Shown here: positions 1-64,000 of the stretch, piece by piece
Layout: each line of letters starts with the position of its first letter
Position numbering within the stretch: position 1 is the first letter of the stretch
NCBI GenBank assembly: GCA_009829735.1
Contig: CM020618.1
Span: 29,302,894 to 29,366,893 of the forward strand
Length of the DNA stretch: 64,000 bases
Source of the DNA: Pyropia yezoensis
Lineage: Eukaryota > Rhodophyta > Bangiophyceae > Bangiales > Bangiaceae
Reading direction: 5' to 3'
Program-made: the position numbers and the translations under genes
Notes under the pieces: generated by a model
The model's database searches: none
What the model saw: only the letters and a program-made list of their open reading frames with translations
What the model was told of the DNA's origin: nothing

Positions 1-936
1 CCCGCTGCACGTCTTCGACCTCGTCCTCGTCCAGGAAGGCAAACTGGTCCGTCCTGAAGTCGGGAGGAAACCCGAGCCTGCGGGAGAACTTCTCCCGTAG
101 GCGGTCCCATACACGACTCATCGCTGTGCCAAGTCGGCCATGTGGAATAACGAAAAAGTAGATATCGGAGAGTCGGAATCGAACCCGTGCCCTTGAGAAG
201 TAGGCGGAATGGCGCGCTCAAACCACTAGGCAGCCGGGCGAAATCCCTGACATCACGGGCCAGATTTGGGGTTTTGGCCCAATCTCATTACGAGTACCTA
301 CCTTTTAGGTAAGCCGATCGGTGATTATGTATTATGCTACAGGCCACAGCGGAGAACAGTCAACCCCTCCTCATATAGAGGCCAAGCGGGGTAAAACTAC
401 CGCCCCAAGGCCTCTCGTGGGAAGACGCGGCCCGTCTCCGGGGGAGATCTCGCAGCCAACCCAAAGCCGGGTGACGCGGAAGTCCCATCCCTCGGAGCGA
501 TCGCGGAGCCCCCGCCGGAAGTCCCGGCGGGCGCTGCATCGTAGGAGGTGTCCTCCATACGTTCATCCAGGGCGTCTGTCTCCACCCCCGGGGTCACCAT
601 GGCTCTCCCCAAGTTAGGGAGAGACGACCTGGCTGCAGACGCACGAGACCCACCTCGAGTTGAGGGGGGCTCGGATCACGGGTAGATGGGTGGCCTCCCC
701 AGCGTGGGGCGGCCCAGGGGAAGGTGAAGAGGATGTGTCGGTGGTGGTGAGGTGCGAACCAAGGAGAGCAAGCTGCCGAGTGGGCAAGCTTGAGGAGAGG
801 GACGGTGAACGTGACCGCCTCCACGTCCACGAGACGTACCCAGGGGGACAGCAAGTCGCGCCCCTACCGCCGAGACGTGCGTTTATACGCCCCCTCGCAG
901 GGCCGACCGGGTCGGTCGGAACTGAGAAGAGGGGAG
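1..936 (-). pseudogene. Decayed 3' internal end of a gypsy element (antisense ORF start plus leader)
   Basis: This stretch aligns with 18,900-19,646 and 26,660-27,414, the part of the intact element that holds the start of its antisense ORF and the leader before the 3' LTR. The antisense ORF would start at the ATG complementary to 597-599. It is broken by a Trp-to-TAG change at 397-399 and by a 201-bp insertion at 141-341. Outside those breaks the frame is still readable to the window edge. Differences from the intact copies are concentrated at third codon positions. The rest of the element lies left of the window, so its true length is unknown. Confidence 0.85.
141..341. mobile_element. 201-bp nested insertion with 5-bp target duplication and tRNA-like boxes
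   Basis: Compared with the uninterrupted copies at about 19,050 and 26,815, exactly 201 bp are inserted here. They are flanked by a GGCCA duplication (136-140 and 342-346). The insert begins TGTGGAATAA and ends with the complement of TGTAGCATAA, so the ends are TGT...ACA with 8 of 10 bases inverted. Read on the minus strand it holds an A-box-like TGCCTAGTGG and a perfect B-box GGTTCGATTCC, the two parts of a tRNA-type Pol III promoter. It also has a TACCTA/TAGGTA hairpin at 295-310. A 5-bp duplication with TG...CA ends fits a small solo LTR or TRIM/SMART-type element; a short TIR element or tRNA-derived SINE is less likely. Confidence 0.65.
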
Positions 937-1404
937 GGTGGCAGTATTGACCCCCAGGTAGGGGGCAACACGTGCCATGCAAGGGGCGGCAGGCCACTAG
1001 CCTGATCCGTTCCTCCCCCTGCATTCGGGTCCATATTCCCTAAGTTTGGGATTGTTAGCTTAGTAGTAAATCCAACTTGGACTTGAGGGTTTTCTGCATT
1101 TATCGTCTTGAATTTTCGTGTGGCCCGGTGGGCAGGTGCTGGGGTGGGAGATTCTGAGTGGCGAGATTCTGAGTGGACCCTGGGAGGATAAGGGGAGGGA
1201 CAGCGGGGCTTGGCCTTGCTTCCCCGTCCCGACCAAGAAACTGTTGGCCCACACACCATCTTCTTGTAAGTCAGTGGGGGGATTGCCCCACAACAGGGAT
1301 AGAGTGTGTGCGACTTGCACTTCTTCCGGTTCCCCCGACGCGGGAGGCAGGCCTTGTACACCGCCCCAACTTGGGTGTCGCGTGTGCGAGTGGTTTTTGC
1401 GACA
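937..1404 (+). repeat. Diverged LTR of the decayed gypsy copy
   Basis: This matches the 489-bp LTRs at 10,723 and 27,415 along its length. Both termini have drifted: the 5' end reads GGTGGCAG instead of TGTGGCAG and the 3' end GCGACA instead of GCCACA. It carries only one copy of the 20-bp GGTTTGCCCCACAACAGG unit that is tandemly doubled in the young LTRs, so that doubling probably arose later in the family. The divergence marks an older insertion than the element at 10,723. Confidence 0.85.
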
Positions 1405-3530
1405 ACGGCTGTGGAAGGCTCTTGACTAACTCCCCCCCGTGGGTGTTCCACCAACAGACCTGGTCGGCGGCAGCGGTCGGCACTCCAGCTCCGCCGGCGG
1501 CCAACAGCGGTGGAGTGTAGCCGTCGGAGACTTCGCCTACCATGTCGGACGGCCTCAGGCAACGGGCGGTCTGCAGCGAAGGATCAGCGTTGACCACAGG
1601 GACTTGGAGATGGTCGCAGACTGCGAGCGGATCGGTGGCGCGAGTCAAGCCTGCTTCCACAGCGGCCGTAGGTGGCGCGCCAGCGATGGCAACGGTGACC
1701 ATCTCTCGGCGAAGACGCGGGCTGCCGCCGTCGCGCCCTCCACCCGGCGCACCCCCAGCAAGCGGGTGGTCACAACCAGAGCGGTTGGGAGGGAGAGTAT
1801 GGCAATGAGAGCTTAAGGCATGCTCGCTAGGCGCTTTGCGCATTGCAGTAAAGATGGCGAATGGGCGCGAAAACTCTCGAAAGTGACTGCTTCCAACTAT
1901 TGCAGTTCCCCGAATTTTGCCTCATGGAGACAAGAGCAGCAGTGTGACAACAAGGCCATGAGCCAACTGTGTGCCAGGAGCTCGCAGCGGACCAATAGCG
2001 TGCTGTGGGGCTTTCCTGGTGATCAGGCGATGATTGGCTGCTGTCGCGGCGGATCTGGTACCAAACGCCGGGTGGCCTGATAGCTCTTGTTTTCTCTCAG
2101 GACCTCGGCGGATTTCCCTCTATCTTGACCCGATCCAGTCAAGAACACTGGGAGAGGTCGCCGCTGGTAACTGCGATGTATGTTCCCTCTTCGATGTGGG
2201 CAAAAATCACAAGAAAGTCTCATATCGCACTGGTTCCACACAAACGCGGAGCACTCGTTGGCCAGTGGTGCGCCATTTGAGGCATGACAGTGGCCTGTTG
2301 TGGGCCTGTTGTTGTTAATGTCGCCATGAGACAAAATTCGGTGTACTGTAATTAATGGTATTTTGAGCACAATATCACGTCTATTTTGGTTGTCTGTAAA
2401 CCGAAACGGTACGCCAGTGAGACGACGCTCAACGGACAGTCAAAAGCGACAGTCACATCAGGAACCCCGGGAGTCCGCGTTCTTTCTCCATCGACCAGCC
2501 TCCCGAGAAATAGACAGGGTCCCACGCGCGGAGCGTCGCTTCGTCGGCGATTTCGTCGGGCATGCTCTCCCCGCTGCGCTGTCTCTCCTTGCACCAGTGG
2601 TGCTCTTGCTGTTTCTCGCGCACCGGCACTGCCGCTGTCTACAAGTCAGCTCTACTATCCGACGGGCGGCGGCGCCGCCGGCGTGGTTGCCGCGGCAGCT
2701 TCCGTCGCATCCAGTGACGCAGCCGCGGCGACAGCTGGCGTTTCCGCAGCCGCTGTTGCCACGGCTGCCGCGTCTTCCGCCGCTGCCGCCGCCGCCGCCC
2801 CTGATGTAGCTGACGCCGCGGCCGCCACGACTGCCGCGCCGGCCCCCTCCAGAGGGGTGCATGCGTAATCGCTTCGCCTGTGTCTCTCGGCGGCGTGTCC
2901 TCGGCGTACAAGCTTGGACCGCATCATTTACTCGCCCCGTCTCTCGGCAGTGTTTGTAAACAGCTCTGGCTGGCAGTTCTGCCCACCATGAATGCTCGTG
3001 AACAGGGTATGTTTGTCGCGTTTGTACGCGACGATGAACGCCAGGTCGTCGACAGCCGCAAAGGCCTAGGGATAGCGACACTGCTCCCGTCGCTTTTCTC
3101 TGTGCAAAGAGCCGTGGGGTTTCTGAAGTCCTTCATCGACCGCACTGCAGGTTTGCAGTGGGTTACCACCCTTTCCATTGCTCCGTGGGCAGCGAGCGCG
3201 TGCCGGAGCGGCCGAGAACCATCTGACACGCGCCCCCAACCGTCTAGCTGTCTAAGTCGTGACGAGCACGCACCAGAGCGGCAGTATTCACGCACACACA
3301 AGTCTGCCTTCACGAATGGGACAAGCGAAGAGCACCCCCATGCGCACATATACCCCCCTCGCCCCACACCCAGCGACCCTACACCCCGGGCCACGTGCGG
3401 GCCAATCATGTTCCAGGCCAGCGGTGCCAGCAGGAATCTCTCCGCCCTCCTCCCGCGGATCATCCCCACCAGAGGGCAACTGGTCCCATAGCAAATACAA
3501 CAAAAAATCCCTCAACAGTGCAGAAGCTCA
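1405..3530. other. No supported gene
   Basis: Open frames of 60-230 codons exist on both strands but overlap each other, lack recognisable domains and are what GC-rich DNA gives by chance. A stretch near 2,650-2,850 is a GCC/GCN-rich run that reads as poly-alanine in several frames. I see no RNA gene or clear repeat. Confidence 0.5.
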
Positions 3531-3540
3531 CAAACAAAGT

Positions 3541-3603
3541 AGCCCCCCTATGGGGGGTAAACCCCTTACAATTGGATTGGGCTTACGCCCACCCAAATCC
3601 AAT
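3541..3603. repeat. Cluster of short inverted repeats upstream of the PIF1 remnant
   Basis: Three hairpins lie side by side: six C and six G separated by TAT at about 3,543-3,557, GTAA/TTAC just after it, and ATTGGATT...AATCCAAT with an inner GGGC/GCCC at about 3,571-3,603. They sit about 130 bp before the helicase remnant. They could mark the end of a mobile or retroposed segment, but no partner terminus was found. Confidence 0.4.
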
Positions 3604-3732
3604 ATCCCGCGGAGATACCGGTGCAGGTCTCGGGTCACCCAATGCCCGGGTGAGCCGAAGGACCCCGACGGGACCCACCGACTGGGGGCCATGCGGATAG
3701 CCGTGGCCACCCAGTGAGGGCTCCACGAGTGC

Positions 3733-4954
3733 GTGCCTTGGCACCGGTGGCACCGTATGCCACCGTATCGCCAGGGCAGTGCCCCGGCGCGATTGTTGGG
3801 GGATCCCTTGGATCCCTACAAGCGGCTCGCCATGACGGAGCTGTTGCTTCTTGACGAAGCGTCCATGGAGTCAAGCAGATTGTTCACCGCGCTGGTCTAC
3901 TGCATGAACGCAGCCCGCACTGAGTTTTGCCGGGCAGCGATGTGGCGTATGATCGCTTTTGGGGACTATTACCAGCTGCCTCCTGTGTACAACATGGAGG
4001 AGGAGGACAAGCTGTTTGACATTGAAGCCAGTTCCGCCTTTGAGTCGGCAGCGTGGCCGACCCTTCTTCAGCAATCAATGCTTGAGCTTACGTACGTCTG
4101 GCGGCAGGCGGACCAACAACTGATGGAGATGCTAGCGGATCTACGCATTGGGACCGTATCGCAAGACCTCGCGGCATTTCTCGACGAACGAAAGCAACAT
4201 TATGAGGACGCCATCAGGAGCAACGACGGATGGATTGAGGATGCCACGCACATCTTTCCTCGTACGGTGGAGGATCGGCAGCACAACAACATGTGTCTGT
4301 CAAGGACGGAGCGCGCTACCGGCAGACGTCGCACCGCTTACACAGCTGTCGACAGTGCCGTTGACGTGGCTCGCTCGGACTTGGCACTGAGAAAGGTGCT
4401 GGACTCTTCACTTGTTGTACCACACATATTGGAGCTGTGCATTGGGGCACGAGTGGCAATGTGCAGCAGCACAAAGAAGCAGAATTTAAAGCGGATCTAT
4501 CGGCACTGTGGTGGGCATTGCGGACGTCAGCGACCCAGTCTTGGAGGCTTTGCGGGCCAAGAGAGCGCCTCTTGTGCGCTTTGCGAACGTGCGCGGCACC
4601 GAGATCACCATCACTATCGTTGCTGAACACCTTTCGTTGGAGTCTGTGCAGCATAATGGTCCTTATGCGAAGCGGCTGCAGATCCCACTAGTTCTTGCGT
4701 GGGGCGTGACAGTTCATCGCGTGGAGGGACCGAGTCTGGACAGGGCCGTGATTGACCTGTCCCGGTGCGTCAGGGCTGGCATAGTCTACGTTGCTCTGTC
4801 CCGCATACGCTCCATGGATGGGGTGTTTGTGAAGTATTTCGCACCGGAGCGGGCGCGGGCAGACTCTGTTGTGCAGGCCTTTTCCGCAAAACAGGGCTCC
4901 CTGGCTGACGAGCACGCGGACTGTACGTCTTTTCCTGAGAGTGCGGTTCTTTGA
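3733..4954 (+). pseudogene. PIF1-type DNA helicase, 5'-truncated and frameshifted
   Basis: PIF1 helicases are 5'-3' DNA helicases of nucleus and mitochondria; related domains occur in Helitrons. The first frame carries motif II LLLDEASM (from about 3,844) and motif III GDYYQLPPV (about 3,961-3,987). The reading then moves by one frame near 4,487-4,503, and the second frame continues with the motif V-like AWGVTVHRVEGPSLD (about 4,699) and YVALSR (about 4,787-4,804). The Walker A loop, expected about 60-70 residues before motif II, is absent upstream in any frame. The copy is therefore not a working gene. An A11 run at 5,048-5,058 follows the stop by 93 bp, which would fit a 5'-truncated retrocopy; a relic of a Helitron-like element is the alternative. 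Confidence 0.8.
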
Positions 4955-7900
4955 CTATTTCTCTATGATGCTTGTAGCCCGAAACTTGGGATTCCTGCTT
5001 GTGTTCATGTGTACCACTCTGCGCTGACTTGCGGTCGACCATAAATGAAAAAAAAAAATGCACTTGCCACGCAGACGGACCATCACCATACAAGGAGACA
5101 CAGCCATTACCTACGCAAGAAGAGGAGGAACCCAAGTTGAAAGGCGCTTTCATCGACAGATGGGCAGACGCACCCTGCGTCGGTGACATCATGCACACTC
5201 GCGGCGGGGCGGACGTCAGAGCAGGGAGCAGCGCCTTGTCGCCCGCGGCAACCGCTGCCGACAGCCGCATCCGCACACCACAGCCGTTTTCCGTTACGAC
5301 CTGGCGAATGTGCGTTCTGCATCCCGTCTCACCCGCCAGCCTGCAACTGCTGCGCACATGTCTGCAGCCTCGACCGTCATCACCACTGTCGCGACTGCGA
5401 CAACCACTTCTGTGCAGGCCGGCGGCCCATGGGGGCGCCGCTTCGCAGAAGCGGCAGGCGCTCTCCGCGCGGCGGCTGGTGCCGCGGGAGGCTGGGAAGC
5501 CGCAGCGGTCTGACTAGCGATGGCGCGTATCGGCACTCTCCCGCCCCGTGACACCTGGCGGTAGTTTCAACTCGGGGTTGTGGCTGCCAGCCGCCGCTTC
5601 CGCTAGCTGCTGACCGCCCACGCCAAAGCGAGGCCGGAGAATTGGCGGCGGGAGTTGGCAGCGCTGGCCGTGGAATGGCCACAAGCAGCCGCGGAGGTCC
5701 CGGCCTGGAGCCATGGGCAGCAACTGTACGCCTGGCCGCTAGTGGCCTTGACGTGGGGGAGGGTCGCCCTGCTGACTGGGGTGGTACGTGTGGACGTCGC
5801 GGGCCAGGGAAGGAAGGGGTGGGCTTCGGTGACGAAGAACTGGGAGGCGGGAGGCGACGTCGAGACCAAGGAGACAGTAAAAGAAAGTGACGCAGAAGGG
5901 GCCAAAAAGGGGCCGGCGGTCAGCCCTGGGAGGTAAGCAGTGCCTACCTACGCAGGTCCGCTTCGCTGACAACCGTGACAGCGGCAGCGACGGCGAGGGC
6001 CTCGGCAGCAACGAAACACAAGTCGAGGCGTTCAGAAGGGAGGAGGGAGCCGCCGGCGTAAGCGGCGGAGTCCAAGTCGCTTACCAGGCTGGGAAAGGCC
6101 CGCCTGTCACCGACGGGTGCGCGAGCGTCCGTGGTATTCGTGGAGAGTAGGGTTGTAGTCATCGGACGAGTTGCTGGACCACGCGTCGGTCGTAGTATGT
6201 ACTTGTTTGAACTTGCCTACCGCAAAGTCGCTCGCGCGAGACCCCCTGCGTATTCGCCTTCACCGGCCTGAGCGTCCGTTGCTCTGGGATGCGCTAAGAA
6301 CTCCAAGCGTCTCGAGGGACGGCGATCATCCGGAACGGACAGCTGCATACGACCATGAGACACTCGCATCCATGGCGTGGGCGACTTCGGGGGGTGGGGC
6401 AGACTTGGGGGGAGTCGCTGTCGGCGGGGGCGGGGAGGGTACCGATAGCGGGTGCTTAGGCTATTGCCTTGCCGGGTGCGGAAGCTCCCCCGGGCGGGGG
6501 TGGAGCTGGCTGACTGGAGACTGCTGCAGGTGCGCGGGAGCGAGCCCAGCTCCCGGGGCAACGGCGGCTTCTTCGCGAGCGGAGGCGACTAGTACTCGGG
6601 GGCTGGCGGCCGTTTTCAGGCAGGGAGAGTCTGCTGGTGAAAGGGCGGGTTGCTTCAGAGAATGAGATATACTAGAGAGGTGGGTGGGGCGTGCTGGCGT
6701 CAAGCGGCAGCTGCTCCGGGGGTGTTGCGCTGGCTGCGGCGTGGCGCGCTGCTTCAGGTGGGTGTGGGGTGACTTATGGAAGGGTGCTGGTGGCAGCTTG
6801 CTGGCCAGGGAGAGCAGAGGAAGGAGGGAGGGGGGCCGCAGGCTCAGCCGCTGCGCTTGGGGGGTGCAAACGGCGCGGTGGCGGGCTGCAGTCCGTGCAG
6901 GGGTTGGTGCAAGTTAACGATCTAGGGACCGCGGCTTTAACGCGAGGAGACCTTTTTGGTGAGGTGCAGGGCTGCTGCAGAGGTTCAGCGACAGTTGTCG
7001 GGGAGGAGGCGGAGGCTATCATGTCGGGTTCGGTGGCTAGTTACGTGGCGGGGGAGGGCCACTGCCTGCGTGGTGGCGGACCGCTGTCAGTGAGGGTTGG
7101 CGGCAGCAGAGTGTTGGACGCGGGAGGGCTGATGCGAAGCAAGCGCCGCTGCTACCACAGCGGAGGCCGAGGCTTGTGGGGAAGGGGGGCCGCTTGCAGC
7201 AGGCCTGTGTGCTGCTATTGGTGTGGGACGGGTGGGCTGTTTTCGGGGCGAGGGCGACAACTGGCCGGAGGGAAGCCCCTTTTTGCCCGATGCATTGCTG
7301 CCGCCCTGGGTTGGGCGCCTGCCACTGAGGCGCGGGCGGGGGCTGACTGTGGGAGATGTATGATGGCACTGGCAGCGCACTTCGAGCTGATCCCGCCCAT
7401 TCGCGGTGTCCCCCACAGATCAGAGATCACGAGCACCTCGTGATGCATGGTGCGCAAGTCTGGAAGAGTAACGGCCAAGTAGCGTTAACCAGCAGGACAG
7501 CGGGTACCTGGGGAGTTTCAATGGCGGGAAGGGGTGCCACGACCACATAGGTAGCAAGGCAGCAAGTGTACGCTTTCACGCCGGCCGGGGACGGCTGCGG
7601 GCGCAGTGGGCCTGGTGCTTCATTTTGGTGAAGGGGCCGCAGCAGGCGCACGGGATCCCTGCCTGCTGCTCCGGCTCGCGGAAGGCGCCCCCCGCCAAAT
7701 TCGCACCGTCATCCACCACCAACTGGCTCCAAGAGCAGCGGCTTGATCAGAACCGTCTGCACCCAGCTCGAGTGGCAGCCATGCCTAGGCCAACTCAGCT
7801 GCAGCAGCCCTCTACCCCAGAAGCCGTAGTCCCACCAGCAGACTACCAGTGGCAGCCACATCCGGGCAGTGAGAGCAACAGATGCCTTCCTTCCCATCCG

Positions 7901-9240
7901 CAGCGGCTCCATGAGGAGGAGCCGTCTCCCATCCCAGCTCTTAACGACTCCCCGCAAAGCGGCCGACGAACCCGGAGGGACTGTCGCCGCCCGAGTGCCA
8001 GCTTCAGCCTCCGTAGACCCTTTCGTAGCAGCCCCCTCCCCGCGCCAGCAGCCGTCCCCGGCCAGCCAGCCGCCGCCTTCGCCTGGGATGTCGCCGCGCA
8101 CCTCCCCGGTGGTGGCCCCCCTCTACGCAACAGGTGGCCCTCCCTTTAACGGCAGCCACGGACCGTCTTACGGCCGCTGCCGACCCCTCCTGGCAGTGGA
8201 CAATACCCATCCGCAGCTAGCGACACAGCTCCATAAAGCTGGCTTTCCACCCCTCGCCCTCCCCTCCGCAGCAGCCGCCACTACCCACCGCTAGCTGCAC
8301 CCCACCCCCGCCAGCATCCATCTCAGGACGCCTGGCCGCTGCCCCGCCCCGGTGCAAGCCACCCTCCCCCCCGGCAGATGCCCGCTACACCACGGAGGTA
8401 GGACGACCCCTGCCGGAAGGGGTGGAATGTGAGCGAAAAATGGCACTGCTGTCGGAGATGTCGCGCCGCCTTCACCCGTGCGACCGTTTCATCAGCGGAG
8501 GCCCCGAAATAGGGCTACTGTAGTGTCCGACGGGGAATGCACGCTTCAGTACTGGCCGGTACCGTGTCAACCGGATCCGTTAGCTCGCATACCCCATCGA
8601 GTCAGCAGCAATTCCGAAGGGGTGCCTGCGCGGCTGCGTGCCTTGAGAGCTCCCCGCCCACCTTTCAGCCAGGATGCTGCTGCACTATCCTCTCGCCGCC
8701 CTCGGGTGCTCCTTCGGTGCCCGTCTCCCAGGTCCTACCCTCTTCAGGCGCACGGGTGCAGTTGTTCAGCGATTACTGCCAGCTCCGGTAGGAGACGAAA
8801 GCTGCCTGATGGGCGTGGCGTGCCGCGCCACCGATGTCAGGAGGACTGGCGATGCCGTCGTGGCGGCCGGCCCGCTGCTCCAGCGCTGCCAGCGTGGCTC
8901 TGTATCATCTACCTTGTCTGTGTTCTCTCCGAGCGGATTCCTATTTTGCTCTGCACCACGGCTTATTGACCCCCCCCCCCACCTGCAGCCAAGTACGCTT
9001 GTGCCGACTTCCTCATCGGAGTATCGATTTTGGCCTCCAGCGACCCCCTCCCCGAGGAACTGGCGCACCTTACGCCGCCGCGTCAACCACCAAGCATGCT
9101 CTTGGTGTTCTTCGACGACCACGGTGCGTTCCCGAGCGCTTCTGGCTTGGGGCTTAGGAATTGCCTCTTCTCTGTGCGTGCTGTTGATTGACTTGTGTGT
9201 GAGACCCGCCGTGGTTCTCGCAGGATGAGGGGGTGGTGTG
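4955..9240. other. No supported gene
   Basis: After the A11 run at 5,048-5,058 there is GC-rich sequence with overlapping short open frames on both strands and no recognisable domain. Bases 6,400-7,350 are strongly G-rich on the plus strand and 7,650-8,400 C-rich. No RNA gene, element terminus or clean repeat was found. Confidence 0.5.
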
Positions 9241-9272
9241 GTCACTCTCTTGGCTGAGTCGTTTTGTCACTT

Positions 9273-9483
9273 GCCGGGCGGCTGGCTGAGTTACCGGGGT
9301 GCTTGGTGCTCATGTAGCACCGGCGCCCCGGCGCTTGCCGGCCGACTGGCTGAGGGACTGGGTGCGTGCCGACTGAATTGACTCACCGGGAGCTCGCCGG
9401 GCCGATGGCTGAGCAACCGGGGCGCTTGCTGCTCTGGTAGCACATGTGCCCCGAGACTTGCCGGCCGACTGGCTGACTGACCG
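9273..9483. repeat. Two imperfect direct repeats, period 123 bp
   Basis: About 88 bp starting at 9,273 recur at 9,396. Both contain GGCTGAG, ACCGGGG, GCTT, GTAGCAC, GCCCCG and end CTTGCCGGCCGACTGGCTGA. The motif CTGGCTGA is also scattered just upstream. The bases between are less similar. The function is unknown. Confidence 0.65.
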
Positions 9484-10717
9484 CGGGCTCACTTTCATGA
9501 ATGCTGGGACATTCCGCCTCTTTCCTTTGCAAGCTCGAGCTGCCGTAGAGGTGACCGTGAGAACGACCGTTGAGTCGCATGCCGCCATCGTCTTCTTAGT
9601 CACCGAATTGACATGTCCATCTTCGCTCCCGACTGTTCTCGTCCCTCCATCTGGTCGCAAAAAGCAGGCGCGACTGGCGTGCCGGCTAGCTCCTGGTTCG
9701 GGCAACCCCGCAACAGTCAGCGCACGTGAAGCTCTCCGAGCTGACGCCGCCGTGGGTAGCGCCATTGGCGCTCTCGGGAACGGCGGTGGCTGGGGCACTG
9801 CCATTAGCAGCTCGGTGGTCATGGTCGAACGGCCGCTCTCTTATAACGTCCGCCAGCGGCTGGCGAGAGCGGCCGCGGTTGATGCTCGTCTTCGATTTGG
9901 GGCGGCGGAAGAGGCAGCAGTTGAGGCCGCGCTCTTACCGTCCGAGTACGAGCCCTCCCTATTCGTGCGCGCGATTGGCGATGGCTGCACTCGACGTACG
10001 ATCATGGAGTTGCCTACGGTGGCGGGGTTCATGTGGGCTCATGCGGGGGAGGGTGAAGCTCGAGTCGTCTGTTAAGGGCGCATTGTTGGCTCGGACATGC
10101 TTTTGCAGCTCCGTTGCAGTCATGTTTTCCACACACCGTGCGCACCCGGGTGGTTGGAGCGTCACAACCGGTGCGCCTGTGCAGCCGCCGTGTTGTTAAG
10201 TTGGTGGAGCAAGTTCTGAAAGTTGGGCCATGTTGCTCCTTTTATTCTCACCTATCAATCGTTAGTCTTGCGCAGCAACGGTTGCTGTCGTGAGGCCGAG
10301 GCACGACTAGACGAGCAACGAATGGTCTTTGCCGTCACAGGCCTCACCACCTTCGCCCCCTCTGCGGCAGTCACGACCGCCCCTGCTGCCACAGTCTGGG
10401 GGGGCATCGCCACTGCCGCCAGGTCCACAACACCTGAAGCCACGTCTGGAACCACCGCCGTGGCCGCTGCCACCACCCTCCCAGTGGCTCGCTTTGCATC
10501 CGCATCGCCGCCCTTCAGCGTTCGCTGCGCTAGGGTGCGGAAGCTGACCCGAGGGAGAGTGCCTCGCGACACCAGGGGGGCACCGCGTGAGGAAGGGGTC
10601 GCGCTAGGCTTGCGCGGGCAGGTCGTGTGTCAATGAGAGGGCATGCCACACGTCCCATGCCCAACACCTCAGCCGTCGAGCGGATCACGATGTTGGCGTG
10701 ACGACCACTGCTCACTA
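9484..10717. other. No supported gene; left flank of the gypsy insertion
   Basis: Open frames of 60-210 codons overlap on both strands with no recognisable domain. The sequence up to 10,717 resumes at 27,909 once the element and one copy of its target duplication are removed. No gene crossing that joint was recognised. Confidence 0.45.
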
Positions 10718-10722
10718 CCGAG
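10718..10722. repeat. Left target-site duplication CCGAG
   Basis: CCGAG directly precedes the 5' LTR and recurs directly after the 3' LTR at 27,904-27,908. A 5-bp duplication is normal for Ty3/gypsy integrases. Confidence 0.9.
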
Positions 10723-11211
10723 TGTGGCAGTATTGACCCCCAGGTAGGGGGGCAACACGTGCCATGCAAGGGGCGGCAGGCCACTAGCCTGATCCGTTCC
10801 TCCCCCTGCATTTGGGTCCATATTCCCTAAGTTTGGGATAGTTAGCTTAGTAGTAAATCCAACTTGGATTTGAGGGTTTTCTGCATTTATCGTCTTGAAT
10901 TTTCGTGTGGCCCGGTGGGCAGGTGCTGGGGTGGGAGATTCTGAGTGGCGAAATTCTGAGTGGACCCTGGGGGGATAAGGGGAGGGACAGCGGGGCTTGG
11001 CCCTGCGTCCCCGTCCCGACCAAGAAACTGTTGGACCACACACCATCCTCTTGTTTGTCCGTGGGAGGTTTGCCCCACAACAGGGGGGTTTGCCCCACAA
11101 CAGGGACAGAGTGTGTGCGACTTGCACTTCTTCCGGTTCCCCCGACACGGGAGGCAGCCCTAGCACACCGCCCCAACTTGGGTGCCGTGTGTGCTAGTGG
11201 TTTTTGCCACA
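10723..11211 (+). repeat. 5' LTR
   Basis: It starts TGTGGCAG and ends TTGCCACA, a 7-bp terminal inverted repeat. It contains a 20-bp unit doubled in tandem (about 11,067-11,104) and a 14-bp doubled GATTCTGAGTGG motif. It differs from the 3' LTR at about 10,746 (A/G), 10,952 (A/G), 11,066 (A/G) and 11,196 (A/C). No TATA box stands out. Confidence 0.95.
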
Positions 11212-11213
11212 TT

Positions 11214-11231
11214 TGGTGGAGCAGCAGGGGA
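11214..11231 (+). promoter_or_regulatory. Candidate primer-binding site
   Basis: TGGTGGAGCAGCAGGGG begins two bases after the 5' LTR. A TGG start complementary to a tRNA 3' CCA, placed here, is the usual minus-strand primer site. I could not match it to a particular tRNA by eye. Confidence 0.55.
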
Positions 11232-11330
11232 CAGAGGTAAACTTTACCTCCGGGTGCACCCGGGTGTAGGGGGCCCTCTGTCTCAGAGGAACGGTGGTCT
11301 TGGACCGTGTCATACGGATCGTCAGCCAAC

Positions 11331-13277
11331 ATGGCTAGCTCGGACCCCCCGTCGTCTGGGGAGTACACGGGTGACGCACGTACTTCAGTGCCTTCGAGTA
11401 CTGGTGAGACGCAGGTAGGTGTACCTGGGGTCGCAGAGGGACTAGAGGTCCCTCAAGCCAGCAGGACTGGAAGTACGGGCGGGCAACAGGCCACCCCGAC
11501 TCAGTCGGGAGTTCACTCGGGTGACACTTCTGATGTGGGTGGGCCGAAGTCTGGCCACCGTGTGGTACACTCAAAGGGAACGTCCCAAGGGGTGAGGACT
11601 GTCCCCGCGGGTTCGACTCGGGCTGGAGCCAACTTTGGCTTGGAGCCGTCGCCAACTAGGCTTTCGGAGGACGGCGGACCTCCGTTGGTCGGCGATGAGC
11701 TCGCGCCCATGCCCCCGGTTGAGACCCCTGAGGAACGTGGTTACCCCTCAGGTGGACTCCCGGAGGCGGACCGAGACTCAACTGGAGTCGTCAATCCACT
11801 CCTCGCGGAAACTGTCCGTCGGGAGGCGACCAATGTGTTGCGGCAGACTTTGCCGGACCTGGTGGTCACGATGACGAATACTATTCTGAATCAGATTGTG
11901 GCGAGTTTGCCAGATGGCCTTAATGTCCAAACCGGATTGGGGCTTTCGAGCCCGCAGGCGCAGGGGGAATCCCCCCTTACGCCTATCTCTGGTCGCCCCG
12001 AACTGGGGGCGACACCTGTGACTCCCAACGAGGGAGCCACACCATACTCGGTGGGGCGTGCGCCCTTCACGGGGGAGTTCCCCCCGGAAACACCGGTGGC
12101 GACACCAAGCGCGCCGCGCCGGACTACAGGCACTGAGAGTGAACTTACCCCAGTGCCACAGCGGCTGTTCCCTCAACGTGCGGTGCCGCCCAAGATCCAG
12201 GTAGCCAACCCGGTCTACCAGAGGATCTTTGACTGTGAGACCTACGCCCTCCACAACAAGTCGGTGGCGTATGGTCCTGACCAGGCCCGAGCCATGGGCC
12301 GTGCCAAGAAGAATGCACTTCATTCTTTTGGGCACAAAGCGGAGTGAGACGGAACTCCCCCCCTCCGTGTCTTTGAGTTCCTACGTCGTTTCACAAAAGC
12401 CTGTGACGACAATGCCATAAGTGAAGGCATGGCTTTTTACATGCTACAGGAGTTTACGAAGGGCGACCTACGGACAGAACTTATGTCCGTCATGCCCAGC
12501 TCCTCAAGTGGAGGCGCTGGGGAGGTGACGTCCTATTTGGAGCTCGTCAACTGGTTGTTGAGAGCCATGGTTGATGAGGCAGCGTTGGCTTCTCAAGTCG
12601 AGGAGTTTACCCAAGCTCATCAGGAAGAGATTGAGGACGAGTTGTCCTTTGCGGAGCGGGTTCGTAAGCTCAACAATCTTTGTGGGTTTCTTCATCCACA
12701 AGCTGTGGTGAAGAGTCGGTTTTTGGAGGGACTCCATTGGTCAGTCCGGATGGAGACCCGGGAGCATAACACTGCCCGGGCGACCCTGGCCGAGTTGGCC
12801 AGGTTCGCCTATCGCAGAGGCGAGGCCTACCGCAAGTTGCGGGAGGAACAACGCCAGGAGCGTCAGGCCGAGTTGGCCAAGGAACGGGAGGAGGCGCGCC
12901 AGGCCAGAGAGTTGAGAGAGGCACGCCGAATCCGCAAGGAGAGGGTGGTAGCTGCCGTGGGAACTTCCCAGGGTACCTCTTCGTCTTCCCCAGTTGGGAA
13001 GACCCCTCCCGGAACGGACCATCGGTGTTGGAACTGCAACTCCGATGGTCACTGGGCATATGATTGCCCCAAGTTGAGTAAACGCATCCAACAACTTGTT
13101 AGGAATGCGAGTAAAAAGTCGGCTACGAACGAAGTACGTTCACTCCGCGAGGGTGGGTCTCGACCGGTCGTTGCGGTCGCCACACCCTCGGCGGAGGAGG
13201 CGGACACGTCGTCCTCGGACTCGTCGTCTTCCTCCCCGCCCTCAGATTCGGACGCCAAGTCGGCGGGAAACGAATGA
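11331..13277 (+). CDS. gag: Gag polyprotein (first copy), with one in-frame TGA
   Basis: The structural protein of the element. The start is the ATG at 11,331 (AACATGGCT context). The first 338 residues are Ser/Thr/Pro/Gly-rich. A TGA at 12,345-12,347 interrupts the frame, which stays open without a shift on both sides. The second part, with a capsid-like helical region rich in Glu/Arg/Leu, ends in a CCHC zinc knuckle, CWNCNSDGHWAYDC (about 13,027-13,068), and an acidic serine tail. The stop overlaps the pol start as ATGA. The TGA could be a mutation, a sequencing error or a readthrough site. The matching position of the second copy lies in the assembly gap, so it cannot be compared. Confidence 0.85.
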
Positions 13278-16200
13278 CCGTTGGGGCTGGTCGTCCGAAG
13301 CTCACAACGGCAGCCTCGGCCAAGTGGGCCAGGAGGACGAACCAACCGCGCCGGATACTGCGGCGACCTAAGGGAGTCCGCCCACCTCGGGTAGGACTCC
13401 CCAAGAACGTAAACCTACGTCGGGTCATCGCGGTGCTGACGGGTGAGAACTTCCAGGTGGCTGGACGGGTGCAACTTGCCCCCGCCCGTGCATGCTGTAC
13501 CCGTATCGTACTTGATACCGGGTCAGGAGCCTCCTTGATACGCAAGTCGCTATTACCAAAGGAGGTGAAGCTCCAACGCTGGAGGTCCAAAGCTGACCAT
13601 ATGATTGACATCAATGGTGGGGTACTTCCCATCGTTGGTGCCGTGACCCTACCAACTAGGTTGGGAACCCATGAGGTCGACGTGACCTATGGCGTAGTTG
13701 AGAATATATCGGTACCCCTGCTTCTGGGTACCCCTTATGTTGTTACACAAGTGCCTTTGATTTGTGGCCCTGAGTACTGGGTCAAGTTGATGAATGGGGA
13801 GACTATCCCCATCCTTGGTAAGGGAAAGTCTGAGGCTCCTGTGACAGTCTCACAGTCGAAGCCTGTTTTCTCTGTGAGGGAAGGGTTTACTGCTACCCTG
13901 CGTTTAGCCCGCAAAGTCACGTTGCCCCCCAACTCGGTGGCGCACGTTGACGTTGTAACTGATTTTTCGGGGAACGGGTTGGTGCACCCTAACCCCCGTC
14001 TTGCTCGCAAGCACCAAGTGCATGTTGCCCTTGGCACGATGGACTCCAAAGCCGGAGTCCCGTGGAGGATCCAGGTGATGAACCTGAGCCCGACGCCCAA
14101 GTACTTCAAGTCGGGAGCCAAGTTCGGCTATATCGACCAACACGAGGGACCGGTAGTAGCGGTCACCCTCAACGCGGGCGCAAGTAGCGACCCGAAGTCC
14201 GGAAAGGAGAAGCATCAAGCCAAGTCGGCCACCTCTCCTCGGCCCCATGTGAACATGGAGGGTGTTCCCCCCAGGTTGAGGGTTCAAGTTGAACGCCTCT
14301 TGGACCAATATCACAAGTTGTGGGATGGTCAATTGGGACTCATGAGAGCTACCCAACACCGGATCGAGTTGAAGCCCGGTGCACCCCCTATACGCCAACA
14401 ACCGTATAGGGGAGGACCTCGTTCAAGGGCCCTCGTTAAGGAGCAAGTTGCTCGCATGGAGGCCCTCGATATGATCGAGGCCAGCAACGCCGAGTGGGCG
14501 AGTCCGGTGGTTATAGTCCCCAAAGTTGATGGGACCCCCCGGTTTTGTATCGACTACCGTAAGCTCAACGAGAGCACGGTGAAGGACAGTTATCCCCTAC
14601 CTAGGATGGATGACTGTCTGGACTCTCTGGGGGAGGCGAACGTGTTCTCTACCCTGGACTGTAACGCGGGGTACTGGCAAATTCCCATTGCCCCGGAGGA
14701 CAGGCATAAAACTACCTTTACCTGTCACTGTGGTACCTACCAGTGCAAGCGCCTACCGTTTGGTCTGTGTTACGCGCCGGCAACTTTCCAGCGCGCTATG
14801 GACATGATTCTGGCCGGAGTACGGTGGCAGATCTGTCTTGTGTACCTAGACGATATAATTGTGTTCTCCCGAAGTCCGGAGGAACACATTGGCCATCTTG
14901 GCCAGGTGTTCAAGCTACTTGCTGACGCCAGTGTGTCACTGAAGGCGAGTAAGTGCCACCTCTTTACTCAAGAGGTGGAGTACTTGGGACATGTTGTCCA
15001 TCCGGGGCGTCTCAGTGTTAACGAGAAGAACTTGAGGGCCATACGTAAGGCTCAGTACCCCCGGACCCAGACCCAGATGAGGAGCTTCCTCGGGATGTGT
15101 AACGTGTACCGACGTTTCACCAAGGGCTTCGCCAAGGTGGCGAAGCCGTTGAATGAGCTAGTGAGCTCAACGCTACCGAAGAACCTGCCTCCCCCAAGTC
15201 GGGTGGAGCAGGAATCCTTTGAGGCTCTTCGGGACCTTCTGCTGAAGCCCCCCATCTTGGCTATTCCCAGGTTGGGAGGCCACTACATCCTGGATGTGGA
15301 CGCTAGCTACGACCAACTTGGTTGTGTGTTGCTTCAGCAGCAGCCGGACAAGGAGTACTTGCCGGTGGGATACTTCAGTAAGGGGCTGAACTCGGCCGAG
15401 AAGAACTACGGAGTCACCGAGTTGGAAGGACTCGCAGTGGTATGGGCGGTGACGTCACTTCGTCACTACCTAGAGGGTGAGAAGTTCCTCATCCGCTGTG
15501 ACCACCGCGCGTTGCAGTTTATCTTCAAGACGGACTGTACGAACACTCGTCTCAACCGGTGGAGGGTGCGACTGGCACCCTTCAACTTTGACATTGAGTA
15601 CCGACCTGGCAGGCAACATGCCCTTGCCGATGGCCTCTCTCGGGTACCCACCGAGGGGCTGGACACTAACCCAGTCGATGAGGACATCCCCATCGTGGGG
15701 GTAGTCACGCGCTCGGGTCAGGCGTTGAACCCCGAGGCGCCAGGGAACAAGAAGTACTTGCCCCTGTCCCTGGACGAGGTGGTGAAGGCCCAGGCCGAGG
15801 ATCCCTTCTGCAAGTCGCAGAGGGATACATTGGATACGGTGGTTGAGACGCGCTTCTTTCTGGGAGATGATGGCCTCCTCATGAGGAGGGGGGTATTCCA
15901 GGGGACTGAACAACTTGTCGTCCCCGCATCCCTCAAGGACAGTATCCTTGAGAGGGAGCACAACGCTCCCACGGGTGGACACCTGGGGTGTAGTAGACTG
16001 TACCAGACCCTGAGGACCAGGTACTACTGGCCGTCCATGGTGGTGGACATCTACAGTTGGGTGGCTGCCTGCACAAGTTGTGCACAGAATCGTCTGATGG
16101 AACGGCGGCCTACTACGGCTATGCTATTGTTCCCGGCCAAGGAGCCCTTCGCCGCGTTGGCGATGGACATCCTTGGGCCACTGCCAGCGACCGAGGAAGG

Positions 16201-17257
16201 CAACCAGTACCTCCTGGTCATCTGTGACCGCTTCACGAAACTTACGCGAGCGATCCCACTGGCAGAGATCACGGCCATGTCGGTCGTGTCAGCCTTCCTA
16301 GATCACTGGGTTGCCGCGTATGGCATCCCAGATAGTACACTATCGGACAATGGACCGCAATTTGCGTCTGTACTGTTTCAGGGAGTGCTGGATATGTTGG
16401 GGGTTAAGGCAAACTATGCCACCCCCTACCACCCACAAACTAATGGGCAGGTGGAGCGCTTCAACAAAACTATTGTTAGGCAGCTGCGCCACTATGTGAG
16501 TGAGCACGTGAAGACGTGGGACCAATACATTTCTATCCTTACTACTGCCTACAATTCGCAGGTTCACTCATCTACAGGGGAAGTACCCCTCGCTTTTGTG
16601 ACCCCCCGTCGTGTGCGGTCTATTGCCGTGCGGCGGTCGCTCCCAACTGGGGAGGGTAGTGGCAGTACGCCTACTCCTACTGAGAGTAAGGCGGAGTTCG
16701 CTGCTAGGCTGGAGCACCTCATCCCTAAAGTCAGGGCTGAGATGGACAAAGCGCAAAAGCGCTACAAGCGTACCTTTGACAAAACGGTGCGCAATGCTAA
16801 ACATGTCCCCGAGCAGGGTGACTGGGTGCTGGTACACTCGCACACCCCAACTGGGGGTAAGCTGGTATTCCAGACGAAGGGACCGTACCAGGTCCTTCGT
16901 ACTGATGGGCGGCGCTTCACCATCGAAAGTGACGATGGGGTCCGCACAGTGAACGGACAGGACGTGGTCAAAGTTGCACCACCGCCTGCAGGCGACCCAG
17001 CTTGGGCACGTGCGTTGGAGTCGTGGCGCCTCCCCTTACTGCCTGCGGCCAAACAGGGCCCGCAGGAGTACGTGTTCGATAAGTTCATCGACCACGGATG
17101 GGATGAAGACACTGACCGCCTCATGTTGAGGGTGCGTTGGTTTGGCTACAAAGCCAAGGACGATACATGGGAGTATGTGGAGGACCTTCCTGCTGAGAAG
17201 GTCCGGGCGTACTGTGCCCGGAATGAGATAGACCCTAACAGCCCTCCCTCAACGTGA
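13274..17257 (+). CDS. pol: Pol polyprotein (first copy): protease, RT, RNase H, integrase, chromodomain
   Basis: A 1,327-residue intact polyprotein that copies the element RNA and integrates it. Aspartic protease DTGSGAS is at residues 81-87. Reverse transcriptase follows with FCIDYRKLN near 424 and the catalytic YLDD at 524-527. RNase H starts near 672 (DVDAS). The integrase has an HHCC finger near 896-935 (HNAPTGGH...CTSC) and a D965-D1025-E1061 core, the last two 35 residues apart. A GPY-type module follows (GPYQVLR). A chromodomain begins near 1,265 (EYVFDKF, then VRWFGY and TWEYVEDL), placing it among chromoviruses. The ATG lies in the gag stop (ATGA), -1 relative to gag, so translation probably couples by reinitiation or a frameshift. 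Confidence 0.97.
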   Translation: MTVGAGRPKLTTAASAKWARRTNQPRRILRRPKGVRPPRVGLPKNVNLRRVIAVLTGENFQVAGRVQLAPARACCTRIVLDTGSGASLIRKSLLPKEVKLQRWRSKADHMIDINGGVLPIVGAVTLPTRLGTHEVDVTYGVVENISVPLLLGTPYVVTQVPLICGPEYWVKLMNGETIPILGKGKSEAPVTVSQSKPVFSVREGFTATLRLARKVTLPPNSVAHVDVVTDFSGNGLVHPNPRLARKHQVHVALGTMDSKAGVPWRIQVMNLSPTPKYFKSGAKFGYIDQHEGPVVAVTLNAGASSDPKSGKEKHQAKSATSPRPHVNMEGVPPRLRVQVERLLDQYHKLWDGQLGLMRATQHRIELKPGAPPIRQQPYRGGPRSRALVKEQVARMEALDMIEASNAEWASPVVIVPKVDGTPRFCIDYRKLNESTVKDSYPLPRMDDCLDSLGEANVFSTLDCNAGYWQIPIAPEDRHKTTFTCHCGTYQCKRLPFGLCYAPATFQRAMDMILAGVRWQICLVYLDDIIVFSRSPEEHIGHLGQVFKLLADASVSLKASKCHLFTQEVEYLGHVVHPGRLSVNEKNLRAIRKAQYPRTQTQMRSFLGMCNVYRRFTKGFAKVAKPLNELVSSTLPKNLPPPSRVEQESFEALRDLLLKPPILAIPRLGGHYILDVDASYDQLGCVLLQQQPDKEYLPVGYFSKGLNSAEKNYGVTELEGLAVVWAVTSLRHYLEGEKFLIRCDHRALQFIFKTDCTNTRLNRWRVRLAPFNFDIEYRPGRQHALADGLSRVPTEGLDTNPVDEDIPIVGVVTRSGQALNPEAPGNKKYLPLSLDEVVKAQAEDPFCKSQRDTLDTVVETRFFLGDDGLLMRRGVFQGTEQLVVPASLKDSILEREHNAPTGGHLGCSRLYQTLRTRYYWPSMVVDIYSWVAACTSCAQNRLMERRPTTAMLLFPAKEPFAALAMDILGPLPATEEGNQYLLVICDRFTKLTRAIPLAEITAMSVVSAFLDHWVAAYGIPDSTLSDNGPQFASVLFQGVLDMLGVKANYATPYHPQTNGQVERFNKTIVRQLRHYVSEHVKTWDQYISILTTAYNSQVHSSTGEVPLAFVTPRRVRSIAVRRSLPTGEGSGSTPTPTESKAEFAARLEHLIPKVRAEMDKAQKRYKRTFDKTVRNAKHVPEQGDWVLVHSHTPTGGKLVFQTKGPYQVLRTDGRRFTIESDDGVRTVNGQDVVKVAPPPAGDPAWARALESWRLPLLPAAKQGPQEYVFDKFIDHGWDEDTDRLMLRVRWFGYKAKDDTWEYVEDLPAEKVRAYCARNEIDPNSPPST

Positions 17258-17368
17258 GGGAAGGCCGAGCAGCAGTGCCACGAGAGTGCTTCAAGTCGAA
17301 GTGGTACTCAGAGTAGCTTTTAACTACAGCCCTAACCCTCACACTCTCACAACAAAGGCAGCTGCCAA

Positions 17369-19311
17369 CTAGGCACGCATGCTAGACTCTCCCACTCCAC
17401 GGCCCTCGCCCTCACGTGGAGGCGAGCGGCGAGACCCACGCCGATAACGGTCTCCACTCGTTGGAGGGGGCGGCGGCTCCAAGTCGGAACCGTCGCGCCC
17501 CTCACGGTCGCGCAAGTGGCGCCGACCGTGGCCACTCTTTTGCCTGGTCTTGCGCGCAAGTTTGCGACGCAGACGCTGGACAGACTCCGTCTCCGACGGG
17601 GTAGAGGACTCCGAAACGGAGTAAGACAACTCGTCTTCCAATACGGAAGGAGAGCGCTGCGAGTGTCGGCGACGACGGCGAGGAGGCGAGTATGCCCGGC
17701 TCGCGCGACGTTTGCCACGCCCAAATGGGGCTGGCTGGGGCATGATAGCCCCAATGCGAGCCAACTCGGCTGTCATAAACTCCGCCACCGACTCGCAACT
17801 CGCGGTCGCCACTGCAGTACGAACGCGCTCCTCAAGTTGAGGAGTCTCGGAACTCTGTAGGGTTGCGGTCGACGCGGCCAACCAGGAAATGGTGCGCACC
17901 AACGTGGTGATCATCATCTCTGAGGTTAGAGGCGTGGGCGGCAACACCAACTTGGGGTATACCGTCAGGACGGTGGCCCCCAAGTTAGGGGACACCGGGG
18001 TGGAAGACTCCACGGCCACGCTGATCGGGATGTTCCCGTGAGGTTGGAAAGGAACCGGAGGAAGCGGAGGGGCCCGCCGAGGTGGCGGTACCCGGGTGTA
18101 ACTGCGACCCCGACTTGGGGCTCCCGCAGTGGGTTGAGTCATGTGGTCATCATAGGACGGCACGGCCGTAACTATGGGCTTGTCCGGGGGTGGCGCAGTG
18201 TGGCGATCCACCCCCGGGGCATACGGGTAGTCCCCGATGCCCAACCCCTCTCGTAGGACCACACGGCCGTCGTGAAGTTCACGAGCGACCCACACGAACT
18301 GGCGAAGTGCGCCATCGTCCTTGGGCCCACGAGTGGGGCGGCGCAACTTGTGCTCAATGCTCTCCCACTCGATAAACTTATGGAGCCGGAGCATCTCCTC
18401 AAGTAGAGTGAGTTGTCCTGATGAGCACCCCTCAGCAACTAGCTGAGGGGTGAGCTGTTCCAAACCCTGGATGAGCCGGAGGGGGAGATGCCAGAGCATC
18501 CCCCGCCGCTGAACACAGGACACCCAGGTCGACATGACCTCGAGGAGCCACTGGGTGGCCAACATGGCCCACACCAGGTGATCAGGGGCAGCCGTCAACA
18601 TGACGGAGCCGAAGTGGTCAAGCAACCGGGGCAACAACGCCGGGAACCCGTAGGGGACCTCAACTTGAGGCCACCACTCGGGCTTCTTCGGATAGTACTG
18701 CTCCTTACTGGCAGCAGACTGTTGAGGAAACTCAAGTTGAGCCGAGGTCACCAAGTAGGGACCTCGCCGGAAGTCTTTCTCCATCCGCACATCAAAGTGA
18801 TGAGTGTGCGGATCGGCCTCGTGGAGGTACGGTGGGCGAGTTGCCACAGCGTCCCACGTGAAGGTCGGAAAGTCGCCGGGACCCGGGATAGTTCCCCGCG
18901 GTCTACCATGGCCTTGGCACGTTGGACGTCTTCAACCTCCTCGTCGTCCAGGAAGGCAAACTGGTCCGTCCTGAAGCCGGCCGGGAACCCGATCCTACGG
19001 GGATACTTCTCCCGTAGGCGGTCCCATACCCGGCCCATCGCTGCGCCAAGTCGGCCACAGCGAAGAACAGTCAACCCCTCCTCATAAAGAGGCCAAGCGG
19101 GGTAAAACCACCGCCCCAAGGCCTCACGCGGGACAACTTGTCCCGCCTCCGGGGGAGATCCCGCCGTCAACCCAAAGCCGGGTGACGCGGGAGTCCCATC
19201 CCCCGGAGCGATCGCGGAGCCCCCGCCGGAAGTCCCGGCGGGTGCTGCACCGTAGGAGGTGTCCTCCATGCGCTCGTCAAGAGAGTCCGTCTCCACTCCC
19301 GGAGTCGCCAT
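17369..19311 (-). pseudogene. Antisense ORF of the element (first copy), 1-bp frameshift
   Basis: Same gene as the intact minus-strand ORF at 25,133-27,076. A C-run at 18,894-18,897 has four C where the second copy has five. This splits the frame into an amino-terminal part (from the ATG at 19,311) and a carboxy-terminal part. The rest is almost identical, so the break is either a recent mutation or a homopolymer sequencing error. Confidence 0.8.
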
Positions 19312-19646
19312 GACTCTCCCCAAGTAAGGGAGAGACGCTCTGGCTATCGCAGAACGAGACCCGCCTCGAGTTGACGGGGACTCGGATCGTGGGTATACGG
19401 GTGGCCTCCCCAGCGTGGGGCGGCCCAGTGGAAAGTGAAAGGGAGGTGGTGGTGAAGGTGAAGTGTGAACTGAAGAAAGCAAGCTGCCGAGTGGGTAAGC
19501 TTGAGGAGAGGGGCGGTCAACGTGACCGCCTCCACATCCGCGTTACGTACACGCTGGGGGACAGCAAGTCGCGCCCCCAACGCGAGACGTGCGTTTACGC
19601 ACCCCCTCACAGGGCGACCGGGTCGGTCGGAACTGAGGAGAGGGAG

Positions 19647-19963
19647 TGTGGCAGTATTGACCCCCAGGTGGGGGGGCAACACGTGCCATGCAAGGGGCGG
19701 CAGGCCACTAGCCTGATCCGTTCCTCCCCTGCATTTGGGTCCATATTCCCTAAGTTTGGATAGTTAGCTTAGTAGTAAATCCAACTTGGATTTTGAGGGT
19801 TTTCTGCATTTATCGTCTTGAATTTTCGTGTGGCCCGGTGGGCAGGTGCTGGGTGGGAGATTCTGAGTGGCGAGATTCTGAGTGGACCCTGGGGGGATAA
19901 GGGGAGGGACAGCGGGGCTTGCCCTGCGTCCCCGTCCCGACCAAGAAACTGTTGGACCACACA
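19647..19963 (+). repeat. Middle LTR, partial, running into the gap
   Basis: It starts TGTGGCAG and stops at the gap after about 317 bp. At both diagnostic sites that it covers it matches the 3' LTR, not the 5' LTR. In the 400 bp before the gap there are at least eight single-base indels, mostly in short homopolymers (for example TCCCCTGC for TCCCCCTGC and TTTGGATAG for TTTGGGATAG), which is what a poorly polished contig end looks like. Confidence 0.85.
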
Positions 19964-20463
19964 NNNNNNNNNNNNNNNNNNNNNNNNNNNNNNNNNNNNN
20001 NNNNNNNNNNNNNNNNNNNNNNNNNNNNNNNNNNNNNNNNNNNNNNNNNNNNNNNNNNNNNNNNNNNNNNNNNNNNNNNNNNNNNNNNNNNNNNNNNNNN
20101 NNNNNNNNNNNNNNNNNNNNNNNNNNNNNNNNNNNNNNNNNNNNNNNNNNNNNNNNNNNNNNNNNNNNNNNNNNNNNNNNNNNNNNNNNNNNNNNNNNNN
20201 NNNNNNNNNNNNNNNNNNNNNNNNNNNNNNNNNNNNNNNNNNNNNNNNNNNNNNNNNNNNNNNNNNNNNNNNNNNNNNNNNNNNNNNNNNNNNNNNNNNN
20301 NNNNNNNNNNNNNNNNNNNNNNNNNNNNNNNNNNNNNNNNNNNNNNNNNNNNNNNNNNNNNNNNNNNNNNNNNNNNNNNNNNNNNNNNNNNNNNNNNNNN
20401 NNNNNNNNNNNNNNNNNNNNNNNNNNNNNNNNNNNNNNNNNNNNNNNNNNNNNNNNNNNNNNN
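19964..20463. other. Assembly gap of exactly 500 N
   Basis: A placeholder gap. By comparison with the first copy it would hide about 1,658 bp, from mid-LTR to the middle of gag, if a second copy really follows. Any reading frame that crosses it is meaningless. Confidence 1.
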
Positions 20464-21040
20464 AGCTGTGGTGAAGAGTCGGTTTTTGGAGGGACTCCAT
20501 TGGTCAGTCCGGATGGAGACCCGGGAGCATAACACTGCCCGGGCGACCCTGGCCGAGTTGGCCAGGTTCGCCTATCGCAGAGGCGAGGCCTACCGCAAGT
20601 TGCGGGAGGAACAACGCCAGGAGCGTCAGGCCGAGTTGGCCAAGGAACGGGAGGAGGCGCGCCAGGCCAGAGAGTTGAGAGAGGCACGCCGAATCCGCAA
20701 GGAGAGGGTGGTAGCTGCCGTGGGAACTTCCCAGGGTACCTCTTCGTCTTCCCCAGTTGGGAAGACCCCTCCCGGAACGGACCATCGGTGTTGGAACTGC
20801 AACTCCGATGGTCACTGGGCATATGATTGCCCCAAGTTGAGTAAACGCATCCAACAACTTGTTAGGAATGCGAGTAAAAAGTCGGCTACGAACGAAGTAC
20901 GTTCACTCCGCGAGGGTGGGTCTCGACCGGTCGTTGCGGTCGCCACACCCTCGGCGGAGGAGGCGGACACGTCGTCCTCGGACTCGTCGTCTTCCTCCCC
21001 GCCCTCAGATTCGGACGCCAAGTCGGCGGGAAACGAATGA
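20464..21040 (+). CDS. gag: Gag, 3' part (second copy)
   Basis: The frame is open from the gap edge to the TGA at 21,038-21,040, and the sequence matches the first copy from 12,701 onward. It includes the CCHC knuckle and the acidic serine tail. The 5' part, including the position of the in-frame TGA of the first copy, is lost in the gap. Confidence 0.85.
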
Positions 21041-24000
21041 CCGTTGGGGCTGGTCGTCCGAAGCTCACAACGGCAGCCTCGGCCAAGTGGGCCAGGAGGA
21101 CGAACCAACCGCGCCGGATACTGCGGCGACCTAAGGGAGTCCGCCCACCTCGGGTAGGACTCCCCAAGAACGTAAACCTACGTCGGGTCATCGCGGTGCT
21201 GACGGGTGAGAACTTCCAGGTGGCTGGACGGGTGCAACTTGCCCCCGCCCGTGCATGCTGTACCCGTATCGTACTTGATACCGGGTCAGGAGCCTCCTTG
21301 ATACGCAAGTCGCTATTACCAAAGGAGGTGAAGCTCCAACGCTGGAGGTCCAAAGCTGACCATATGATTGACATCAATGGTGGGGTACTTCCCATCGTTG
21401 GTGCCGTGACCCTACCAACTAGGTTGGGAACCCATGAGGTCGACGTGACCTATGGCGTAGTTGAGAATATATCGGTACCCCTGCTTCTGGGTACCCCTTA
21501 TGTTGTTACACAAGTGCCTTTGATTTGTGGCCCTGAGTACTGGGTCAAGTTGATGAATGGGGAGACTATCCCCATCCTTGGTAAGGGAAAGTCTGAGGCT
21601 CCTGTGACAGTCTCACAGTCGAAGCCTGTTTTCTCTGTGAGGGAAGGGTTTACTGCTACCCTGCGTTTAGCCCGCAAAGTCACGTTGCCCCCCAACTCGG
21701 TGGCGCACGTTGACGTTGTAACTGATTTTTCGGGGAACGGGTTGGTGCACCCTAACCCCCGTCTTGCTCGCAAGCACCAAGTGCATGTTGCCCTTGGCAC
21801 GATGGACTCCAAAGCCGGAGTCCCGTGGAGGATCCAGGTGATGAACCTGAGCCCGACGCCCAAGTACTTCAAGTCGGGAGCCAAGTTCGGCTATATCGAC
21901 CAACACGAGGGACCGGTAGTAGCGGTCACCCTCAACGCGGGCGCAAGTAGCGACCCGAAGTCCGGAAAGGAGAAGCATCAAGCCAAGTCGGCCACCTCTC
22001 CTCGGCCCCATGTGAACATGGAGGGTGTTCCCCCCAGGTTGAGGGTTCAAGTTGAACGCCTCTTGGACCAATATCACAAGTTGTGGGATGGTCAATTGGG
22101 ACTCATGAGAGCTACCCAACACCGGATCGAGTTGAAGCCCGGTGCACCCCCTATACGCCAACAACCGTATAGGGGAGGACCTCGTTCAAGGGCCCTCGTT
22201 AAGGAGCAAGTTGCTCGCATGGAGGCCCTCGATATGATCGAGGCCAGCAACGCCGAGTGGGCGAGTCCGGTGGTTATAGTCCCCAAAGTTGATGGGACCC
22301 CCCCGGTTTTGTATCGACTACCGTAAGCTCAACGAGAGCACGGTGAAGGACAGTTATCCCCTACCTAGGATGGATGACTGTCTGGACTCTCTGGGGGAGG
22401 CGAACGTGTTCTCTACCCTGGACTGTAACGCGGGGTACTGGCAAATTCCCATTGCCCCGGAGGACAGGCATAAAACTACCTTTACCTGTCACTGTGGTAC
22501 CTACCAGTGCAAGCGCCTACCGTTTGGTCTGTGTTACGCGCCGGCAACTTTCCAGCGCGCTATGGACATGATTCTGGCCGGAGTACGGTGGCAGATCTGT
22601 CTTGTGTACCTAGACGATATAATTGTGTTCTCCCGAAGTCCGGAGGAACACATTGGCCATCTTGGCCAGGTGTTCAAGCTACTTGCTGACGCCAGTGTGT
22701 CACTGAAGGCGAGTAAGTGCCACCTCTTTACTCAAGAGGTGGAGTACTTGGGACATGTTGTCCATCCGGGGCGTCTCAGTGTTAACGAGAAGAACTTGAG
22801 GGCCATACGTAAGGCTCAGTACCCCCGGACCCAGACCCAGATGAGGAGCTTCCTCGGGATGTGTAACGTGTACCGACGTTTCACCAAGGGCTTCGCCAAG
22901 GTGGCGAAGCCGTTGAATGAGCTAGTGAGCTCAACGCTACCGAAGAACCTGCCTCCCCCAAGTCGGGTGGAGCAGGAATCCTTTGAGGCTCTTCGGGACC
23001 TTCTGCTGAAGCCCCCCATCTTGGCTATTCCCAGGTTGGGAGGCCACTACATCCTGGATGTGGACGCTAGCTACGACCAACTTGGTTGTGTGTTGCTTCA
23101 GCAGCAGCCGGACAAGGAGTACTTGCCGGTGGGATACTTCAGTAAGGGGCTGAACTCGGCCGAGAAGAACTACGGAGTCACCGAGTTGGAAGGACTCGCA
23201 GTGGTATGGGCGGTGACGTCACTTCGTCACTACCTAGAGGGTGAGAAGTTCCTCATCCGCTGTGACCACCGCGCGTTGCAGTTTATCTTCAAGACGGACT
23301 GTACGAACACTCGTCTCAACCGGTGGAGGGTGCGACTGGCACCCTTCAACTTTGACATTGAGTACCGACCTGGCAGGCAACATGCCCTTGCCGATGGCCT
23401 CTCTCGGGTACCCACCGAGGGGCTGGACACTAACCCAGTCGATGAGGACATCCCCATCGTGGGGGTAGTCACGCGCTCGGGTCAGGCGTTGAACCCCGAG
23501 GCGCCAGGGAACAAGAAGTACTTGCCCCTGTCCCTGGACGAGGTGGTGAAGGCCCAGGCCGAGGATCCCTTCTGCAAGTCGCAGAGGGATACATTGGATA
23601 CGGTGGTTGAGACGCGCTTCTTTCTGGGAGATGATGGCCTCCTCATGAGGAGGGGGGTATTCCAGGGGACTGAACAACTTGTCGTCCCCGCATCCCTCAA
23701 GGACAGTATCCTTGAGAGGGAGCACAACGCTCCCACGGGTGGACACCTGGGGTGTAGTAGACTGTACCAGACCCTGAGGACCAGGTACTACTGGCCGTCC
23801 ATGGTGGTGGACATCTACAGTTGGGTGGCTGCCTGCACAAGTTGTGCACAGAATCGTCTGATGGAACGGCGGCCTACTACGGCTATGCTATTGTTCCCGG
23901 CCAAGGAGCCCTTCGCCGCGTTGGCGATGGACATCCTTGGGCCACTGCCAGCGACCGAGGAAGGCAACCAGTACCTCCTGGTCATCTGTGACCGCTTCAC

Positions 24001-25021
24001 GAAACTTACGCGAGCGATCCCACTGGCAGAGATCACGGCCATGTCGGTCGTGTCAGCCTTCCTAGATCACTGGGTTGCCGCGTATGGCATCCCAGATAGT
24101 ACACTATCGGACAATGGACCGCAATTTGCGTCTGTACTGTTTCAGGGAGTGCTGGATATGTTGGGGGTTAAGGCAAACTATGCCACCCCCTACCACCCAC
24201 AAACTAATGGGCAGGTGGAGCGCTTCAACAAAACTATTGTTAGGCAGCTGCGCCACTATGTGAGTGAGCACGTGAAGACGTGGGACCAATACATTTCTAT
24301 CCTTACTACTGCCTACAATTCGCAGGTTCACTCATCTACAGGGGAAGTACCCCTCGCTTTTGTGACCCCCCGTCGTGTGCGGTCTATTGCCGTGCGGCGG
24401 TCGCTCCCAACTGGGGAGGGTAGTGGCAGTACGCCTACTCCTACTGAGAGTAAGGCGGAGTTCGCTGCTAGGCTGGAGCACCTCATCCCTAAAGTCAGGG
24501 CTGAGATGGACAAAGCGCAAAAGCGCTACAAGCGTACCTTTGACAAAACGGTGCGCAATGCTAAACATGTCCCCGAGCAGGGTGACTGGGTGCTGGTACA
24601 CTCGCACACCCCAACTGGGGGTAAGCTGGTATTCCAGACGAAGGGACCGTACCAGGTCCTTCGTACTGATGGGCGGCGCTTCACCATCGAAAGTGACGAT
24701 GGGGTCCGCACAGTGAACGGACAGGACGTGGTCAAAGTTGCACCACCGCCTGCAGGCGACCCAGCTTGGGCACGTGCGTTGGAGTCGTGGCGCCTCCCCT
24801 TACTGCCTGCGGCCAAACAGGGCCCGCAGGAGTACGTGTTCGATAAGTTCATCGACCACGGATGGGATGAAGACACTGACCGCCTCATGTTGAGGGTGCG
24901 TTGGTTTGGCTACAAAGCCAAGGACGATACATGGGAGTATGTGGAGGACCTTCCTGCTGAGAAGGTCCGGGCGTACTGTGCCCGGAATGAGATAGACCCT
25001 AACAGCCCTCCCTCAACGTGA
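21037..25021 (+). pseudogene. pol: Pol (second copy), frameshifted in RT
   Basis: Nearly identical to the intact pol at 13,274-17,257 but with seven C instead of six at about 22,298-22,304. That moves the frame just before the FCIDYRK motif of reverse transcriptase. The upstream part ends at 22,326 and the downstream part stays open to 25,021. All other domains, including protease, YLDD box, DDE integrase and chromodomain, are preserved. If both copies are one locus, this extra C is a consensus error, not a biological mutation. Confidence 0.9.
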
Positions 25022-25132
25022 GGGAAGGCCGAGCAGCAGTGCCACGAGAGTGCTTCAAGTCGAAGTGGTACTCAGAGTAGCTTTTAACTACAGCCCTAAC
25101 CCTCACACTCTCACAACAAAGGCAGCTGCCAA

Positions 25133-27076
25133 CTAGGCACGCATGCTAGACTCTCCCACTCCACGGCCCTCGCCCTCACGTGGAGGCGAGCGGCGAGACC
25201 CACGCCGATAACGGTCTCCACTCGTTGGAGGGGGCGGCGGCTCCAAGTCGGAACCGTCGCGCCCCTCACGGTCGCGCAAGTGGCGCCGACCGTGGCCACT
25301 CTTTTGCCTGGTCTTGCGCGCAAGTTTGCGACGCAGACGCTGGACAGACTCCGTCTCCGACGGGGTAGAGGACTCCGAAACGGAGTAAGACAACTCGTCT
25401 TCCAATACGGAAGGAGAGCGCTGCGAGTGTCGGCGACGACGGCGAGGAGGCGAGTATGCCCGGCTCGCGCGACGTTTGCCACGCCCAAATGGGGCTGGCT
25501 GGGGCATGATAGCCCCAATGCGAGCCAACTCGGCTGTCATAAACTCCGCCACCGACTCGCAACTCGCGGTCGCCACTGCAGTACGAACGCGCTCCTCAAG
25601 TTGAGGAGTCTCGGAACTCTGTAGGGTTGCGGTCGACGCGGCCAACCAGGAAATGGTGCGCACCAACGTGGTGATCATCATCTCTGAGGTTAGAGGCGTG
25701 GGCGGCAACACCAACTTGGGGTATACCGTCAGGACGGTGGCCCCCAAGTTAGGGGACACCGGGGTGGAAGACTCCACGGCCACGCTGATCGGGATGTTCC
25801 CGTGAGGTTGGAAAGGAACCGGAGGAAGCGGAGGGGCCCGCCGAGGTGGCGGTACCCGGGTGTAACTGCGACCCCGACTTGGGGCTCCCGCAGTGGGTTG
25901 AGTCATGTGGTCATCATAGGACGGCACGGCCGTAACTATGGGCTTGTCCGGGGGTGGCGCAGTGTGGCGATCCACCCCCGGGGCATACGGGTAGTCCCCG
26001 ATGCCCAACCCCTCTCGTAGGACCACACGGCCGTCGTGAAGTTCACGAGCGACCCACACGAACTGGCGAAGTGCGCCATCGTCCTTGGGCCCACGAGTGG
26101 GGCGGCGCAACTTGTGCTCAATGCTCTCCCACTCGATAAACTTATGGAGCCGGAGCATCTCCTCAAGTAGAGTGAGTTGTCCTGATGAGCACCCCTCAGC
26201 AACTAGCTGAGGGGTGAGCTGTTCCAAACCCTGGATGAGCCGGAGGGGGAGATGCCAGAGCATCCCCCGCCGCTGAACACAGGACACCCAGGTCGACATG
26301 ACCTCGAGGAGCCACTGGGTGGCCAACATGGCCCACACCAGGTGATCAGGGGCAGCCGTCAACATGACGGAGCCGAAGTGGTCAAGCAACCGGGGCAACA
26401 ACGCCGGGAACCCGTAGGGGACCTCAACTTGAGGCCACCACTCGGGCTTCTTCGGATAGTACTGCTCCTTACTGGCAGCAGACTGTTGAGGAAACTCAAG
26501 TTGAGCCGAGGTCACCAAGTAGGGACCTCGCCGGAAGTCTTTCTCCATCCGCACATCAAAGTGATGAGTGTGTGGATCGGCCTCGTGGAGGTACGGTGGG
26601 CGAGTTGCCACAGCGTCCCACGTGAAGGTCGGAAAGTCGCCGGGACCCGGGATAGTTCCCCCGCGGTCTACCATGGCCTTGGCACGTTGGACGTCTTCAA
26701 CCTCCTCGTCGTCCAGGAAGGCAAACTTGTCCGTCCTGAAGCCGGCCGGGAACCCGATCCTACGGGGATACTTCTCCCGTAGGCGGTCCCATACCCGGCC
26801 CATCGCTGCGCCAAGTCGGCCACAGCGAAGAACAGTCAACCCCTCCTCATAAAGAGGCCAAGCGGGGTAAAACCACCGCCCCAAGGCCTCACGCGGGACA
26901 ACTTGTCCCGCCTCCGGGGGAGATCCCGCCGTCAACCCAAAGCCGGGTGACGCGGGAGTCCCATCCCCCGGAGCGATCGCGGAGCCCCCGCCGGAAGTCC
27001 CGGCGGGTGCTGCACCGTAGGAGGTGTCCTCCATGCGCTCGTCAAGAGAGTCCGTCTCCACTCCCGGAGTCGCCAT
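25133..27076 (-). CDS. Antisense accessory ORF of the chromovirus, intact
   Basis: 647 residues from the ATG at 27,076, opposite in strand to gag and pol, ending 111 bp downstream of the pol stop. I do not recognise it. The amino end is Gly/Pro/Ser-rich. Residues about 100-330 look globular, with many Trp, His, Leu and Arg (for example EKYPRR, WWPQVEVPYGF, LLDHFGSVML). Residues from about 530 onward are Arg/Ser-rich (RRRRRHSQRSPS), as in nucleic-acid-binding tails. The start lies 338 bp from the 3' LTR, which could promote it in antisense. Third-position differences dominate against the decayed copy at 1-600, arguing for real coding. Some plant gypsy elements carry antisense extra ORFs; whether this one is related is unknown. 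Confidence 0.75.
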   Translation of the reverse strand: MATPGVETDSLDERMEDTSYGAAPAGTSGGGSAIAPGDGTPASPGFGLTAGSPPEAGQVVPREALGRWFYPAWPLYEEGLTVLRCGRLGAAMGRVWDRLREKYPRRIGFPAGFRTDKFAFLDDEEVEDVQRAKAMVDRGGTIPGPGDFPTFTWDAVATRPPYLHEADPHTHHFDVRMEKDFRRGPYLVTSAQLEFPQQSAASKEQYYPKKPEWWPQVEVPYGFPALLPRLLDHFGSVMLTAAPDHLVWAMLATQWLLEVMSTWVSCVQRRGMLWHLPLRLIQGLEQLTPQLVAEGCSSGQLTLLEEMLRLHKFIEWESIEHKLRRPTRGPKDDGALRQFVWVARELHDGRVVLREGLGIGDYPYAPGVDRHTAPPPDKPIVTAVPSYDDHMTQPTAGAPSRGRSYTRVPPPRRAPPLPPVPFQPHGNIPISVAVESSTPVSPNLGATVLTVYPKLVLPPTPLTSEMMITTLVRTISWLAASTATLQSSETPQLEERVRTAVATASCESVAEFMTAELARIGAIMPQPAPFGRGKRRASRAYSPPRRRRRHSQRSPSVLEDELSYSVSESSTPSETESVQRLRRKLARKTRQKSGHGRRHLRDREGRDGSDLEPPPPPTSGDRYRRGSRRSPPREGEGRGVGESSMRA

Positions 27077-27401
27077 GACTCTCCCCAAGTAAGGGAGAGA
27101 CGCTCTGGCTATCGCAGAACGAGACCCGCCTCGAGTTGACGGGGACTCGGATCGTGGGTATACGGGTGGCCTCCCCAGCGTGGGGCGGCCCAGTGGAAAG
27201 TGAAAGGGAGGTGGTGGTGAAGGTGAAGTGTGAACTGAAGAAAGCAAGCTGCCGAGTGGGTAAGCTTGAGGAGAGGGGCGGTCAACGTGACCGCCTCCAC
27301 ATCCGCGTTACGTACACGCTGGGGGACAGCAAGTCGCGCCCCCAACGCCGAGACGTGCGTTTACGCACCCCCTCACAGGGCCGACCGGGTCGGTCGGAAC
27401 T

Positions 27402-27414
27402 GAGGAGAGGGGAG
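27402..27414 (+). promoter_or_regulatory. Polypurine tract
   Basis: GAGGAGAGGGGAG directly abuts the 3' LTR, the standard plus-strand priming site. The same tract precedes the middle LTR. Confidence 0.8.
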
Positions 27415-27903
27415 TGTGGCAGTATTGACCCCCAGGTGGGGGGGCAACACGTGCCATGCAAGGGGCGGCAGGCCACTAGCCTGATCCGTTCCTCCCCCTG
27501 CATTTGGGTCCATATTCCCTAAGTTTGGGATAGTTAGCTTAGTAGTAAATCCAACTTGGATTTGAGGGTTTTCTGCATTTATCGTCTTGAATTTTCGTGT
27601 GGCCCGGTGGGCAGGTGCTGGGGTGGGAGATTCTGAGTGGCGAGATTCTGAGTGGACCCTGGGGGGATAAGGGGAGGGACAGCGGGGCTTGGCCCTGCGT
27701 CCCCGTCCCGACCAAGAAACTGTTGGACCACACACCATCCTCTTGTTTGTCCGTGGGGGGTTTGCCCCACAACAGGGGGGTTTGCCCCACAACAGGGACA
27801 GAGTGTGTGCGACTTGCACTTCTTCCGGTTCCCCCGACACGGGAGGCAGCCCTAGCACACCGCCCCAACTTGGGTGCCGTGTGTGCTCGTGGTTTTTGCC
27901 ACA
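27415..27903 (+). repeat. 3' LTR
   Basis: 489 bp, TGTGGCAG...TTGCCACA, 4 substitutions from the 5' LTR. It is followed at once by the CCGAG duplication. Confidence 0.95.
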
Positions 27904-27908
27904 CCGAG
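27904..27908. repeat. Right target-site duplication CCGAG
   Basis: Partner of 10,718-10,722. No CCGAG brackets the middle LTR on either side, as expected if that LTR was not made by a separate integration. Confidence 0.9.
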
Positions 27909-30900
27909 CAGACCCCGCGGCGGAGAGCACCCCTCTGACGGAACGGACAAGGCCAAAGAGCCTGCTTCCCTTGTAGCCGCCATGGCCAATCCGGAACGGA
28001 ACAGTGGTGGAAGCAGCGGCGGCGGCGGGGGCCGCCGCCTCAGCGGGGTGCCGCCCCAGCGCCACAAGAGGCGCGCATGCCAGGCCTACTAGTTGCTCAC
28101 AGGCTGCGGCGGGGGAGGCGGGAGCGGCTACAGCGGCGCCCGCCCGCACGGCTTTCGGCAACGGGTGGTTCGCGGAGCGGGGGCGCGATCTGGGCCCTCT
28201 AATGGCGGCTGAATACGGGCTGTGGCAAGAGGCGGGTCACCGCTCACGGTGGGCCGCTCGCGTAGACGCATTGGTAGCGGCGGCGGCCTCGACCCGCCAG
28301 GGACGTTGGCGTGTATGGCTGGCGTCGCAACTGCCGCTGCCCGCATCCAACGGTGGGCGGCGGTGGCAGTGGTGGCCGCCAAGCTGGCGGCGTGGGCGGT
28401 GCGGGGTATCCCCCAAGGTCGCTCTCCTTGGCGTCGGATGTTACCACATCCGTGTACAGCTCTTGTCATCACTTTTTTGACCACCGCGCTGCACGCCACC
28501 GCTCAGGACGAACGGCGGGCGGCGGATGCGCCACTTCGAGGATAAGGGGGGGGGGGGGAGACCTCGTCTCGCGCCCATGCCCGACGACAGCTCCTGGAAA
28601 GATAGCATGTGGCATGTGCGGAGGCCACCACCGCCGCCGGCACCGCTCCTCCCGTCAACACCGTTGGTGGCAAGGCCCCGCAATGACAGCAGCACGCCGC
28701 GACAGTCCGTCATGGCGCCAACAACTACAACGTCACCATCGTCTTGCTAAGCAATGTTGGCGTCAAGAAAAGCAGGGGAGACCTTTTAGGCCGGCACCGG
28801 CACCACTGGCCCCGCCTCCGCCGACGTGCGGAACCGCCACGACGAGGCACGGCTTCTGCTGCGCAGTCCCCTGCAAAGCCAAAATTCGAGGCGCAGCGTG
28901 TCCGGCGCCGCCGCCACCGCCGCCGCACAGTTGATGCAGCGGAGAGTTGGGCTGGCTAGCGCAAGCGGCGCGGCAGTGGGCAAGGAGGCGGCTGGACGGG
29001 GCGGCGCTGCCCCGGCCACCACTGGGCGGGCGGAGCCAGTGGACCTCGCCGCCACGTCCGCGTCGCCACGCCCCGCAGGTGGGCCGTAAAACCCCTCGTG
29101 GCGCAGCAACGCGCCTGACACCGCGGGCGACGCGGCGCCCCGCCCCCAGCGGGCGGGCCAGATAATGCATCACCTCCCCGACGGGCTGCCTATCTCGTGG
29201 TAGCTGTGGTGGCGGCGGCGCCCGACGCTAGTGTTCTCGCCCGAGCCCGAGCCGCCCGCTCGGTCGTCACCTCCCGGTGCGCTCCGAACACTTCGCCGGC
29301 ACTCGACGGGTCCATCAAAAGCTTCGCCAGTAGGAGTGCCACACCCTCGTGTATATACACGACCAGCCGCCCCGCGCATGCTGCGGTAGCGCAGGTGGCG
29401 CCGTGGAAGGCCGACGGGGGCGCGGGAAAGGGGCACAAAAGCCGGAACGAGCGCGCCACTTGGGGCTGGCGGGGGATCCGCAGCGCGTCACATAGCGGCA
29501 CTCCCACGACCGCGACCGCCGCTGCCGCCGCTGTCACGGCGCGCGCCGCCATTGGAGGGGCCGCCTCGCCAACGTCGTCGCCGTCGTTCTTGCCGTCGTC
29601 TTGGCCACCATCCTCGCCGTCTTCGCTCGATACTGGGATGTCATGCGGGCAAGAGCGGCACAGCCGGCACCGCCACCCCCCCCCCCCCCCCCCCTTTCAC
29701 CGTGCGCTGGAATGACCGCCGCATCGGCGGTCGCCGCCGCCGCAGGCGCCGCCGCAGCAACGCCGCTGCCCCGGCGCGGGTGGGCAAGGCGGTCGAACCC
29801 CCCCGTCGCTGCCCCGTCTGCGCATCCAGACGGCTGCAACAGAGCCGCCAGCAACGGGGAGCGCGCGGCCCCTCCCAATCCCCCCCTCCCCCACTGGCCT
29901 GTACCAGCCGCCTTGGGTGCGGAAGGGGGCGGGGGATGGGGGGTTCGACCGCATCCCCGTCTTCCGCCTCGGCCGTCTCGAGCGGCACGGCAGCAGCAGC
30001 ACCCGCCGGTGCTGCAGTTGCTGGCACCACCAGCACCTTCGCCGCCGCGGCTGCAGCGCCGGGTGACTCTCGCCGATGCAGGGAGTGGCTGCGGCCCGCA
30101 CATGGAATTGCCGCACAGACCATCGGGATGCCACTTACTTGTTATCTAGATTACACAGGGCCTGAACTAGTGCGATGTACATTGCCCTGTCAAGCAGTTC
30201 CTGCAAGCCAAAAATAGGATGCCAGCGGGAAAGAGAGCGGAGGACGTCTCCTGGCATGCCACCCATCTAGGCATACGAAGAGAAGAGTCTGAGCTGTATC
30301 ATGCGCTCAAGCCAACCTACGGGTGCGTGTCTGCCAATTCGTGACCCTACGTTGATGTGGCGCTCGATGTCCTCAGTCTAGCCCGAGCCCACCCGCCACA
30401 TATGACCTTCTACCAGTATCCAGCAGCTCGCTGTAATCCAATACAGGCGTACGCTGTCTGCTGCTGTCAGAAAGAGAGCAAGGAACTCTCTGTCGGGAAA
30501 CTGCACTTGCTGATCGTCTTTGCTACGCCGCCGTTCAGAGATGAACCCCTGCTCCTCCCTCTAACTCATCACTCCGGCACCAACCTCGCTTTCGCTGAGG
30601 TTCTAGCCGCTCGCTACCGCCTCGATCGCTGTGCGAAACGCAGTGGCGACCAGCTCTGCGTCTAACAATGGACAGCATCAGCGTTCACTCCTTTCCCGGG
30701 TCGTCGTCATCGCGCCAGACGCAAACTGGCATCTTCGCAGCTTTGCACTTTAGAACAGGCTTGCCCGCATCCATCCCGAGCTCTCCGGACTTTACGGGGC
30801 GAGCTGCGACGGGATGCCATGTTCTGCGCTTTCGTCTGGACAGCGACTCGGAGGAACTTGCCGGCAGAGCAGGTGTGGGCATTGCTGGTAAAGATGACAC

Positions 30901-32290
30901 CCAGGCGGCAGCAGATGACAACGGAGGCGGTCTTGCCGATGACGACGGCAGTGCGGGAAGAGCGGATGATCAAGCTACTTAAGCTCCCGAAGTCTCAGTG
31001 CCTCACCCTCGAGATCCTGAAGAAGAGACCGATGCGGGACCGGCGCTCCACAAGAAGTGGTTGCCGCGAGGAGGACCTGCCAGATCAGCAAGGGCCCCCA
31101 ACTCCGTTCGCGCGCTCGCAACTTTGATCGAGCGGAAGATTGTGCTTGATGCGGAGCGGCGCAAAACGGTTCGGTCGATCATGCGTGCCTGTCTGCGTGG
31201 GGCTGCCGGATGAACGACGGCGCCTGATGAATTCAACTATTGTTGGCTGCGTGGCAGTGTCGTCGGTGCGCCCGGGTGCCAATCACATGTTGTCTTCTGT
31301 CGTGTTGGTCCAGCGCTTGTGGTCGTAATTTCCTTGCGGTTGTCGCCGGCTGGAAAGGTCCTCTGCTCATGCCGCGGCAGTACCGAGAATGTCTCGCTGG
31401 CGTCGAGCACAGGGCACGACAACACGTGCTGGCATGCGGGCGCCTTCAGCGAGAGACCACGAGAGTTGTCCGAGGATATTGAGGCAATCACCCGCGCTAC
31501 TCAAGCTCACTCCGACGAGGAGCCGTACTTCTTTCTGCTCGATCTCGGGGGCTCCCGATGTGCTGTGGCGCTCGACAGGCGCACATAAAGCCCTGTCGTG
31601 GCGACGGGGACGCGGTTCATGGGACGCATTCCTGTTGGGTGCCGCTCTCTGGAGCGCTTTTGTGCACGCGTCAAGTTGGTACGTTTTCTAGTACTCCCGC
31701 GACGTGCACTGGACCAAAAGCAAGGTAAAGTGGGCCACCAAACAGATAGGACCCTGGACTGGAGTCAGGGAAATTGTCAACAATGCCCGTAATCACCTGC
31801 GAGCCTTTCCCAGTCGTTCAGGACGTCTGTTTGGCAGAAAGCAGTAAGTACAAAAACGATAATGTCACTTTCTTTTCAGGAGCTGTTATGCACAGTCAAT
31901 TTGGCTTGGGACAAATTTTGGGGTACCGGGTTGTACTTTGTCTTGAGACGCACCGTGACATCAAATGAAGTACTTCTCGGTATTGAATGGGATGCACCCA
32001 GCTGCTGTGGGGAACAGTCCCCTCCCTGCGCACCACCAGGGGGCTCCCACAACCATCTGCAGATGCCCCTCTGGGCGCCGCTCCCGTGCCTGGGGCAGCG
32101 CCATCAGCCTCGCGAGGGGGTGGGGGGGGGCGCGGGGCGGGCGCCGCTTGAGGGGCTGTCCGGACGCGCCCGGACAGCACCCGCGGGTATCCATAGCCAC
32201 TGCTCGACAGCTGGACACACCATTCCCCTCGTCGCGGGGGTTGCTGCTCCGCCGTCTCCCCAGGACCCAACGCCGTCGTGCGTCAGTCGC
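27909..32290. other. No firmly supported gene
   Basis: 27,909-30,100 is GC-rich low-complexity DNA with a G-run at about 28,547 and a C-run at about 29,680; frames overlap on both strands. From 30,200 to 31,970 base composition is more even. Here one plus frame is open in pieces (30,668-30,982, 30,998-31,213, 31,319-31,588, 31,598-31,792) separated by single stops, with ordinary-looking amino acid composition, so it may be a decayed gene; I recognise no family. A 36-nt GTAAGT...TTTTCAG segment at 31,844-31,879 has the form of a tiny intron. Confidence 0.4.
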
Positions 32291-32293
32291 CCA

Positions 32294-32385
32294 TCCCCGC
32301 CCGGCCTCCCCGCCCGGCCTCCCCGCCCGGCCTCCCCGCCCGGCCTCCTCGCCCGGCCTCCCCGCCCGGCCTCCCCGCCCGGCCG
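32294..32385. repeat. 13-bp minisatellite upstream of the V-ATPase gene
   Basis: About six to seven copies of CCCCGCCCGGCCT, with one unit carrying a C-to-T change. GGCCT recurs at 32,303, 32,316, 32,329, 32,342, 32,355 and 32,368. It lies about 300 bp before the start codon. Confidence 0.9.
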
Positions 32386-32678
32386 GCTGCCCCCCCCGTC
32401 CACCCCCCCGCCCTCCCACGCGTCCGTCCATCCTTCCGCCTCAGTGGACAGCTGCAGTGGTGGCGATTTGGTGTAGCGGCGTGGCCGCGAGCAGGGCTCC
32501 ATCCCCCTCCACTCGCCCCATCTTGTGTCGTGCTTTTTGACGGGGGGGAGGCGAGGTGCTTTTTTTTTGGCACCGTCCCACTGCTCGCTCCACTCGGTGA
32601 CTTCTCGAGGAGTTGCGCCTCCCTCACCACCCTCCTCACCCCTTTGTCGCCTCCCCCGGTCCCTGCCCCGCGGTCACG

Positions 32679-35620
32679 ATGGGATCCCTCTTCCGGTCCG
32701 AGGACATGGTGCGGCTGCGGCTTTATTTTGACCGCGCTGCCGCACACGACACGGTGGACGAGCTGGGCGCTCTGGGCGTTGTCCAGTTTCGTGACCTCAA
32801 TGCCGGCAAGACCTCCTTCACCCGCGCGTTTTCCGGCGACGTCAAGGCGTGCGAGGAGATGCAACGCCGTCTGCGCTACCTCGTTGCCCAGGTGGGCGCT
32901 ACCCCGGGCATGCTTTTGCCTGACCTCCACGCTGCCGCCGACACCCCCAACGGCGGTGGCGCGGGCATCCGGATGGATGAGCTCAACGCGCACCTGACCT
33001 CCTTGGAGCGCCAGCTGCTGGACATGAATGCGCACGACGACGCGCTGGGCACCCAGTACAATGCGCTCGTTGAGGCGCGATACGTGTTGGAAAAGGGTGC
33101 GACGTTTTTCCGCGACGCCCCGCGCGTCACAGCGTCGGCGTATGGGACGGTGGGGGTGGGTGGCGGCGGGGCGGAGGGATCCCCCTTTGGCGGCGGTGAC
33201 GGTGGCGGCGATGGCGACGCGGCGGAGCAGTCGCGACTCGAGGCAGGCGGCAGTGGCAGTGGCGCCGGCGACGGCGGGTCGAGTTTTGTGCCGACAGGCA
33301 CGTCGTCAATGCTGTCCTTTTTCTCGGGTGTCATTGCACGCGATCGTCTAGCACCGTTTGAGCGGGTGCTCTTCCGGGCCACTCGTGGCAACTGCTTTAC
33401 CCGCTTTGCTGACGTGCCCGTGGCGCTCGTTGACCCCGCTACGGGGGAGTCGGTGGAGAAGGCTGTGTACATGATTTTCTTTTCCGGCTCGGAGCTGCGG
33501 GCGAAGGTGTCGAAGATCATTGCAGCGTTTGGGGCCAACGGGTATGACTTTCCCGAGGATCCCGACCAGCAGGTGGCCATGTACGAAGACACCCGCAACA
33601 GGCTGCGTGACCTGGAGGCGGTGCTGGATACGACTGTGGCCACCCGTCGTGAGATGCTGACGGACGTGGCCTACCAGCTGCCGTCGTGGGCGGACGCCGT
33701 GCGGCGAGAGAAGGCGGTGTACCACGCGCTCAACAGCCTGAACTACGATACATCTTCTAAGCTGTTCATCGCAGACGTGTGGTGCCCGGCTGACAGCGTG
33801 GACGATGTGCGGGGCGCCCTGGCGCGCGGCCGTCGCCGCTCGTCCGCCCAGGTGCCGAGCGTGGTGGAGGAGCGGCCTTTTGGGTCCGTCACACCGCCTA
33901 CCTACTTCCGGCTCAACAAGTTTACCGCTGTCTTCCACGGTCTCGTCGAGTCGTACGCGGTCGCAGCCTACCACGAGGTGAATCCCGCGCCGTTTGCGGT
34001 GGTGCTCTTCCCCTTCCTGTTTGCCGTCATGTTTGGTGACGTCGCGCACGGATCGCTGATGGCGCTCTTTGCACTGGGCATCATTCTGAGGGAAAAGAAG
34101 ATGGTGCGGTCCAAGCTGAACGAGTTTATGCAGACTTGCTACGACGGGCGCTACATGCTGCTGCTGATGGGGCTCTTCTCAATCTACACGGGATTCATTT
34201 ACAACGAGGCGTTTGCGGTGCCGATGGACATTTTTGGCTCTCGCTGGCGGTACACCCACGCTTCAGAGATGGCTTGCGGCATTGACAACTGTGATGTGCC
34301 AGGGTTGGTGCGGCCGCCACTGGCGCCCTACCCGCTGGGCTTTGACCCTGTGTGGAAGGGCAGTGAGACGGGCCTCATCTACTTCAACAGCTACAAGATG
34401 AAGCTATCTATTGTGCTTGGCGTGTCCCAGATGCTGCTTGGCATTTGCCTTTCGTACGTCAATGGCCGCTTCTTCCGCAACAAGGTGGACGTCCTTTACG
34501 TGTTTATTCCTCAGCTGTTGTTCATGGGCTGTCTTTTTGGCTACCTCGTTCTTCTCATCTTGATCAAGTGGGCTACCAACTGGGAGGCTCCTGCGTGTCT
34601 GGCCGACCCTAATTGCGTACCGCCGGATCTTAAGAGCGTGTTGATCAACATGTTTATGGCACCCGGGGTGGTCCCCGCAGCCGGCCAGCTGTACCGGGGC
34701 CAGGCGTTTGTGCAGGCGGTGCTGCTGGCGATTGCGGTGATTGCCGTGCCATGGATGCTTTTCCCCAAGCCCTTTTTGCTCAAGCGGGAGGCAGAGCGGA
34801 AGCAGCGCGCGCAGTACCGGCCGCTGAACGACGAGGAGAACGCTTCGGCCCCGCTGGTCGGCTCGAGCAGCGGTGGCGGCGACGCGGGGGGGCACGACAA
34901 GGCATCGGTAGCGCTGTCGGGAAGCAACAGCTTGGCAGACGACCGCGACGAACATGGCGGCGACGGGGAGCATGCGTTTGATTTCTCCGAGGTGTTTGTG
35001 CAGCAGATGATTCACACGATTGAGTTTGTGCTCGGTGCTGTGAGCAACACGGCCAGCTACCTGCGCCTCTGGGCACTCTCGCTGGCTCATGCGGAACTGA
35101 GCGATGTGTTCCTGGAGAAGCTGCTGTTCCTGCCAATGGAGTCTGGCAGTGTCATTCTGTGCATTGTTGGCTTTTTCATGTGGGTGTCCCTGACGCTGGG
35201 GGTGCTCATGTTCATGGAGTCCCTGTCGGCCTTCCTTCACGCCCTGCGGCTCATGTGGGTCGAGGTACGTTTTGGGGGCGACCTTGAGCTTGGTGAGGCC
35301 GTGTGTGCGGTGTTTATGCACCCTCGACTCTTGCGGTCTCGTCCGTGCTGATGCCGATTTTGCCCGTGAGTTGCGTTCATGCTCGTCTGGATGACCACTC
35401 ACCAACTACCCTCAAGTTCAGGGTCTGCTGTCCTGCGCTTGCTGTTGTCGCTCGTTTTGTGGATGCGTGTTCCCCTTCCTCCCACCCCGCTCTTCATCGT
35501 TTGTCTTCTTTTGAGCAGTTTCAAAACAAGTTCTACGCCCTGGGCCATGGCGACGCCGTGAAGTTTGAGCCCTTCTCCTTTGCGCTGCTCAAGGAGGCTG
35601 AAGCGGAGGCAGCTGCCTAG
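32679..35620 (+). CDS. V-type proton ATPase subunit a (two exons)
   Basis: Membrane subunit of the V-ATPase Vo sector that carries protons across endomembranes. Exons are 32,679-35,264 and 35,519-35,620, joined in phase 0 across a 254-bp intron (GTACGT...GCAG), giving 895 residues; the family is usually 760-860. The first in-family ATG is used (SLFRSEDMVRLRLYF). The membrane domain begins near residue 434 (FPFLFAVMFGDVAHG). The essential arginine is in YLRLWALSLAHAELS (R796). Exon 2 restores the conserved ending FQNKFY...FEPFSF. Extra length comes from a Gly-rich insert near residues 158-207 and a Gly/Ser/Asp linker near 725-770. It converges on the PDH gene 373 bp away. Confidence 0.96.
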
Positions 35621-35993
35621 AGCTGCGACGATATTGGAGCCGTGATGTGCATTAACAGCCGCACCGGCTCTCACACATTTAGATTGTTTGCACTCCCTTT
35701 CTGATGCGACGGGGTGTTACCATGGATTGGCTATTGCCTTGGATGCTGCTGTCGTGTTGGGGTTTGCCGTTTTTGCGCTCCTCGGTGGAAAGGTAGGCAA
35801 GGCGATCTTTTTCGCCTCGAACGGTGGGTGTGCATCGACGCGTGCCACATTATCGAGCTTTGACCTATGGTACAATATCGATCACGTTCACGCGACGAGG
35901 TAGAGAAGAACACTGCGACCACGCGAAAACCCCCAAAAAAAGAAAGACTTGGCACCTCGCCGACATGCGTTCTGCTTGTGTCCTGCAGCCCCA

Positions 35994-37597
35994 TTACGGC
36001 AGGCTCACGTCCACGGCTCTCAGACAAGCCGCCACAATGTCGTTTTGGGATGGGAAGGCGCTCTTCTCCAGGTTCTCAGCGTAGGGAGTGGGGACGTCGG
36101 CACCCGTCACGCGCTGTACTGGCGCGTCCAGGTAGTTGAAGGCCTCAGTCTCAAAGATGGACGCGCATAGCTCTGCGCCCACGCCAAAGGCCGGCCACCC
36201 CTCCTCCACCGTCACCAGCCGGGACGTCTTCTTGACCGACTCGCAGACCGTGGCCGTGTCCAGTGGCCGGATGGACCGCAGGTTAATGACCTCGGCAAAC
36301 ACCTCGTGTTTTTCTTCCAGTTCCGCCGCCGCCTGAAGCGCCACCCCAACCTGCTTCGAGTGCGTCACGATAGTCACGTCCGAGCCCTCCAGCATCACCT
36401 TTGCCTTGCCAATGGGCAACGTAAAGTCCTTGTCCATCACCTCATCCGCTACATCAAAGGACTGGTTGTACATCAGCTCGTTCTCCAGAAAGACCACAGG
36501 ATTGTCGTCCCGAATGGCGGCCTTAAGTAGCCCCCGACAGTCCTCCGCGTCGTAAGGGGAGATGACCTTGAGTCCCGGCACCGACCCGTACCACGCGCTG
36601 AAGTCCTGGCTATGCTGCGCACCCACCCCCGCGGCTGCACCGTTGGGGCCACGGAATACGATGGGAACCTTGATCTTACCCCCCGACATGTAGAGCGTCT
36701 TCGCGGCACTGTTGACAATGTGGTCAATGGCCTGCATGGAGAAGTTGAACGTCATGAACTCGCAGACGGGTCGGAGGCCTGCGAACGCAGACCCGGTGGC
36801 AAGCCCTGCAAACCCCTGCAATGAGCGACGCGCCAGTACCGTAACCGCTCCAAGCCGGTCCATCCGAAGCAGCACGCACCCAGCATCCACCGGCCAAACG
36901 CAAGGGCTCGACCACCAAGGAGAGCAATGAAACGCGACCTGTTAGCGGCGGCACACAACATGCCGAGGCCAAAAGCAGCAGATTTGTGACGAAGGCGGAT
37001 AATCCCCCCCGCACGCTTCCACATGTCCGACACACAGGACAGCAGAATATACCACAGCTGGGACACGCGTTGGCAGGAGAAACGTACAGCTTCTGTAATA
37101 GGGGTGTCCACCACCCGGCGATCCCCATACTTCGCCAGCAGCCCCTTGGTGACCTTGTACGCTCCATTGTACTCGGCCACCTCCTCTCCAATCACATACA
37201 CCTCTGCATTCCAACAACCGAAGACACAGGAAACACTTCCAGCAACGACCAATGACCGCAAGAAGGCCAGTCAGAAACCACCGCAGCAGAGGCCAACAGC
37301 CCAGAGCTGGGCACCAGCTCAAACCAAACGGAACCGCCCCCCCCCCGCCCCCGCGCAACGCCCACTGTGGCCATGGCGCCAATGAAGGAGCGTACTGTCT
37401 TCACGCTCCATCTCCTCATCAATAGCCGAGTTGAGAGCCTCCCGGCAGGTGATGGTCGCCGCCCCCCGCGCCTGTGGCCGTGCCGCCGCGACCAGCGGCG
37501 ACGATGGCATGGGGGACGCCAGGGATCGCACAGTCGCCGCCAATGGCGCCCGGCGGGGCGCCACCCCCGTGAGGGCTCGGCCAACGTGCGCCATCAT
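35994..37597 (-). CDS. PDHB: Pyruvate dehydrogenase E1 beta subunit, mitochondrial (three exons)
   Basis: E1 beta pairs with E1 alpha in the pyruvate dehydrogenase complex, which makes acetyl-CoA. Exons on the minus strand are 37,597-37,396, 37,203-37,088 and 36,815-35,994. Introns are 192 bp (GTACGC...GCAG, phase 1) and 272 bp (GTACGT...GCAG, phase 0). The 379-residue product starts with an Arg/Ala-rich, acid-free presequence of about 45 residues, typical of mitochondrial import. Then come [63 protein letters not shown] and PTPYAENLE, all hallmarks of the family. The ATG has a strong context (GCCACCATGATGG). It has the same orientation as the gene upstream, 1,056 bp away. Confidence 0.95.
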
Positions 37598-38653
37598 GGT
37601 GGCGACTGCACCCACCGGGAAAGAGCTGGGAAAGAAGGGAAAGCAGCGTCGACTCGGAAAAGGGCTGCAGAACGGTCTGCCTCGGGAGCAAAGGGGCGGG
37701 GCGTGGCCGACCACGCGCTCGGGACGCAAGTGACTTGGATGACTTCACGTGGCTGCGGGACAATGCTGAGCGCGACCCCGTCGCGCCCACAATTCGCAAG
37801 TCCGACAAAGCAGGGGGGCCCCTTTATCGCCGCTGACCAATCAGGGCCGAAAGCCATCTCACGGATCAGGCTTGCAGCGCAAGAGAGAAAAAACCACACG
37901 AGGTCCAGCCTGGAATCGTCGCAGTTGCAGTTCAGTACTGTATGTGCCGTACGTATGTACAGTACATACATACATACATGTACTGTATGTGCTCTGAGGC
38001 CGTGTGGCACGTCCCGTCCCATCCACTTTGCGTGGCCGCGCCGCGGGCCGCCCGCCAAGGGGGGTTGTGCTCCCTCTGGCACACCTCCTCGTCACCTGAC
38101 CTTCCCAGACAAAGGGCCGACCGTCGGCTGCTAATCGCCGCTGGCCGCCCCGCGGAACGCCGAGGGTTTCCCCTCGCGCCTGCTGGACCGCCGCGACCGC
38201 CACCACCACCCGTGACGATGCACCGTCGCCGCCACCGCCGCCGCCACCGCCGCCTTCTCCGCCACCCGCATCTCCTACGATGCCACCGGCAACAGACGTG
38301 CCAGCTTGGGCCGCTGGATGTCAAGGCCGCCCACCCCATCGGCAATGCAGAGCCGTAGGGGGCGTCTGCCGACAAGCAATGTCACATCGGCCCGTCCATC
38401 CCCGCACGCGGGAGGGCGTAGCAGCAGACATCGCCGGCACTGGCGACCCGGGATCCCCCGCACACGGGGGCCCGCCTGTTCCCATCCCCAACAGCGCTGC
38501 CGTCGGGGTCGGCGTGCGGTGGACACGCCTCGCGTCGCTGAAAAAGCCGGTGGCCACCACTGCCGCCTGCGGCCACACACACCCCTTACGACGAGCACCC
38601 GCTCACAGGCCGTGCTCTCCCTACCCCCCTCCCTCCCCACAGCCCCAAATGCT
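37598..38653. other. Intergenic region between PDHB and the next minus-strand gene
   Basis: It holds the PDHB promoter side and the 3' flank of the gene at 38,654. The only clear structure is the GTAC-rich palindromic stretch at 37,933-37,992. GCC-rich frames near 38,200-38,650 are not convincing. Confidence 0.5.
37933..37992. promoter_or_regulatory. GTACAT-rich palindrome upstream of PDHB
   Basis: It contains GTATGTACAGTACATAC (37,953-37,969), two 8-bp arms around a single A. It overlaps a second inverted repeat, ACAGTACAT/ATGTACTGT (37,959-37,967 and 37,978-37,986). It lies about 360 bp upstream of the PDHB start codon. The same 17-mer recurs at 40,506-40,522. Confidence 0.55.
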
Positions 38654-40075
38654 CTAGGTGCCAGACGCGCCCCCCTCCCCATCCACTCCCAGTAGGTCGA
38701 TATCGGGCGGGAGGTCTCCCCCCACCGCCGCCACCAACTCCCCCATCGAAGCCTCTGGTACCCCCCCCGCCAAAGCCCCCCCCACCGGTAGGCGGTATAA
38801 GGCGCGCTTGCCCCCCCCGCCCCCCCCCCTCCCCCCCCCCGACGTGACCAGCAGCCCCGCCGCCGCGAGGGACGCCAGCCCCGCCCGGATGGCGGCCAGG
38901 CGCCCAGACCGCGCGCCACTGTCTGTGGACGAGGGGGGGTGGGAGGCGGCGAGCAGGAGTGCCACCTCAGGCGCGCTCACATCGGGGTCCTCGGGGTCGT
39001 CGGCGGCCGCCGCCGCGGAAGCGGCCGCGGCGGTGCGATACAGGAGGTGAACCCAGCGGCGGACCGCGAGGGACCCAGTGGGGGGCGGGGGAATGGCGAC
39101 GGCGGCGGCGGCGGCGGTGGCGGTGGCGGCAACAGTGGCTGGCGGAGGGAGCGGTGCGGCAGGTGGCTCGACTGCCCCGGCACCGCCGGGCCACATGCGG
39201 CGGGCAGTGGAGGAGGGCTCGGTCAGAGGTGGCGGCGGCGGCGGCGCCACTGCCGCTGTGGCGCTGGCGACCGCCACCGGTGTCGGCACCCGCCACTGCT
39301 CGGCCGCCACCTCCCGCACGTACGCTCCGCAGGTGGAGGCGATGTGGGCGTGAATGGCATCCGCAGCACCCTCCAACGCAGTTGTGTCCCGCGTCAACTA
39401 CCGGTTGATGATGGGCGGCGTAAAAGGGAGAACGTGGAAGAGCAGGAAGAGAGGAGCCGCGGTAGGGAAGGAAAAAAAGGAAGAAATAATCCATTCAGTG
39501 ACCACAGCCCTGCCATGACCCCGGAACAGCAGCAAAATCAGCCCCAGTGGTCGGCAGAGCCACCCCAAGCAACCGTCACTGCCCCAACTTGCCCCCCACC
39601 CCTCAAAGGCGTCAAAGAACAGCAGCCTCGGCTGCTCCTCCCTGACTCCCCCCCCGCCACGTACCTTCTGCAGCTGGACCACCTGCTCGTAGAGGGCGGC
39701 GAGGGCAGCCCGCCCCCCGCCCCCCCCCGAGGAAGCCCACGCATCTGCTTCGGCCACAGCCGCGGGGGAGTCCATGAGGGCGCGGAGGTTGGCCACCAAG
39801 CCGTCCACAATGACCACGTCGGCTGCGGCGGCAGGCGCGGGGGTGGTTTCAGGGGCGGCTTCGGGGACGGCGACGGGGACGGCGAGGGGGGGGGGCACAG
39901 GGACGGCGGCCGCCGGCGGTAGTGGCGGCAGCGGCGGCGGCAGCGGTGGTGATGGTGGTGGCGGTGGTGGCGGTGGCGGTGGGTGCGCCGGCGGCGGCTG
40001 CTGCGGTGGTGGCGGCGCCGACGGCGACGGCGCAGCGGTCGTCACGTACGACATGCTGCCGCCGCCGTCTTCCAT
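38654..40075 (-). CDS. Unrecognised proline-rich protein (two exons)
   Basis: Exons 40,075-39,665 and 39,397-38,654 join in phase 0 across a 267-bp intron (GTACGT...GGTAG), giving 384 residues. Without splicing the frame stops at the acceptor TAG. Residues 20-75 are a Pro/Ala tract. A helical segment spans the junction (ANLRALMDSP..., ALYEQVVQLQK|LTRDTTALEGAADAIHAHI). A second ordered segment near 245-340 (VRRWVHLLYR, LAAIRAGLASLAAAGLLV, RALYRLPV) could be a small helical or winged-helix fold. I cannot name a family. The donor matches the better-supported introns, which favours the model. Confidence 0.6.
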
Positions 40076-40804
40076 GGCCGATTCGTTCCTGCCGCAGCCG
40101 CCTCACGAGACAACCGTTGGACGGTGTGGGGAGGGGGAGGAGAGCACTACAGCAGCCAGCAGGACCGCAAGCAGACGCACCAGCACAGCCGTAAAGTGAA
40201 GACAGGCAAGCGCAAAAAAGGGGGGTTGCGGGGGGGGAGGGTGCGCTGCCTGTTCGGGACCTGGTCACACGCCGAGGCCGCCGAGGGCGCGCGCAGCGCT
40301 GTTAGATTTAGTCGCGGATGCGAATATCGCGAGTTGGGTCATTCCATGAAACTGACCCATACTTGTGCGTAGGGGCCTTTTTGTTTATTGACTTCCCATT
40401 TTTCAGGCACTAGAAGTCAGTCATTTGAGAGCAGCACTCGATGCAGCTCGTCGAGCTCTCTGCTCGTGATCTTCGATTTCTCCCATCTCCGCTTGTCTCC
40501 ATGCTGTATGTACAGTACATACAGTACGCCTTTTACTCTCTCTGAGTGTCACGGATCTTCTCCAATCATGTCCGATGTGGTCGCAGTCAAGACCAAGATC
40601 AAGGGTGGGATACAAGTCTTCACCCATCATTCAGCCGAATAATGCCCATCGACATATAGGAAGTGGATCGGGACCGAGACTTGACTTTAACTGTATCGGA
40701 TAGAATTGGGAGAACAGCAATACTGGATGCTGCGAACGCCTACACCTGTTTTCTGTTCAGTACAGGGGCGATGTCACCAACCAGCACATGCACTGCGGCC
40801 ACGG
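40076..40804. other. Intergenic region with candidate promoter palindrome
   Basis: It lies between two minus-strand genes. It is less GC-rich than its surroundings from about 40,310 to 40,760 and carries the palindrome at 40,504-40,524. No gene is supported; the short plus-strand frame at 40,388-40,642 has no recognisable features. Confidence 0.5.
40504..40524. promoter_or_regulatory. 21-nt near-perfect palindrome upstream of the 38,654-40,075 gene
   Basis: CTGTATGTAC, one A, GTACATACAG: two perfect 10-bp arms. The inner 17 bases equal those at 37,953-37,969. The site is about 430 bp upstream of the start codon at 40,075, similar to the spacing of the other site from PDHB. It may be a dimeric protein-binding site or a mobile fragment. 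Confidence 0.5.
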
Positions 40805-43800
40805 TCACCTCCCGCTGCTGCGCCCCCCCTCCTCTGCCGCCAGCCTCGCTCGAAAGAAGGCCTCGAGCTCAGCATCCACCCCCCGCCACCCCTCCCCGCT
40901 GCCGCCGCCCGCCCCCCCGGCGACCCACCGGTCCGCCACCCACGGCGGGAGCTTGTCGCGCAGCCGCCCCCCCCCCCCCGCCCCCCCCCACCGCTCATCA
41001 AGCAGCACCACCGCCGCCCAGTCGTGGGCGTGGCGCAGGCACCGCCCCACCGCCTGGTTCACCGCCGTCATGGCCGTGTCCTCCGCCGCCAACCGACGGG
41101 CAGACGGCGGCAGCGCGGCAGCGACGGCGGCGGCCTCGGGGTGGAACGGGTTGGGGAGGGGCAGCCCAATGACGCCCACCGTCCGGGCGGTCGCGTCGGC
41201 CAGGTTGATGCCCTCTGAGAGGCGGCCGTTGAGGATGGCCGACAGGAGGGCGCCCCGCCGGCGGGCAGGCGGGGGCGGCGGGGGAGGCGGGGGAGGCGGG
41301 GAGGGGAGACCGCCACCACCGCCCGCTGGCCGGCCAAGGTCCAGGGGGGGCGGCCGGCCGGCGGCCGCCGCGGGCGGCCGCCCCAGTAGCGGCGGCGGCG
41401 TCAGGAGGGGCGACTCGGGCGACGCCCCCCGCGGGGGCGTGCAGCTGACGGGCGTGCCCGGCGTGGGCGGCGGGCTGCCGGCTCGCCCGCCAGCCGCCCC
41501 CCCCGCCGCCCCGCCCGCCGCCGCGTCGGCCACCGCCGCCGCGTCGGCCACCGCCGCCGCCGCGTCGGCCGCCGCGGCGGCAGCCGTTGCGGCGGCGGCG
41601 GCGGCAAAGCGGTCCAAGAGTCCCCCCCCCCCGGCGGCGGCCGCGTCGGCCGCCGCCGCCCCCCAGTCCGCCTCTCGAAAGACGGAGGCGGCGGCGGCGA
41701 GCGCCGCGGCGCGGCCGGTGGCGGCCCAGCGCGCCCACGCGGCGGCCTCGGCGGCCTTGGACGGCCAAAAGAGGACGGTGCCGCCGGGGGTGGCGGCGAC
41801 GAGCGCGGCGGCGGCGGCGCCAAGGTCGTCGAGCACCCCCACCCGCCGGCGGGCGGCGTGGGTGGTAGCCAGCGCCACCCCGCCGGGGCCACGGCCGGCG
41901 GGGAGGACCACCAGGTGGGTCGGCGGGATGACGTGGCCGGCCGCAAAGTCCGCAACCGGCCGCGCCAGCCGCGGGGGGGGACGACGGGGGGGGGCGGGGC
42001 GGCGGGCGGCCGCCGCGCCGCCGCCCCCCGCCGGGGAGGCCCCGTCGCCGCCGCCCGCCGGCGGCTGCGCGGCCGCGGCGGCGTTGGTGGCGCCCGCCGC
42101 CGCCGCCGCCGCCGCCGCGTCAGCGGCGAGGCGGGGAAAGAGGGTGCGCAGCAGCCCCCCCCGGGGGCTGAGGGTCCCCCCCACCAGCAGCACCGCCCGC
42201 ACCGCGTCGGCGACCGCCGCGACGCCGTCGCCCGGCGACAGCAAGATGTACCGGACCGCCCCGTCGGGGTGGGGGTACTCCACGCCGGGGGGGGGGTCCG
42301 CCGGCCGGGGGGCGTAGACGACCACCCGCCCGGCGGGGGCGCCGCTGGCCAGGGCGGTGAGCAGGGCGCCCACCGCAGAGAGCGCGGCGACCGACGCGGC
42401 TGCCGCGGCGGCCGCGGCGGCGGCGGCCGCCGCCGCCGACGCTGCGGCCGACGGCCGGGGCGGGGCCCCCCGCCGGCCGCCACCACCCCGCCCGGTACGG
42501 GCGGGGGTGGCGGCCGCAGCGGCCGGTGCGGTGGTGGGGGTGGTTGCGACCGCGCCCCCCCCCCCCGGCGGGGGCACGGGGAGCTCCACAAAGCCCCGCA
42601 GCTTGGCCAGCAGCCCCGTGGCGGTGGCCCAGGCGGCCACCTTGTACACATTCACATTGTCCACCGCCGCCGCCGCCGCAAACGCCGCCGGGTGCAGGAC
42701 GGCCGCGTCGTAGGCGGTGCCCCCCCCTCCCCCCCCCCCCCCCCGGGGGGCGGTGGCCCCCCGTGGCCGCCCCGCCGCGCGTAGGCCGCCCAGCCGGCCA
42801 CCAGCGCCCGCAGCTGCGCGAGGTAGTAGGCGTTCCGGGGCGCCAGCCGCGACGCGTACCGGCCGGCGTAGGCGGCCAGCGCGGCGGCTGCAACGTCGGC
42901 GGCGGGGAGGGGCAGCGCCGCCCCCCCCGCGGCGGTCACCGCGGCGGACAGGTTGTGGGCCTCGTCCACCACCACCACGTCCGCCCGCGTCAGCACGATG
43001 CCCAGCGCCGCCCGGGTGGGCGGGTGGAAGAGCGCCGCGTAGGGGGCGACGAGGACGTCCGCGCCGCCCGGCCGCGCCGCCCGCCGGGCGGCGTAGTAGG
43101 CACAGCCGCCCAGGGCGGCGCCGGTGGCAGCCAGCTCCTCCACGTCCAGGACGGTGGTGAGGGCGGTGGCCGCCACCGCCCGAACCGCGTCGCGCTCCTT
43201 GTACGCACACCCCGCGGGACGGCGGACAGCGCGGGGGCGCTTGGGCGCACCGCCGCCCCCCGGCGCCGCCGCCGCCGCTGCGGTCGCCGCCGCCGCCGCC
43301 GCTGCTGCTGCTGCTACCGCAGCTGCGGCCAGCGGCGGGCGGCGACGGAGGAGCTCCAGACACCGCTCGTTGATGGCCGTCCCCGACGCACCGTCGCCGC
43401 GCACTGCGGGGTTGACGCACAAGTGGGTGCGGGCGCCGAGCGGGACCACCGAGAGGGCCACGTCGGTGGTGGTGGCGCCGCCACCACCGCCGCCACAGCC
43501 GCCACCGCCGCCGCCGCCACCACCGTTGCCGTCGCCGTTGCCGTCCCCACACCCGCCGCTGCACCCGCCACCCCCACCGCCCCCCCCGTACGCGGTGGAG
43601 CGCACCTCTGACAGGAACTGGGCCACCTGGGAGTGCGTGCGGGTGCAGTAAAAGACGCGCGGGCGGTCGGCCACGGCGCTGGCGGCGGCGGTCGCCGCGG
43701 CGGGACCACCGCCCAACCCCCCCCACCACCCGCCGCCGCGGTGGCCGCCACAGCCCCCCCCCCCGACCCCCTCACCGTCCGACCCAGAGGAGGACGACGA

Positions 43801-44066
43801 CGATGCCCAGCCGCCGCCACCGCCACCACCACCGGCGCCCACCACGCGGCCGCCGCCGCCGCTGTCGTAATCGTCGAGGACGAACGCCGCCTCGGCACCC
43901 CCGACCGCACCCGCCGTTGCCGCCGCGCCACGCCGCGGTGCCGCCCGTGCCACCACCGCGTCGGTGGCCGCCCACCGGGCCGCACGGCGGGCCACCGCCC
44001 CGCCGCCGACGCCACTGCTGCGACGGCGTTTGGGCGGCGCCCCGCCCCCCCCCCATGGCGGCCGCA

Positions 44067-44098
<32 letters not shown>

Positions 44099-44919
44099 CC
44101 CCCCCCGCCGTCGCCGGGGGCCGCAACGCCCGCGGTGGTCGCCGTCGCTGCTGCTGGGGCCGCAGCCGCCGCCGCCGCCGCCGCCGCCGCCGCGCGGCGC
44201 GCCCGTCGGTCCCGACGGCGCACCCGCGCGGCCGCCCGTGCCGACCGCTCCGCCGCGGCGGCGGTGACGGCGTGGGCGGCCACCCAGTCGGGGTCCCCGT
44301 CAGTGGCCGCGGGCGGCGGTGCCGCCGCGGCAGCGGCGACCACGTGAGCGGTCACCCAGTCGGGGTCGGCGGCTGCGGCCGGCGCGGCTGCGGCGGCGGC
44401 GGTGATGCCATGGCTGCCATGGCCCGTCACCCAGTCCGGGTCTGCACCCGCGGGGGGGGTACCGGCCGGGCGGACCTGCTCCCCGCTCCCCCCTGGCAGG
44501 CCCGGCACGCAGAGCGGTGGCGGCGGCGGCGGCGGCAGCGGCGGCGGCGGCGACGGCGGTGGTGGCGGCGGCTCGTCCCGCGCGTCGACGAGCCAGCGGA
44601 GGACCCCACAGATGACGGCCAGGCTCTTGCCCGTCCCCGTTGGGGACTCAAACAGACCCACCGCGCCGGCGGCGGCAGCGTCGTGGAGGGCCCGCATCAG
44701 CGCCAGCTGGCCAGGGTAGGGGGCGGGGCGGGGGAAGTGGAAAAAGGCGCCATCGCGGGCGTCGTGGGGGGGGGGGGGGGCACCCGCACCGGCGGCGGCG
44801 ATGGCGGTAGCAGCGCGCCCGGGACACGCAGAGTGGAGGAGAGTGCGCAGGGGGGCGGGGGGGGGAGTTCCGCAGTGGTCTCGAAGTGGGGAGGAGTGGG
44901 GCGGATGGGGAGGATGCAT
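40805..44919 (-). CDS. DDX11/CHL1-type iron-sulphur DNA helicase, frameshifted at a C16 run
   Basis: XPD/RAD3-family 5'-3' helicase of the DDX11/CHL1 branch, which works in cohesion and replication-fork repair. Order: PYPGQ Q-like motif, Walker A ESPTGTGKS (residues about 90-98), YCTRTHSQ near 420, four cluster cysteines (THLCVNP, NERCLEL, GCAYKERD, GGCAYY; about 498-606), VVVDEAHN near 650, GRLSEGINLAD near 1,231, VNQAVGRCLRH near 1,285. The frame shifts by one at C16 (42,729-42,744), after which the homologous VDNVNVYKVAAW segment follows, so an indel or sequencing error there is likely. At about 1,370 residues it exceeds the usual 850-970 because of Gly/Ala/Pro insertions. The start is uncertain: ATG 44,919 is chosen, 45,165 is also in frame. 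Confidence 0.88.
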
Positions 44920-45401
44920 CCGAGAGATGTGTTGGGTAAGACAGGTCTCGTCGGTGGGACCTGATGAGGGGGGAGCGGCGGGCCAGAGGGGAGGGGACGA
45001 ACGCAGAGAGGCGCCAGCATGCACATCTGCCGTCAAGTGGCGGGGAGGCACATCCCACCGTTTGCCACACGCGCAGCCCGAGCCGTCGCCTGGCTCTCTG
45101 GCAGGGCGGGCGGCTCGTGGCGGGAATGCTATCGCTTTGGCTATCGAGTCTGGAGGCACGGCCATTGGGGTATTGTGAAATTCCCGCCAAGGAACAAGAG
45201 AAAATGTTTTTTGCAATGGGGTTGCTGCCACGTGGATCGCCCTTGCTACTCACGCGGCCATGGCCTTCAGGGGCGAGCGGGTCCCACCTCGGAGCCGGCA
45301 ATCGCTTCCGCGCAAGGTCCTTCACAGGGCACGGGGAGGACCCTCGGAGTACAATACCGCCCCTCGTGGCACGGGGGAAGCACTCTGTGCGCCAAAGTGC
45401 C

Positions 45402-45433
45402 TATGGTACGTTGCAGAAAAAAGATACACGGAG
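45402..45433 (+). repeat. 32-bp dispersed repeat, copy 1
   Basis: TATGGTACGTTGCA...AAAAAAGATACA, 30 of 32 bases identical to the inverted copy at 47,584-47,615. Similarity fades quickly on both sides. Confidence 0.75.
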
Positions 45434-45629
45434 CGTTCTTTTCTCTTTCCACCGAGAACCTTCGGGCCACAGACCTGAGCCAATCACGTGCCTTGATGGT
45501 ATGCCCCGGTGTAATGCGCCCCACATGAGCGGTGGTGGGTCCGTTTCGGGAAACCATGCCAGGACGCTCATCAAGTTCAAGTGGGACAGCGGGAGGGGGG
45601 TACACGCGGTGGGGTAGGCCACGGCAGCG

Positions 45630-46075
45630 TCGACGATGGCGACGACGACGGTGACGACGACGACGACGATGGCGACGACGGCGGCGGCAGCAGCAGCGAC
45701 GGCGGCGGCGGCGGCGGCGGTGGCTGCGGCGGCGACGTCGGCGGCGGCGGCGACGTCGGCGGCGGCGGCGACGTCGGCGGCGGTGGCCACGTCGGCGGCA
45801 GCGGCTACGACGGCGAGTTTGGGGGGGGGAGGGGGGGGGCAGCGGTGGCGGCGGCGACGACGGCGATTGCGGCGGCGGCAGTGGCGGCGGCGACGACGAG
45901 TTTTGGGGGGGGGAGGGGGGGGATGGCGGCGGCGACGTCAGCGGCGGCGGCGGAATGAACGGCAGCAGCGACGACGGCGTGTTGGGGGGGGGGGGGGGGG
46001 GGCGCTCGGCAACGTCAGCGGCGGCGGCGGCATCGACGGCAGCAGCGACGACGGCGTGTTAAGGGGGGAGGGAAG
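45630..46075. repeat. GNC-rich satellite block with an 18-bp unit
   Basis: It starts as GAC/GGC trinucleotide repeats. GACGTC then recurs at 45,734, 45,752 and 45,770, with CACGTC at 45,788, an 18-bp period. Further on, longer units of about 80 bp (AACGTCAGCGGCGGCGG... to GACGACGGCGTGTT followed by a G-run) repeat at about 45,930-46,010 and 46,010-46,075. Confidence 0.75.
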
Positions 46076-47583
46076 GGGGGGCGGCGGCGGCGATGACGGC
46101 GGCGGCAGGGACGGCGACGACGCTGGTGGCGTCGGCGGCTGTGGCGGCCGGCCCGGCGGCCGAGGCGGAGGTGGTGGCCACCCTGCCTGTGCCGGTGCCC
46201 GCGGTGGCGGCGACCCCGCGCGCCTCGGTGCCCCTGTTGGCAGCCGACGTGGCCGACGAGACGGCCATCGTGATCGTGGCTGCAGCGGCGGTGATGACTA
46301 CGATTTTTGGGGGGAGAGAGGGGCAGAGGTGGACGGCCTTTCTTCTGGAGGGGGTAGGGGGGGGCGCCTGGTGGCGGCGGCGGGGATGGTTTTTGATTGA
46401 GGTAGGGTGCCCGCGATAGCGACACGCGCTGTTCAATGGCGGTTGCGTTGATAGTGGGAGGGAGGGAGCGCGGGTATGGGGAGAGCTCTAGGCGGCCTGG
46501 GGGCACGGCAGCTGGGGTAAAGTAACTTTTGTACATGGAACGGGGGGGGCGACGGCGTCGATGGTGGCGGTGGTACTGGCGCCGCCGGCGCTGATTTTTT
46601 TGTTGTAGGGGGGGCAGGCCTGCCCCGGCCGAGCCAAGGGTGGCTGCGAGGCGGACGCAGAAGCTCTCCCGGGCAAGAAGGAGCTGTGTGGCTTGGCTGA
46701 GCACTCGGCTTGGTGCGGGTGTGAAGAGGGGATGTGAGATAAAGCTGGAGCAGGGTGTTGCTGGAGCTTTTTTTGGGGGGGTCTCGGGAGAGACACAGTC
46801 TGCTTTACGGACAAAAAAGCAGCAAGGGCCTTCGTGCTGCCCGCCTCTCCTCTAATACGACGCATCATCAACCCCATGCCACAGATGCGCGGGGAACGGT
46901 CTCCATCGCCCCCACTGGTCGCGCACGTTCGCGCGTGCGGACGAATATCCCTCTGGGCCCTGCTCCCGCTCGGCCGCCCTTTGTGCACGGAAGGTGCCCC
47001 GCCGACGTCCCGGAGTTGGGGACCGCCGCGGCGGGCGCGGGGTGGGTGGATTTTTGTCGCCCCAAGGCGTCTAGTCCAGGAGAGGGGTCCAGGAGGGGAA
47101 GGGGGGGGAGAGGCTTCTTCATCAAGAGGCGTGGGGGGCCCTGCCAGAGATGCCTGAACTGGCAAGGGGCACATGAGGACCAAGCTTCTTCGTGGACCAA
47201 TCAAACGAGCCCATGACATGGAACATTTCCCCCAAGAACAGCGTTCTTAGAAACAGGGACCCGCACACGGAAAAATGTCCTCAAAACAATGGCCTCCAGC
47301 CTTCCACGGGCTCCTTTCCAAAATCGACTTCCCCTCTTCCAAGCCTCAGTTAGCACATTGGCCCGGACCCACCCCCGAGCCGGGCAAATCAATGCGAAAA
47401 GGATGGCTCCATTTCAGGTTCGACAGCAGCCGGTCCACCCAGGGTGTCCCTGAAAGCGGTACATCGTCCAGGGGACCCAAGTACCTCATGAGTTCGCATG
47501 GCGCTATGTGATCCTTCTGTCAGCATGGCCACCGTGGGCCCCGCCGCGGCCGATGGGGAGCCCGGGCCCGAGCCGAGAGAAAC

Positions 47584-47615
47584 CTCCATGTATCTTTTTT
47601 GTGCAACGTACCATA
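47584..47615 (-). repeat. 32-bp dispersed repeat, inverted copy 2
   Basis: Reverse complement of 45,402-45,433 with two mismatches, 2.15 kb away. The pair could be the ends of an element or two scattered family fragments. Confidence 0.75.
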
Positions 47616-50600
47616 TGTACTCTTTCAGCAAGGCCTATTTCAGAGGCCAGGCTGATGAACTGGCGATGACTGCCGCGGTATCGCGGCGGTGGCGGCGACC
47701 GGAAAGGTAGCTCGCACCCGATGCGCGCAGCGCCCCTCCCACTTTCCCCATTTCCACAACCACTTGAGGGGTGAAGCGAGGGAGGGTCCCTGCCACTCCC
47801 ACCGCGGCTCCGTGCTTGGGTGCGGCGGGGTCGCAGCCGGCCGTGCGTCCACCACCACACGGCGGTTTTCGTGGCCGTCGCTGCCCCCACCGCCGCCGTG
47901 AGCAAAGGGGATTCTGACACCACCGTGGCCGGGTGCCGCCGCGATGTCCCCAGGGTGGCTGCTGCTAACCGAGGCCCGCGCACGTGCGCGCAGTCACCCC
48001 CACCGGGAGTGCCCGCCGCGACCGACCACCCCGCCTGTACCTGCCCGACGACAGCCACCGAGAATGGTCCGTCTGCTGGCGCGCACCAGAGGGAGCACAT
48101 TGCTGGCCCTTCCCCACCTCTCCTGCTCTCGCCCGGTGGTCGGCGCCCCGCCCCTCTGTGGGCACTCGGGCTCTCCCCACGCCGCCGTCGACTCCCCCCC
48201 TTCCGCTGGGCGCCCCGCCGCTGACGCCCACTGTCAGGACGTGTCGCCTGTGTCGGGCGTGCCACAGCGGCGCACGCCAGCCGCCCCGCTGGCGGGTGGC
48301 CTCGGCTGGCAGACCACGCCGTGTAGCGAGCTAGCCTACCCGCCGAGGGGGAAGCGCGCAACCGCTTCCTCGTCTGCCGTTGTCTGCCGGCCGGCAGCGG
48401 CTCCCAGAACAGAGGGCGCCAGATGGCTGCTCACGCGGGCACTGGGGGGAGGAGACGCTGCCCCTTCACGCCCCCCCGTGGCGCCGCCGAGGACGGCGAC
48501 GCGGGCTGCGCCAGCCGCCGCCGGCGCGCGCCGCCACGGCGCCGCCCCCGACGCTGCGCAGCGAGGTCATGGACAGGGTGGGGGCGCGTCCAACCCCCCC
48601 CCCCTCCGAGGCTGCCGCCCCCAACGGCTGCCACGGCCGCGGGGGAGGGGTGTGTACCCAAACGACCGCTACGTGTCACCAATACCACCGCGGGCGCGCG
48701 CCGCCCCAAGGGCAATGCCTATGATGGTATGCCCCACTGGCCAATGGGAGCGCGCGACGCTTCAGAGCACCCGCAAGAATGGGGCCCCAGTAGGTACCCT
48801 GGGCGGCACTGACCTGACGGCGAGGCACCTCACGCACGCCACGGCGGGGTGTCGCTTTCCAACCGGCGGTGGGAAGCGCCGCCACACCCCAGATGTGGAA
48901 TATCCACGCAGATCAGAACCAAAAAAGGAGCGGTGGCGGTAGGGTTTTTAAGGGAGGGGGGGGGGGGCGGGGCGGGGGGGGGGGGCGGGGCGGGGGGGGG
49001 GGGGGGGGGCGCGGCAGGCGGGCGCGGTCGCGACTGGCACGCAGCCGAAACCCGCCCTCCCCCTCGCGTGCGCGCTGCGTCGGCGGGTGGGACACGACGC
49101 CTGGCTTCGACGCTACCCACGCTTCCTCTCTCTCGAGTCGGTCGGCCGCAGCGGGTGTAGGCTTGGATCCCCCCCCCCCCCCCCGCCCGGTGGGGCGCGT
49201 CTGGAGCACAGCGGGAGTGCCCAGCACCGGTCACCGACCGACGCGGGCACCGTGTCCCCCCCCGGCACGGGTGGGAAGTGGGGGAGGGGAGTCGGCGGGG
49301 GGGGGGGCGGGGGGGGCGGGGGGGGGGGGGGGGGGGGGGGGAAGACAGTGTTGGCCGAAGCGACGCCGACGGCCCAGCGGCTGACGCCGCTATAGCAGTG
49401 GGACCATCGAGAGTCTGCCCGCATCGCAAGTGTTCTTCTGCTCACCCCTTTGAGGGATGATCCACCCCCTTTCCAGACTTCCCCTATGGGGGTCCGTCGC
49501 TCGACCAATGAGTAGGCGCCGTCGGCACCCGCCACCCCGCATCATGCAAAACGCCCCCCCTTCCAAAACACACGCGCATCCGTGTGACGGGGGGGAGGAC
49601 CTCCCCCCCCCCCCCCCCCCAGAGCGGAAGGGGGGGGGGGGGGACCCCGATGGGCGCGCCCTGTGGTCGCTAGTCTTCCATTCCCGCCCGAATGCCCCCC
49701 GCTATGATACGCACGGGGGGGGGGGGGGGCGAGGGGAAGCGTGCCCCACATCCGCCCCGCCCCCCACCCCGGCGGCTGTGTGCCCCCGTTCCGCGCGGGG
49801 ATCCTTGAGCGTGATCTGCGGACGGGATCCGCCACCTGTCTCGCCCCCCCCTCCCCCCCCCCTCAGCTGTGGGGGGGTGGGTGCGTTGCTGGTCAGCAAG
49901 CCCCCGCTGCGCCGCCCGCGCGCGCGCGCGACCGTGACCGCAAAACCCTTTCCAGTTGGTGGCGCCTACCGCCTGTTGATTGGCTGCCTGGAAAACCTTC
50001 AACAGGGGTGCAATGCAGAGGGGGGGGGGGGGGGGGCGGGGGAGGGGGGGGGGGAGCCGAGGAAAGGGAGGAGACGACTGCGGGTGGGAGGGATGACCAG
50101 CCCAACGCAGCTGCCCAAAGTCCACACGCCCCCCACCCCCGCCGCCAGTGCGGCCGCCGCCGGGGCGCCCCCGCCCGAGTGGCCACCGGGCGGCGCCTCG
50201 TCGTGGCAGCCAGCGCCAAGTCCCTCGCTGCGGGCGCGGTCGCTGGCCGCCTCTACGGGCGGGGCGGATGGGGGAGGGGGGGGGGGGGGGGGGGGGGTGG
50301 TGGGGAGCATGTGCGGCGGTGGAGAGAGGGTGGGAGGGTGCGAGGGTGCCAGTGCCGTCGGGGGGCGGGGAGGTCTGGGGGGCAGCGGGCATTGCGTGCC
50401 GCGGGGGTGTCTGGCCAGGGCGGCCCTCTTTGGTGCGGCCAGTCCCCCCCCGGCGGCGCCGTCGCGACGCGACGCGCCTGGCGCGGCAACGGTCGGGCGC
50501 TATAACCAGCGCCGCGGGTGCCTGGACAACCGGGCTGGTCTGGCCAGCGGCGCTCGCCTTGCGCCTGCGGTGGCGCACCAACTGGCACCCCACCACACCA

Positions 50601-51284
50601 CCACCACCCCACCACCCCTCCCCCCCCCCCCCTCCCTCTGGGTGACTGTATCGTCCCTCCTACCCCCCTCCCCCGTCCCCTCCCCCAGTCCCGAAGACCG
50701 CCGCCGCTGCCGCTGGTGGGACACGACGTCGCGGTCCTGGTTGCGAGCAGCCTCCTCTCCCCCCCCCCCCTCACCCCCCCCCTCCCTACCTCCCCCCCCC
50801 CCCCCCCCCCCCCCCGCCTGCTCTGTGGCGACGTCCTGCGCCAGTCTGCCAGGCCGGCCGTCTGGCGGCGCCGGTAGCGCCGCGGTCATTGGTTGCACTG
50901 TTGTCGGCGGGGGCAGCCAGTGGCGGCTGTGACGGTGGCCACCGCCAGCCGCGGTGACTGCCCGCCGGCTGCGGGCCGCTGCCGCTGCTGCCGTGCGCGG
51001 GTGGCAAGGCGGGGGGGGCGCCACACGAGGGGGGCGTGGGGGAACCAGGCCGCCAACGAGGCGGCGCTCCTCCCCCCGGCCGCTGTCTGGCAGTCAAGGT
51101 GCGCCGCTCCCCCTCCTTGGCCAGCTGTCGTCCATCCCCCCCGCGCTGCCAAAGCAGCCAAGAAACCCCCCCCCCCCCACCCACTGGGGGTACACCCCCC
51201 CTCACCCCCCTCCCCTCTTTTTTTTCTACTCCTTTCCCCTCCCCCTCCGCCTCCTGGGTGCGCGCCCCGCTGGCGCCCGCCGCC

Positions 51285-52310
51285 ATGGACTCGTACGGGG
51301 GCGCCCACGTGGCAAGGTCTGCCGACGGCGGCTATGCGTACGGTGGGGGGGACTCGGGTGCGGCCGCCACCCCAAGGCTGCCTCCCGCCACCGCCGGCCG
51401 TGACGGTGGCGGCGGGGTCGGCGGCGGGGATGGCGACGGCGGCCGCGGCGGGGGGGGCGCCAGCGGCTGGCTCGCTGCCTCTGGCGGTGGCGGCGGCAGT
51501 CGCGGCGACCACAGCCGTGGCGGCTGGGCAGACGGTGCCGGTGCTGGCGGTGGCGGTGGCGGCGGCGGCGGCGTCGGTGGGGACTGGCAAGGCGTCACCG
51601 GTGGCGGTGGGGACGGTAGGGGTGGCGGCTGGCAAGGCGTTGACGGCAGCGGCCACGGCGGCGGTGGCGGCGGCGGCTGGCAAGTCAGTGGTGGCGGCGA
51701 CGATGGTGGCGGGTGGGAGCTCCAAGGCGGCGGCTTTGGCGGCGGCTGGCAAGGCGCCGGCGGGGACGGCGGCGGCGGCGGCGGCGGCGACGGCGGCGAC
51801 GGTGGCTGGGGTGCCGGCGGCGGGCGGCCAGGCGGCGCTCCCCCGTTGGGCTGGTGGCCCCATCCGCCCAACCCGGCGGCGGCGGCAGCGGCATCAGCCG
51901 CCGCCGCAGCCGCCGCCGCCGCCGCTACTGCCGCCACCCCGCCTGGCCTAGCAGCCGCGGACGGTGGCGGCGGGGGGTGGGGTGGCGGGGCGCCCGCGGC
52001 GGCCGCCGCGGCGGGCGCCAGTTGCCGCCCGCCCGGCGCGTCAGACCCCCCGTCCGCGGCGTCTGCGTCGGGCTTGTCGGTACCGCCGGCGGGCGGCGGG
52101 CCGGCGGGCAGCGCGGCGGCAGCGCCGCCCGCAGGGCCGCCGGCGCTTGCACCACGCGGCGGTGGCGGCGGCGGTGGGTGGGAGCCCCCATCGGAGGGGG
52201 GACACCCGGCGGCCGGCCGGCCCGCCACCGCCGCCGCCGCGGCGTCCGCCACGGCCGGCACGGCCGCGGCGGCGGTCCGCCACCAGCCGCCCACCGCGTG
52301 GTATACAGCC

Positions 52311-52347
<37 letters not shown>

Positions 52348-53013
52348 GCACAGCGGGCGGGGCGGCGGGGGGGGGGCTGGGCGGCCCTGTCCCGCCGCCG
52401 CCTGTGCCAGCGTGGTCGCCGCCGCTGTCGGGGGGTGGACCCGACGGCAGCGGCGGCAGCGGGGGAGGGTGGAAGTCGCCGGCGCCGCCGTCCACGCACC
52501 ACCTGTCGCCAGAGCTGAGTGGTGGGGGGCCTGGCGGTGGTGGCGGCGGTGGCGGTGGCAATGGCGGCGGAGGGGGCGGTGCCGCCCCCGCCGCCCCGGG
52601 CGGGTGGGCGTCCCCGCGGGGAGGGGGGGCCCTGTCGACCGCCGCGCCCCCGCGGCCTTCCCCGTCGGCACGGTCGGCGCCGCTGCCGCGGGCGCCCTCG
52701 TCTGCCGCCGCCTCGGCGGCCACCTCCTCGGATGGGGTCGGCGGCGGCGGCGCGGCGGGCCGCCGCGGTAGCGGCGGCGGCGGCGGCGGCGGCGGGGGTG
52801 GGGGTGGGGGTGGTGACGGCGGCGGCGCGCACACGCACACGTCGGGGTGCGCGTCGGGCGGGTGCCCGTGGGTGGCGCCCCCGCCCCTTCGGTCGACGGG
52901 CATCCAGCTGGCGCTGGCCGCCAAGGAGGCGGCGCGGGTGTGGGTCAAGACGCAGCTGCGGCGGTCTGGCGGCGACGGCGACGGCGGCGGCAGCGGCGGT
53001 GGGGGCGGAGGGG

Positions 53014-53044
<31 letters not shown>

Positions 53045-54488
53045 GGGGGGCAGCTTTAAGCGCCGCCGCAAGGGCGACACGAGCCTCACCGACGCGCAAA
53101 AGCACGGCCGGCGGCTGCGGATGAACCAGGACAGCGCCGCGGCGGCGCGGTACGCCCAGGAGGTGTACGTCAAGAGCCTGGAAGCGCACGTAGAGCGGAC
53201 AGACGGGGAGCTGGCCGCCGCGAGGGCGGCGGCGGAGCGCGCGGGCGCCGCCGCCGCCGCTTCGGCGGCGGTAGTGGAGCGCCTGCAGTGGGCGCTCTAC
53301 CGCGCGGGGGGGGCGGGGGCGGGGGGGGCACCGGCGGCGGCGGGCGGGGGGTGGGCCCCGCCGCCGGCCCCGGCGCCCCCCGTTGGCGCACTCCCCACGC
53401 ACCACGGCGGCGGCGGCGGCGGCGGCGGCGGCAGTGGCAACGGAGGCGCACCGGCGGGGGCGCCCCGCACCGGCTGGGCACCCCCCTACCACGGTGGCGG
53501 CGGCGGCGGCGGCGACAGCGGGTACGGCGGCGCACCGGCGACGGCGGCGGCGGCGGCGGGGCCACCCCCTACCGGCTGGGCCCACCCGTACGGGCACGGC
53601 TGCCAGCAGCAGCAGCCACAACAGCAGCAGCAGCAGCCGCAGCAGCAGCAGCAGCAGCCGCAACAGCCGCCACCATGGGCGGCTGGCGGCGCGGCACCCC
53701 CCCCCCCGTCGGCCGGGGCGGCCGACGGCTGGCCTCCCCCCCCCTGGGCAGCACCCTTGCCAGCGGCGGCGGCGGCGGCAGCGGCGGCGGGAGCACCACC
53801 ACCGGCGGGCGGCGGCGGCCACTGGGCTCCGCCCCCGCCGCCGGGAGCCGGCACGACGGCGGCCGCCGCCGACGGCGGCGGGGGTGGGGGCGGTGGCGGC
53901 CCCGGCGGGCCACCCCCGCCACCGCCGCCGGCGCCCCCACCCCCGCTGCCGGCGCCTCCCCCCCACTCCCAGCTGCCGTCCCCGCCGGCGGCCGCCCCCC
54001 CCGCGTCACGGGCGACCGCCGCCGACGGCCCCCCCCCGCGCGGGTGCACCTCCCAGCCGCTGCCGCCGCCGCCGCCGCCGCCACCGCCGCCGCCACCCCT
54101 ATCATCGGCGTGGATGGCGCCAGCCGAGCCGCCGCCCCCACCAACACCCCCACCCCCGCCGCCGCATCGCGACGGAGCCGGTGGGGCCGGCTGCGGCGGG
54201 GGCGGCGGCGGCGGCGGCCGCTGTGGTGGGGGCGGTGGCGGAGGTGGCGGCGGCGGGGGCGGCGGGGGGGGGGCACGGTGGGCGGGCGGGCGGCCACGGA
54301 GTCCCGGCCCGCCGTGCCTGGGCGACCAGCTGACGCCCCTCCACGCCGCCACCCCACGCTACTACGCGCCGCCGCCACCGCCGTTGCCACTGGGCGGCGG
54401 CGGGGGCGGTGGCGGTGGTGGCGGGGGGGACGCCCCGCCTGGTCGGGGGGGCGGGGCGCCGCCGCCGCCCCAGTCGCCGATGTGGTGA
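51285..54488 (+). CDS. bZIP-like DNA-binding protein with very long Gly-rich regions
   Basis: 1,067 residues from an ATG in a GCCGCCATGG context. Residues 1-530 are almost all Gly, Ala, Pro, Ser and Trp repeats. A short ordered piece follows (IQLALAAKEAARVWVKTQL, about 538-558), then a bZIP basic region, KHGRRLRMNQDSAAAARYAQ, with the diagnostic N-x7-R (N614, R622) and VYVKSLEAHVE after it. The zipper is weak: few leucines, mostly alanines. The carboxy half has a Gln/Pro stretch near 774-797 and long Pro/Gly tracts. A nuclear transcription factor is the likely role. The ORFs on the opposite strand are shadows. Homopolymer errors could affect the exact ends. Confidence 0.7.
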
Positions 54489-55269
54489 GGGAGGGGGGAG
54501 TGGGAGGCGGAGAAGGAGGGGGGCGTCATGGTCATCCGCCCGGAAGGCACGGCTGGGCAGTGCTGGACTCAAAAAAAAAAAAAAGGCAAAAGACGAAGCG
54601 AGGCAAGGATACGAAAACCGCAAGGTCAAGGTGCAGGAAAAAAAAAAAAAAAAATAGACGGCGCGGGTGCGCGGCGGCGGTGCAGGCCACCGTGGGCGCC
54701 ACCCCAGCCGTGTGGTGGGGTGGCGGGTGCCGCCGGGCCGCCGAGAGCGGAAGGGCGGGGAACGGCGTCGGCCGCTGCCGCCGAGGGAGGGCGCCCCTGC
54801 CGCCTGGGTGGGTGGCCGGCAGCAGCGCCAAAGCCGAAAAGCGACGGCCGCTGCAGCCGGCCGGCCGGCCGGCCGCCCCGCCAGGGTGGGGCGCCCCTGC
54901 CGCCTGGGTGGGCGGCCGGCAGCAGCGCCAGCCGGCCGGCCGGCTGTGGCAGACAGCCGCGGCGGCACGCGGCGGGCGGGGCGGCCGCCGCCGCGCGGCG
55001 TCGACGCCCGTCTGGGCTCCCCGGCCGGCCGACCGCGGCAGTGGCAACGACGGCAGCGGCCGCCGCCCAGCGACCGACGGCCGGGGCGCCGGCGAGGGGC
55101 GACGGCAGCGCCGGCGGCGCCGCGCAACTCCCCCCCCGCGCCCCCCCGCTCTCTCCACCCGCGCAGCCGGCCGGCAGCGGCGACGGCTGTGGGGAGTACT
55201 CCCCCCCACTCCTCCCCCCTCCCGTTCGCCTGTCACCTCCAATTCCCCCATCCTCCCTCCCCCCCCCGC
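54489..55269. other. 3' flank of the bZIP gene: A-runs and a 100-bp-period repeat
   Basis: It has A-runs at about 54,571-54,584 and 54,639-54,654, unusual in this GC-rich DNA. A 42-bp sequence at 54,789-54,830 recurs at 54,889-54,930 with one mismatch, each copy near a GGCC-repeat. No gene is supported; frames on both strands are compositional. Confidence 0.55.
54789..54930. repeat. Direct repeat of 42 bp, period 100 bp
   Basis: GGGCGCCCCTGCCGCCTGGG... to CAGCAGCGCCA occurs twice, one base different. CCGGCCGGCCGGCC runs lie at about 54,857-54,874 and 54,932-54,947. Confidence 0.85.
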
Positions 55270-57360
55270 CTACAGCTGACCCCCACCCGCCAAGCCCAGC
55301 CCGGGTTGGCGATTACCCCCCCCCCCCACGCCCACGCCGGCCGCGGCCTTGCGCTTGGCCGCCGCCGGCGGCGGCGCCCCCGCCGCCGGGCCCGACGCGC
55401 GGCGGCCCCGCTCGGCTGCTGCCAGCCGCCGCTCCAGCAGCCCCACCAGCCGCTCCGCGTCGCGCAGCCGCCGGCGGAGGCCCACATTCTCCCGCCGCAG
55501 CGCATCGACCGCCGCCGTCCCCACCCCCACTCCCCCCCCGCCGCCGCCGCCACCCCCAATGCCACCACCGGCGCCCGCCCCACCACCGCCACCGCCACCG
55601 CCACCACCCCCCCCCGCCGCCACGGCGGCGGTAGCCGCGGCCAGCCGCCGGCGGAGGGTGGCGGTGGAGCGGCGCTCCGTGGCGACCGCTGCAACGGCCA
55701 CGTCCCTCGCCGCGACCGCCGCGTCCCGTTCCGCCTTGGCCGTCGTTGCCGCCGACGCGGCCGCCGCGGCGCGCGCGCGCCACACCGCCGCCGCGACCGA
55801 CGCCGGGGGGGTGGGCGAGCCGGGGGGCGCGGGGGGGGGTGGCGGCGCCGTGGGCGGGGGGGGCGACACTGCTGCTGCCGCCGCCCCGGGGGGGTGGCCG
55901 TGCGCCCGCCGCCACACGGGGGACGGCCTGCCGCCGCCGTCGCTGGGGGCGCCACTGGGCGCGCCCCCGGCAGACCGAGACGCCGACGTCGGCGGCGGGG
56001 TGCCGCGCGCCCGCCGTGCGAGGGACCCCCCCGCCGGCCGCCGGGGGTGGCGGGGAATGGCCGAAGTGCCCGCCGCGGCGGGATGACGGCCGGCAGCGGC
56101 GGCGGGACTGGTGTCGGGACTGGTGGCCGTGGCTGGCGGCCGGGAAGTGGGCACCGCGGGGGGGGTGCCCCGGGAGACCTCGCCCGCGGCGGCGGTAGGG
56201 GAGGCCGGCGAGCCCCCCGGCGCGTCACTCATCAGCGACAGCGCTGGTGGCAGCGCCGCCGCGGGTGACAGCGCTGCCGCCGCCGCCGTCGCTGTTGGTG
56301 GCACCAACGGGGGAGGGGGGGGAGCGCCGGGCTCGTCGCTCATGGGGGATGGCGGCGGCGGTGGTGCGGCCGGGGCCGGCGGGCCCGCGTTGTGCCCGCC
56401 GCTGTCGCGCGCACCGCTGCCGCCGCCGCCGTCGCCCATGGGCGCGTCGGCGGGCGCACCCGCGGCGGGGTGGTCCGCTCCCCCCCCCCCCGCGCCGCCA
56501 CCCACATCGTCAGCGTGGACGACGCCGAGGCTGGCCAGCGCGCGCTGCGCCACCCCCCCCAGCGTCGCAGCCGTCTCATCTGACGCGCCCGCCTCGAGCG
56601 CCGCCACCACCTCGGCCATCCGCTCCCCATTCACCCCCGCCGCGAGGACATACGCGGGGAGGCCCCAGACGGGCACCGCCGCCCAGTCGACGGGCACCCC
56701 CCCCTCCCCGCCGGGCGGCGGGGGCGCGCTCCCCGCCGGGCGGGGCATGACGCGGGACCAGGGGTAGGCCGCCAGCGCCGCGCGCGCGGCGGCAACGCTG
56801 TCGCGGCCCGCCACGGCGGCCGCGGCAGGCGCGAGTGCGGGGGGGGCGGGGGGGAGCGGGGTGGGCGGCAGGGGAGACCCGCCCCCGTCGGCTGACCACG
56901 ACGACAATGGGGGCGGCGGGGGCGGCGGCGGTGGCGGCGGCGACAGTCGTGGCGGAGAGGTCGACGGCCGCGGCGCGGGGGGGAGGTGGGAGGTGAGGTG
57001 CCGCAGCGCGCGGCACAGCGCGACGCCCGTTGCCCAGTCCACGTCTGGGTCGGCCAGCGGCTCCCCCCCCGCGGTGGCCATCAGGTCGAGAAACTGGTGG
57101 AGGGCGGCGAGGTCGGGGTCTGCCGCGAGCCGCGCCTCGGCAGACCGGGACGCCCGCCACGAGGCGGGCGGCATAAACGCATCGTCGGGCTCACCGTCGG
57201 CCGCCGCGGCGGCGGCGGCGGCGGCGGCCGTTGCAGCCGCGGCAGAGGGGAAAGCGGGTGTCAGCCCATCAGGAGGGGTCGTGCCGTTGGCGGTGCCGGC
57301 GGTGGCGGAAGTGGCGCCCGCAGCGGCAGCGTCGGCAGCGTCGGCAGCGTCGGCACGGGG

Positions 57361-57405
<45 letters not shown>

Positions 57406-57570
57406 ACCCGCAGGGCTGCCCCCCCCTGCCGTTGCCGCCGCTGCCGCCGCCGCCCCTGCTGCTCCCGGCCGCGGTGGTGTGCCGCCCGACAGCGGGGGCA
57501 GGAGGGAGAGGTCTGCCCAGCGGGGGGCGGTCACACGGGAGAGGGCGGCATCGAGGTCGCTCATGTCCAT
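55270..57570 (-). CDS. Unrecognised low-complexity protein with carboxy-terminal coiled coil
   Basis: 766 residues from the ATG at 57,570 (MDMSDLDAALSRVTAPRWAD). After poly-Ala/Gly tracts there is an ordered region near residues 130-200 (SRSAEARLAADPDLAALHQF, WATGVALCRALRHLTSHL) and another near 275-345 (WGLPAYVLAAGVNGERMAEV, GVAQRALASLGVVHADDV). Near the end, heptad-like segments (AKAERDAAVAARDVAVAAV, RRENVGLRRRLRDAERLVG) suggest a coiled coil interrupted by poly-Gly. I recognise no family. Support is the long frame plus biased but structured segments; some carboxy-terminal codons could be misread if homopolymers are wrong. Confidence 0.6.
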
Positions 57571-58482
57571 GGCCGGGCGCGGGGGGCGGGGGATCCACCC
57601 GCACGCGCGGGTGGGGTGGGCGACAACTCGCTCCGGAGGGGGGGGGTCGGAGGGAAAGAAAGCAAAAAACGGGGGTGCGGGGGGGGGGCGGGGGCGGCAG
57701 TCGGGCACACGTGCCCCCGGCCGCTTCCGCCGCCGCTCCCGCCGCCGCCGCGGCAGCCGCCACCACCACACCCCGCAGCGTTGCGGCAGCGACGCCGACG
57801 GGCGGGCGGCGCCCCCCCTGGCGCCGCGGCCGGGCCGGCGGGCGGGGACAGGAGGATACGCGGGGGGGGGGGGGAGGCGGGGGGGGAAGGGGGAGGCGGC
57901 GGGGGTGGTGGTGGTGGTCGGGGGGGGGTTGGTGGCGGCGGGTGGTGGCGGGGGGGGGGGAGCGACGCCCCGCCCAGCTGCGCCTTCTGGGGCGCGCGGA
58001 GCGAGCGGGACCGTGGTGGTGGCGGTGGGGCCCGCCCACTGGGAGCGGGGTGGCCAAATTGGGAGGCGCAGAGGCGTGGGGGCGCGTCGGGACCCACCGC
58101 ACGGGTGCTGGGACCAGTGACCTGGCTTCGGCCTGCAAGAATACGAGAACCTGTCAGCACAGGGGACGAAACGGGAGCTGAACGCTCCAATGGAGGCTAT
58201 CTTATGCCTTTTCAGTTCTTAAAAAACAGGAGGTGTGAACTTAGTGCAAGTCGAGTAGTGTTGTCACAGCGTGAGTCGCCTTCTCAAGTCAATCGTCTGC
58301 GAGGGGGGGTGTCAACGCCAAAACGCCCGGTCACCAAACCGCCCGGTCACCGAGCCGGCCTTTGCCCCTCATCGCCTGCTCCCCTGGTTTACGTCGTGCC
58401 CCCTCCCCTCACTCTGTGCTTCCCCACCCGCGTGGACACGCGGCCGGCGGCAGTGGTGGCAGCAGCAGAGGCGGCGGCAAGG
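57571..58482. other. Between divergent genes; no gene seen
   Basis: It separates the minus gene starting at 57,570 from the tentative plus gene at 58,483. It is G/C homopolymer-rich to about 58,130, then a short more balanced stretch with AT-rich patches (58,150-58,270) that may hold promoter elements. Confidence 0.4.
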
Positions 58483-60319
58483 ATGGCCTCCCGCGGGGCG
58501 TACACCCCCCTGGTACGGTTCCGCCACGCGCTGCGCAAGGCCGGTGGCGGTGGCGGCGGCAGCGGCGGCAGCGGCGGTGTTGGTGGTGGTGGGGGGGCGG
58601 TGGCGTCACCGGCGGCGGCGGGGGATGGCGCTGGGGGGGGGGGTGCCCGCGTCGCGGGGTCGGGTGCGGAGGTCGGTGTCAAGGCTGGTACGTTTTGGGG
58701 GGGGGGGTGGCTTGCGGGGGGGGGAAGGGGAGAAGACGGGGCGGTCGGGGGGCGGGTTGTCAGCCGGCGCGCGGGTCCTATGTCGCGTTTTGTTTTGCTG
58801 TTCCCTCGTGGACAGGGAGGTGTGGGGAAGGGAAGGGGAGCGGGTGTGGGTAGCGGTGCGTCGGTCCCGGCGGTGGCGCCAGTGGCGGCGGCGGTCATCC
58901 CCAGGAGGTGTGGGGACCCAGTGCGGTCTGTGGCGAACACCCGCCGGCCTGCCCACTGCCGCTGTCGTCACCACCACCGCCGTCACTGCCCCCGCTGCTT
59001 TCTTCGCCACCGTCTACGTCGCGGCCGCCGCTGCCTCTGCCGCCGCCGTCGCAGCGGCCGCCGTCCTCGTCCGTCCCCCACTGGACGGCAGGGTCAGCCG
59101 CGCTGACGCGGGAACTGTGTTGACCATGGCTGCTGCTCCCCCCCCCCCCTTCGCCACTGTGCCTGCCTGTGGTTCTGTGTCCATCCCAATGCGTCGTGTC
59201 TGCCTGTGCGGGTGTCCAACCCCCCCCGCCTCTTCCCTCTTCGACCTCCCCTTCTTCCCTCCCGCCCCTCCCTCCCCACCCGCCCCACCTGCCGGCTCGC
59301 CCGCTCACCCGCCCGCCCGCCCGCCCGCCTGCCCGCCCACTCGCTCCGCTACGCCTTGCACGTCGCCCTCCCGTTGCGGTGCGCCACGCCACGCCACGCC
59401 ACCCGCTCCTCTCTACCCAGCCCCGCCCACGTCTTCACCGTCAACGTCCCCCGCGGCGGCGGCCAAGTCCCCCGCCTCTCGCCACCCGTCGGTGCGCCTG
59501 GACAAGGCGCCGCCGCGGTCGCGGCTGACCACCGATGAGATGGAAGCGGTCATGGTACGTGGGGCAGTGAGAGAGAGGAGGAAGGGGGGGGCAGGGGGGC
59601 AGAGGACGGGAGGGGGGATGATTGATTGTCTGGTTGGTGGACGTGGGGTGGTGCCGGGCGGGGCCGGGGTCGTCAACCCAGGGACGATAGACGCACCCCT
59701 CGCCGCACCCCCGCCGCGGCGGCGTGTGGGAAGTGAAGAGTGCTAACGCGGGGTGGTGTGGGTCTGGTCTGCCTGCATTGATTGGGTGCGTGGCGCTGGG
59801 TGACGGGGGGGTGGCGTGGACAGGGCGGGGGTGGCTTGTAGCGGGCGCATTGGCCCCTGAGGGGGGGGGCGGAGGGGGCCCGCGGGGGGGTGGATATCGC
59901 AGGGGTTGGGGCTACGCGCCACGGGTCGGCTCCGAGAGAAAGAAACACGCCGCCAGACCGCCAGGGTCCTCTACGGTGACCCGTGGAAGCGCACTGCCCA
60001 AGCTACACTGCCTTGCCACCATCTTTCACCTTCCCCGATCACCTCCAACCCTCCCCCCGCCTCTCCTGCTCTACCTGCACCCCATCGTCGCCTGCCAGTG
60101 GTGCCATCACACGCTGCCCACGGTCCTGTCTCGAGCACCCTCGCGGCTGGCGGTGTGGTGGTGGTGGTGATCGCGGCGGCCGGTCGCTCCATCACACTGC
60201 CCACGGCCCCGCCTCTACCACCCATGCGGTTGGCGGTGGTGGGGGTGGCGGCGGCGGCGGCGGCGCCTTGGCCGGCCGCCCGCGCCGCCGGCGGGGCACC
60301 GCCGCGTCCGCAGGGGTGA
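58483..60319 (+). CDS. Tentative spliced membrane protein (three exons)
   Basis: Proposed exons are 58,483-58,687, 58,905-59,554 and 59,903-60,319, with GTACGT donors and CAG or GCAG acceptors, all keeping frame. The amino end (MASRGAYTPLVRFRHALRKA) looks like an organelle presequence. Exon 2 opens with an alanine/valine-rich hydrophobic stretch (AAFFATVYVAAAAASAAAVA) and ends RLTTDEMEAVM. Exon 3 begins GLRATGRLREKETRRQTARV, a charged helix. The middle of exon 2 is Pro/Cys-rich and may hide another intron. The end overlaps the minus gene at 60,192, so the last exon probably stops earlier. I recognise no family; the model is a guess built on splice signals. Confidence 0.3.
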
Positions 60320-62315
60320 GGGCGGTTGTGGGGGTGGGGACGGCGGTGGCCAGGGGCGGCCGCCCCCGCCGCAGCCGTCGCGGCAGCGTCGGCGACGGCT
60401 GTGGGGAGGGCAGCGACAGTGAGGGGGCGTCGCCGTTGACCGCCGCCGCCGCCGCTGCCACCGTGGACGTAGTGGGAGCCGTGGCCCGCCCGCCAGGTGG
60501 GACGACCGCCCCGGCAACGACCGCCGCGTCGACCGCCACGGGGAGGGGGGACTTGCGTGGCCGGCCGCGTCGACGCGGCGGCGACGAGGCGGTCAGCGGC
60601 GGCGTCGGTGGGGGCGGCGGCGGCGGCGGCGGCGGCGGCGGCACTGGCGGCGGTGGCGGCGGCGTCAGCGCGGCCACAACCGACACGCCGGCGCCGTCCC
60701 TGTCGGCGATATCAAGCGCATCCCCATAGTCGTCCTCAACGTCGAGCCCTTCAGGAGGCTCCCACCACGCGTCGGCAGGGCCGTCGGGAGGCTCCCACCA
60801 CGCGTCGGCCCAGCCGACGGCCGCCACCTCCACCGACGCGTCCTTCCGGGGCCGCCCCCGCCGCCGCCGGGGCGTTGGCGCCGGCAAGGGCGTCGTGGCC
60901 GGCGTGGTCGGTGTGGGGGACGCCCCCGGCCGCGCCGACGCAGACTCATCGGGATAGGCGTCGACGCCCACCGCCTCGACTGGGGGGGGGAGCGCCGCAG
61001 GGCCACCGGGGGAGGGGGTTAAGGGTGAGGCGACCTCCCGCCGCCGCCGGGGACGGCCCACGCCGCGGCCGGAAGGAGATGCGGTGGGGGGAGCGCCGGC
61101 GGCACCAACATCCCACACCGGTGCGTCTGCGCCCACAGAGGAGACTGCGGCGGCGAAGAGACTCTCCCCCCCCGCGAAGCCAACGGCAGTGGCTGCGTAG
61201 GCATCCGCCGGCGCCCCCCCAACCACGTTTTCTCCGAGTTCCACCGCCAACGCCGCCGCCGCAACGGCTGCCGCCTCTGCCGCGACCGCCGCTGCCTCCC
61301 GCCGCTTGCGGTGGGTCTCCAGCGCCACCTCCCGCCGCCGCGCGGCGCGGGCCCGCTTCCACTCGTCGTCCCCCCGGCGTGAACGGGACGCCTCCCCCCC
61401 CGCCAGTCGCTGCTCCATCCACGTCGCTTTGGCCGAGTGGAACGCGGTGAGCTTCTCCCGCCGCATGTAGTTGCCCCGCGCAAAGTCATTGATGCGCTTG
61501 GCCGTTGCGTCATCGACAAGCGTGATCGAGTCGAGGGCGCCAATGGTTACCCGCCCGCGACGGTCACCGCCGTCGGCAGTTTCGTCGTCGGCGGCGGTAG
61601 AGGACCCGGGGGGGGGATCCCCCGCGGCGGCGGCCGCGGCAGCTGCGGCCGCCGCCACCGCCGCCTTCTTTTCCGCCCGCAGGGCGAGCATCTTTTTCCG
61701 GTACGCGGGGTCGGCCCACCGCCGCCGTGCCGCCTCGGACCGCCGGGACCACTTGCGGGGCTCCTCATCCCCCGCCGCTTCGTCGGCCGCCAGCACCTCC
61801 CCGCCGGCAGCGGCGAAGGCTGCCCGGTCGCCGCCGCCGCCGCCCAGCCGCCCCCGCCGCCGCCGGCTAAGCCCCCCCAGTCGGAGGTCCTCCATGTCAG
61901 CCCCAGGCGGGAGTCCCCCCCCGCCCCCCTCCCCGCCGCCACCCCCCGCGCGGCGGCGGCCGCCGCCGTCGCCATCGGTGTCGACGTCGCCATCGGCGTC
62001 GCCCCAGTCGGCGCCGGCACGGTTCTCCCCCCAGAGGGGCGGGGAGAGGACGTGGATGGCACCCTCGTCGCTCGCGTCGATGCGGAAAAAGTGGCCCTGG
62101 ATGGACCGTTCGCTTGGGGGGGTGCCGGGCGGGCCCGCCATGGTGCGGCGGCCCTTGCGAAGGTTGAGCATGGTGGGCGGCGGGGGGCGCGACGAGGCAG
62201 GTGGGGGGGGCGGGGGGGTCGGGGAGGGGGGGGGCAGACCCTTTCGCGGAGCGCCGACCACGGGGAGGGGGAGAGGCGGGCGGAGCGGGAGGGCCGCCGC
62301 AAAGGCCGCCGCCAT
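60192..62315 (-). CDS. AT-hook protein with a NUMOD3-like segment
   Basis: 707 residues from the ATG at 62,315. Near residues 183-212, RKWSRRSEAARRRWADPAYR with the following KKMLALRAEKKA resembles NUMOD3, a short DNA-contacting module of homing nucleases also found in plant organelle proteins. A basic region follows (RINDFARGNYMRREKL). The carboxy half has at least four AT-hook cores, which bind the minor groove of AT tracts: GVGRPRRRR near 415, RRGRPRKD near 485, RRGRPRKS near 583 and RRRGRPAK near 676. An 11-residue unit DAWWEPP(D/E)G is doubled near 505-525. A proline-rich amino end could be a transit peptide. A nuclear or organellar DNA-binding role is inferred. Confidence 0.7.
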   Translation of the reverse strand: MAAAFAAALPLRPPLPLPVVGAPRKGLPPPSPTPPPPPPASSRPPPPTMLNLRKGRRTMAGPPGTPPSERSIQGHFFRIDASDEGAIHVLSPPLWGENRAGADWGDADGDVDTDGDGGGRRRAGGGGGEGGGGGLPPGADMEDLRLGGLSRRRRGRLGGGGGDRAAFAAAGGEVLAADEAAGDEEPRKWSRRSEAARRRWADPAYRKKMLALRAEKKAAVAAAAAAAAAAAGDPPPGSSTAADDETADGGDRRGRVTIGALDSITLVDDATAKRINDFARGNYMRREKLTAFHSAKATWMEQRLAGGEASRSRRGDDEWKRARAARRREVALETHRKRREAAAVAAEAAAVAAAALAVELGENVVGGAPADAYAATAVGFAGGESLFAAAVSSVGADAPVWDVGAAGAPPTASPSGRGVGRPRRRREVASPLTPSPGGPAALPPPVEAVGVDAYPDESASARPGASPTPTTPATTPLPAPTPRRRRGRPRKDASVEVAAVGWADAWWEPPDGPADAWWEPPEGLDVEDDYGDALDIADRDGAGVSVVAALTPPPPPPVPPPPPPPPPPPPTPPLTASSPPRRRGRPRKSPLPVAVDAAVVAGAVVPPGGRATAPTTSTVAAAAAAVNGDAPSLSLPSPQPSPTLPRRLRRGRPPLATAVPTPTTALTPADAAVPRRRRGRPAKAPPPPPPPPPPPTAWVVEAGPWAV

Positions 62316-64000
62316 GGTGAAGCGAGCAAGGCGGGCGGCGGGAGGGGGAGGGCCGCTTTTGGGGCAGCGCTTACGGGAGGGCGGGCGTCGGTGCTGGACG
62401 CTTGCGGCAGCGGCGGTAGGTGGTTGCAGCTCGACAGTGATGGGCTCGAAAAGAGCAGAGCCGCGGCCGTCGTAGCGCGCACAACAAGAGCATGGGGGCG
62501 GTAGTCATTTACAACCACCACCGGGAGGGGCAGAGGAACGGACCAGTGTCGACGGAACGCGATGTGGGCGGCGGATGCGATTCGGGACGGGCGCGGATGT
62601 GGGCCAGCACATCCCAGTTGCTTGCGCAGAGTGCCACAGCCAGGAGGAACACCCACGGGCAAGAGCGTCACGGACGGGGTGCGGAACCCCAGATCTGCAG
62701 GCCGCACACTGATTGGTCCAATGGACTTGTGAGATCGGTGTGCTGGCTCAATCTGCTCCCCGCATTGAGAGACACGTCTCGAAATAATATAAATAGCATG
62801 AATAATTAAGTGTCCTCAAATATCAAATGAAAGCTGGGAGACAGAGATTGGGGGTGGAGAGATCACAAAGCTCGGTTTGCGTGAGTTCTTTCGAAAACCT
62901 TCCAAGGCACAAAAGGCCACGGTGTATCTAGTCGCTAAGGAGGAGACGGTCACAGCCCCTCTCCCACATGAAGCACGCAGGAATTCCCACGTCGCCTTGC
63001 TCTGCGAGGAAGGGGTGGTGGGCGCCTTGACCTTGGCCATGTCGGACAGACGCGACGGCGCGGCCGCATTCAAGACACCTGTGTGGCAACAGATGCCACA
63101 CCCAACGCTTCTGAGGTGTCGGCTGGAGAGGGGGGGCGGGGGTCAGCGGCCGTGACCAGGGAGATCCACCGTCAGCGGTGATGAGCAGGCATACATTCCG
63201 TCTTGGGGAATACTCTAGCCACACTGGTGAGCACAACGCGTTGGCCGCCGTCGCCCTGGGAGGGGAGGTATCGGCGGCGCTAATGGCAGCCGGCAACGCC
63301 GGCGGCGGTGGCCATGCCACCGGCGCCGGTGGCGTCTCTGGCGACGGCTGGGGAAAGGGAAGGACCCCCGACACTCCGCGCTCCCCCGGCGCCACCCGAG
63401 GTTGGGCCTTCTGCCGTCTGGCTGGCGGCGCCTCCCGAAGCACTTTGGGAGCCGCGGTCGAGAGCGTGAGCCACGAGGCTGGAATAGATCCGAGGCACAA
63501 GGCGTACGAAGGATCAACGTTTCCTCTCGTGGGCTTCAGAGGGTATGGATTTTCAAGGTCCATCGTTGGCTGTGCGCCACACACTTGAAAATAGAAACGG
63601 TCGTGGTGGGGCCCGCCCAGCTCAACGCGATGGCCCGAGATGCTGCCAGCCGTGGAGATTGCGCCACGTGGAGGTGAATTCGCAACGTGTGGAGATACCG
63701 CTCGGGGGCATCTGCGCGGCCCTAACCCGCCCTCGGAGATGGCCCCGCCCACACGCGAGTTTGGGTGGCGTTCTGATCGAGCCCATCTCCCGCCTCCCGA
63801 CCGTTCGACCAGACACGACCACCCAGACCCATCGGGCCCACCCTTCCAGAGCGTCAATCGACCGCTATCGAAGGCTAGCCGCGCTTCGCCCTCCCACTGC
63901 CCGCATCCGCATCCGTCGCGCCCATTGCCCCCCTGACCGCTGCCGTGCCGCGTCGCATTTGTGTGCCGATCGTGCCACTCCCGCCGAGCCTGTCCGTTTC
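62316..64000. other. No supported gene; likely promoter side of the AT-hook gene
   Basis: The stretch 62,770-62,840 is unusually AT-rich for this window (AATAATATAAATAGC). A minus frame at 62,928-63,857 has ordinary composition but no family I recognise and no clear start context. Nothing else stands out to the window edge. Confidence 0.4.

What the first reader, a model, noticed from the sequence alone, without database searches (positions are those of the whole stretch)
25133..27076. Antisense ORF in a chromovirus shows third-codon-position bias, so it is probably a real protein gene
A 647-codon frame runs opposite to gag-pol between pol and the 3' LTR. I aligned its start with the decayed copy at 1-600 by hand over about 125 codons. 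Differences fall about 12, 6 and 29 at positions 1, 2 and 3 of the antisense frame. Random decay would spread them evenly. The copies therefore diverged under selection for the antisense protein. The product has a globular-looking middle and an Arg/Ser tail and matches no family I know. Plant gypsy elements with antisense ORFs are known, but this is a different lineage.
Basis: partly seen in the sequence, partly recalled or inferred. Interest (0 to 1): 0.78.

Follow-up and report, generated by a model that had tools for sequence, protein, structure and literature searches.

The report
Conserved antisense gene in nori retrotransposons
Jumping genes of the nori seaweed carry, on the strand opposite to their usual genes, a further protein gene of unknown function that selection has kept intact in several distantly related families.

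Summary
The 647-codon frame at 25133-27076(-) lies convergent to pol, before the 3' LTR of a Ty3/gypsy element with a weak chromodomain. Scaffold sizes identify the genome as Pyropia yezoensis (nori). In 20 copies ranked by pol alone, changes shared by two or more copies are 81 synonymous to 17 nonsynonymous in the antisense frame (omega 0.08); private changes are 61:146 (omega 0.96, neutral). Periodicity starts at the ATG and ends at the stop. The decayed copy gives dN/dS 0.22 (pol 0.16). Homologous antisense ORFs occur in at least three other gypsy families of the genome (20-31% identity, E to 8e-10). Of 143 genome matches to a related protein, 21 lie within 7 kb of a listed RNase H, all antisense and downstream. 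Two database proteins match this genome at best by 61% and 68%, so other taxa probably carry it. No Pfam, PHROGs or significant PDB relative; plant TRP28 is absent; no confident fold. It is a real, probably old antisense accessory gene, unlike the plant ones. A nuclear regulatory role is inference; no RNA data were on hand.

The parts
25133..27076 (-). antisense gene (aORF), 647 codons plus stop; N-terminal ~60 residues low complexity, conserved core about residues 90-375, Pro-rich linker, basic Arg/Ser tail
   Evidence: selection; homologues
27077..27414 (-). leader of the antisense gene between its ATG and the 3' LTR; frame open for 77 more codons (stop at 27308-27310) but without clear codon periodicity
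   Evidence: shared variants 7/7/11 by codon position here against 3/3/15 just inside the ATG
25022..25132 (.). 111-base spacer between the convergent pol and aORF stops
   Evidence: shared variants 3/1/4, few
21037..25021 (+). protease/RT/RNase H/integrase/chromodomain pol of this copy, listed as two frames (21037-22326, 22289-25021)
   Evidence: one-base difference near 22298 from the first copy
27415..27903 (+). 3' LTR, 489 bases, 4 mismatches to the 5' LTR
10723..11211 (+). 5' LTR of the same insertion
10718..10722 (+). target-site duplication CCGAG, repeated at 27904-27908
19964..20463 (.). 500-N assembly gap with the internal region repeated on both sides
17369..19311 (-). near-identical second reading of the aORF left of the gap, frame broken by one base near 18893; probably an assembly duplicate
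1..600 (-). N-terminal part of the aORF of an older, decayed element of the same family (the rest lies left of the window), interrupted by an insertion at about 141-341

Best explanation
SHOWN: the frame is a real protein-coding gene of a Ty3/gypsy element of Pyropia yezoensis, under purifying selection about as strong as on pol, and it belongs to an antisense gene family shared by several diverged gypsy families of that genome. INFERRED: it is translated from its own antisense mRNA, which starts in or near the 3' LTR and runs convergent to the gag-pol RNA. The product acts in trans as an accessory factor that helps the element multiply. The basic Arg/Ser tail suggests that it enters the nucleus and binds nucleic acid, so the likeliest job is control of element transcription or RNA handling, as proposed for plant Retand/Grande antisense proteins and described for retroviral HBZ. 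My own split: coding gene under selection 0.97; own antisense mRNA from in or near the 3' LTR 0.7; nuclear regulatory role 0.4.
For: Codon test in 20 pol-ranked copies: shared S81:N17 (omega 0.084), singletons S61:N146 (omega 0.96); pol in the same copies: shared S36:N11 (omega 0.119). Periodicity begins at the ATG and ends at the stop (50 copies). The other five frames have 10-24 stops. Decayed element dN/dS 0.218. Homologues in other families: L055 E 3e-8, L058 E 8e-10 and L057 E 4e-6. A family-C-like protein without a close match in this genome finds, over the whole genome, a group at 26-30% identity with E 3e-10 to 3e-8 that includes family-A copies. Family B pair dN/dS 0.198. Of 143 such matches, 21 (18 places) have a listed RNase H within 7 kb, 21 of 21 antisense and downstream. 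Highest 19-residue hydropathy mean 1.23, 33 Lys/Arg in the last 147 residues, no similarity to the element's Gag.
Against: No transcript, promoter or protein evidence was available. AlphaFold gave no usable model (mean pLDDT 35.2 and 34.0). Two groups whose pol end resembles that of families C/D (L053/L056 and L054) have no detectable homologue, so the gene is not indispensable in every lineage. Four of 18 full-length copies in the pol-ranked set have a stop and two of the 20 have large deletions. In the 30 copies ranked by the aORF itself singletons are not neutral (omega 0.59), as that ranking would cause. The basic tail is not alike in sequence between families; nuclear entry and nucleic-acid binding are read from composition alone. 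Family B rests on one pair with 22 differences. One family-B match has its nearest listed RNase H upstream, 6.9 kb away.
Confidence: 0.65

Rival explanations
1. The product is structural or acts in particles (a second Gag-like or packaging protein) rather than a nuclear regulator.
For: A conserved core plus a basic tail resembles capsid plus nucleocapsid in layout (inference).
Against: No similarity to the element's own Gag by BLASTP or hhalign; no zinc knuckle or Pfam gag domain; the element has a protein with a CCHC knuckle on the sense strand.
Confidence: 0.2
2. The product counters host silencing of the element.
For: It would explain strong selection on a gene outside gag-pol and its absence in some families; inference.
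Against: No direct evidence; no Pfam domain in the product.
Confidence: 0.2
3. A captured host gene carried as a passenger.
For: Capture of cellular genes is discussed as an origin of plant extra ORFs (PMC7264820, passages).
Against: No named or Pfam-bearing homologue among the proteins returned from 5.8 billion; the one EukProt gene model checked, P0011, matches a diverged family-A-like place in this genome at 100% and other copies at 71-84%; presence in families 20-31% alike argues for old residence; selection shows it is not a passenger now.
Confidence: 0.05
4. The frame is open by chance, or the codon signal comes from a constraint on the sense strand or from the mutation spectrum.
For: GC-rich DNA has long spurious frames (90 ORFs of 200 aa or more in the window).
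Against: Expectation weighted by the observed spectrum gives 0.714 nonsynonymous, met by singletons and missed by shared variants; sense frames hold 10-24 stops; no clear periodicity in leader or spacer.
Confidence: 0.02

Closest known systems
Retand/Tat-lineage plant gypsy elements with antisense ORFs between pol and 3' LTR, TRP28 domain PF04195 (Retand, Grande gene23, RIRE2)
   Same: Position between pol and 3' LTR, antisense to gag-pol, present in many copies and several families, function unknown; nuclear protein in Grande (PMC11963269 and PMC7264820, passages)
   Different: Retand is a non-chromovirus lineage of plants with a TRP28 protein. PF04195 is not found in this genome nor in this protein.
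Retroviral antisense genes such as HBZ of HTLV-1
   Same: Antisense gene; HBZ is nuclear (PMC11963269, passages) and HTLV has an antisense promoter inside the 3' LTR (PMC7264820, passages)
   Different: No sequence relation found (no Pfam; no PDB sequence match by single query); transcript start not known here.
Algal gypsy elements with chromodomains (Ectocarpus; chromoviruses)
   Same: Gypsy element of an alga with a chromodomain after integrase
   Different: The passages seen of the Ectocarpus paper (PMC12477816) mention no antisense ORF.

Membership tests
Ty3/gypsy LTR retrotransposon | LTRs with target-site duplication; protease-RT-RNase H-integrase order | tested here: met
   LTRs 489 bases, 4 mismatches, TSD CCGAG; RVT_1, RNase H, H2C2 and rve in order; protease match below cut-off
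chromovirus | chromodomain at the integrase C-terminus | tested here: inconclusive
   PF00385 at the right place, 19.4 and 19.9 bits, below the curated cut-off of 25.1
chromovirus | RT phylogeny inside the chromovirus clade | not tested
   no RT tree was built
Retand/TRP28 antisense ORF | antisense ORF between pol and 3' LTR | tested here: met
   related loci antisense and downstream of RNase H in 21 of 21 testable matches
Retand/TRP28 antisense ORF | TRP28 domain PF04195 | tested here: not met
   0 Pfam families for the product; 0 candidates and 0 matches to PF04195 in the genome at E up to 10
retroviral antisense gene (HBZ-like) | antisense transcript starting in the 3' LTR | not testable with these tools
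   no RNA data on hand
env-like third ORF | transmembrane segment, sense orientation | tested here: not met
   antisense; highest 19-residue hydropathy mean 1.23

The most novel reading that the evidence does not exclude
Red-algal gypsy elements acquired, before their present families split (integrase regions of families A and B now 49% identical), an antisense accessory gene unrelated to plant TRP28 and to retroviral antisense proteins, and several lineages have kept it as a trans-acting nuclear factor while others lost it. Antisense accessory genes would then have arisen repeatedly as a general solution in LTR retroelements.
Probability: 0.5. Interest if true: 0.75.

Novelty: new variant of a known kind. 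Interest (0 to 1): 0.62.

Why it matters
The passages seen on plant antisense ORFs argue from open frames and conservation. Here a natural control is built in: private changes are neutral and inherited changes are constrained, in the same copies and the same codons. That makes a protein-level function close to certain without any experiment. The gene family has no entry in the libraries searched, is carried in many copies in a cultivated seaweed, and links families about 20-31% alike. It gives the question 'what do antisense genes do for retroelements?' a case independent of flowering plants and retroviruses.

Tried and rejected
Structure: two AlphaFold jobs on the core, with 6 and 18 sequences, gave mean pLDDT 35.2 and 34.0. 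No fold search was run, since matches to such models mean nothing. PDB by profile gave only N-alpha-acetyltransferase 10 at E 0.065-0.095 (4 sequences): not significant, not pursued. Pfam gave one sub-threshold hit on a fragment (E 0.16). IMG/VR gave no relative of P0001; a scan with the wider alignment could not run. Literature: the listings of nine searches of the held PMC library showed no paper on red-algal antisense ORFs (one search listed 10 of 17); this is one licence-limited library, so 'not in print' is not claimed. The 30 copies ranked by the aORF protein itself are biased towards synonymous change, so I lean on the 20 pol-ranked copies. An early run on unoriented loci gave meaningless counts and was discarded. 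L059-L063 show no homologue, but no matching pol end was found next to the region in them, so they are not counted as absences. A first position count used only part of the rows (80 of 143 and 7 of 65, the 7 picked with the RNase H list in view); one search replaces it with all rows.

Full report
WHERE. The window is C1:29302894-29366893 of a 107.5-Mb genome whose contigs C1-C3 measure 43.6, 34.3 and 29.4 Mb. The Pyropia yezoensis assembly has scaffolds of 43.6, 34.3 and 29.4 Mb, 65% GC, and 48% repeats in which LTR elements are predominant (PMC7423979, passages). The window is therefore nori, a red alga; no name came with the genome, so this is inference from sizes and GC.

THE ELEMENT. One gypsy insertion spans 10723-27903: LTRs of 489 bases with 4 mismatches, target-site duplication CCGAG on both sides, a protein with a CCHC knuckle (taken as Gag), RT, RNase H, integrase and a weak chromodomain. 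Its internal region appears twice around a 500-N gap. The two readings differ at 12 places, 10 of them single-base indels; 8 of the 12 lie within 400 bases of the gap. I read the first copy as an assembly duplicate; a true tandem is not excluded.

THE FRAME. The 647-codon frame (27076 to 25133, minus) runs convergent to pol, 111 bases from the pol stop. No Pfam, PHROGs or PDB sequence matches the product.

SELECTION. The whole decayed element gives 50/36/125 and dN/dS 0.218 in the aORF, and 0.163 in pol. (b) I fetched 20 copies ranked by pol, blind to the aORF (taken from the 102 scored of 4854 candidates). 18 of 20 carry the full-length aORF; 2 (L042, L050) lack large parts. Of the 18, 14 are open; L039 has an inserted base and a stop, L041, L048 and L049 one stop each, at four different codons. 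The stop of L048, codon 68, is also a stop in the decayed element. Changes found in two or more copies are S81:N17; changes in one copy are S61:N146; the spectrum-weighted neutral expectation is 0.714 nonsynonymous. So private changes are neutral (omega 0.96, p 0.76) and inherited ones constrained (omega 0.084, p 1.4e-28). Pol in the same copies: shared S36:N11, singletons S39:N40; a singleton omega of 0.40 there is expected because the copies were ranked by pol. (c) In 30 copies ranked by the aORF itself the split is alike, S75:N8 against S50:N72, with the bias that ranking brings (singleton omega 0.59). (d) In the 50 copies of both sets the shared variants fall 7/7/11 by codon position in the open leader before the ATG, 3/3/15 in the first 81 codons, stay weighted to the third position to the last codon (3/2/9), and 3/1/4 in the spacer. 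The gene is thus bounded by the ATG and stop given. (e) Of 68 top-scoring genome matches (of 3653 candidates) 4 hold a stop; this set is ranked by the aORF, so the low number proves little.

RELATIVES. Sequence beyond pol was sampled from further gypsy families. L055 (and L064, same family B) has an antisense frame just past pol that matches residues 156-314 at E 3e-8. L058 (family D) matches at 8e-10 and L057 (family C) at 4e-6; the family-B protein matches L057 at 1e-10 and L058 at 2e-10. The L055/L064 pair differs 7/2/13 by codon position, dN/dS 0.198. Family D continues past one stop to align with the family-C protein P0003 over its whole length at 57%. L053/L056 and L054, whose pol ends resemble those of C and D (60-76% over 73-87 residues), show no homologue. 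An alignment search of 5.8 billion proteins returned 14 proteins at E up to 1, none with a precomputed Pfam domain; earlier searches with the single protein found one, at 95% identity. Searching the genome with P0005 (best match 68%, so probably from another taxon) gave 143 matches: from 68% down to 38%, then a group at 26-30% with E 3e-10 to 3e-8, three of whose places are family-A copies. P0013 (best match 61%) also seems foreign to this genome. P0011, a EukProt gene model, is 100% identical to one place here and 71-84% to other family-A-like copies, so such copies have been taken as genes before; whether that place lies in an element was not checked. Position: of all 143 rows (18 separate places) have one of the 150 RNase H matches within 7 kb; 21 of 21 are antisense and downstream, 17 of them at 2.93-3.05 kb; 122 have none listed, which says nothing, since only the best 150 RNase H matches were shown. 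Of all 65 rows (family B), 5 are antisense and downstream, each at 1,904 bases, 1 has its nearest listed RNase H 6.9 kb on the other side, and 59 have none listed.

HOW IT MAY WORK. The protein has a low-complexity N-terminus, a conserved core (in families A and B about YYPK......VE.P.GF, with related residues in C and D), a Pro-rich linker and a basic Arg/Ser tail. It has no strongly hydrophobic stretch and is unlike Gag. Position and composition point to a separate antisense mRNA and a nuclear, nucleic-acid-binding accessory protein; this is analogy with Grande/Retand proteins and HBZ (PMC7264820, PMC11963269, passages), not a result. A particle protein or an anti-silencing factor remain open.

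NOVELTY. [quoted passage not shown] their hallmark PF04195 is absent here. This is a new variant: another protein family, in red algae, with direct evidence of protein-level selection. The listings of nine searches of the held library showed no report of it.

Noticed in passing
window 19964-20463 with 12701-19963 and 20464-27734: 500-N gap flanked by two 99.8% identical readings of the same element; differences are mostly single-base indels near the gap, so probably an assembly duplicate. Regularly spaced element matches elsewhere (for example C2:33844459, 33850906, 33857353) may be the same or real tandems.
   Followed up: partly
window about 141-341 (-): Insertion of about 200 bases in the decayed aORF with a tRNA-like B-box stretch (GGTTCGATTCC; motif recalled); looks like a tRNA-derived SINE. 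ARAGORN calls no tRNA in the window.
   Followed up: partly
C2:17012049-17012630(-) (protein P0011): A EukProt gene model is identical to a diverged copy of this antisense ORF in this genome, so public gene sets contain transposon antisense genes as if they were host genes.
   Followed up: partly
L053 1912-2889(-), L056 593-1570(-): A gypsy family with a C/D-like pol end has another, low-complexity antisense frame of 326 codons in two copies in place of the conserved gene; loss or replacement not resolved.
   Followed up: partly
window 40001-62000: Mostly very GC-rich stretch (66-84% by 2-kb block) with many short-period repeats and long frames on both strands.
   Followed up: no
window 22298: One-base difference between the two readings of pol; frame intact in the left reading, split in the right one.
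   Followed up: no
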